Virus record (IMG/VR): IMGVR_UViG_3300028423_000213
Location: 1-28,924 of that record
From: a virus
Reading direction: 5' to 3' (one strand)
DNA length: 28,924 nt
In this document: piece after piece, positions 1 to 28,924 of the stretch
How the letters are laid out: the number at the start of each line of letters is the position of its first letter
Numbering within the stretch: the first letter of the stretch is position 1
Translations under genes and position numbers: made by a program
Notes under the pieces: model-generated
The model's database searches: none
Told to the model about the DNA's origin: nothing
The model's input: only the letters and a program-made list of their open reading frames with translations

Positions 1-219
1 GGCATTGCGGGCTATCGCTCTTGCCTTGACATAACCAAAGCAGGCCATGACGACAGCGATGGTGACTTTGCCGTGATTGCCGCTGACGCTGAATTGCGCG
101 ATGTTTTAGGGGCGCGAGTGTATTCTTTCGTGGCGCGCGAAACAGACAAGCCCGCAACGCAAAGGGCCGAGGATTTGCGCCGGTTGAAAATTGCATTGCA
201 GAAAATAGCGGGGGCTTGA
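1..219 (+). CDS. 3' end of an unrecognised protein (partial)
   Basis: Frame 1 is open from the first base to a TGA at 217-219 and gives 72 residues with no start codon that must be used, so this is the C-terminal part of a gene cut by the window edge. The visible part is charged, with an Asp-rich stretch (GHDDSDGDFAVIAADAELRD) and an amphipathic Arg/Lys-rich C-terminal helix. I do not recognise a family. It is followed by a terminator and then the packaging genes, so it is probably the last gene of an upstream plus-strand unit. Whether it is phage or host cannot be decided here. Confidence 0.55.
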   Translation, partial: GIAGYRSCLDITKAGHDDSDGDFAVIAADAELRDVLGARVYSFVARETDKPATQRAEDLRRLKIALQKIAGA

Positions 220-264
220 AGCGATCAAAAAAAAGTGCTAAGCAGATTGTGATTTAGTATGTCT

Positions 265-296
265 AACGCCCAGCCTAACGGTTCGGGCGTTTTTTA
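265..296 (+). terminator. Rho-independent terminator before terminase genes
   Basis: The arms aacgccc (265-271) and gggcgtt (285-291) pair perfectly. Inside the loop agcc and ggtt can extend the stem around taac. A run of T follows immediately. It lies 46 bases after the partial first gene and 36 bases before the small terminase start. It therefore closes the upstream transcript; late transcription must start just after it or read through. Confidence 0.75.
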
Positions 297-331
297 TTGC
301 CCTGCACCTCGCAGCAGACAGGGGGAAACCT

Positions 332-640
332 ATGAGCAGTGACGGAAAAATACGGGACAAATCGGGCCGTTTCGGTCCGGGAAACCCCGGAAAACCCAAA
401 GGCGCAAAACACAAATCAACCTCGCTTCTGAAAGACGCCATCGTGAAGGCTGCGGAAAACGCGGGCAACAAGATTGGCGATGAGGGGATTGTGTCTTACC
501 TCGAAGAACAGGCAACGAAAAACCCCGGCCCGTTCATGGCCCTTCTTGGCAAGGTGCTACCCATGCAGGTTGAAGGCACTGGAAAAGACGGGGAAATGAC
601 GGTGAAGGTCGTAACGGGCGTGCCGCGTGACAGCGATTGA
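332..640 (+). CDS. terS: Putative terminase small subunit (DUF5681-like)
   Basis: A 102-residue protein. Residues about 9-30 carry the Gly/Pro/Lys-rich signature GRFGPGNPGKPKGAKHKST, typical of DUF5681 proteins encoded next to phage terminases. A helical segment follows, with PFMALLGKVLPMQVEG near residues 68-83. Small terminases recognise phage DNA and feed it to the large subunit; that role is inferred mainly from the signature and from the 14-base overlap with the large-subunit gene. A purine-rich agggggaaacc precedes the ATG. No classical HTH is obvious by eye, so the protein could be an accessory packaging factor. The first terminator of the window lies just upstream. Confidence 0.7.
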   Translation: MSSDGKIRDKSGRFGPGNPGKPKGAKHKSTSLLKDAIVKAAENAGNKIGDEGIVSYLEEQATKNPGPFMALLGKVLPMQVEGTGKDGEMTVKVVTGVPRDSD

Positions 641-1886
641 TCTGGGCTACCGCCCGCGCGGCCCGTTTGTTTCCTTTCACAAGCGAAAGCAAAGGTGGGC
701 TTGTATAGTCGCGCACCGGCGGGCAGGCAAAACTGTTTCGTGCATTGCTGATCTTGTTGACGCGGCGCTTCGGAACACTTCTGGCAACGGGCGGTATGCC
801 TACATCGCGCCGCTGTTCTCGCAGGCAAAAGACATCGCTTGGGAATACCTGAAAGCCTATGTCGCGCAAATCCCCGACGCAGGGATTAACGAAAGCGAAT
901 TACGGGCTGACCTTCCCGGCGGGGCAAGAATCCGCCTCTACGGCGCGGAAAACTACGACAGGATGCGCGGGCTATATTTTGACGGGGCGGTTCTTGATGA
1001 GCCAGCAGACTTTCCCGTAAATGCTTGGCCCGCAGTAATCCGGCCCGCACTGTCCGACCGCAAGGGTTGGGCGGTGTTCATCGGAACGCCAAAAGGCAAG
1101 AACGGGTTTTGGGATACATATCAGCAGGCAAGGCAAGACCCAGAGTGGTATGTTGGTTTTCACAAGGCTAGCGACACGGGGATTATTGACCAAGAGGAAC
1201 TTGACGCCGCGCTAAAAATCATGGGCGAGGATCGTTTTGCCCAAGAGTACGAATGCAGCTTTGAGGCCGCTATTCAGGGCGCATACTACGGCAATGAAAT
1301 GAAGGCGGCGGATGAGGCTGGCCGGATTTGCAAAGTGCCGCATGAGCCTAGCATGGGCGTTATCACAAGCTGGGATTTGGGCGTGGGCGACAGCACGGCG
1401 ATCTGGTTTATGCAGATTGTTGGCAAAGAGCGGCGCTTAATCGACTACTACGAATGTAGTGGCGTGGGCCTCGATCATTACGCCAACGTCTTGCAGGAAA
1501 AGAAATACAACTACACGCGGTACATCCTGCCCCATGACGTGCGGGTGCGGGAACTAGGAACTGGCAAGAGCCGCTTGGAAACGCTGGACAGCTTGGGGGT
1601 TCGCCCGGTTGAGATTGCCCCGCAGCTTCGGCTTGACGATGGCATTCAAGCTGCGCGGTCTTTCCTGGCGAGTTGCTGGTTTGATGAGGAAAAATGCGCA
1701 CGCGGGATTGAGGCGCTTCGGCAGTATCGCCGTGACTTCGATGAGAAGGGCAAGACATGGCGCGGTAGGCCGTTGCATGACTGGACCTCACACGGTGCCG
1801 ATAGCTTCCGATATATGGCGACGGGCAACACGGCGGCGGTTACGTCAGGTGGCCCCATCCGCAGACGCATGAAGGGGATAGCATGA
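627..1886 (+). CDS. terL: Terminase large subunit (packaging ATPase/nuclease)
   Basis: This 419-residue protein powers DNA translocation into the prohead and cuts the concatemer. The ATPase half has Walker A HRRAGKT (residues 30-36), Walker B AVLDEP (121-126, with D124 and E125) and the coupling motif GTP (153-155). The RNase H-like nuclease half has acidic positions D250 (TSWDLG), D304 (LPHD) and D392 (SHGADSFRYM), the usual triad spacing. The start is a GTG at 627 inside the small-subunit gene, suggesting translational coupling. The end overlaps the next ATG as ATGA. All motifs are intact and the length is normal for short-tailed phages of this kind. Confidence 0.95.
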   Translation: MTAIDLGYRPRGPFVSFHKRKQRWACIVAHRRAGKTVSCIADLVDAALRNTSGNGRYAYIAPLFSQAKDIAWEYLKAYVAQIPDAGINESELRADLPGGARIRLYGAENYDRMRGLYFDGAVLDEPADFPVNAWPAVIRPALSDRKGWAVFIGTPKGKNGFWDTYQQARQDPEWYVGFHKASDTGIIDQEELDAALKIMGEDRFAQEYECSFEAAIQGAYYGNEMKAADEAGRICKVPHEPSMGVITSWDLGVGDSTAIWFMQIVGKERRLIDYYECSGVGLDHYANVLQEKKYNYTRYILPHDVRVRELGTGKSRLETLDSLGVRPVEIAPQLRLDDGIQAARSFLASCWFDEEKCARGIEALRQYRRDFDEKGKTWRGRPLHDWTSHGADSFRYMATGNTAAVTSGGPIRRRMKGIA

Positions 1887-2365
1887 ATTTCACTGGACTT
1901 CTCGACATGATCAACGGCGGCGGCGCGGGCGCATCGGGCAACACCTTTCAGGGTGGCCCCTTGTCTGGTTTGCTGAATGAGATCGGCATCAAGCCACGTG
2001 GCTATCAGGACCGCATGGACGCTATGGCACAAACCCGCCCGCAGGCGCGGCCCGCTTCGATGTCTGCGCAAGGCAACTTCGGTGACAGGTTGGCGCAAGG
2101 GGCGCAGGCCATGCAGGAAGTGCAGCCGCAATTCAGCCCGCAAGGGAACGGGCGCACACCGATGGGCGGCAACGCAGCCCCCGCGCCGATGTACCCGCCC
2201 GTGAACGGCGCAACGCCGGGTATGCCAAGCGACCCCGCAACGCCTGGTATGCCGGAGGCGTTTGTTGGCTTTGACGGTGCGCAAAGCCCGATGATGGGCC
2301 TTGACCCGCAAGACCCGCGTTCGGCTGAAATCGTTGCCTACCTTCGCAGCATTGGGGCTATGTGA
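1883..2365 (+). CDS. Low-complexity Gly/Pro/Met/Gln-rich phage protein
   Basis: A 160-residue protein starting in an ATGA overlap with the terminase gene. The N-terminus is glycine-rich, the middle (residues about 45-120) is a Pro/Gln/Met/Ala-rich disordered stretch with short PGMP-type repeats, and the C-terminus is a short ordered helix (DPRSAEIVAYLRSIGAM). I do not recognise a family. Its place between terminase and the head-tail adaptor, and translational coupling on both sides, suggest a structural or assembly role. Disordered linkers of this sort are common in phage connector or tail-tube accessory proteins, but that is only inference. Confidence 0.8.
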   Translation: MNFTGLLDMINGGGAGASGNTFQGGPLSGLLNEIGIKPRGYQDRMDAMAQTRPQARPASMSAQGNFGDRLAQGAQAMQEVQPQFSPQGNGRTPMGGNAAPAPMYPPVNGATPGMPSDPATPGMPEAFVGFDGAQSPMMGLDPQDPRSAEIVAYLRSIGAM

Positions 2366-2967
2366 TGAGCCTGACGACATACGCCGAATTGAAGGCGTCA
2401 ATTTTGGACTGGCTAAACCGGGATGACATTGACGCCGCGCCTTTTGTGACGCTGGCCGAGGCCGATTTGGCAACAGACGTGGAGCATTGGCGGCGCGAAA
2501 AGCGGGCCACAGCCACGGCAGGCAGCCGGTATCTTGAACTGCCCTCTGATTTTCACCGGCCTATTCGCTTTCATGTGAAAGACGCGAAAGACCCTCTGCA
2601 GCCCATGTCGCAAAACGAGATGGCGCATCGCCGCGCGGAAGTTCGCGACACCACCGGCACGCCTTGCCATTATGTTTTGACAGGCGGCGAGATTGAGTTA
2701 TTCCCGACGCCCGCCGAGGCATTGACCGTTGAGATGTCATACAGCGCAATCATTCCCGCCTTGAGCGACAGCAACACGTCCAATTGGCTGCTTGAACGTT
2801 TCCCGAATGCTTACCTGTACGGGGCGCTAAAGCATACTTCTGGCTATCTGCGCGAGGATGGGCGGGCGCAGCTTTGGGCGGCATATTACCAAGCGTCTAT
2901 TGACGCAATCAGGACAGACAGCAGGGCCGCTAAATGGGGCGGAAACTTACGGATCAGGAGTAACTAA
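2365..2967 (+). CDS. Head-tail adaptor protein (P22 gp4-like position)
   Basis: A 200-residue protein. Residues about 1-60 form an N-terminal helical region starting TTYAELKASILDWLNRDDI. Beta segments follow, with a typical adaptor C-terminal motif around residues 140-165 (NWLLERFPNAYLYGALKH). This arrangement is common in phage adaptor proteins that sit under the portal ring and begin the short tail. I chose the ATG at 2365, which overlaps the upstream TGA by one base; a GTG three bases earlier is possible. The family is inferred from remembered patterns, not from a search. Confidence 0.75.
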   Translation: MSLTTYAELKASILDWLNRDDIDAAPFVTLAEADLATDVEHWRREKRATATAGSRYLELPSDFHRPIRFHVKDAKDPLQPMSQNEMAHRRAEVRDTTGTPCHYVLTGGEIELFPTPAEALTVEMSYSAIIPALSDSNTSNWLLERFPNAYLYGALKHTSGYLREDGRAQLWAAYYQASIDAIRTDSRAAKWGGNLRIRSN

Positions 2968-2969
2968 AC

Positions 2970-3341
2970 ATGGCTTTTCTTGCAGACAGCATTCTTGATG
3001 ATGGCGTACAATATGCCGTCACAAACGGATCACGCATTGATATTTGCAGCAGCGAACCGACGACTTACACGGCGGCAACATCGACAAACACGCTGGGAAA
3101 CAAAACCGGCTTGACGGTCACAGGGCCTGCCAACGCTTCGAGCGGCACGGGCCGCGCGGCAACGGTTCCGGCTATCACGGATGGTAGCGTGACAGGCACG
3201 GGTACGGCCTCGCATTGGGCTTTGACTGATGGAGTGGGCGAACTGCTTGCCACGGGGTCTCTAACTGCGTCTCAAGCGGTATCAAGCGGCAACACCTTCA
3301 CGCTTGATGCGATTGAATTAATCGTGCGGGACGCGACCTAA
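2970..3341 (+). CDS. Conserved phage structural protein of unknown role
   Basis: A 123-residue Thr/Ser/Gly/Ala-rich, probably all-beta protein. The pattern RIDICSSEPTTYTAA followed by LGNKTG, ITDGSVTGTGTASHWALTD and SSGNTFTLDAIEL recurs in proteins lying beside tail-fibre genes in alphaproteobacterial phages; I know no assigned function. A strong AGGAG at 2956-2960 lies ahead of the ATG, unlike the coupled neighbours. Context between adaptor and repeat protein suggests a virion component, perhaps decorating the tail. Confidence 0.8.
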   Translation: MAFLADSILDDGVQYAVTNGSRIDICSSEPTTYTAATSTNTLGNKTGLTVTGPANASSGTGRAATVPAITDGSVTGTGTASHWALTDGVGELLATGSLTASQAVSSGNTFTLDAIELIVRDAT

Positions 3342-3345
3342 GCCG

Positions 3346-4401
3346 ATGGCTTACGGCTCAGGCCTTTATGGCCGTGACCTCTATGGGGTCAGCCCAGAAG
3401 AATTGTTGGCTAATGATGTTGAGGCTTCAAGCGCGGTCACGCAGCCCGCTCTAGCATCAACGGCGGACCTATCGGCGGCAGGCATTGCCGCGCAAAGCGC
3501 TACCACAAGCCCACAGATAGGGCAGGAGCATGGCTTATCTGCATCTGGCGTTGATACCTCGTCAGCGGTCACAAACGGGATTCTGGGGCAATCCCACGGC
3601 CTTGAGGCGGTCAGCGTTGAAAGCGCGGCGACGATCACGACACCGGCGGTTGCGCAGGCAAACAAAGTCTTTGCGGATGATGTAGAAGCGGCCAGCGTAG
3701 TCACGGCCCCGCAAATTGGGCAGACCCACGCGCTAACGGCGCAAGACACAGCAAGCGCGGTCACAGTTACAGCGCCGGACGTTGTGCAATCGCATACCCT
3801 AAACGCCAACGGGATTCAGGCGGCAACGGTTACTACAGGGACAGCATTCAATAGCTTTGCCGCGCTTTCGGCTGACATATTGAACGCTACCAGCACAGTA
3901 TCTGCGGCTGAATTTAGCAGCTTTGCGACATTGGCGGCAAACGACGCCACATCCGAAAGCGCAGTCACAACGCCGACCGTATCGCAGTCGCATATCCTGA
4001 GCGCCAATGGGGTTGAGGCGGCAACGGTTACTACAGGGGTAGCATTCAATAGCTTTGCGGCCTTTGCGGCGAACCGAGCAGAATCGCCAAGCGCAGTCAC
4101 AGCGCCATCAATCGGGCGAGTTATCAATCTAGGCACAAACGACGCAACAGCCGAAAGCACAACGACAACGCCGGTTATGGCGATGATTGTGAACCTTGCG
4201 GCAAACGATACGGCGGCGGCTTCGACCGTCACAAACCCTCATATCGTTCACCGATACATCATCGCAGCGCGGGTTGAATTTATGGCCCCAACGCTTTGGA
4301 CAGGCGGAAAGAACGAAACGAATTGGACCGATGCCGGTGAGGCAAGCGGAATTTGGACGGATGCGCCAGATGCAGGCGCAACTTGGCAGGAGGTTGCTTG
4401 A
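3346..4401 (+). CDS. Repeat-built tail structural protein
   Basis: A 351-residue protein. A short aromatic N-terminus (MAYGSGLYGRDLYGVSPEE) is followed by about 13 degenerate repeats of 21-22 residues covering residues 20-303, with consensus roughly hxLxAxxVEAxSxVTxPxIGQs. The 48-residue C-terminus is Trp-rich (TLWTGG, NWTDAG, IWTDAP, TWQEVA). Similar DVExAS-type repeat proteins occur in phage tail regions. The repeats probably build an elongated beta fibre or tail appendage. It ends in a one-base overlap with the tail-fibre start. The gene is intact; exact function is not known. Confidence 0.8.
   Translation: MAYGSGLYGRDLYGVSPEELLANDVEASSAVTQPALASTADLSAAGIAAQSATTSPQIGQEHGLSASGVDTSSAVTNGILGQSHGLEAVSVESAATITTPAVAQANKVFADDVEAASVVTAPQIGQTHALTAQDTASAVTVTAPDVVQSHTLNANGIQAATVTTGTAFNSFAALSADILNATSTVSAAEFSSFATLAANDATSESAVTTPTVSQSHILSANGVEAATVTTGVAFNSFAAFAANRAESPSAVTAPSIGRVINLGTNDATAESTTTTPVMAMIVNLAANDTAAASTVTNPHIVHRYIIAARVEFMAPTLWTGGKNETNWTDAGEASGIWTDAPDAGATWQEVA
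3403..4254 (+). repeat. Thirteen 66-bp-class in-frame repeats
   Basis: The coding repeats average just under 66 bases. Most copies are diverged at DNA level, but two are nearly identical: aggcggcaacggttactaca begins at both 3818 and 4016, and each is followed by a common agcattcaatagctttgc. The offset is 198 bases, exactly three repeat units, which points to a recent in-frame duplication. Confidence 0.8.
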
Positions 4402-5297
4402 TGGCGACGACAAATTATGGATGGACGCTGCCCACGGTCGGCGGGTCTGATGATACATGGGGCGATGAGAATAACACGCTATGGACTGACCTTGACACGC
4501 TACTAGGCGGCGTGAATGCGACTGAATTTTCCATTCTGGACGGGGCGACGGTCAGCACCGCCGAATTGAACTATCTTAACGGCGTGACGAGTGGCGTTCA
4601 ATCGCAGATCAACGGCAAGGCCGACACGTCGCACACGCACACGCTTGCAAACATAACCGACGCAGGCACAGCGGCGGGGAATGACACCGGGGACTTTGCT
4701 ACAGCCGCACAGGGCGCACTTGCTGACACCTCAGTGCAGCCCGGTGACACGCAAACGGAAGCCACTTGGGAAACAGGTACAAGCACCGCGGAAAGCCTTG
4801 TGAGTCCTGCTAAGATCAAGGCGGCGATTGATGCTAATGCTCAAGCGTGGACTTCCGTAGGTCCAACGGCAACAACGAGTGGGTCAACAGTTGACTTCAC
4901 AAGCATACCTTCTGGAACCAATTTTATCCGAGTTTTGATGTACGGCGTTAGCTTAACGGGTTCTGATGATTTTCTTCTGCAAATCGGAACGAGTGGAACG
5001 CCTGAAACAAGCGGATATGTCGCTATTAGCGAACGGTTTACCAATGCCGCATCAAGCACATCTGGGTTTGTAATCGACCTATTTAGCGCATCAAATGTTG
5101 TCTCCGGGTTTTGGGAATTAGTCCGAGAGCCGGGGACCAATAAGTGGGTCGCTTCTTTTACTGGTATTGAACACGGTGCAAGCAGAGGTCGAGTCTCATC
5201 TGGGGTTCTGGAACTAGGTGGTGCGTTGGATGTTGTCAGGCTCACCACAGTCTCAAGCAATTTTGATGCTGGCACAGCGTCTATTTTCTACCAATAG
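4401..5297 (+). CDS. Tail fibre protein
   Basis: A 298-residue protein. Residues 1-40 (MATTNYGWTLPTVGGSDDTW) form a typical virion-attachment segment. Residues about 45-95 have fibre motifs (ILDGATVSTAELNYLNGV and GKADTSHTHTLANITD). The C-terminal half, from about residue 150, is a beta-rich tip of a kind common in phage fibres (VDFTSIPSGTNFIRVLMYGVS, ending AGTASIFYQ), likely binding the host surface. I chose ATG 4401, with AGGAGG at 4389-4394; an upstream in-frame ATG at 4353 would overlap the previous gene and has no such site. The tip coding region is visibly more A+T-rich than the stem. Confidence 0.88.
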   Translation: MATTNYGWTLPTVGGSDDTWGDENNTLWTDLDTLLGGVNATEFSILDGATVSTAELNYLNGVTSGVQSQINGKADTSHTHTLANITDAGTAAGNDTGDFATAAQGALADTSVQPGDTQTEATWETGTSTAESLVSPAKIKAAIDANAQAWTSVGPTATTSGSTVDFTSIPSGTNFIRVLMYGVSLTGSDDFLLQIGTSGTPETSGYVAISERFTNAASSTSGFVIDLFSASNVVSGFWELVREPGTNKWVASFTGIEHGASRGRVSSGVLELGGALDVVRLTTVSSNFDAGTASIFYQ

Positions 5298-5306
5298 GAG
5301 GTAAAG

Positions 5307-5693
5307 ATGCGAAAGATCGTAGACGCTATTTCAGGCGAAGAAACTTTAGACACGGATTTCGTCAAACAAGACTATTCGCCATCTATCGAACAACTCCGCG
5401 CCACCGCCTCCATGTCCCGCGCCAAGTTTGCGATTGCGGCTTATCGTGCGGGCCTTATCACAGAGCAAGAGGCCGAAGATTGGGCGGGTGGTACGGCTAT
5501 TCCCGCGTGGGTATCTGACACGATTGACGGGGCTATTGAGGCTGGGCACATCCCCACCGAAGAACGGTTGCCTGTACGGGTTGCTGTGCGCACTCAGGAT
5601 CGTATCGGGCGGACAGATCGGCTTATTCCCATTCTCGCACAGTCGGCTGACCTGACGCCTGAGCAGGTTGACGCCTTGTTCGGTATTGGCTGA
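5307..5693 (+). CDS. Small protein after tail fibre, possible fibre accessory
   Basis: A 128-residue, mostly helical protein preceded by a strong aggaggtaaag site. It has a helical core (MSRAKFAIAAYRAGLITEQE) and a C-terminal LTPEQVDALFGIG. Genes in this place just after a tail fibre often encode fibre assembly or chaperone proteins, and some others are of unknown role. No named domain is recognised. It is separated by only three bases from the nozzle gene, so it is expressed with the tail cluster. Confidence 0.75.
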   Translation: MRKIVDAISGEETLDTDFVKQDYSPSIEQLRATASMSRAKFAIAAYRAGLITEQEAEDWAGGTAIPAWVSDTIDGAIEAGHIPTEERLPVRVAVRTQDRIGRTDRLIPILAQSADLTPEQVDALFGIG

Positions 5694-5696
5694 CAA

Positions 5697-7169
5697 ATGC
5701 CTTTATTGCCGCTTGAAATCCCGCCGGGTGTTTACTCGGTCGGGACGGATTTGGATTCATCGGGCCGGTGGTTAGACGCCAACCTTGTGCGATGGCGGGA
5801 CGGTTCATTGCGCCCGGTTGGCGGGTGGCAAAGCTACACGGATAATACGCTTTCATCGACGCCTAGATCGGCCCATGCGTGGCGGACAAACGCTGCGGAT
5901 CGCTATGTAGCGTTTGGCGCGCACGATGCCCTTTATGTCATGGCGGCAAGCGGCACCATTTCAGACATTACCCCGGCGGGCCTAACGGCGGGGGAATTGG
6001 ACGCGGCGCTTTTGACCGGGTACGGCGCTGGCCTGTATGGAGTCGGGCTTTACGGTGCGCCGCGCATTGCAACAACGTATTCAGAGGCCTCGACGTGGGC
6101 TTTGGATAACTGGGGCGAATACCTTGTTGGGTGCAGTAGCGCGGATGGGGTGTTGTATGAATGGCAGCTTAACACTGGAACCGCAGCAGCGGCTATTTCA
6201 GGCGCGCCAACGGATTGCAGCGGCCTTGCGGTAACGGAAGAACGATTCCTGTTTGCCCTTGGCGCAGGCGGAAATCCGCGCAAGGTGCAATGGTCTGACC
6301 GCGAAGACAATACGACATGGACGCCATCGGCCACGAATGAAGCGGGCGATTATGAACTGCAAACGTCTGGCGAAATCATGCAAGCGGTTCGTGATCGGGC
6401 CGGATTGGTGATATTGACCAGCAATGATGCGCATGTAGCGCAGTATCAAGGTCCGCCCTTTGTGTACGGATTTGAGCGCGTCGGCACGTCTTGCGGGGCA
6501 GTATCACGGCAGGCGGCGGTTGGCACAGATCAAGGCGTGTTTTGGATGGGGCGGCGCGGCTTTTATCGCTTTACAGGGGGCGCGGTTGAAGAAATCCCTT
6601 GCGATGTGCATGACCTTGTTTTCGACAATCTAAGCGCACCCCAATCATCCAAGGTTTGGGGGGTTCTAAATGCGCAGTTTTCGGAGATTTGGTGGTTTTA
6701 TCCTTCAAAAGATGACACAGAAATTGACCGCTACGTGACGTTGAACTATGCAACGGGTGTTTGGTCAACAGGCGCTTTAAGCCGCACCGCTGGCGTTGAT
6801 CGTGGCGTGTTTCGTAACCCGATTTGGGCCGATGGCACAAACCTTTATCAGCACGAAAGCGGCAACACGCATGGCGGGGCGGATGTATACGCAGAAACCG
6901 GCCCTATCAGCATCGGTGCAGGCGATAACGTGATGTATGCAACGCAGTTGATCCCTGACGAAGAGGATCAGGGTGAAGCGCAGATCACATTCAAGACGCG
7001 GTTTTATCCCAATGCGGCGGAAAGCACGCACGGGCCTTACGCCTTGGGCAACCCTAGCAGCGTGCGGTTTTCGGGGCGGCAGGTCCGAATGCGGGTTGAA
7101 GGCGTCACAAATTCAGCATGGCGCGCTGGTGTGCAGCGGTTGCACGTTGAAACGGGCGGGCGGCGATGA
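5697..7169 (+). CDS. Tail nozzle / packaged-DNA stabilisation protein (P22 gp10-like)
   Basis: A 490-residue beta-rich protein. The N-terminus LPLEIPPGVYSVGTDLDSSG, followed by a G-RW-DANLVRWRDGSLRPVGGW pattern, matches the start of the P22 gp10-like stabilisation family. The remainder has Trp/Tyr-rich blades spaced like a beta-propeller (for example NPRKVQWSDREDNTTWTPS and GVFWMGRRGFYRFTGG). Such proteins close the portal-adaptor channel after packaging and form the tail hub. The end overlaps the next start as ATGA. The assignment rests on the N-terminal pattern and context. Confidence 0.75.
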   Translation: MPLLPLEIPPGVYSVGTDLDSSGRWLDANLVRWRDGSLRPVGGWQSYTDNTLSSTPRSAHAWRTNAADRYVAFGAHDALYVMAASGTISDITPAGLTAGELDAALLTGYGAGLYGVGLYGAPRIATTYSEASTWALDNWGEYLVGCSSADGVLYEWQLNTGTAAAAISGAPTDCSGLAVTEERFLFALGAGGNPRKVQWSDREDNTTWTPSATNEAGDYELQTSGEIMQAVRDRAGLVILTSNDAHVAQYQGPPFVYGFERVGTSCGAVSRQAAVGTDQGVFWMGRRGFYRFTGGAVEEIPCDVHDLVFDNLSAPQSSKVWGVLNAQFSEIWWFYPSKDDTEIDRYVTLNYATGVWSTGALSRTAGVDRGVFRNPIWADGTNLYQHESGNTHGGADVYAETGPISIGAGDNVMYATQLIPDEEDQGEAQITFKTRFYPNAAESTHGPYALGNPSSVRFSGRQVRMRVEGVTNSAWRAGVQRLHVETGGRR

Positions 7170-7372
7170 AGCTGCCGTTGCCGAGCGGATCATATGACCG
7201 CGTAGCCGAACAACGCAGAAACGGACTTATTGAGCAGGCGGACGCGCGCAATCACAAGCGCGGGCAGGACGTTGAAATTGGCGAGGGGCGGTTGATCCTC
7301 ACCAGCCCAGACGGCACGCGCTTTGCAATTGAGGTGGATAATGCAGGAACAATCACAGCCACTTCTATTTGA
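7166..7372 (+). CDS. Small conserved phage protein
   Basis: A 68-residue protein in an ATGA overlap with the nozzle gene. It starts MKLPLPSGSYDRVAEQRRN and ends in a beta hairpin-like stretch (EGRLILTSPDGTRFAIEV). Short proteins of this shape often accompany nozzle genes in related phages. No known domain is recognised. Its 3' end overlaps the following gene by 32 bases in another frame, which supports a compact co-translated cluster. Confidence 0.75.
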   Translation: MKLPLPSGSYDRVAEQRRNGLIEQADARNHKRGQDVEIGEGRLILTSPDGTRFAIEVDNAGTITATSI

Positions 7373-7721
7373 GGCCAACCGATGCCGCGAATGGATTGAA
7401 GCGGCGCTTGAACACAGCAGCGGCACGCACCTTTACGAAGACATTTTGCACGGGCTTTTAGATGGGCGTTTCCAGCTTTGGCCCGCGCCTAAAGGGTGCA
7501 TCGTAACCGAAATCGTGACCTTCCCGCGCAAGCGCGTTGTCAACGGCTTTCTTGCTGGTGGCGATATGGAGGACGTTTTGAGCCTGCATGATCGAATTGT
7601 CGAGTGGGCAAAATCACAGGGCTGCACAGCGGCCACAATCAACGGGCGGGCCGGTTGGGCGCGGGTTTACAAATCGCGTGGATGGGAAACGGCCCATACC
7701 AGTTTGATAAAGGAGTTTTGA
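7341..7721 (+). CDS. GNAT-like virion-cluster protein
   Basis: A 126-residue protein. Its core EIVTFPRKRVVNGFLAGGD, then a WAKSQGCTAATINGRAGWAR helix-strand and a final YKSRGWE, resembles the acetyltransferase-like fold found in small proteins encoded beside phage ejection genes. Whether it acetylates anything is unknown; in T7-like phages a related fold is part of an internal virion protein. I use ATG 7341, with gaggtgg just upstream; a TTG at 7323 would add six residues. It overlaps the previous gene by 32 bases. Confidence 0.75.
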   Translation: MQEQSQPLLFEANRCREWIEAALEHSSGTHLYEDILHGLLDGRFQLWPAPKGCIVTEIVTFPRKRVVNGFLAGGDMEDVLSLHDRIVEWAKSQGCTAATINGRAGWARVYKSRGWETAHTSLIKEF

Positions 7722-7722
7722 A

Positions 7723-8313
7723 ATGAGTGGTGGCGGCAAGGGTGGAAGCCAGACTTCCACAACGAAGGTCGAAATCCCTGATTGGCTGGAGGAACCGGCA
7801 AAGCGAAACATCGCCAAGGCCGAGGAAATCGCCAAGACGGGATATGTCCCCTACATGGGGCCTGACGTTGCGGCGCTGACGCCAATGCAGCAAGCGGCGA
7901 TGCAATCGACAGGCATGGCGGCGGATGCTTACGGCCTGCCAAACGCCATGGGCAATCAGATCACGCCAGAGCCGCAGACCTTTGCAGGCGGCTTGCAAGG
8001 GTATTCAGCATTCCCGCTTTACGAGCAGTCAATTGACCAATTGTATCAATCGCGGCCCGGTCAGTATAACGCCATGATGGCCCCGTTTCTGGACCCCGTG
8101 ACGGGCGCAGGCCCTAGTGGTGTTTTTGCAGGTGAACAGCCTGACAATGCGAATGGCGGCAAGGGCGGCGGCAGCGGCGGCGCATCACAGCGTGCGAGTA
8201 TTCAGGGCGGTGATTATGGCGGCGGCGGCGGCAATGGCATTGGCAATAATCGTGGCGGCGGGCTGGGCGGCGGCGCGCATGCGGGCGGCATTGGCATCGG
8301 AGGGCTTTACTAA
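7723..8313 (+). CDS. Gly-rich ejection/internal virion protein candidate
   Basis: A 196-residue protein. The N-terminal half has a pattern frequent in short-tailed phage genomes: a Gly/Ser/Thr lead, IPDWLEEPAKRNIAKAEEIA, then GYVPYMGPDVAALTPMQQAA. From about residue 140 the chain becomes almost pure Gly with Asn, Ala and Ile, encoded by ggc-rich DNA. Such proteins usually accompany DNA-ejection proteins. The stop overlaps the next ATG (TAATG). The Gly tail could be a flexible spacer. Function is inferred from context only. Confidence 0.75.
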   Translation: MSGGGKGGSQTSTTKVEIPDWLEEPAKRNIAKAEEIAKTGYVPYMGPDVAALTPMQQAAMQSTGMAADAYGLPNAMGNQITPEPQTFAGGLQGYSAFPLYEQSIDQLYQSRPGQYNAMMAPFLDPVTGAGPSGVFAGEQPDNANGGKGGGSGGASQRASIQGGDYGGGGGNGIGNNRGGGLGGGAHAGGIGIGGLY

Positions 8314-9296
8314 TGGCTAACGGCGGGTTTCAGAACAACCAGACACAGCAGCCGGGGCAGGCCGCACCACAAACGTCAGCGCCCCCTAGCGCCCCGCCTA
8401 TCGGCGGTCCAGCCCCGTCTGGCGTAAATGTGCCGCAAGGCACCAATGCCTTTCAGCAATCGGCGGGCAACCTTAACATGGCGCAGCAAGGCACCATTGC
8501 ATCCGGCATGGGGCCTAACATGCAACAGTTTGCCAACCCATATCAAAATCAAGTCATTGACCGCACGCAGCAGGACATTGAGCGTCAGCGGCAAATGGCG
8601 ACCAACACGCTTGGGGCGCAGGCCTCGGCGGCGGGTGCGTTTGGCGGATCGCGGCATGGCGTGGCCGAAGGCATAACCAATGAGGGCTTTGCACGTCAGG
8701 CGGCAAATACCTTTGCCAACCAGCGGCAGCAGGGTTTTGATACGGCATTGGGCGCGGCGCAGCGTCAGCAAGGCATCGGCCTGCAAGCATCTGGGCAGCT
8801 TGGGAACCTTTCTCAAACGGGCTTTGATCAGGCCATGCGGATCAATCAAAACCAGCAGCAACAAGGCCTTTCTATGCAGGCTTTGAACCAGCAGCTTATT
8901 GATGCGGCACGTGCGCAATATGCGGGCTTCTCAGGCGCACCAGAACGGTCCTTGGCGCTGCCCATGCAGGCGGTGCAAGCCGGGAATATGGGGCAAAGCA
9001 CGCAAACCGGCACACAGGAAAGCAATCCGGGCCTGCTGGGCTACCTGTCTCTTGGCGCGAGCCTGCTTTCGGACCGGCGCTTAAAGACCAACGTTCGCCC
9101 CGTCGGGACGCGCGGCGGCTTGACGGTTTACGAATGGGATTGGAACGAGGATGGCAGGCATTTTGCCGACCTTGCTCAGCCAACTGTTGGCTTCATGGCT
9201 GACGAAGTGGCGCAAAAGTACCCCGAGTTTGTGACAGTTGGCGCGGATGGATACCAGCGCGTGAATTACGCGGGCTTGGCGGCGGAGCTGGGTTGA
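8313..9296 (+). CDS. Gln-rich ejection protein with C-terminal S74 chaperone domain
   Basis: A 327-residue protein. Residues 1-60 are Pro/Gln/Ala-rich. Residues about 75-205 are Gln/Ala-rich helices (DRTQQDIERQRQMATNTLGA). Residues 253-327 are a peptidase S74 intramolecular chaperone domain: SDRRLKTNVRPVG, GLTVYEWDW, then GFMADEVAQKYPEF and YQRVNYAGLAAEL. The autocleavage dyad Ser253 and Lys258 has the family spacing of five residues. S74 domains fold trimeric spikes and are then cut off, so the mature protein may end near residue 252. Genes on both sides overlap it. Confidence 0.85.
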   Translation: MANGGFQNNQTQQPGQAAPQTSAPPSAPPIGGPAPSGVNVPQGTNAFQQSAGNLNMAQQGTIASGMGPNMQQFANPYQNQVIDRTQQDIERQRQMATNTLGAQASAAGAFGGSRHGVAEGITNEGFARQAANTFANQRQQGFDTALGAAQRQQGIGLQASGQLGNLSQTGFDQAMRINQNQQQQGLSMQALNQQLIDAARAQYAGFSGAPERSLALPMQAVQAGNMGQSTQTGTQESNPGLLGYLSLGASLLSDRRLKTNVRPVGTRGGLTVYEWDWNEDGRHFADLAQPTVGFMADEVAQKYPEFVTVGADGYQRVNYAGLAAELG

Positions 9297-10846
9297 TGGA
9301 CCTTCGCAGCGGTATTCTGCAAACGGCTCAATCTGTTGGCGTTGACCCACTCGATCTGGCGACAGTGATCAGCTATGAAACGGCTGGCACGTTTGATCCC
9401 ACTAAGCGCGGCCCAACGACGCAATGGGGCCAGCATCGCGGTCTTATCCAGTTTGGTGAGCCACAAGCGCGGCAATATGGCGTTGATTGGAATGATCCTT
9501 TGGGTTCGCAGTTGGGGCCAGAAGGCGCGGTTGCAAATTACCTCAAAAGCAGTGGCGTAAAGCCTGGAATGGGGCTTTTGGACCTATACAGCACCGTGAA
9601 CGCAGGAGCGCCGGGGTTGTATAACCGCAGCGATGCGAACAATGGCGGAGCGCCGGGAACGGTTCGGGATAAGGTTGAAAACCAAATGGCGGGCCACCGC
9701 GAAAAGGCGGCGGCGCTTTTGGGTGGCGACTACACCCCCAGAAACACAGGTGGGCAGATGGCACAGAACAACGGCCTTTTGGGCAACATGACACTTTCCA
9801 CGCAAGGCACAGCCCCAGAGCCGGAGCAAAAGCCTTGGCTCAAGCGCGACAAAACGCAGGATATGTTTGACCGCCTTGTGATCGGCCTTGAGGGCATGAG
9901 AATGAACCCGAATGAAGCCTTGATGCAGACCGCGCAGGGCCGCATTTCAAACCGCCGGAAAACCAAGGCCAACGCCACGCAACGGAACAAGACCGCAGAC
10001 TGGCTTGAGCAAAACGGCATGGGCCCTTTGGCCGAAGGAGTGCGCAACGGCTCAATCACGGCGCAACAGGCGTTTGCACTGGCGAAAGCGCAGCAGGGTG
10101 GCGGGGGATACCGTACCCTGACCGGCGAAGAAGCCGCGCGCATGGGGCTGGACCCGAACAAGGCCTATAACATGGGGCCGGATGGCAAGATTACTTCCAT
10201 CGGCGGTGGTGGCGTGAATGTGAGTGTCGGGGGGCAGGGGCCACAGGTCGGCACGATTCCGCAGGGCTATCAGATGGTGCAGGATCAAGAAACAGGGGCC
10301 TATCGCATGGAACCCATCCCCGGCGGCCCAGAGGACACAAGCAGCGCAGACGCCAACCGTGCCGAGAACGAGGCGGCAGGAGCCGTCAATGTGCTTGGCG
10401 TTGTGGATAAGCTGAAACAAGATATTGAGGCGAACCCGACGATGACAACGGGGCTAGTTGGCAGCATAGTGCGGTCAATCCCCGGCACGGGCGCTTACAA
10501 CGCAGAGGCAACGGCGCAGACTATTAAGGCCAACCTCGCGTTTGATGCCTTGGCGGCGATGCGCAAGGCCAGTCCAACGGGCGGCGCGCTTGGTGCTGTG
10601 TCAGAGCGGGAATTGGCGCTTTTGGATAGCCAGATTGCAAATCTTGACATGAACCAATCAACAGAACGTGTTCTAGATTCGCTTGAGCGCATTGAACAGC
10701 AATACACCCGCCTTCTGCAAAAAGCCTATGAAACCGGGGACCCCGCCGCGCTGGATGCGGCGCTTGGTGGTCGGCCTGAGTTTATGGGGGGCGCGTCAGG
10801 AACCGATGATGATGCACTGTTTAAAAAGTATGGGGTGCCGAAATAA
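9296..10846 (+). CDS. Virion lytic transglycosylase / ejection protein
   Basis: A 516-residue protein. Residues about 10-110 look like a transglycosylase (SLT/lysozyme-like) domain: VDPLDLATVISYETAGTFDP with likely catalytic Glu28, then a Gly-rich RGLIQFGEPQARQYGVD. The rest is Gln/Gly/Ala-rich with amphipathic helices and a helical region at about residues 370-480. Such proteins are packed in the virion and locally open peptidoglycan as DNA enters. The start is the ATG overlapping the upstream TGA by one base; a TTG one codon earlier is in frame. The final TAATG couples it to the next gene. Confidence 0.8.
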   Translation: MDLRSGILQTAQSVGVDPLDLATVISYETAGTFDPTKRGPTTQWGQHRGLIQFGEPQARQYGVDWNDPLGSQLGPEGAVANYLKSSGVKPGMGLLDLYSTVNAGAPGLYNRSDANNGGAPGTVRDKVENQMAGHREKAAALLGGDYTPRNTGGQMAQNNGLLGNMTLSTQGTAPEPEQKPWLKRDKTQDMFDRLVIGLEGMRMNPNEALMQTAQGRISNRRKTKANATQRNKTADWLEQNGMGPLAEGVRNGSITAQQAFALAKAQQGGGGYRTLTGEEAARMGLDPNKAYNMGPDGKITSIGGGGVNVSVGGQGPQVGTIPQGYQMVQDQETGAYRMEPIPGGPEDTSSADANRAENEAAGAVNVLGVVDKLKQDIEANPTMTTGLVGSIVRSIPGTGAYNAEATAQTIKANLAFDALAAMRKASPTGGALGAVSERELALLDSQIANLDMNQSTERVLDSLERIEQQYTRLLQKAYETGDPAALDAALGGRPEFMGGASGTDDDALFKKYGVPK

Positions 10847-13086
10847 TGGCGACTTACGAGCAACTCATGGACGCAGCGCGTCGGGCAGATAAGGCGGGTG
10901 ACGCGCAAGCCGCGCGCCGGTTTTTGGAGCTTGCGGCTGGGTCTAGCCAAAAGCAAAGCGGTGAAAATGTCATTGCCACAAAAGAAGGCGGCGGTCGCTT
11001 TATCAAGGGGAGCAATGGCGCGGTTTCGTTTGCATCGCCAGGTTATTCTACCAGCGACCCCGAGACGGTCGAGCGGCTTATGAGGGGTGAGGACGTTCAA
11101 AGCGTCGTGCAGTCTGGATTTGACCAGCAGGTAATCAACCAGCACCCCGTTGCCGCAAGGGCCGCAAAGGTCATCGAGGGCGTCCCCTTCGTGGGTTCAT
11201 ACGTTGATGAGGCTGCGGGTGCTTTTTCCAAGGGCCTTGAGGCAGTGGGTATCGGTGAAGGTGAAGCGCAACAAGGCGTGCGCGCTGTATCATCTGCGAT
11301 GGATCGTGAGAAGCCGGGACAGTCGATGGGATTGCAGGCGGCGGGGACCGTTGCCGGTGCCGTGCCTATGGCGATGGCGGCAGTTCCAAGTATTGCGTCA
11401 GCAGCACCAGCCTCGCGGCTTGGTCGGGCAGGTTATGGCCTGCTTGCGGGCGCAACGGCGGGTGGCACAGAGGGCGCGATTTACGGCGCGGGGCAAGGTG
11501 AAACGCAAGACGAGCGCGTAAGCAATGCCCAAACCCAAGCCGGGATCGGCGCGGGGCTTGGTGGGCTTTTGGGTGGTCTAGGGCCTTTTGCCGCTGATGC
11601 AATGGACGCAGGCTTGAAGGCGCTCAAGCAAAGCGACACATCACAAATCATGCGCCGTTTCGGACTGAGCAAGCCAGCAGCGCGGGTTATCAAGCAGCAT
11701 GTTGATGCTGGAGACATTGCTGGCGCACGCAGGGCGCTTATGCAGGGCGGTGATGACGCAATGCTGGGTGAGGCAACCCAAGGGTCGCGCAGCCTTCTTG
11801 ACGCCGTAGCGGCGAAAGGTGGGCGTCCTGAATCGGTAGTGAACGAGGCCATTGAAGGGCGTGTAGCGCGCGGCAACGCTGCATTCAGGGCCGCAGCCGA
11901 TGACGCAATGGGTACGCCGCCTCAAGGCGTGAGCACCGCAGCGGATGAAATCGCCGCCCGCACGGGGCCACAGCGCCGCGCAGCTTATGACGCCGCGTAT
12001 AATACACCCATCAATTATGCCGCCAACGAGGGCAGGGCAGTTGAGGATGTGCTTGGGCGCATTCCTCCAAGAACGCTTAAATCTGCGATTGATGACGCAA
12101 ACGAGGAAATGCTTTCTCAAGGCTTGAGGAATCAGCAGATCATGGCGCAGGTTGCGGATGATGGAAGCGTTGCCTTTAGGGAGATGCCGAATGTTCGGCA
12201 GCTTGATGAGTTGAAAAAATCACTGGACCGCTTGGCTAAGCGCGATGAGTTTGGCCGGATCGCCCCAGAGGGCCTGCGCCCCGCGCGATTGGCCCAAGAG
12301 GTGCGGAACGCTGCCGTAGAGGCAACCGGCGGGCAAGACGGGCCATATGCGCAGGCATTGCGTGTTGGCGGGGATAAAATCGCAGAGGATCAAGCCCTTA
12401 AAATGGGGTCAAACCTTTTGCGGGATTCCGTCACCCGTGATGATGTGATCCGCATGATGACCGGCGCATCGCAGGATGCGCGCAACTCGGCCAAGGTCGG
12501 TTTCCGTAATTCGATCAACGAATTGATGGACAACGTGCGCACCGTAGCAAGTGATCGGAATGTTGACGCGCGGGAAGTCAAGCGCGCGGTTGATCGCCTT
12601 TCTTCCAAAGCAATGCGTGACAAAGCGCGGATTGTTTTGGGTGCTGATGAGGCTGACACGTTCTTCCAAGAAGTTGACCGAGTAACAAGCGGGTTGAATT
12701 TGCGTGCAGCGGTTTCAGAAAACAGCCGAACCGCCCGAAGGCAGGCTGTGCAAGGCACAATCCAAGATGCATCGGCCCCCAACGCGATTCAAAGCGCAGC
12801 GGGTGGTGAGCCTATTTCATCGGTAAAGCAGGTTGTGCAATTCCTTACTGGCGAAACCGCAGACGCGCGGGCTTTCCGGGAAGAGGGCGTAGCCGAAGAA
12901 ATCGCACGGTTTTTAACGACCACGAAAGGCAAAAGCGCAGACGCGGCGTTGAACTACATCAATAAAGCAATGGCGGGGCAGGCGCTAACCGATGCGCAAG
13001 CAAAGTATGTGGCTAATGTTTTGGCGACTACTGGTTTTCTAACTGGTGGTCGCGAAGGGCAGCGTAGGCTAACGCCGCCCCGCTAA
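10846..13086 (+). CDS. Large internal virion (DNA ejection) protein
   Basis: A 746-residue Ala/Gly-rich protein. The N-terminal region has TYEQLMDAARRADKAGDAQA and is followed, at about residues 165-260, by small-residue hydrophobic segments resembling glycine zippers (AAGTVAGAVPMAMAAVPSIA and GIGAGLGGLLGGLGPFAADA) that could cross a membrane. Long charged helices make up the rest. It is the last and largest member of the ejection cluster, as expected for the pore-forming protein of podovirus injection. No enzymatic motif is recognised. Its last 59 bases overlap a minus-strand gene. Confidence 0.78.
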   Translation: MATYEQLMDAARRADKAGDAQAARRFLELAAGSSQKQSGENVIATKEGGGRFIKGSNGAVSFASPGYSTSDPETVERLMRGEDVQSVVQSGFDQQVINQHPVAARAAKVIEGVPFVGSYVDEAAGAFSKGLEAVGIGEGEAQQGVRAVSSAMDREKPGQSMGLQAAGTVAGAVPMAMAAVPSIASAAPASRLGRAGYGLLAGATAGGTEGAIYGAGQGETQDERVSNAQTQAGIGAGLGGLLGGLGPFAADAMDAGLKALKQSDTSQIMRRFGLSKPAARVIKQHVDAGDIAGARRALMQGGDDAMLGEATQGSRSLLDAVAAKGGRPESVVNEAIEGRVARGNAAFRAAADDAMGTPPQGVSTAADEIAARTGPQRRAAYDAAYNTPINYAANEGRAVEDVLGRIPPRTLKSAIDDANEEMLSQGLRNQQIMAQVADDGSVAFREMPNVRQLDELKKSLDRLAKRDEFGRIAPEGLRPARLAQEVRNAAVEATGGQDGPYAQALRVGGDKIAEDQALKMGSNLLRDSVTRDDVIRMMTGASQDARNSAKVGFRNSINELMDNVRTVASDRNVDAREVKRAVDRLSSKAMRDKARIVLGADEADTFFQEVDRVTSGLNLRAAVSENSRTARRQAVQGTIQDASAPNAIQSAAGGEPISSVKQVVQFLTGETADARAFREEGVAEEIARFLTTTKGKSADAALNYINKAMAGQALTDAQAKYVANVLATTGFLTGGREGQRRLTPPR

Positions 13087-13249
13087 TCGTGCAGCTAATA
13101 ATCAGGCCAACGGCGATGCCGTAGTGCATGAATGCCGCGTAAACCGCAGTCGTTAAAGCAACAAGTGAAGCGGGAAAGAAAAACAGGCCGCTGGCGATAA
13201 ACCATCGCCTATATCGCCGCCCAAGTCTATCAAGGATGTGTTCAGCCAT
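13028..13249 (-). CDS. Small two-helix membrane protein, antisense between virion modules
   Basis: A 73-residue protein. After a basic N-terminus (MAEHILDRLGRRYRRW) come two hydrophobic segments, about residues 17-41 and 44-65, and a polar end (RDHQLENQ). The positive-inside pattern and sharp helices look like a genuine membrane protein. A weak taggggat purine run precedes the ATG on that strand. It runs against the late genes, overlaps the ejection gene end by 59 bases, and could be an independently expressed lysogeny cargo gene. It could instead be chance coding; the family is not recognised. Confidence 0.55.
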   Translation of the reverse strand: MAEHILDRLGRRYRRWFIASGLFFFPASLVALTTAVYAAFMHYGIAVGLIISCTISGAALAYAALRDHQLENQ

Positions 13250-13330
13250 CCCCTAACCATGCCCGAACACCGCAAAGGTTGCAACGCCTTTTAAAATAAG
13301 GCATTCTTATCGCGGGCAAGTATGCCCATA

Positions 13331-13358
13331 AGCCTCGGTTATCACCGGGGCTTTTTTT
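13331..13358 (+). terminator. Rho-independent terminator before portal gene
   Basis: An eight-base-pair stem agcctcgg / ccggggct (one G-T pair) with loop ttatca is followed by seven T. A smaller hairpin gggca-agta-tgccc (13314-13327) stands just ahead of it. It separates the tail/ejection block from the head block. It ends 15 bases before the portal ATG, so the portal transcript must start within it or read through. Confidence 0.8.
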
Positions 13359-13372
13359 ATGGAGAAATCCAC

Positions 13373-15469
13373 ATGCAGAAAAAACCAATGTCGCGCGATG
13401 AAATCAAATCCTTGGTTTCGTCGGCCATTCAGAACGCGGTTGATTACATCGAAAGTGATCTATCGCCGGAGTGGGAAAAAGCGCAGCGGTATTTTGAAGG
13501 CAAGGTTGACATTGGCCACGAAGAAGGCCGGTCAAAGGTTGTCGCAACAAAGTGCAGGGATACCGTGCGGGCGGTCAAGCCGCCTTTGGTCCGTGCGTTT
13601 TTGGCGACTGACAAGCCTGTTGAGTTCATCGCAACGCAGCCTGACGATGTGGAGGCTGCGGAACAGGCCACGGCTTATGTGCGGTGGAAGTTCGGGCAGC
13701 AAAACGGCTTTTCCATTATTGCTGACGTGATCCACGACGCGCTTGTGAAAAAGGCGGGCATTGCCAAGGTCTGGCACGAAGAATGCGAGAAAACCGAGAT
13801 AGACGAATACACCGGCCTGACCGATGACCAGTTTGCCCTTGTTGCGTCTGACGACGAAATCGAAATTCTGGAACACAGCGCGCGCATGGAGTCCGTAGAA
13901 GACCCTGCCACGGCGCAGGCGGTAGATACCCAAGTTCACGACATGAAGGTTTCCCGCACAATGTCGCGCGGTGAAATCAAGATGCGCAGTGTTGCGCCTG
14001 AAAACTTCTTTGTCAGCGCCGACGCCTCGGACGTTGATGACGCTTTTGTGATTGGCGACCGCAACGACACAATGCGCGTCGGTGACTTGGTGGACATGGG
14101 GTATAAGTTTGACGAGGTTGTGAAGCATGCTGGCACGACCGACACGGCCACGATGAGCGAACGCGAGCGCAAACTTGACGCGTACGATACGGAAAACAGC
14201 GCTGACGATAGCAGTCGCCTTGTTCTGGTCACTGAGGCATATATGCCAGTGGATATTGAGCGCACGGGCGCACCGTCGCTTTACCGCTTCTTGTGTATTG
14301 GCGATAGCTACCACGTTCTGGATTATGACCTTGCGGATGAAAAGCCTTACGCGATTTTCCAGATCGACCCCGAGCCGCACCAATTCTTTGGCCGGTCGCT
14401 TGTTGACGTGATCCTAGAGGAGCAAGACGCGGCAACCTCCATGCTGCGCGGTGTTCTGGATAACGTGGCAATGACCAACACCCCCCGAATGCAGATGCTT
14501 GAAGGGCAGGTTGAGGTTGAGGATTTGCTTAACAATGAAATCGGCGGAGTTGTGCGGACGCGCAACATGGATGCGCTGCGCCCATTGGAGGTACCTTTCA
14601 CGGCGGGCCACACACTGCCCGCGCTGCAATACTTCGATGACCAGATCAAAGCTAAAACCGGCGTTTCAGACATGGCCTCTGGCCTTGATGCGGATGTGCT
14701 GCAAAACCAAACCGCCACGGCAGTGAATGCTATGCAGCAGGCTGCGACGGGGCAGGTTGAATTGATGGCCCGGAACTTGGCCGAAAGCGGGATGCGCAAC
14801 CTCTTCAAGATCATGGCAAAGCTGGTGCGGCAACACGCCGACGGGGAAGTGATGATGCGTCTCAACGGCACCTATGCCCCGGTTGATCCGCGTTCATGGA
14901 ATGCGGAAATGGACGTTGTGGCTAATGTCGGGATCGGCACCGGGGGCGAGGTCGAGCGGGAAATGATCCTGCGCGAAGTCCTACAACACCAGATGCAGAT
15001 TTGGCAATCTTACGGGCCACAGAACGGCTTGGTCAGCATGACGCAGATCAGAAACACCTTGGCCGATATGATGGCTATGGGCGGGCTTCAAAACGCGGAT
15101 CGCTATTTCAACCCCATGGACCCGCAAACCGAAGCGATGCTTATGCAGCAGGCCGCACAGGCGGCGCAGGGCCAGCAGGGCGGCGACCCCAACGCGGCGT
15201 TCATGCAGGTTGAGGGTATGAAGGCCCAAGCCAAGCAGCAGACCGACATGGCGCGGCTGCAACTGGATGCCCAGAAGGCAATGGCCGAGGAGCAGCGCAA
15301 GCGCGCGGAATTTGCCGCTGAGCAAGACATGGACCGCGATAAAATGGTGCAGGATTTGGCTTTGGAAGTGGCAAAAATCCTTGGCGAGTATGACGTGAAG
15401 GTAAACGCCAACGCCATCAAGGCGGCGCAGGCGGCGAACAACCCGCCCCAAGGAACGCAAGGCTTTTAA
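13373..15469 (+). CDS. Portal protein (P22-like)
   Basis: A 698-residue protein forming the dodecameric vertex through which DNA enters and leaves. The core has blocks common to P22-type portals: SAIQNAVDYIESDLSPEWEK, TVRAVKPPLVRAFL, EIKMRSVAPENFFVSADAS and FFGRSLVDVILEEQDAATS. The C-terminus, from about residue 590, is a Gln/Ala-rich coiled coil, consistent with a barrel extending into the capsid. I start at ATG 13373, with ggag upstream; the longer frame from 13322 would translate through the terminator hairpin and is unlikely. It is followed by the scaffold and capsid genes. Confidence 0.9.
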   Translation: MQKKPMSRDEIKSLVSSAIQNAVDYIESDLSPEWEKAQRYFEGKVDIGHEEGRSKVVATKCRDTVRAVKPPLVRAFLATDKPVEFIATQPDDVEAAEQATAYVRWKFGQQNGFSIIADVIHDALVKKAGIAKVWHEECEKTEIDEYTGLTDDQFALVASDDEIEILEHSARMESVEDPATAQAVDTQVHDMKVSRTMSRGEIKMRSVAPENFFVSADASDVDDAFVIGDRNDTMRVGDLVDMGYKFDEVVKHAGTTDTATMSERERKLDAYDTENSADDSSRLVLVTEAYMPVDIERTGAPSLYRFLCIGDSYHVLDYDLADEKPYAIFQIDPEPHQFFGRSLVDVILEEQDAATSMLRGVLDNVAMTNTPRMQMLEGQVEVEDLLNNEIGGVVRTRNMDALRPLEVPFTAGHTLPALQYFDDQIKAKTGVSDMASGLDADVLQNQTATAVNAMQQAATGQVELMARNLAESGMRNLFKIMAKLVRQHADGEVMMRLNGTYAPVDPRSWNAEMDVVANVGIGTGGEVEREMILREVLQHQMQIWQSYGPQNGLVSMTQIRNTLADMMAMGGLQNADRYFNPMDPQTEAMLMQQAAQAAQGQQGGDPNAAFMQVEGMKAQAKQQTDMARLQLDAQKAMAEEQRKRAEFAAEQDMDRDKMVQDLALEVAKILGEYDVKVNANAIKAAQAANNPPQGTQGF

Positions 15470-15472
15470 CCC

Positions 15473-15724
15473 ATGACAGAAACAGAACGGCGTGCAGCCC
15501 GAGCCAAGCGGCTCCGGGCCGATGAGACGTTTCAGCAAGTCATTCAAGAACTTCGGGACGAGGCAATCGCCGCGTTCCTTAGCAGCGGGGCGCAAGACAG
15601 CGCGGCCCGCGATGAGGCGCACGCAATGACGCGTGCAATCAGCAGCATCGAGGGGAAATTGAGCAGCTGGGAAGCCGCTCAATCCCTCGCAGAAAAGAAA
15701 GGTCAGCACCGTGGCACCGACTGA
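15473..15724 (+). CDS. Small helical protein between portal and scaffold
   Basis: An 83-residue, highly charged helical protein (TETERRAARAKRLRADETFQ and SSIEGKLSSWEAAQSLAEKK). Proteins of this size and style commonly sit beside P22-like portals in alphaproteobacterial phages, without an assigned role. Its end overlaps the scaffold start by 14 bases in another frame, so the three genes are co-translated. It may help portal or prohead assembly, as an inference from position alone. Confidence 0.75.
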   Translation: MTETERRAARAKRLRADETFQQVIQELRDEAIAAFLSSGAQDSAARDEAHAMTRAISSIEGKLSSWEAAQSLAEKKGQHRGTD

Positions 15725-16703
15725 CAATATCGAACAAGTGGCCGAGGGCCTCTTGAACAATCCCCAACCCGTGGAAGATGCGGAAATTGTGGATGAAACC
15801 CCGCCTGAAACCGACGAGGCACCTGACGACGATCAGACCGACGCGGTGGAAGATGGGGAGGCAACCGAAGATGCGGACGACGCGGAAGAAGCAGAAACCG
15901 CAGACGCGGAAGCCGACGAAGAACAGGCTGAAAACAAGGAAACGGACGACGCAGCCCAAGACGGCCCGGCCATCACCTTCAAAGTGAACGGTGAAGAACG
16001 GACGGCAACCGTCGAGGAGGCCAAGCAAGCCCTTTCCGGTCATGCCTATGTGCAGCAACGGATGCAGGAAAATGCCGACATGCGAAAGCAGTTGGAGCAA
16101 CATTTCCAGACGTTGCAATCAGAGCGCAACCAACTTGCCGAGATGGCACAGCAAGTCCAGCAAGGCGGTTTGCAACCCCCACAAATGCCCTCAAAAGAAC
16201 TGCTCCAAACCGACCCCATCGCTTATTGGGAGGCGCGGGCGCAGTACGACGAGGACGTTGCCGAATATCAAGGTAAAATGCAGCAGGTCCAGCAAGTGCA
16301 GGCCCAGCAACAGCAGGCCGAGGCGCAAATGCGTCAGAAATACTTGGCGGAACAACTGCAAACCTTACAGCAGCGTGACCCCGACTTTGCCGACCCCAAA
16401 AAGGCCGAGCAAGTTCAGGGCGCAATTCTGAAAACGGCAAAGGAAACCTACGGCTTCACCGATGAAGAACTCGGCGGAATCGTGGACGCGCGACACGTTC
16501 AGGTTTTGAACGATGCGCGCAAGTGGCGGGAACTGCAAGCCTCCAAGGAAACTGTGTCCGAGAAGGCGAAACAAGCGCGGCCCATGAAGCCTGCCGCCCG
16601 GAAGGGTGACAGCAACAAGGCCAAAGCCAAACGCACGGCAGAGCGGATGCGCAAAACCGGCAGCATCGACGATGTTGCCAACTTCCTATTGACCGGAAAC
16701 TAA
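15711..16703 (+). CDS. Capsid scaffolding protein
   Basis: A 330-residue protein. Residues about 20-90 are strikingly acidic, nearly all Glu, Asp, Ala and Thr. Then comes a compact segment ITFKVNGEERTATVEEAKQA and a long Gln/Glu coiled coil (about residues 115-260), and a basic C-terminus (KKGDSNK-type, AKRTAERMRK). An acidic, coiled-coil protein just upstream of the major capsid gene is the classic scaffold arrangement; the basic C-terminus would contact the capsid lining. The start is a GTG at 15711, inside the previous gene. No protease motif is seen. Confidence 0.85.
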   Translation: MAPTDNIEQVAEGLLNNPQPVEDAEIVDETPPETDEAPDDDQTDAVEDGEATEDADDAEEAETADAEADEEQAENKETDDAAQDGPAITFKVNGEERTATVEEAKQALSGHAYVQQRMQENADMRKQLEQHFQTLQSERNQLAEMAQQVQQGGLQPPQMPSKELLQTDPIAYWEARAQYDEDVAEYQGKMQQVQQVQAQQQQAEAQMRQKYLAEQLQTLQQRDPDFADPKKAEQVQGAILKTAKETYGFTDEELGGIVDARHVQVLNDARKWRELQASKETVSEKAKQARPMKPAARKGDSNKAKAKRTAERMRKTGSIDDVANFLLTGN

Positions 16704-16715
16704 AGGAGAAACCCA

Positions 16716-17687
16716 ATGGCTGTTTCCGCAAACACCAACGAGACTTATGATGTCTCAACAATTCGTGAAGACCTTCACGATGCGATGATTTCGATCTCGC
16801 CCACCGAAACCCCGTTCATGTCGGCAATCGGCACTAAGAACGTGGACAACACCTATTTTGAATGGGCAGAAACCGACCTTGCTTCGCCTGCCGATGACAA
16901 CCGGGTGATTGAAGGGGAGGCCGCACCGGGCAACGACGCGCCTACCAACGCCGTGCGTCTGGGGAACTACACCCAGATTTCCGACAAGGTGGTTGAAGTG
17001 TCCGACACGGCAAATGCTGTGAACGGCGTTGCCGACGCGCAAACCACGGCCAAGCAGGTCGCGTACAAAATGAAGGAACTCAAGCGCGACATGGAAACCA
17101 TGCTGCTTGACAATGTGGCGGGTGCCGCTGGTGCTTCTGGTACGGCGCGTTCTTCGGCTGGCCTTGGCGCGTTCCTGCGTACTAACGTGGATCGTGGCGG
17201 TACTGGCGCGAATGGCACGCTGTCAGGCACCACGGCGGGTTATCCCGACGCGGCGGCAACTGATGGCACCCTGCGGGCGCTTGACGAAGCCGACATGAAG
17301 GCGGTCATTGCCTCTTGCTGGGATGAAGGTGCAGAGCCTTCCATGGTTCTTTGTGGCTCGGCTGTGAAACAGAAGATTTCTTCGACTTTCACCGGCATTG
17401 CCACGCAGTACCGCCAAGCCGAAGACAAAACCGGCGGCGGCGCGATTGATCTCTATGTGTCCGACTTTGGTGATTTGACCATCACCCCGTCGCGGCACAT
17501 TCGGTCGCGTGATGTGTTTATTCTGGACCCGTCGTATGCGCGCATTGCTTACCTGTCGAAAACCAAGCAGCGCCCGCTGGCCCGCACCGGCCACGCAGAT
17601 CGTCGCTTGATTTCGGTTGAGTATGGCCTTTGCGTTGACAGTGAAAAGGCGCATGGCGTCTTGGCTGATGTGGATGCCTCGCTTTAA
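16716..17687 (+). CDS. Major capsid protein (DUF5309-like, HK97 fold expected)
   Basis: A 323-residue protein with a strong taaaggagaa site. The N-terminal pattern REDLHDAMISISPTETPFMS, followed by TYFEWAETDLASP and then LGNYTQISDKVVEVSDTANA, is characteristic of DUF5309 capsid proteins. AYKMKELKRDMETMLLDN marks the spine helix. It forms the icosahedral shell. The length is normal and no frameshift is seen. It lies directly after the scaffold and before a terminator, as a highly expressed final gene of the head operon. Confidence 0.92.
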   Translation: MAVSANTNETYDVSTIREDLHDAMISISPTETPFMSAIGTKNVDNTYFEWAETDLASPADDNRVIEGEAAPGNDAPTNAVRLGNYTQISDKVVEVSDTANAVNGVADAQTTAKQVAYKMKELKRDMETMLLDNVAGAAGASGTARSSAGLGAFLRTNVDRGGTGANGTLSGTTAGYPDAAATDGTLRALDEADMKAVIASCWDEGAEPSMVLCGSAVKQKISSTFTGIATQYRQAEDKTGGGAIDLYVSDFGDLTITPSRHIRSRDVFILDPSYARIAYLSKTKQRPLARTGHADRRLISVEYGLCVDSEKAHGVLADVDASL

Positions 17688-17709
17688 GCGACTAGCAGGA
17701 CAGTGAAGT

Positions 17710-17737
17710 AAGGGCGGCTTTCGGGCCGCCCTTTTTT
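17710..17737 (+). terminator. Rho-independent terminator after major capsid gene
   Basis: A nine-base-pair stem aagggcggc / gccgccctt with loop tttcgg is followed by more T. It starts 23 bases after the capsid stop. The next gene begins 18 bases later with its own gaggg ribosome site. Confidence 0.9.
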
Positions 17738-17754
17738 ATTTTGAGGGCAAAGAC

Positions 17755-17925
17755 ATGAAAATCAAAATCACAACCGATCGCCGCCCTTTTGTGAACGGCA
17801 AGGCGCAGGCGCAGGGCGCGCTTGTTGATACGGATGACGCGACCGGCGAAGTGCTGGTTAAGCGCGGTTGGGCCGAGGGTTCGCGCGGGCGCAAAAAGAA
17901 GGTTGATACCGATGCCGATGAATGA
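17755..17925 (+). CDS. 56-residue conserved phage protein after capsid
   Basis: A short ORF, ATG at 17755 with gaggg upstream. It is basic at both ends (MKIKITTDRRPFVNGKAQAQ and a final GRKKKVDTDADE) with a central GEVLVKRGWAEG. Similar very short basic proteins with a VxVxRxG core follow capsid genes in several phage groups. No function is known to me. It overlaps the next gene by 14 bases in another frame, which supports both being translated. Confidence 0.7.
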   Translation: MKIKITTDRRPFVNGKAQAQGALVDTDDATGEVLVKRGWAEGSRGRKKKVDTDADE

Positions 17926-18208
17926 AAGCGGCATTATCGAAACTACGCATACGGTTGACGACAAGCTGATTTTCAACCGGCGGCAAGACGTCTCCGAGAT
18001 CATCCGGCGGAACAAATTTGAGGCCAGTGAGGCCCCATCAATGCGCGGTGACGCGGCATGGCGAAAGGTTGGCTCTATCCCGCTTGTAGTAGCTGAGGAT
18101 TGGGCGCGTGAATGTGGTTATCCTGTAAATTCACCGGGCTGGATTGACCACGCAAAGAAGAAATTGCGTGACGGTGAGTTTGCAGCGTTTCGGGTGAAAG
18201 GTATTTGA
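17912..18208 (+). CDS. Conserved phage protein following capsid, unknown function
   Basis: A 98-residue protein. Key segments are FNRRQDVSEIIRRNKFEA, a GDAAWRKVGSIPLVVAEDWA block, and a C-terminal IDHAKKKLRDGEFAAFRVK. The order of a QDV-type helix, RKVGSIPxVV and a final KKLxDxxF is familiar from small proteins encoded after phage capsid genes, of unknown role (perhaps head completion). I take ATG 17912; a second ATG two codons later is equally possible. Longer upstream readings in this frame overlap the previous gene and are unlikely. Confidence 0.75.
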   Translation: MPMNESGIIETTHTVDDKLIFNRRQDVSEIIRRNKFEASEAPSMRGDAAWRKVGSIPLVVAEDWARECGYPVNSPGWIDHAKKKLRDGEFAAFRVKGI

Positions 18209-18211
18209 TTG

Positions 18212-18568
18212 ATGCCTCCGAAGTTTGAACGCGGCACCAAAAGACGCCATCGCAGCACTAGGTCGATTGAATGGGAAATCGGCCACCAAGGCTCGGGGCG
18301 ATGGGTGACAATCCCGCCCCGCGAGTTTGAATCCAGCGTTCCGTGGTGGGCGCGTTGGTTTATCAGCCGCGACGATCCCCGGTTTTTGCTGGCCGCTTTG
18401 GTGCATGACTACATGCTGGAATCCGGGGTCTATGGCAGGCCACAGGCGGCGGCGGAATGGTATGACGGAGCGATGGCAGGTGGTGCGCCGAGGCGGAAGG
18501 CAAAGGTCGCTTTCATCGGCTTGGCGGCATGGGCAGTTATCAACGAACCAAGTGAAGTAAATGGCTGA
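18212..18568 (+). CDS. DUF1353-like protein
   Basis: A 118-residue protein. A basic N-terminus leads into SIEWEIGHQGSGRWVTIPPR, then SVPWWARWF, and a LLAALVHDYMLE segment whose His-Asp resembles DUF1353, a family common near the lysis or head genes of phages. C-terminal helices end KAKVAFIGLAAWAVINEPSE. Its function is unknown; the His-Asp might bind metal but I see no complete known site. It uses the ATG at 18212, three bases after the upstream stop, and precedes the lysis cassette. Confidence 0.75.
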   Translation: MPPKFERGTKRRHRSTRSIEWEIGHQGSGRWVTIPPREFESSVPWWARWFISRDDPRFLLAALVHDYMLESGVYGRPQAAAEWYDGAMAGGAPRRKAKVAFIGLAAWAVINEPSEVNG

Positions 18569-18583
18569 AAGGACTGCGAACTG

Positions 18584-18865
18584 ATGCCTAAAGAAAACGA
18601 ATGGCACCTTGATAAGCGTGTCCCGATCGCTCTGATCCTTGGAATGCTGGGGCAGGTTGCGGTTGTAGTTTGGGGAGCCGCTGTAATGTTCAAGGACATT
18701 GAGGCCAATAGAGCGGGCATCAAAACCCTAAATGGGCGTGTGAGTTCCATCGAGACTGCGGCAAGTCAGCAAGCGGTTCAGCTTGGGCGGATTGAAGAAA
18801 ACATTCGCGGAATGCGCGGCGATGTGAACCGGCTCTTGAACATCCTTGAGAGCCGATTGGAGTAA
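18584..18865 (+). CDS. Single-helix membrane protein with coiled coil, lysis region
   Basis: A 93-residue protein with a short polar N-terminus (MPKENEWHLDKRVP), one membrane helix (IALILGMLGQVAVVVWGAAV) and then a coiled coil to the end (IKTLNGRVSSIETA, IRGMRGDVNRLLNILESR). It lies four bases upstream of the endolysin ATG. Proteins with DKRVP-type starts and this topology are frequent just before endolysins in alphaproteobacterial phages. It could be a holin, antiholin or spanin-like protein; the sequence does not decide which. An aaagga site precedes the start. Confidence 0.7.
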   Translation: MPKENEWHLDKRVPIALILGMLGQVAVVVWGAAVMFKDIEANRAGIKTLNGRVSSIETAASQQAVQLGRIEENIRGMRGDVNRLLNILESRLE

Positions 18866-18869
18866 CCCC

Positions 18870-19505
18870 ATGAAGAAAATCACAACGCGCGTTGCCCTTG
18901 AGGTCGCGCACCATGAGGCTGTCATAAGGCAAGCCTATAAAGACAGCGTGGGCAAATGGACTTGGAGCGTCGGACTTACCAACGCCAGCGGCCATAATGT
19001 CGAGCGGTACATCGACAGCCCGCAACCCCTTTCCAAGTGCCTTGAAGTGTTTGTCTGGGCGCTTGAGCGGTATGCAGAAGACGTTCGAGAGGTCTTTTCC
19101 GGGTATGACTTGACCGAAGAGCAATTCGCCGCCGCGCTATCTTTCCACTGGAACACAGGCGCAATCAAGCGCGCATCTTGGGTGAAACACTGGAAGTCCG
19201 GAGATTACCGCACGGCCCGTAAACGGTTCATGGACTGGAAGCGCCCGCCTGAGATCGAGGAGCGGCGCAAGGCGGAACGCGATTTGTTCTTTGTTGGCGT
19301 TTGGCACAACCAAGGCACCATGCCGGAATATACCCGTGTGCACAGCAACCACACCCCAGACTGGTCAAGCCGCGTTGAACGCGATGTAAGCGCCACTCTG
19401 CGCAATCTTCTAGAGCCATCCGCAGTAACCCCCGCAAAGCAGCCTAGCGGCATTCTGGGGGCAATTTTGGCAGCGCTGCGTGCAATCTTTGGAGGTAAGT
19501 CATGA
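18870..19505 (+). CDS. Endolysin, T4-type lysozyme (GH24 muramidase)
   Basis: A 211-residue protein that cleaves the peptidoglycan glycan strand. The catalytic Glu16, Asp25 and Thr31 are in the T4 order E-x8-D-x5-T (HEAVIRQAYKDSVGKWT), with the following WSVGLT. FHWNTGAIKRASW is another lysozyme block. There is no signal peptide or SAR helix, so a holin is needed for release. After a Pro-rich linker the last 19 residues form a hydrophobic amphipathic helix (SGILGAILAALRAIF). ATG 18870 has ggag upstream. The 3' end overlaps the holin candidate as ATGA. Confidence 0.9.
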   Translation: MKKITTRVALEVAHHEAVIRQAYKDSVGKWTWSVGLTNASGHNVERYIDSPQPLSKCLEVFVWALERYAEDVREVFSGYDLTEEQFAAALSFHWNTGAIKRASWVKHWKSGDYRTARKRFMDWKRPPEIEERRKAERDLFFVGVWHNQGTMPEYTRVHSNHTPDWSSRVERDVSATLRNLLEPSAVTPAKQPSGILGAILAALRAIFGGKS

Positions 19506-19708
19506 CTGAAATCACACCGCTTGTTCGTATCGCGCTTTACATCCTTGCGGGCTGGCTATCCGCTCGGGGCCTACCCCCGCAAGCTGCGACCATCCTCACG
19601 ACAGACCCGGCCATGATTGAATTGGCGACTCAGGCTATTGCTGGGGCCATAACGGCATTGGCCCTTACTTGGTGGCGCATCGCGAAACGATTGGGTTGGT
19701 CAACATGA
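19502..19708 (+). CDS. Putative holin (two membrane helices)
   Basis: A 68-residue protein with two hydrophobic segments, about residues 7-25 (LVRIALYILAGWLSARGL) and 38-60 (LATQAIAGAITALALTWW), separated by a short polar loop with TTDP, and a basic C-terminus (RIAKRLGWST). This topology fits class II holins that let the endolysin escape. A strong GGAGG lies before the ATG, within the endolysin gene end. It sits between endolysin and spanins, as expected, but the family was not searched. Confidence 0.72.
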   Translation: MTEITPLVRIALYILAGWLSARGLPPQAATILTTDPAMIELATQAIAGAITALALTWWRIAKRLGWST

Positions 19709-19935
19709 TTGAACTGATACTGGGCGATTTTCTGCCCTACATTATTGCGGGCCTCGGCACGCTTGCTGCGCTTGTAGGTGCCTATTCCAAGGGCCGGTCT
19801 GCTGCTAATGCCAAACGCGATGCAGAGCAAATGCAGGGCGCATATGAAAACGAAAGGTTACGTGATGAAATTGACACTCGCAATGAAGGCTCTGATGCTC
19901 GTGACGGCCTGCGGGATGAATGGGGCCGGGACTAA
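19705..19935 (+). CDS. Inner-membrane spanin candidate (Rz-like)
   Basis: A 76-residue protein with one N-terminal membrane helix (LPYIIAGLGTLAALVGAYS) and a charged coiled-coil periplasmic part (AANAKRDAEQMQGAYENERL, then an RDGLRDEWGRD end). Start ATG 19705 overlaps the holin stop as ATGA. A second frame inside it encodes a lipoprotein, the classic Rz/Rz1 arrangement. Spanins fuse inner and outer membranes in the last step of lysis. It is short for an Rz, but similar short ones exist in phages of these hosts. Confidence 0.75.
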   Translation: MIELILGDFLPYIIAGLGTLAALVGAYSKGRSAANAKRDAEQMQGAYENERLRDEIDTRNEGSDARDGLRDEWGRD

Positions 19936-20053
19936 CTGCGCGGGATGGAAGCCCATCACGCTTGATGATCAGTCAATCAACGGCCTTTCGGATCGTGATG
20001 CTTCGGCCATTTTGTCTCACAACGAATTTGGCCGGGAGTTGGGGTGCTGGTAA
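19865..20053 (+). CDS. Outer-membrane spanin lipoprotein (Rz1-like), nested
   Basis: A 62-residue protein starting inside the Rz-like gene in the +1 frame and extending 118 bases beyond it. It has a lipoprotein signal peptide with lipobox VTAC, giving Cys16 as the modified residue (MKLTLAMKALMLVTACG). The mature part ends with the short aromatic/Cys motif HNEFGRELGCW found in spanins of similar phages. A longer start at ATG 19844 gives 69 residues. It pairs with the inner-membrane spanin to join the membranes. The gene was identified by nesting and lipobox. Confidence 0.82.
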   Translation: MKLTLAMKALMLVTACGMNGAGTNCAGWKPITLDDQSINGLSDRDASAILSHNEFGRELGCW

Positions 20054-20107
20054 CCATCTGGCAAGCGAAGTGACTTTCTTTCACGCATAGCAAGCGGGAC
20101 AACTTGC

Positions 20108-20422
20108 ATGGACAGAACATGGTTTGAGGTGCGCCACATGCTGGCCGCGCCCGTAACGCTTTTTGTGCTGGCGTGGTTTTCGCTTTACGCATGGATAAAC
20201 ACGTTCCTGCCCCGGCAAGTGGTGGTTGCTATCGCCTTTCTGACGGGATTTGTCTTTGTTGATATTCTCTACAACCTGACGGTCGGCACGTTCCTGTTTT
20301 GGGAACGCCCGCGCGAATGGCTTTTCACCACGCGAATACAGCGTTTGCATGATGCGGACGTAAGCGCAACGCAGCGGTTCATCGTGGTTCTGAATACACT
20401 CGAACCGGGGCATGTGAAGTAA
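20108..20422 (+). CDS. Two-helix membrane protein at end of lysis cassette
   Basis: A 104-residue protein with two membrane segments (about residues 11-33, MLAAPVTLFVLAWFSLYAW, and 38-62, VVVAIAFLTGFVFVDILYNL) and a C-terminal basic ERPREWLFTTRIQRL segment. The same WERPREWLF-type end is familiar in small phage membrane proteins near lysis genes, but I know no function. It follows the Rz1-like gene by 54 bases and is the last late-region gene. It could be an accessory lysis protein or a superinfection-related membrane protein. Confidence 0.72.
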   Translation: MDRTWFEVRHMLAAPVTLFVLAWFSLYAWINTFLPRQVVVAIAFLTGFVFVDILYNLTVGTFLFWERPREWLFTTRIQRLHDADVSATQRFIVVLNTLEPGHVK

Positions 20423-20426
20423 TGTA

Positions 20427-20508
20427 CAGCGGCGGCAGGATTCGAACCTGCGGCGCTAGCTAGTGCGTCTTGGCGTCCCTCAACTTTAAGCCTCTCAGTC
20501 ACACCGCT
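20427..20508 (-). tRNA. Class II (Ser-like) tRNA, abnormal anticodon arm
   Basis: On the minus strand, acceptor AGCGGTG pairs with CGCCGCT (one wobble). The D-arm is ACT-GAGAGGCTTAA-AGT, and the T-arm GCAGG-TTCGAAT-CCTGC is perfect. The discriminator is G, as in serine tRNAs, and the spacing leaves a long variable arm (about 82 bases in total). In the anticodon arm I find no five-base stem, only scattered matches, so the anticodon cannot be read safely. CCA is not encoded. It may be a degenerate phage tRNA or a pseudo-tRNA. A promoter-like sequence lies upstream. Confidence 0.65.
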
Positions 20509-20518
20509 GCACCCCTTA

Positions 20519-20547
20519 AATATAAAGGTTTATACGCCACAGCGCAA
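20519..20547 (-). promoter_or_regulatory. Sigma-70-like promoter for the tRNA
   Basis: On the minus strand TTGCGC (20547-20542) and TATATT (20524-20519) are 17 bases apart. The first tRNA base follows 10 bases after the -10 box. The boxes are close to consensus and the surrounding sequence is A+T-rich. Confidence 0.4.
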
Positions 20548-20661
20548 TTCGCGATTTTATACACTACGCCGCAACCTCTTCGAGAATGTTCAGTTTTGTC
20601 CACATAAAATGGTCAAATGTTCAGAGTTCTAAAGAAGCCGAATAATCCCATTCGGTCAACA

Positions 20662-20670
20662 GGGGGGGGG
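20662..20670 (+). repeat. Nine-G homopolymer before secreted protein start
   Basis: Nine consecutive G lie eight bases before ATG 20678, where the ribosome site should be. Homopolymers of this length can slip in replication, and a changed length would alter ribosome-site spacing. It could also be an assembly length error. Confidence 0.9.
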
Positions 20671-20677
20671 CACCCTA

Positions 20678-20998
20678 ATGGAACGTCTCGCCGCCGCGCT
20701 TGTCGCGGCTTTTTTTATGGCCACTCCAGTCAATGCGCAAGAAACGCATTATCGAATGTTTGTGCTATTTTCCACGCCAGAGAAGCCCAAGCCGCACCAG
20801 TTACCGGGTTGGAAAAGCCGCGCCGCTGATAGCCTTGCGCAATGCGAAGAACGCAAGCGGCACGTCACCAACTACATTCAGTCGCGCATTCCCGAGGGCA
20901 GCAAGGTCAAGTTCAAAGCCTTCTGCGTTGAGTTCCACGCGCATGGCTGGGGTGACGCTGTAGATGCCTTTAAGCGCACTCTGGGGGATGCTGCATAA
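20678..20998 (+). CDS. Secreted two-cysteine protein
   Basis: A 106-residue protein. Residues 1-20 look like a signal peptide (MERLAAALVAAFFMATPVNA, cleavage before QE). The mature part is basic and hydrophilic, with Cys56 and Cys83 that could form a disulphide in the periplasm. No family is recognised. The gene is preceded by a nine-G tract, and a terminator-like hairpin lies within the signal-peptide codons. An alternative start at ATG 20717 would skip both hairpin and signal. It overlaps the next gene as TAATG, so the two are co-translated. It may be a lysogenic cargo gene. Confidence 0.7.
   Translation: MERLAAALVAAFFMATPVNAQETHYRMFVLFSTPEKPKPHQLPGWKSRAADSLAQCEERKRHVTNYIQSRIPEGSKVKFKAFCVEFHAHGWGDAVDAFKRTLGDAA
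20693..20716 (+). terminator. Terminator-like hairpin in signal-peptide codons
   Basis: Perfect stem gccgcg / cgcggc with loop cttgt and seven T (710-716), all within codons 6-13 of the secreted protein. It has the same layout as the other plus-strand terminators, including an ATG directly after the T run. Confidence 0.6.
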
Positions 20999-22011
20999 TG
21001 CCAACGCCCCCCTTAACAAGACAGCAATGCTTTGACACCGTTATGGTGGTTAAGCGTTTCATGGATCGTGGCTATCCACTCAATCAAATAGAGGGCCAGC
21101 CTTCACAAAGGGGCGCAGCATTTTATGCCGCCGAAGAAATCGGCATAGATGTAGGCTCAGTTAGGCACCGGCTTATTCCGCCCGAGGAGTGGGATACGGA
21201 AGACGGTGAACGTGAAAACCCGCTTGCTATTTTGGCGCGGGCGAAAGTTGCCACGAACGCCTACATCACTGCCCGCAAAAAACCGCAAGTGTTTATGGTG
21301 AGGCCGGAGCCTTTCTGCGTGGCGCTTATCGGTGATCCACACCTATCAAACCGGGGAGCAAACCTTGAGGCGCTTCACGAGGATGTGAAACTGCTTGCCG
21401 CCACTGGCACGCGGGCGATTCAGCTTGGCGATATTCTCGACAACTTCCGATATACGGGAAAACTCGCCGCGAAAGAGGCTGACAATTTCCTAACCACAAA
21501 GCAGGCGCGCAGCCTTGCCAAGTGGTTTATTGCAGAATCCGGCGTGAAGTGGGATGCGCACGTTCTGAAGTCCCGGCTGTACGACTGGAACGCTCGCCTG
21601 ATTTACAGGTGGGGTGATGGGTCACGAGATCAACACGTCATTGCCGCTTCGCACGACTTCAAGGGGTCGAGCATTTACAACCCCAACCACGGGCCAATGA
21701 AAATGGCACTAGAGGACGGGACCGCCGATACCTATGTTGCGGGGCATCGCCATAACCACGGTGAAACCAAGTTTCCGAATGGCTGGCGTGAGAAGACCTA
21801 CCAGACAGTGCGCTTGCGAGGCTACAAATCGCGCGATAGTTATTCAGAGGGTAGGCCGCAGTTTGCCCCGCTAGACTTCGCAGAGGGGAGGTCTGCTCTT
21901 TTAGTAGTGAACCCGCTATCAAGCACGCACGATGGCCGACAAAGGGTATTCATGGACCTATCAGATGGGATTGAATACACAATGATGCTTAGGCGTAGAT
22001 ATTGCGGTTAA
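20998..22011 (+). CDS. Calcineurin-like metallophosphoesterase, missing GNHD motif
   Basis: A 337-residue protein. Residues 1-80 form a helical, HTH-like region. The phosphoesterase core has GDPH (LIGDPHLSNRG), GDILDN (IQLGDILDNF), ASHDFKG and GHRHNHG, giving motifs I, II, IV and V. Between motif II and ASHD no GNHD/E is present: AKWFIAESGVKWDAHVLKS runs straight into RLYDWNARL. Related phage enzymes, as I remember them, have GNHD and about 20 more residues there. The frame is open, so this would be an in-frame deletion; activity may be lost or changed. It is coupled to the upstream secreted gene. Confidence 0.85.
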   Translation: MPTPPLTRQQCFDTVMVVKRFMDRGYPLNQIEGQPSQRGAAFYAAEEIGIDVGSVRHRLIPPEEWDTEDGERENPLAILARAKVATNAYITARKKPQVFMVRPEPFCVALIGDPHLSNRGANLEALHEDVKLLAATGTRAIQLGDILDNFRYTGKLAAKEADNFLTTKQARSLAKWFIAESGVKWDAHVLKSRLYDWNARLIYRWGDGSRDQHVIAASHDFKGSSIYNPNHGPMKMALEDGTADTYVAGHRHNHGETKFPNGWREKTYQTVRLRGYKSRDSYSEGRPQFAPLDFAEGRSALLVVNPLSSTHDGRQRVFMDLSDGIEYTMMLRRRYCG

Positions 22012-22038
22012 GTGTTGCACTGTGCAGTAAATAAGAAG

Positions 22039-22059
22039 CCCCGGCCTAATCGGTCGGGG
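22039..22059. terminator. Terminator between convergent genes
   Basis: Stem ccccggcc / ggtcgggg with loop taatc. A T-rich cttcttattt follows on the minus strand, and tcttg follows on the plus strand. It stands 27 bases after the phosphoesterase stop. The last minus-strand gene stops inside it. Confidence 0.65.
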
Positions 22060-22189
22060 TCTTGAAAGCTGTGAATGGTTGATATTCTGCGCGGCCTTTG
22101 TCGATCCGACGCGCACAGTGGTGGGCAAGCGGACAGTGGTGGTTTTCGTGGTTCACGGCGCATCGGGCTATGTCATATGGTAAGCCCAT
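22046..22189 (-). CDS. 47-residue Cys/His-rich small protein
   Basis: A short ORF too small for usual gene calls. Its ATG overlaps the upstream stop by one base (TGATG), a strong sign of translational coupling. The sequence has Cys10, Cys19, Cys25 and six His in ARCAVNHENHHCPLAHHCAR, arranged like a small metal-binding knuckle, and ends GRAEYQPFTAFK. Short Cys-rich proteins of this type are scattered among phage early genes. Its stop lies in the terminator hairpin. Function is unknown; zinc binding is a guess from the residues. Confidence 0.55.
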   Translation of the reverse strand: MGLPYDIARCAVNHENHHCPLAHHCARRIDKGRAEYQPFTAFKTPTD

Positions 22190-22473
22190 CACTTACCTTC
22201 CTTGTCCTGTAGGGCGGCGCGGGCGTTGAACAGATCACCGCACGTCATAACTCCTTGGTAATCATCAAAACCTTCAACAGGCGGCTCACTGGCGTTGTAT
22301 CCTTTAGAAAACCACCAGCCCGCTTCCTCAGAGAACGGTTTCAAAGCCGAACGCAACCGCGCGTTCTCGGCCTCTAGGGCTTCGATACGTGCTGACTGTC
22401 GATCAATGATCCAATTTGCGCGGTTTACATCATCATCATTCGGTTTTGTGCTAAGTCGGAAGTCATCACTCAT
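22189..22473 (-). CDS. Phage early-region coiled-coil protein
   Basis: A 94-residue protein. The N-terminus is polar (MSDDFRLSTKPNDDDVNRAN), the middle is a coiled coil (IDRQSARIEALEAENARLRS) and the C-terminus has WWFSKGYNASE and CGDLFNARAAL. The LEAENARLRSALKPF run recurs in Ea22-like and other phage early proteins of unknown role. It overlaps the upstream gene by eight bases and the 47-residue gene by one base, so it is part of one minus-strand unit. No function is claimed. Confidence 0.75.
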   Translation of the reverse strand: MSDDFRLSTKPNDDDVNRANWIIDRQSARIEALEAENARLRSALKPFSEEAGWWFSKGYNASEPPVEGFDDYQGVMTCGDLFNARAALQDKEGK

Positions 22474-22849
22474 CGCTCTGGTCCTCCGTGATTAGGGTGA
22501 GGATGGCGTCGGTTCTGTCTTTCAACGTGTGAAGTCCGCCGCGTGCTATTAAAGTAGCTGCCTCCCTTAGCGCCTCGTTCCGAGCCTCTTGCTTTACACG
22601 CTCAAGCGCGGTTTCTTCGTCGTCAAAAGACGTTATTTCCCGAGTGCCGCTTCCACCCTTTTCGGGGTTGTAAACTGTCCATCGCCATTCTTTCACCATG
22701 TTTCCAAGGTGCTGTCTGACGTGCAAATCCTCTACGTTGTTTATGAAGTCTCTTAGATCGTGATCCCACGCAGCGCGACCTTCCGCAGTGCTTAAATCGT
22801 AGGTGTCTGGCGGTAGCTGGTCTTTGATCTGTGAAAATAAATCACCCAT
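22466..22849 (-). CDS. Early-region protein with shared C-terminal module (copy 1)
   Basis: A 127-residue protein. Residues 1-75 (GDLFSQIKDQLPPDTYDL, then KEWRWTVYNPEKGG) are unique; from about residue 80 it has TALERVKQEARNEALREAA, and it ends ILTLITEDQSDE. The same end occurs in its upstream neighbour. The first residues overlap that neighbour by eight bases. It looks like a small phage protein of unknown function whose C-terminus, a charged helix, may be a shared interaction surface. Confidence 0.75.
   Translation of the reverse strand: MGDLFSQIKDQLPPDTYDLSTAEGRAAWDHDLRDFINNVEDLHVRQHLGNMVKEWRWTVYNPEKGGSGTREITSFDDEETALERVKQEARNEALREAATLIARGGLHTLKDRTDAILTLITEDQSDE
22561..22612 (-). repeat. 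Duplicated C-terminal coding block, copy 1
   Basis: A 52-base block differing from 22982-23033 at only six positions. It encodes the ALERVKQEARNEALREA-type helix. The end of the gene and the start codon of the next gene (22471-22494) also match the other copy (22847-22870), with three differences over 24 bases. Confidence 0.85.
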
Positions 22850-23321
22850 CGATCTGGTCCTTTGTGATTAAGTCAAGAACACGGTTCATCGCAGTGTGAT
22901 AGCCATTGGCGTATCCAACGTCATGTTCCGGCCCTGTGATAGGGTCATGATGTGGTGCGTAGGTGCGTAAGTTTTGATAAACCTCCCTCAACGCCTCGTT
23001 CCTTACCTCTTGCTTCACACGCTCAAGCGCGGTCTGTGCGTCGTCGTCGGATCGGGCGCGGATTTTTCGTGCGTAAAAATTTGCTGTTCTTCCTTGTGGC
23101 GTTTTGGTCGAACCTTTTTCACCCGCATACTTGTTGAGCATTTTCGCACACGCCTTACGTTCCGCCGCCACAAGGGCTAGGGCGTGGTCGATTTGGACGT
23201 ATTCCGGGTAATCTGGATTTGGCCAGTGGTTTAAATCACCGACAGTCCCACGGCCCAGTTTTGCTCCGTGTTCATCTTTTACAAAGGTGGTGAGCCAAAT
23301 CCGCTCAGGTGCTTTCGTCAT
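22842..23321 (-). CDS. Early-region protein with shared C-terminal module (copy 2)
   Basis: A 159-residue protein. The N-terminus KAPERIWLTTFVKDEHG resembles a common phage early-protein start, residues 35-65 carry PDYPEYVQIDHALALVAAER, and the C-terminus has TALERVKQEVRNEALREV and ends VLDLITKDQIDG, paralogous to its downstream neighbour. The start overlaps the previous gene as ATGA. No function is known. The shared ends suggest recombination or duplication within this operon. Confidence 0.75.
   Translation of the reverse strand: MTKAPERIWLTTFVKDEHGAKLGRGTVGDLNHWPNPDYPEYVQIDHALALVAAERKACAKMLNKYAGEKGSTKTPQGRTANFYARKIRARSDDDAQTALERVKQEVRNEALREVYQNLRTYAPHHDPITGPEHDVGYANGYHTAMNRVLDLITKDQIDG
22982..23033 (-). 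repeat. Duplicated C-terminal coding block, copy 2
   Basis: This block aligns without gaps to 22561-22612. It lies in the upstream paralogue and encodes the same helix, with VKQEV in place of VKQEA. Confidence 0.85.
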
Positions 23322-23827
23322 TGGATGTCTCCTTCTGCGAGGGCGCGTAGGGCGGCTTCAACACTAGAATACCGAACCCAGTCACCATCAATGTCCGGTT
23401 CAATTTCACCGTCCATGTCTTGACTGAAACACACCAACTCACCCAAGATACCTTCACCTTCATCGCAGTCCGCTAGCAACACCCTCGCCGCTTCCTGCAC
23501 CGTAGGCTGGCGGGGTTCGACAGGTTCAGCGTCGATCTGGGCGAGGGTGGCGCGGGCTACACCCCATCCATCAGCAAAATCGCCGTCCCAGATGTCGCGC
23601 AAGCGACCATCATGCGGGTCGTCATTGGCCGCGCTGGTCTGTATCCAGTTTGTCTCGTCTGCATACCACCCCAAGGCCCACTCCGCCCGCTCGGCTCGTG
23701 CTTTGTAGCGGTCTCGTTCGGATAGGAGGGCCAAGTGTAAGTAATCCGCACAACCGATGCTGTGTAGCTTTTTGATGCGGCCTGTTGATGTGACCACCTC
23801 ATCTGCGCTTGTGTCTGTGCCAGTCAT
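23318..23827 (-). CDS. Acidic early-region phage protein
   Basis: A 169-residue acidic protein. Visible parts are IGCADYLHLALLSERDRYKA (helix), RAEWALGWYADETNWIQTS, and a C-terminal DGDWVRYSSVEAALRALAEG that looks like a small alpha-beta end common in Ea-type early proteins. No family is assigned. Its ATG overlaps the stop of a possible 30-residue membrane peptide, and its stop overlaps the next gene. It may be regulatory or anti-host; the sequence does not say. Confidence 0.75.
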   Translation of the reverse strand: MTGTDTSADEVVTSTGRIKKLHSIGCADYLHLALLSERDRYKARAERAEWALGWYADETNWIQTSAANDDPHDGRLRDIWDGDFADGWGVARATLAQIDAEPVEPRQPTVQEAARVLLADCDEGEGILGELVCFSQDMDGEIEPDIDGDWVRYSSVEAALRALAEGDIQ

Positions 23828-23916
23828 TGGTGTGGTCCTCCATAAAAAACTAGGTACAGCAAAATGCCGATTATGATTGCGTCTGCTGGCGCGATTACTT
23901 CCTCACCACTTTGCAA
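23824..23916 (-). CDS. Possible 30-residue membrane peptide
   Basis: An open stretch in another frame ends at TGA 23824-23826, overlapping the next ATG as ATGA. It encodes GEEVIAPADAIIIGILLYLV and FYGGPHQ, one clear membrane helix. The only usable start is TTG 23916, with a poor ribosome site, inside the end of the secreted protein gene; it might be made by reinitiation. Evidence is the hydrophobic helix and the coupling. Confidence 0.35.
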   Translation of the reverse strand: MQSGEEVIAPADAIIIGILLYLVFYGGPHQ

Positions 23917-24314
23917 ATGCCGATAGCTACCAGTGTCTTACGCATTGACTTATCACGGCTACACGCATGATGAATCGCTGCTTTCCGAGCATATGACGGG
24001 CGCTGCGTAAGGAGGTCATGCAGGAATCGTGCTTCTTCCCTTGTGTTACATTCGTCGTCAATGCGACCGTTGCCGAAAGCAATGCCAAAGCCGGGGCCGG
24101 AGACAGCACCAGACGCAGATAGAGCGCAGCTTGTTGTATGGCTCATAGAGGGTGCGCCCATACCCGGCACCTGATCTGAGAAATCAGTCGTGCTGCCCTC
24201 GATGTTGACGCCGCTGTAAGACCCGCTTTGGGATTGGCTGTCAGATGTGATAGATTGCGCTGCGGCGGCGCTGGCTGATAAGATAAAAGCGGCTGTGAGT
24301 CGTGCAAGGTTCAT
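23895..24314 (-). CDS. Secreted phage protein with DEEC-type motif
   Basis: A 139-residue protein. A signal peptide (MNLARLTAAFILSASAAAAQ, cleavage near AAA-Q) leads to a Ser/Gly-rich region (SQSGSYSGVNIEGSTTD), then PSMSHTTSCALSASG, GFGIAFGNGRIDDECNTREE and a basic C-terminus with two more Cys. A Cys, a Gly-rich stretch and then DEECNxR recur in secreted phage proteins near structural genes, of unknown role. I use the second ATG, seven bases after AGGAG; the first is too close. It probably acts in the periplasm or on the cell surface. Confidence 0.75.
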   Translation of the reverse strand: MNLARLTAAFILSASAAAAQSITSDSQSQSGSYSGVNIEGSTTDFSDQVPGMGAPSMSHTTSCALSASGAVSGPGFGIAFGNGRIDDECNTREEARFLHDLLTQRPSYARKAAIHHACSRDKSMRKTLVAIGICKVVRK

Positions 24315-24343
24315 AGTCATTCTCCTGTAGCTGGGGGATGTGT

Positions 24344-24367
24344 TGGGGCGGGCGGCAACCCGCCCCA
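24344..24367. other. Strong GC hairpin between the two secreted-protein genes
   Basis: Perfect nine-base-pair stem tggggcggg / cccgcccca with loop cggcaa, starting six bases after the upstream minus-strand stop. No T run follows on either strand, so it could be an mRNA end-stabiliser or a Rho-dependent pause rather than a simple terminator. Confidence 0.6.
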
Positions 24368-24372
24368 GCTGA

Positions 24373-24864
24373 TCAATCGTCGTTTTCGTCGTCCCACTTG
24401 TCAGGATTCCCGGGCGTCCCGTCGTCGAAACCGCCGTGGCCTAGGCCCAAGCCGGGGAAGCCTTCGTCGTCATCGGAATCACCGTTGGCAAAGCCACCAG
24501 CAAAGCCACCTTCGGCTTTGGCAAAGCCAGCACGTGCTGCAAACGATCCGCCGTAGCCACCGCCAGCAATGGTTTCAGAGAAGTCGAACCCGTCTGTGAA
24601 ACTCTCACCTGTGATGCTGGCAGCACCGTCCTCCGCGCTCCACGTCATGCTGGCTCCAGCAAACTCACCGCTGCCGCTTTCGTTGCGGATGCTGGTGTTT
24701 TGGTAGCCACCCAGTGAGCCCGTGGCCGAGACACCACCAGATTTTGCAAAGGTGCTGACGGTGCCACCAAATGCGCCTTGGACGCCGTTGAAGTTGTCAT
24801 CATCGGCATGTGCCATGCCAGTCAAGGCAACGGCTGCGACTGCGGTTGTGATAAAGTGTTTCAA
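24373..24864 (-). CDS. Secreted Gly/Ala/Asp-rich protein
   Basis: A 163-residue protein with signal peptide MKHFITTAVAAVALTGMAHA followed by DDDN. The mature part is Gly/Ser/Ala-rich with beta-like repeats (FGGTVSTFAKSGG, SLGGYQNTSIRN, GGGYGGSFAARAG) and ends in an Asp/Gly-rich tail (DDGTPGNPDKWDDENDD). I start at TTG 24864, seven bases after AGGAG; longer frames lack a ribosome site. The repeats and Asp-rich tail hint at a calcium-binding or surface role, but this is not shown. It lies between a GIY-YIG gene and another secreted protein. Confidence 0.7.
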   Translation of the reverse strand: MKHFITTAVAAVALTGMAHADDDNFNGVQGAFGGTVSTFAKSGGVSATGSLGGYQNTSIRNESGSGEFAGASMTWSAEDGAASITGESFTDGFDFSETIAGGGYGGSFAARAGFAKAEGGFAGGFANGDSDDDEGFPGLGLGHGGFDDGTPGNPDKWDDENDD

Positions 24865-24866
24865 GA

Positions 24867-24986
24867 TCACTCTCCTATGGTTGTTTGGTGCCAATCGCAC
24901 CACGGAAAGGCAGGCGCGCTGCCCCTCGCTGGTATGGTTGGGGTAGGTTGCGCAGGAAACGCTGGCCCGCTTGTGTCATGTGTCAT
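24867..24986 (-). CDS. Possible 39-residue Pro-rich upstream ORF
   Basis: ATG 24986 follows a ggggaaag ribosome site, and the frame ends at a TGA two bases before the TTG start of the secreted protein. The peptide is Pro/Thr/Ala-rich (MTHDTSGPAFPAQPTPTIPA). It could be a translated leader that controls the downstream gene, or chance. The same stretch holds the AGGAG of that gene. A tandem ATGACAC pair begins here. Confidence 0.3.
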   Translation of the reverse strand: MTHDTSGPAFPAQPTPTIPARGSAPAFPWCDWHQTTIGE

Positions 24987-25036
24987 TTTAAACTTTCCCC
25001 TTTCGTTTTCAGCCCGCGCATGAGCATGTGGCGTCG

Positions 25037-25423
25037 TCACCATTCAATGTTGTCCAGTTCACGAGCGGCCCTTTCATCTTCAATGTATTTTCGCGCCATA
25101 CTTTCAATGACATCCCAAGGGATGACTTCCTCGTCACCTTCATCCGCTTGAAGGTCCAAATCTTGGTGGCACGGTCCTGAAATAGACGGACGTTTTAAGT
25201 TGTATTTTGGATGAAGCGAGGCAATCGCCAGCTTTTCAGCGTCCAAAGCTTCGGCTCTAGTTTCAAAGTGCTTTATGGTTATGGTCGAAATTTCCTCAAA
25301 CCAGTGCGAGCTTTTGTGACGAGCCTGCCTGCTTAAAAATGTTGACGACATGCCAACGTAAAGAAGAATGCCGTCTTTATCGTAATGGAAATAAACCTGG
25401 CCTTTTTTCTTCTTGCTACGCAT
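25037..25423 (-). CDS. GIY-YIG nuclease-like protein
   Basis: A 128-residue protein. The N-terminal GIY-YIG core reads VYFHYDKDGILLYVG (residues 10-24), so the two strands are VYF and YVG instead of GIY and YIG. Then come a basic RQARHKSSH helix, the expected glutamate in RAEALDAEKLAI (Glu63), and HPKYN. The C-terminal 45 residues are acidic. Such proteins act as homing or repair-type nucleases. It is divergent from the integrase, and its ATG lies inside a 17-base repeat. Its base composition is more A+T-rich than its neighbours, suggesting separate acquisition. Confidence 0.75.
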   Translation of the reverse strand: MRSKKKKGQVYFHYDKDGILLYVGMSSTFLSRQARHKSSHWFEEISTITIKHFETRAEALDAEKLAIASLHPKYNLKRPSISGPCHQDLDLQADEGDEEVIPWDVIESMARKYIEDERAARELDNIEW

Positions 25424-25433
25424 TTTTTACGCA
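25417..25433. repeat. 17-bp direct repeat, copy 1 (GIY-YIG start)
   Basis: tacgcattttttacgca, identical to 25603-25619. It covers the start codon of the minus-strand GIY-YIG gene. Two TACGCA half-sites are separated by a run of T. Confidence 0.85.
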
Positions 25434-25602
25434 TCCCCCTTCCCAACATTCTGATAAAGCAACGAATGACGCCGCCCACCTTGGGCACCACACTTGCATA
25501 TATTTGCAGTAGATACAAACGCAAAAACCCGCAAAACATAGGTATTTACGCTTTTGCCATTTGCAACGGCTTCTGCGTGATGCGTAAGATTGCGCAACTG
25601 AG

Positions 25603-25619
25603 TACGCATTTTTTACGCA
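25603..25619. repeat. 17-bp direct repeat, copy 2 (integrase leader)
   Basis: Same 17 bases, ending 10 bases before the integrase ATG, next to its aagggg ribosome site. Related half-sites occur between the copies at 25545-25552 (tttacgct) and 25580-25587 (gatgcgta). Probable binding sites for a regulator or for the integrase. Confidence 0.85.
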
Positions 25620-25629
25620 AGGGGCGGGC

Positions 25630-26589
25630 ATGGCTTCGATTCGCAAGGTCGGAAAGCGGTGGCGGGCAGAGATTGCCCGAAAGGGGGTGCGCAAGTCACG
25701 CGTGTTTGCCACCCGGCGCGAGGCGTCGGATTGGGCCGCGCATGAGGAGTTTCTCATAACCGGCGGCGAAAAGGTAGCGGCAACGCTTTCTTTTGGCGAT
25801 GTTTTAAAAAGGTACTCCCGTGAAGTTAGCCCATCGAAGCGCGGCGCGCGGTGGGAAATCATGCGGCTTGAAAAGATGCAGCGTGACCCCATCGCCCGCA
25901 AGCGGCTGTCTGATGTAACGGCGGCTGACTTGGCCCGGTGGCGGGATACTCGGCTTGGCGAAGTGCAGCCCGGAACAGTGCGGCGGGAAATGGGCATTTT
26001 GTCTGGCGTGTTTAGCGTGGCCAAAAAGGAATGGGGGTTGCTGCGCTCGAACCCAATGGAAAACGTCAAAAAGCCACCATCACCACAGGGGCGGGAAAGG
26101 TTGCCGACACCTGCCGAGATTGAACGGCTGCGAGATGCAGCGGGGGATTTATCAACGTACACGGGCCGCGCCTTTCATGCTTTCATGTTTTCCTGTGAGA
26201 CAGCCATGCGGGCCGGTGAGGTCTGCGGGCTGACTTGGGATTGCATTGATCTGGATCGTGGCGTTGCACACCTGCACAAAACCAAAAACGGCAGGCCGCG
26301 CGATGTGCCGTTGTCGAGGGCCGCGCGGGCGATGCTGGTGGAACTTGAATCCTTCCCGCGCGTCTTTTCCATGACGCCCCGGCAGCTTGATGCGAACTGG
26401 CGTAAACTCCGGGCCAAGGCTAAGGTGGATGGGCTGACATTCCACGATAGCAGGCACCATGCCATCACGCAGCTTGCGCAGCGGGTCGAGGTCTTGGATT
26501 TGGCGCGTATCGTGGGGCATACTGATCTCAAGATGTTGATGCGATATTACAATCGGTCGGCGTCTGACATTGCCGACATGCTAGGGTAG
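25630..26589 (+). CDS. int: Tyrosine-recombinase integrase
   Basis: A 319-residue protein. The N-terminal basic part (MASIRKVGKRWRAEIARKG) is an arm-binding domain, residues about 50-145 are the core-binding domain, and residues 155-319 are catalytic. Active-site residues are Arg194 (CETAMRAGEVCGLTW), Lys217, His272-x-x-Arg275 (FHDSRHHAITQL), His297 (GHTDL) and the nucleophile Tyr306 nine residues later. All are present, so it should be active and insert the phage at attB. It overlaps the facing HTH gene by nine bases. Its leader carries repeated TACGCA motifs. Confidence 0.95.
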   Translation: MASIRKVGKRWRAEIARKGVRKSRVFATRREASDWAAHEEFLITGGEKVAATLSFGDVLKRYSREVSPSKRGARWEIMRLEKMQRDPIARKRLSDVTAADLARWRDTRLGEVQPGTVRREMGILSGVFSVAKKEWGLLRSNPMENVKKPPSPQGRERLPTPAEIERLRDAAGDLSTYTGRAFHAFMFSCETAMRAGEVCGLTWDCIDLDRGVAHLHKTKNGRPRDVPLSRAARAMLVELESFPRVFSMTPRQLDANWRKLRAKAKVDGLTFHDSRHHAITQLAQRVEVLDLARIVGHTDLKMLMRYYNRSASDIADMLG

Positions 26590-26811
26590 GTACACTTCGC
26601 GCAACCGGCCCGAGCCGCGCGCTTTCAATTCACCGGCATCAATGCGGCGTCGGATCGTGTCAGGGTGGCACCCCTTGCGCTCCGCTGCCTCGCGAATGCT
26701 GACCCATTCAGGGGCCGGTGTGATCGTTGCGCCTTTCACGGCTTCGCGCAGTTGGCGCACCTCATTTTCAAGGCGCTCAAAATCCTCGCGGGTTGGCAGT
26801 TCAATAGCCAT
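26581..26811 (-). CDS. Excisionase-like HTH protein
   Basis: A 76-residue protein. A coiled-coil start (MAIELPTREDFERLENEVRQ) leads to a MerR/excisionase-type winged HTH: WVSIREAAERKGCHPDTIRR, then RIDAGELKARGSG and LREVYLP. Small HTH proteins of this class direct excision or regulate early genes. It faces the integrase and their 3' ends overlap by nine bases, an arrangement that fits a directionality factor. A ggag site precedes the ATG. A different DNA-binding role is possible; the family is recognised only by pattern. Confidence 0.7.
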   Translation of the reverse strand: MAIELPTREDFERLENEVRQLREAVKGATITPAPEWVSIREAAERKGCHPDTIRRRIDAGELKARGSGRLREVYLP

Positions 26812-26826
26812 GATGACTCCTGTTGC

Positions 26827-27144
26827 TCATTCGGCTGTTCCTTCAATCATGTCCCGCACCAGCGGCAGGTAATCGTGATCCGCGCCGTTGCGTTTACGCC
26901 AGCTTTCCTTGCCATTGTGAATGGCGTTTGGCCCGTTCTGGTGGCAATTCTTGCAAAGCGGGATCGTGCATTCATCGGCTACCTTTTGCGTCCCGTACCT
27001 ATCGTGAATGCAATGATGTGCATCACTCGGCGGCGGCGCTCCGCAAATTACGCACGGCAGGGATTTCACCTTAGCGATGTGCGCGCGGTTTGGCTTTGGC
27101 TTGGGCGTCTTGAGGCCAAGCGGGGGTTTGCCCATGAGGTTCAT
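26827..27144 (-). CDS. HNH-type zinc nuclease-like protein
   Basis: A 105-residue protein. After a basic start (GLKTPKPKPNRAHIAKVKSL) it has CVIC (31-34), His43-His44 (SDAHHCIHD), CKNCH (64-68) and IHNGKESW (His76, Asn77), a zinc-supported HNH layout. A C-terminal DHDYLPLVRDMIEG helix follows. Such proteins in recombination modules process branched or annealed DNA. I use ATG 27144, which overlaps the upstream stop as ATGA and has ggagg; a GTG 15 bases earlier is also in frame. It is the last gene of the recombination unit. Confidence 0.75.
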   Translation of the reverse strand: MNLMGKPPLGLKTPKPKPNRAHIAKVKSLPCVICGAPPPSDAHHCIHDRYGTQKVADECTIPLCKNCHQNGPNAIHNGKESWRKRNGADHDYLPLVRDMIEGTAE

Positions 27145-27593
27145 GCTGCGGCCCTCCACTTTAATTCCTCTGGGTCGGAAAGCTGCACATTGGCGGCATA
27201 CCCACGCCAGACGCTTTCCATGTATTGAGACAGTAGCGGCTTGCTCATTAGGCTCGTGCAGGGGATAAACCCGGATTCGATCATGGCCTTCACCTCACCG
27301 CGGTTAAGCCCGCCAAGGGCGCGCTCTATAAACCGGGCATAGGCTTCATCCTCAGCCCGAAAGAGCGGGATGCCCCACCTGATATGGCAGTCAGCTTTAA
27401 CGCTGGCCGGGTCATCATGCGTGGCCTTTGCAATCTCGTTCATCCATTTATGGAAGAGGCTATTTTGCGACAGGCTGCGCTTTTGGCCCTCGCCGGGCGC
27501 AACCGTCACGTTGAACGGGTGCGGCATATCCCCAAGGCGCGTGTAGAGCGTCACAAGGGTTTGCGCGTCGGTGACTGTATGCCGCCAGTTCAT
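27141..27593 (-). CDS. NinB-like recombination protein (probable)
   Basis: A 150-residue protein. The order RHTVTDAQTLVTLYTRLGD, then KRSLSQNSLFHKWMNEIAKA, VKADCHIRWGIPLF and a C-terminal CTSLMSKPLLSQYMESVWRG resembles NinB of lambda-type phages, which binds ssDNA and assists annealing. The RSxxQN-HxW block is the strongest part. Its ATG overlaps the upstream TGA by one base and its stop overlaps the next ATG. Its place behind an ERF annealase fits. Family identity is from pattern memory. Confidence 0.6.
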   Translation of the reverse strand: MNWRHTVTDAQTLVTLYTRLGDMPHPFNVTVAPGEGQKRSLSQNSLFHKWMNEIAKATHDDPASVKADCHIRWGIPLFRAEDEAYARFIERALGGLNRGEVKAMIESGFIPCTSLMSKPLLSQYMESVWRGYAANVQLSDPEELKWRAAA

Positions 27594-28300
27594 CAATACG
27601 CCTCTTTTTCCTGCCAGACATTTACGCCCGCAATGGCGCGGGCCTTGTGATTGCGGCGCACATAGTCCTCGATAAACGCGGTCATCGCATCGCGGTCTTT
27701 CTGGGCAATGTCGTGCAGCGCAGCGCGGTGGTCCGTGATCTCGTATTTGGTCACGGTGCGCAGGCCTTTGACCTGATTGCGCCTAGCCTCTTGGGCGGCT
27801 TTCTCGGCCTCAATTGCTTCTTGCTTTGCAGCGTCAGCCTCGCGTTGCGCCTCAAGGTTGCTGGCCTCAGCCGCGCGGACTTTTTCCTCCGCTTCGCGTT
27901 TTGCCTTGTTCGCGGCTTCCCATGCGGCCTGTTCTTCGGCGCGCTTCTGCTCTGCTAGCTTGCGCTTGAATGCGTCAACGGTGGATACGAGGGCCTTTTC
28001 AATCCGTTTGGCGTCGTCAATCGTCGGCTTCCACCGGGCTAGTTCAGCCTTGTAAGCGTCATGCAGCGGGGCGGTTGCTGACTTTTGGCCTTTCTCAAGG
28101 TCAAGCCGCCACTGGCGCATGGCTTTGCGCAGCTTGTCCACCTCGTTCATCTGCGCTTCGTTTTCGACGGGTTCACCGTCAAGCCAGTTTTCGGCCTCTT
28201 GGCGTTCGGCGTCATAAGTGGCGGTCAGTTCGTCAATCGGGTCAGGCGGGTTGTTCCCCCCGATTGCGGCGCGTTCGTTTGTGGGTGCTTGATCTTCCAT
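27593..28300 (-). CDS. Coiled-coil partner protein of recombination module
   Basis: A 235-residue protein. Residues 1-60 are disordered with PPDPIDELTATYDAERQEAE. Residues about 55-180 are a long Lys/Glu/Ala coiled coil (WEAANKAKREAEEKVRAAEA). The C-terminus has GLRTVTKYEITDHRAALHDI and VNVWQEKEAY. Genes of this type often stand next to ERF annealases, with unknown role. ATG 28300 has gagg upstream; a GTG at 28312, overlapping the ERF stop, would add four residues. I infer support of recombination or replication from place only. Confidence 0.75.
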   Translation of the reverse strand: MEDQAPTNERAAIGGNNPPDPIDELTATYDAERQEAENWLDGEPVENEAQMNEVDKLRKAMRQWRLDLEKGQKSATAPLHDAYKAELARWKPTIDDAKRIEKALVSTVDAFKRKLAEQKRAEEQAAWEAANKAKREAEEKVRAAEASNLEAQREADAAKQEAIEAEKAAQEARRNQVKGLRTVTKYEITDHRAALHDIAQKDRDAMTAFIEDYVRRNHKARAIAGVNVWQEKEAY

Positions 28301-28308
28301 GTTTGACC

Positions 28309-28923
28309 TCACTGGTAAGGGATTTCATCGCCGCCCATATCGTCGCGCTTTTGCGGGGCGGGCTGCGTGTCCAATTCAGCCTTTCGAGCATCCTTGGCAT
28401 TGATAACCGCCGGGACGTGCTGCACGGGCTTGGGGATGTCTGCCCACGTTGATTTCAGGGCGTCCAAATCCGGCGCGGCAAAAAGGTTCTTTTTCGCGGC
28501 TTCAATCACCTGCGGGTCAGGCCCGTCATTTTGCGGCGGGGCCTTTGACGCGGCATTCCCGTCATCGTCATCGGGGGCAATCCCTGCCATGCCCATCAAG
28601 CCATAGCGGCGGGCGTAGGTAGCGGCGGAGCCATAACCCTGCATGTCATTCTTCGCCACGACAAGCGGAACGCGGCACTCAACGCTTTCACCACTTGCGC
28701 CATGCACAAAGATGGTTTTGACATAGCGGCCCGTTTCATCGTCATAAGCAGGCTGCAAAACGGCAATGCCGTGCTTGTTAAGTGCTGGCATACAGGCGTC
28801 CATGACGCTGGCAAGGTCAGCGTATTTGCTGCGAAAGTGCGGGTTGGTGCTGTCTTTCAGCGCGCGGCCCATCTCGGCCTGCGCGGCTGCAAGCGCAGCG
28901 TAAATCGTCTTGTGTTCACTCAT
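28309..28923 (-). CDS. erf: ERF-family ssDNA-annealing recombinase
   Basis: A 204-residue protein. The ERF domain occupies residues about 5-125: IYAALAAAQAEMGRALKDS, NPHFRSKYADLASVMDA, GYGSAATYARRYGLMG and GIAPDDDDGNA are signature blocks. It binds single strands and promotes annealing in RecA-independent recombination, often during genome circularisation. The tail is acidic and proline-rich (DDMGGDEIPYQ), like ssDNA-binding tails. The start codon is one base from the window edge, so its ribosome site and promoter are outside. It heads the visible minus-strand operon. Confidence 0.9.
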   Translation of the reverse strand: MSEHKTIYAALAAAQAEMGRALKDSTNPHFRSKYADLASVMDACMPALNKHGIAVLQPAYDDETGRYVKTIFVHGASGESVECRVPLVVAKNDMQGYGSAATYARRYGLMGMAGIAPDDDDGNAASKAPPQNDGPDPQVIEAAKKNLFAAPDLDALKSTWADIPKPVQHVPAVINAKDARKAELDTQPAPQKRDDMGGDEIPYQ

Positions 28924-28924
28924 C

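Follow-up and report, generated by a model that had tools for sequence, protein, structure and literature searches.

Paired repeats flanking a tRNA-Leu(CAA) end in an uncultivated phage are predicted arm-type integrase sites whose bases covary with integrase N-terminal residues

Two perfect 17-bp repeats in the DNA of an uncultivated phage are, by our comparative sequence analysis, best explained as the arm-type sites to which the tyrosine integrase (Int) encoded by this phage would bind within its attachment site, attP, a reading to which we give a probability of about 0.94. We favor it because the sites are paired, the core between them derives from a tRNA gene, the geometry is conserved, the pairs are split between prophage ends in a relative, and the bases of the sites covary with residues of Int. 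The window analyzed here is the entire 28,924-base virus record IMGVR_UViG_3300028423_000213, in which the attP region and its neighbors comprise the following features.

25037 to 25423, minus strand: small GIY-YIG nuclease-like protein of 128 aa, its start codon inside the P-arm pair (Pfam GIY-YIG, 8.2e-6; PHROG endonuclease)
25416 to 25422 (CTACGCA) and 25427 to 25433 (TTACGCA), plus strand: predicted P-arm pair of integrase arm-type sites, holding the repeat copy at 25417 to 25433; matching left pairs occur in 17 other viral contigs and at the attR of the G263 prophage
25475 to 25490, plus strand: attP core CCCACCTTGGGCACCA, matching a tRNA-Leu(CAA) 3' end in all 16 nt
25546 to 25552, plus strand: single arm-like half-site TTACGCT between the core and the P' pair, putative function
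25581 to 25597, minus strand: inverted arm-like half-sites TGCGTAA (25581 to 25587) and TGCGCAA (25591 to 25597), putative function
25602 to 25608 (GTACGCA) and 25613 to 25619 (TTACGCA), plus strand: predicted P'-arm pair of integrase arm-type sites over the int leader, holding the repeat copy at 25603 to 25619; an equivalent pair precedes int in relatives
25630 to 26589, plus strand: tyrosine integrase of 319 aa (Pfam Phage_integrase, 1.2e-22; PHROG integrase, 1.2e-62; fold search)
25630 to 25785, plus strand: predicted arm-binding domain of Int, residues 1 to 52, three beta strands and a helix (AlphaFold model, covariation)
26581 to 26811, minus strand: excisionase-like helix-turn-helix (HTH) protein, candidate recombination directionality factor (RDF), convergent with int (PHROG excisionase, 1.1e-5; TIGR01764 excise, 1.2e-5, just below its cut-off)

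The 17-mer TACGCATTTTTTACGCA is present exactly twice on the plus strand, the copies lying 186 bp apart, and no further copy exists elsewhere in the window with up to 3 mismatches allowed (0.12 expected per window). The GIY-YIG start codon (25421 to 25423, minus strand) falls inside the left copy, and the right copy ends 10 bp short of the int ATG at 25630. These placements, together with the extra half-sites between the repeats, bear out what the preliminary description had reported from the letters alone; what it had missed was that either copy consists of two TTACGCA-like sites in direct orientation at 11-bp spacing and that the copies enclose a tRNA 3' end. The spacer within the pairs is a run of T, so that one could see here a low-complexity or chance repeat of two TACGCA words joined by T runs; however, the longest exact repeat measured 17 against a maximum of 14 in 1,000 dinucleotide shuffles of 25300 to 25700, and the pairs are kept family-wide in relatives. 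We therefore rejected this explanation, to which we attach a negligible probability.

The core CCCACCTTGGGCACCA, 16 nt long and situated between the two repeats, is identical to the sequence with which tRNA-Leu genes of several Rhodobacterales genomes end (anticodon CAA, ARAGORN), the presumed attB; an identical core is carried by viral contig L084. A generous bound on the chance that the stretch between the repeats would match any tRNA 3' end is 0.0004. The order in the window is P pair, core, P' pair and int, with 41 bp from the P pair to the core and 112 bp from the core to the P' pair. We found no lysogen of this particular phage; its host and attB are those suggested by family-level matches. 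Further, the IHF consensus WATCAANNNNTTR, which may differ in the host, had no exact match in 25401 to 25640, and a sigma-70 promoter scan returned nothing convincing over the repeats. In a separate observation, a pattern made of the core and its downstream sequence matched a truncated tRNA-Leu(CAA) 3' end in L025 at 1490 to 1517 (genome G047), where no full tRNA was called, possibly an attachment-site scar; a match of the same pattern in L026 was rejected as a chance coding match.

Adjacent to the attP of the window is an integrase of the expected architecture, as indicated by its Pfam and PHROG matches, its structural model and a fold search in which the whole Int model matched Tn1549 Int and full-length lambda Int. 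In the AlphaFold model (mean pLDDT, 91.5), strands at residues 2 to 7, 10 to 17 and 20 to 26 are followed by a helix at 29 to 52, and such a modeled three-stranded sheet followed by a helix is the fold expected of an arm-binding domain. Lambda Int is itself heterobivalent: its N-terminal domain binds arm sites, which lie on the P and P' arms (PMC4880445; PDB 1z1b, 5j0n). The system described here would resemble it in these respects, as it does in the alignment of the window Int model to full-length lambda Int. It differs from lambda in the lack of an exact IHF consensus match in the window, in its symmetric two-plus-two pairs, and in the position of attP 5' of int; the two integrases are 16% identical.

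Conservation in relatives, which the preliminary description had suggested as a check, was found both in viral contigs with an unintegrated attP and in relatives at large. An automated search recovered a two-sided pair that none of 60 shuffles equaled both in the window and in a further 17 viral contigs, in all of which arm-type repeats flank the core; these contigs are not all independent, since L110 and L113 share one attP sequence. The contigs differ in motif, yet within each of them the left and right pairs share one, examples being GACGTCA (L003), CACGCA (L073), TTACGGA (L091), ATCACAC (L093), TTACGCC (L100, L109 and L110) and TTCCGTCA (L106). Spacing is conserved as well, with 34 to 43 bp from left pair to core, 100 to 137 bp from core to right pair, and 0 to 25 bp from right pair to the int start. 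Among relatives without an intact tRNA, no clear left pair was seen in L061, L083, L117, L120, L142 and L143. None of the 16 loci with an ARAGORN-called intact tRNA just upstream passed this search; at such loci the left pair would be expected at the far prophage end. A further locus, L133, which has a complete tRNA gene just upstream, did pass, with a weak two-sided pair (32/42, against shuffles reaching 31) that was treated as chance. More broadly, a pair with 10- to 12-bp spacing (at least 6 of 8 bases identical, at most 70 bp from the int start) precedes int in 141 of the 146 unique relatives with enough upstream sequence.

Integrated relatives show where such pairs go upon integration. 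Integrases 50 to 60% identical to that of the window were found in Rhodobacterales genomes, and almost all of their genes start 100 to 150 bp beyond the point where a tRNA gene ends; this is mostly a tRNA-Leu gene, with several anticodons represented, and sometimes a tRNA-Thr gene. Many of these relatives carry TTACGCA-type pairs with 11-bp spacing just before int, and wherever the far prophage end was readable, the tRNA 3' end was repeated there. Specifically, attR of G263 has TTACGCATTATTTACGCA at a distance of 37 bp upstream of the tRNA end, of which 20 nt are repeated (41 in the window), while attL of the same prophage has, on the int side, TTACGCACAAATTACGCA 110 bp after the core (112 in the window). 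G016 has a layout like that of G263, at 41 and 110 bp, with TTACGA/TACGAA-type sites on both sides. In G253 and G221 the tRNA end is repeated too, and the left pairs are not clear. The prophage ends of G263 and G016 therefore indicate that, on integration, one pair goes to attL and the other to attR, as is required of P and P' arm sites. Separately, in L004 (Roseobacter cerasinus, approximately 9521 to 9848), the tRNA-Leu gene used as attB appears to be interrupted by an intron-like insertion of about 200 nt; this tRNA was missed by ARAGORN, and all Rfam families stayed below their gathering scores there.

Which protein reads the pairs can be approached through covariation, for which we used 107 non-redundant representatives (catalytic-domain identity below 80%), with the motif register set without protein sequences, starting from TTACGCA; the input consisted of computationally called pairs, some of them miscalled (for example, L017, L072 and L142). 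Out of 318 Int positions, residue 12 best explained base 6 (z 22), residues 5 and 14 best explained base 5 (z 16 each), and residue 7 best explained base 7 (z 11; n=107 throughout). In the window Int, the residues covarying with arm-site bases 5, 7, 6 and 5 are R5, V7, R12 and E14, respectively. At residue 12, R goes with C at base 6 in 74/78 cases, Q with A in 11/15, E with G in 2/3, and F/Y with T in 3/3. Base 5 is G in 51/51 cases with E14 and in 56/57 with R5, and base 7 is C in 34/38 with R7. In disjoint pairs of nearest relatives, changes at residue 12 and base 6 coincide (8/9 vs 1/38, p 2.5e-7), as do those at residue 14 and base 5 (10/13 vs 2/30, p 8e-6). There are exceptions: L188 has TTACGAC sites upstream of int together with a WRAE N terminus, and Q14 tolerates G, C or A.

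These patterns bear on a rival in which the pairs are sites not of Int but of the Xis-like HTH protein, acting as an RDF. Its gene adjoins int, and the 11-bp direct-repeat spacing fits an RDF, as the sites of phage 186 Apl show that RDF sites can be direct repeats one helical turn apart (PMC7498355). However, bases 5 to 7 track Int N-terminal residues above any other Int residues, nearest relatives included, and we regard RDF binding as a very unlikely account of the pairs. That the integrase reads the repeats is instead suggested by the agreement of four lines of evidence, namely, the tRNA-side relatives, the split of the pairs in a related lysogen, the change of motif on both sides of the core, and the covariation, this last being the evidence that points to the Int N terminus as the reader. 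Residues 5, 7, 12 and 14 occupy alternating positions of strands 2 to 7 and 10 to 17 in the AlphaFold model, and their side chains would face the DNA. It seems fairly probable, if well short of certain, that a simple, transferable residue-to-base rule operates on one face of the beta sheet, in which base 5 depends on residues 5 and 14, base 7 on residue 7, and base 6 on residue 12 (C for R, A for Q, G for E, T for F/Y). Under such a rule, arm specificity would be predictable from the integrase sequence. A family-wide arm-recognition rule was not found in the papers searched, whose coverage of the literature is partial, and its novelty is unproven.

The preliminary description had offered two readings of the repeats. 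Our analysis strongly supports one of them, arm sites of the integrase close to attP, with the tRNA core now placed between the pairs. It does not support the other, joint control of the GIY-YIG gene and int, proposed as a new lysogeny switch. The latter would make the pairs operators of a single regulator, the HTH protein or Int, and has some appeal: the GIY-YIG gene starts within the left pair, the int leader overlaps the right one, divergent GIY-YIG-like genes also occur near the left pair in L072 and L073, and Int autoregulation is documented for an int-tRNA orientation of this kind (PMC2951348). Against it, the GIY-YIG gene is rare, exceeding the cut-off in 2 of 50 related viral records and adjoining attP in 2, and the pairs occur no less where endolysin/Rz, acylase, Dcm methylase or other genes take its place (names from ORF translations); hence, the pairs do not exist for the GIY-YIG gene. 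Further, the distance between the pairs and the tRNA core is fixed, and integration takes the two pairs to opposite ends of the prophage. In a lysogen, the GIY-YIG gene and int would be separated in the same way. We consider joint control improbable; int promoters overlapping the attachment region are already known, common and autoregulated (KplE1 intS, PMC2951348).

The GIY-YIG gene is probably cargo beside attP that happens to start at the P arm. A gene of this kind adjoins attP only in the window, L072 and L073; in the latter two (approximately 1174 to 1653 and 2323 to 2778, respectively, both minus strand), divergent GIY-YIG-like genes, 22 to 27% identical, start about 12 to 20 nt from the left pair, the L073 gene falling below the Pfam cut-off. 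Their window-like position suggests recurrent capture of GIY-YIG-like genes beside attP. A viral-contig scan with the GIY-YIG protein alone returned no relative, and one with three GIY-YIG proteins returned nine, none near a related integrase; a search of a phage collection returned mostly free-standing endonucleases of actinophages. It is possible that Int bound at the P arm on the phage circle could still repress the putative GIY-YIG gene.

Among characterized systems, the attP of mycobacteriophages is similar. In Cluster K (CrimD/Pixie), L5 and Giles, arm-site pairs of about 11 bp flank a tRNA or tmRNA core next to int, and in close relatives the arm motifs differ along with Int substitutions at positions 17 and 19 (PMC3203893). 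The likeness lies in the pairs that flank the core, in the location of this array 5' of the tyrosine integrase gene, and in arm motifs that change with the Int N terminus at positions that are there two residues apart; the differences are another integrase branch and host, the use here of tRNA-Leu(CAA) and a TTACGCA motif, and a far larger comparison. The KplE1/HK620 intS module (PMC2951348) is alike in the direction of int, which points away from the tRNA, and in an int leader that runs over the recombination site, and both the window and the integrated relatives have int downstream of the tRNA end on the same strand with its leader over arm sites; the RDF overlap lies outside this likeness. 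Negative autoregulation was demonstrated with KplE1 intS, and most tRNA-associated integrases of such an orientation have been proposed to share it (PMC2951348). By analogy, because the P' pair lies over the int leader, 10 bp before the ATG, we predict that Int probably represses its own gene here, whereas for KplE1 this has been demonstrated. Given these precedents, the attP layout is of a kind already known, and the interesting part is the residue-base rule.

Integration of this phage may then proceed as follows. The N-terminal beta-sheet domain of Int would bind both TTACGCA-like sites of each pair while its catalytic part would act on the core, and arm-bound and core-bound Int would together build an intasome, with putative participation of IHF and Xis. 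The phage would enter a host tRNA-Leu(CAA) gene at its 3' end, at presumed strand-exchange points, and recombination would restore the tRNA 3' end and leave the tRNA intact. An integration site, tRNA-Leu(CAA), and a likely host group, the Rhodobacterales, can thus be proposed for an uncultivated phage. Beyond this phage, arm motifs change jointly with N-terminal residues of Int in over 100 integrases. This opens the specificity of arm recognition to direct tests, and the comparison allows attP to be located automatically in phages from metagenomes.

Elsewhere in the window, positions 20427 to 20508 (minus strand) scored 34.1 bits with the Rfam tRNA model (gathering score, 29) and were missed by ARAGORN; this is a degenerate or unusual phage tRNA-like gene. 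Finally, between the late region and the GIY-YIG gene, two small ORFs of 141 and 176 aa (23895 to 24903, minus strand), for which no clear family match was found, have signal-peptide-like starts and are possible lysogenic cargo.
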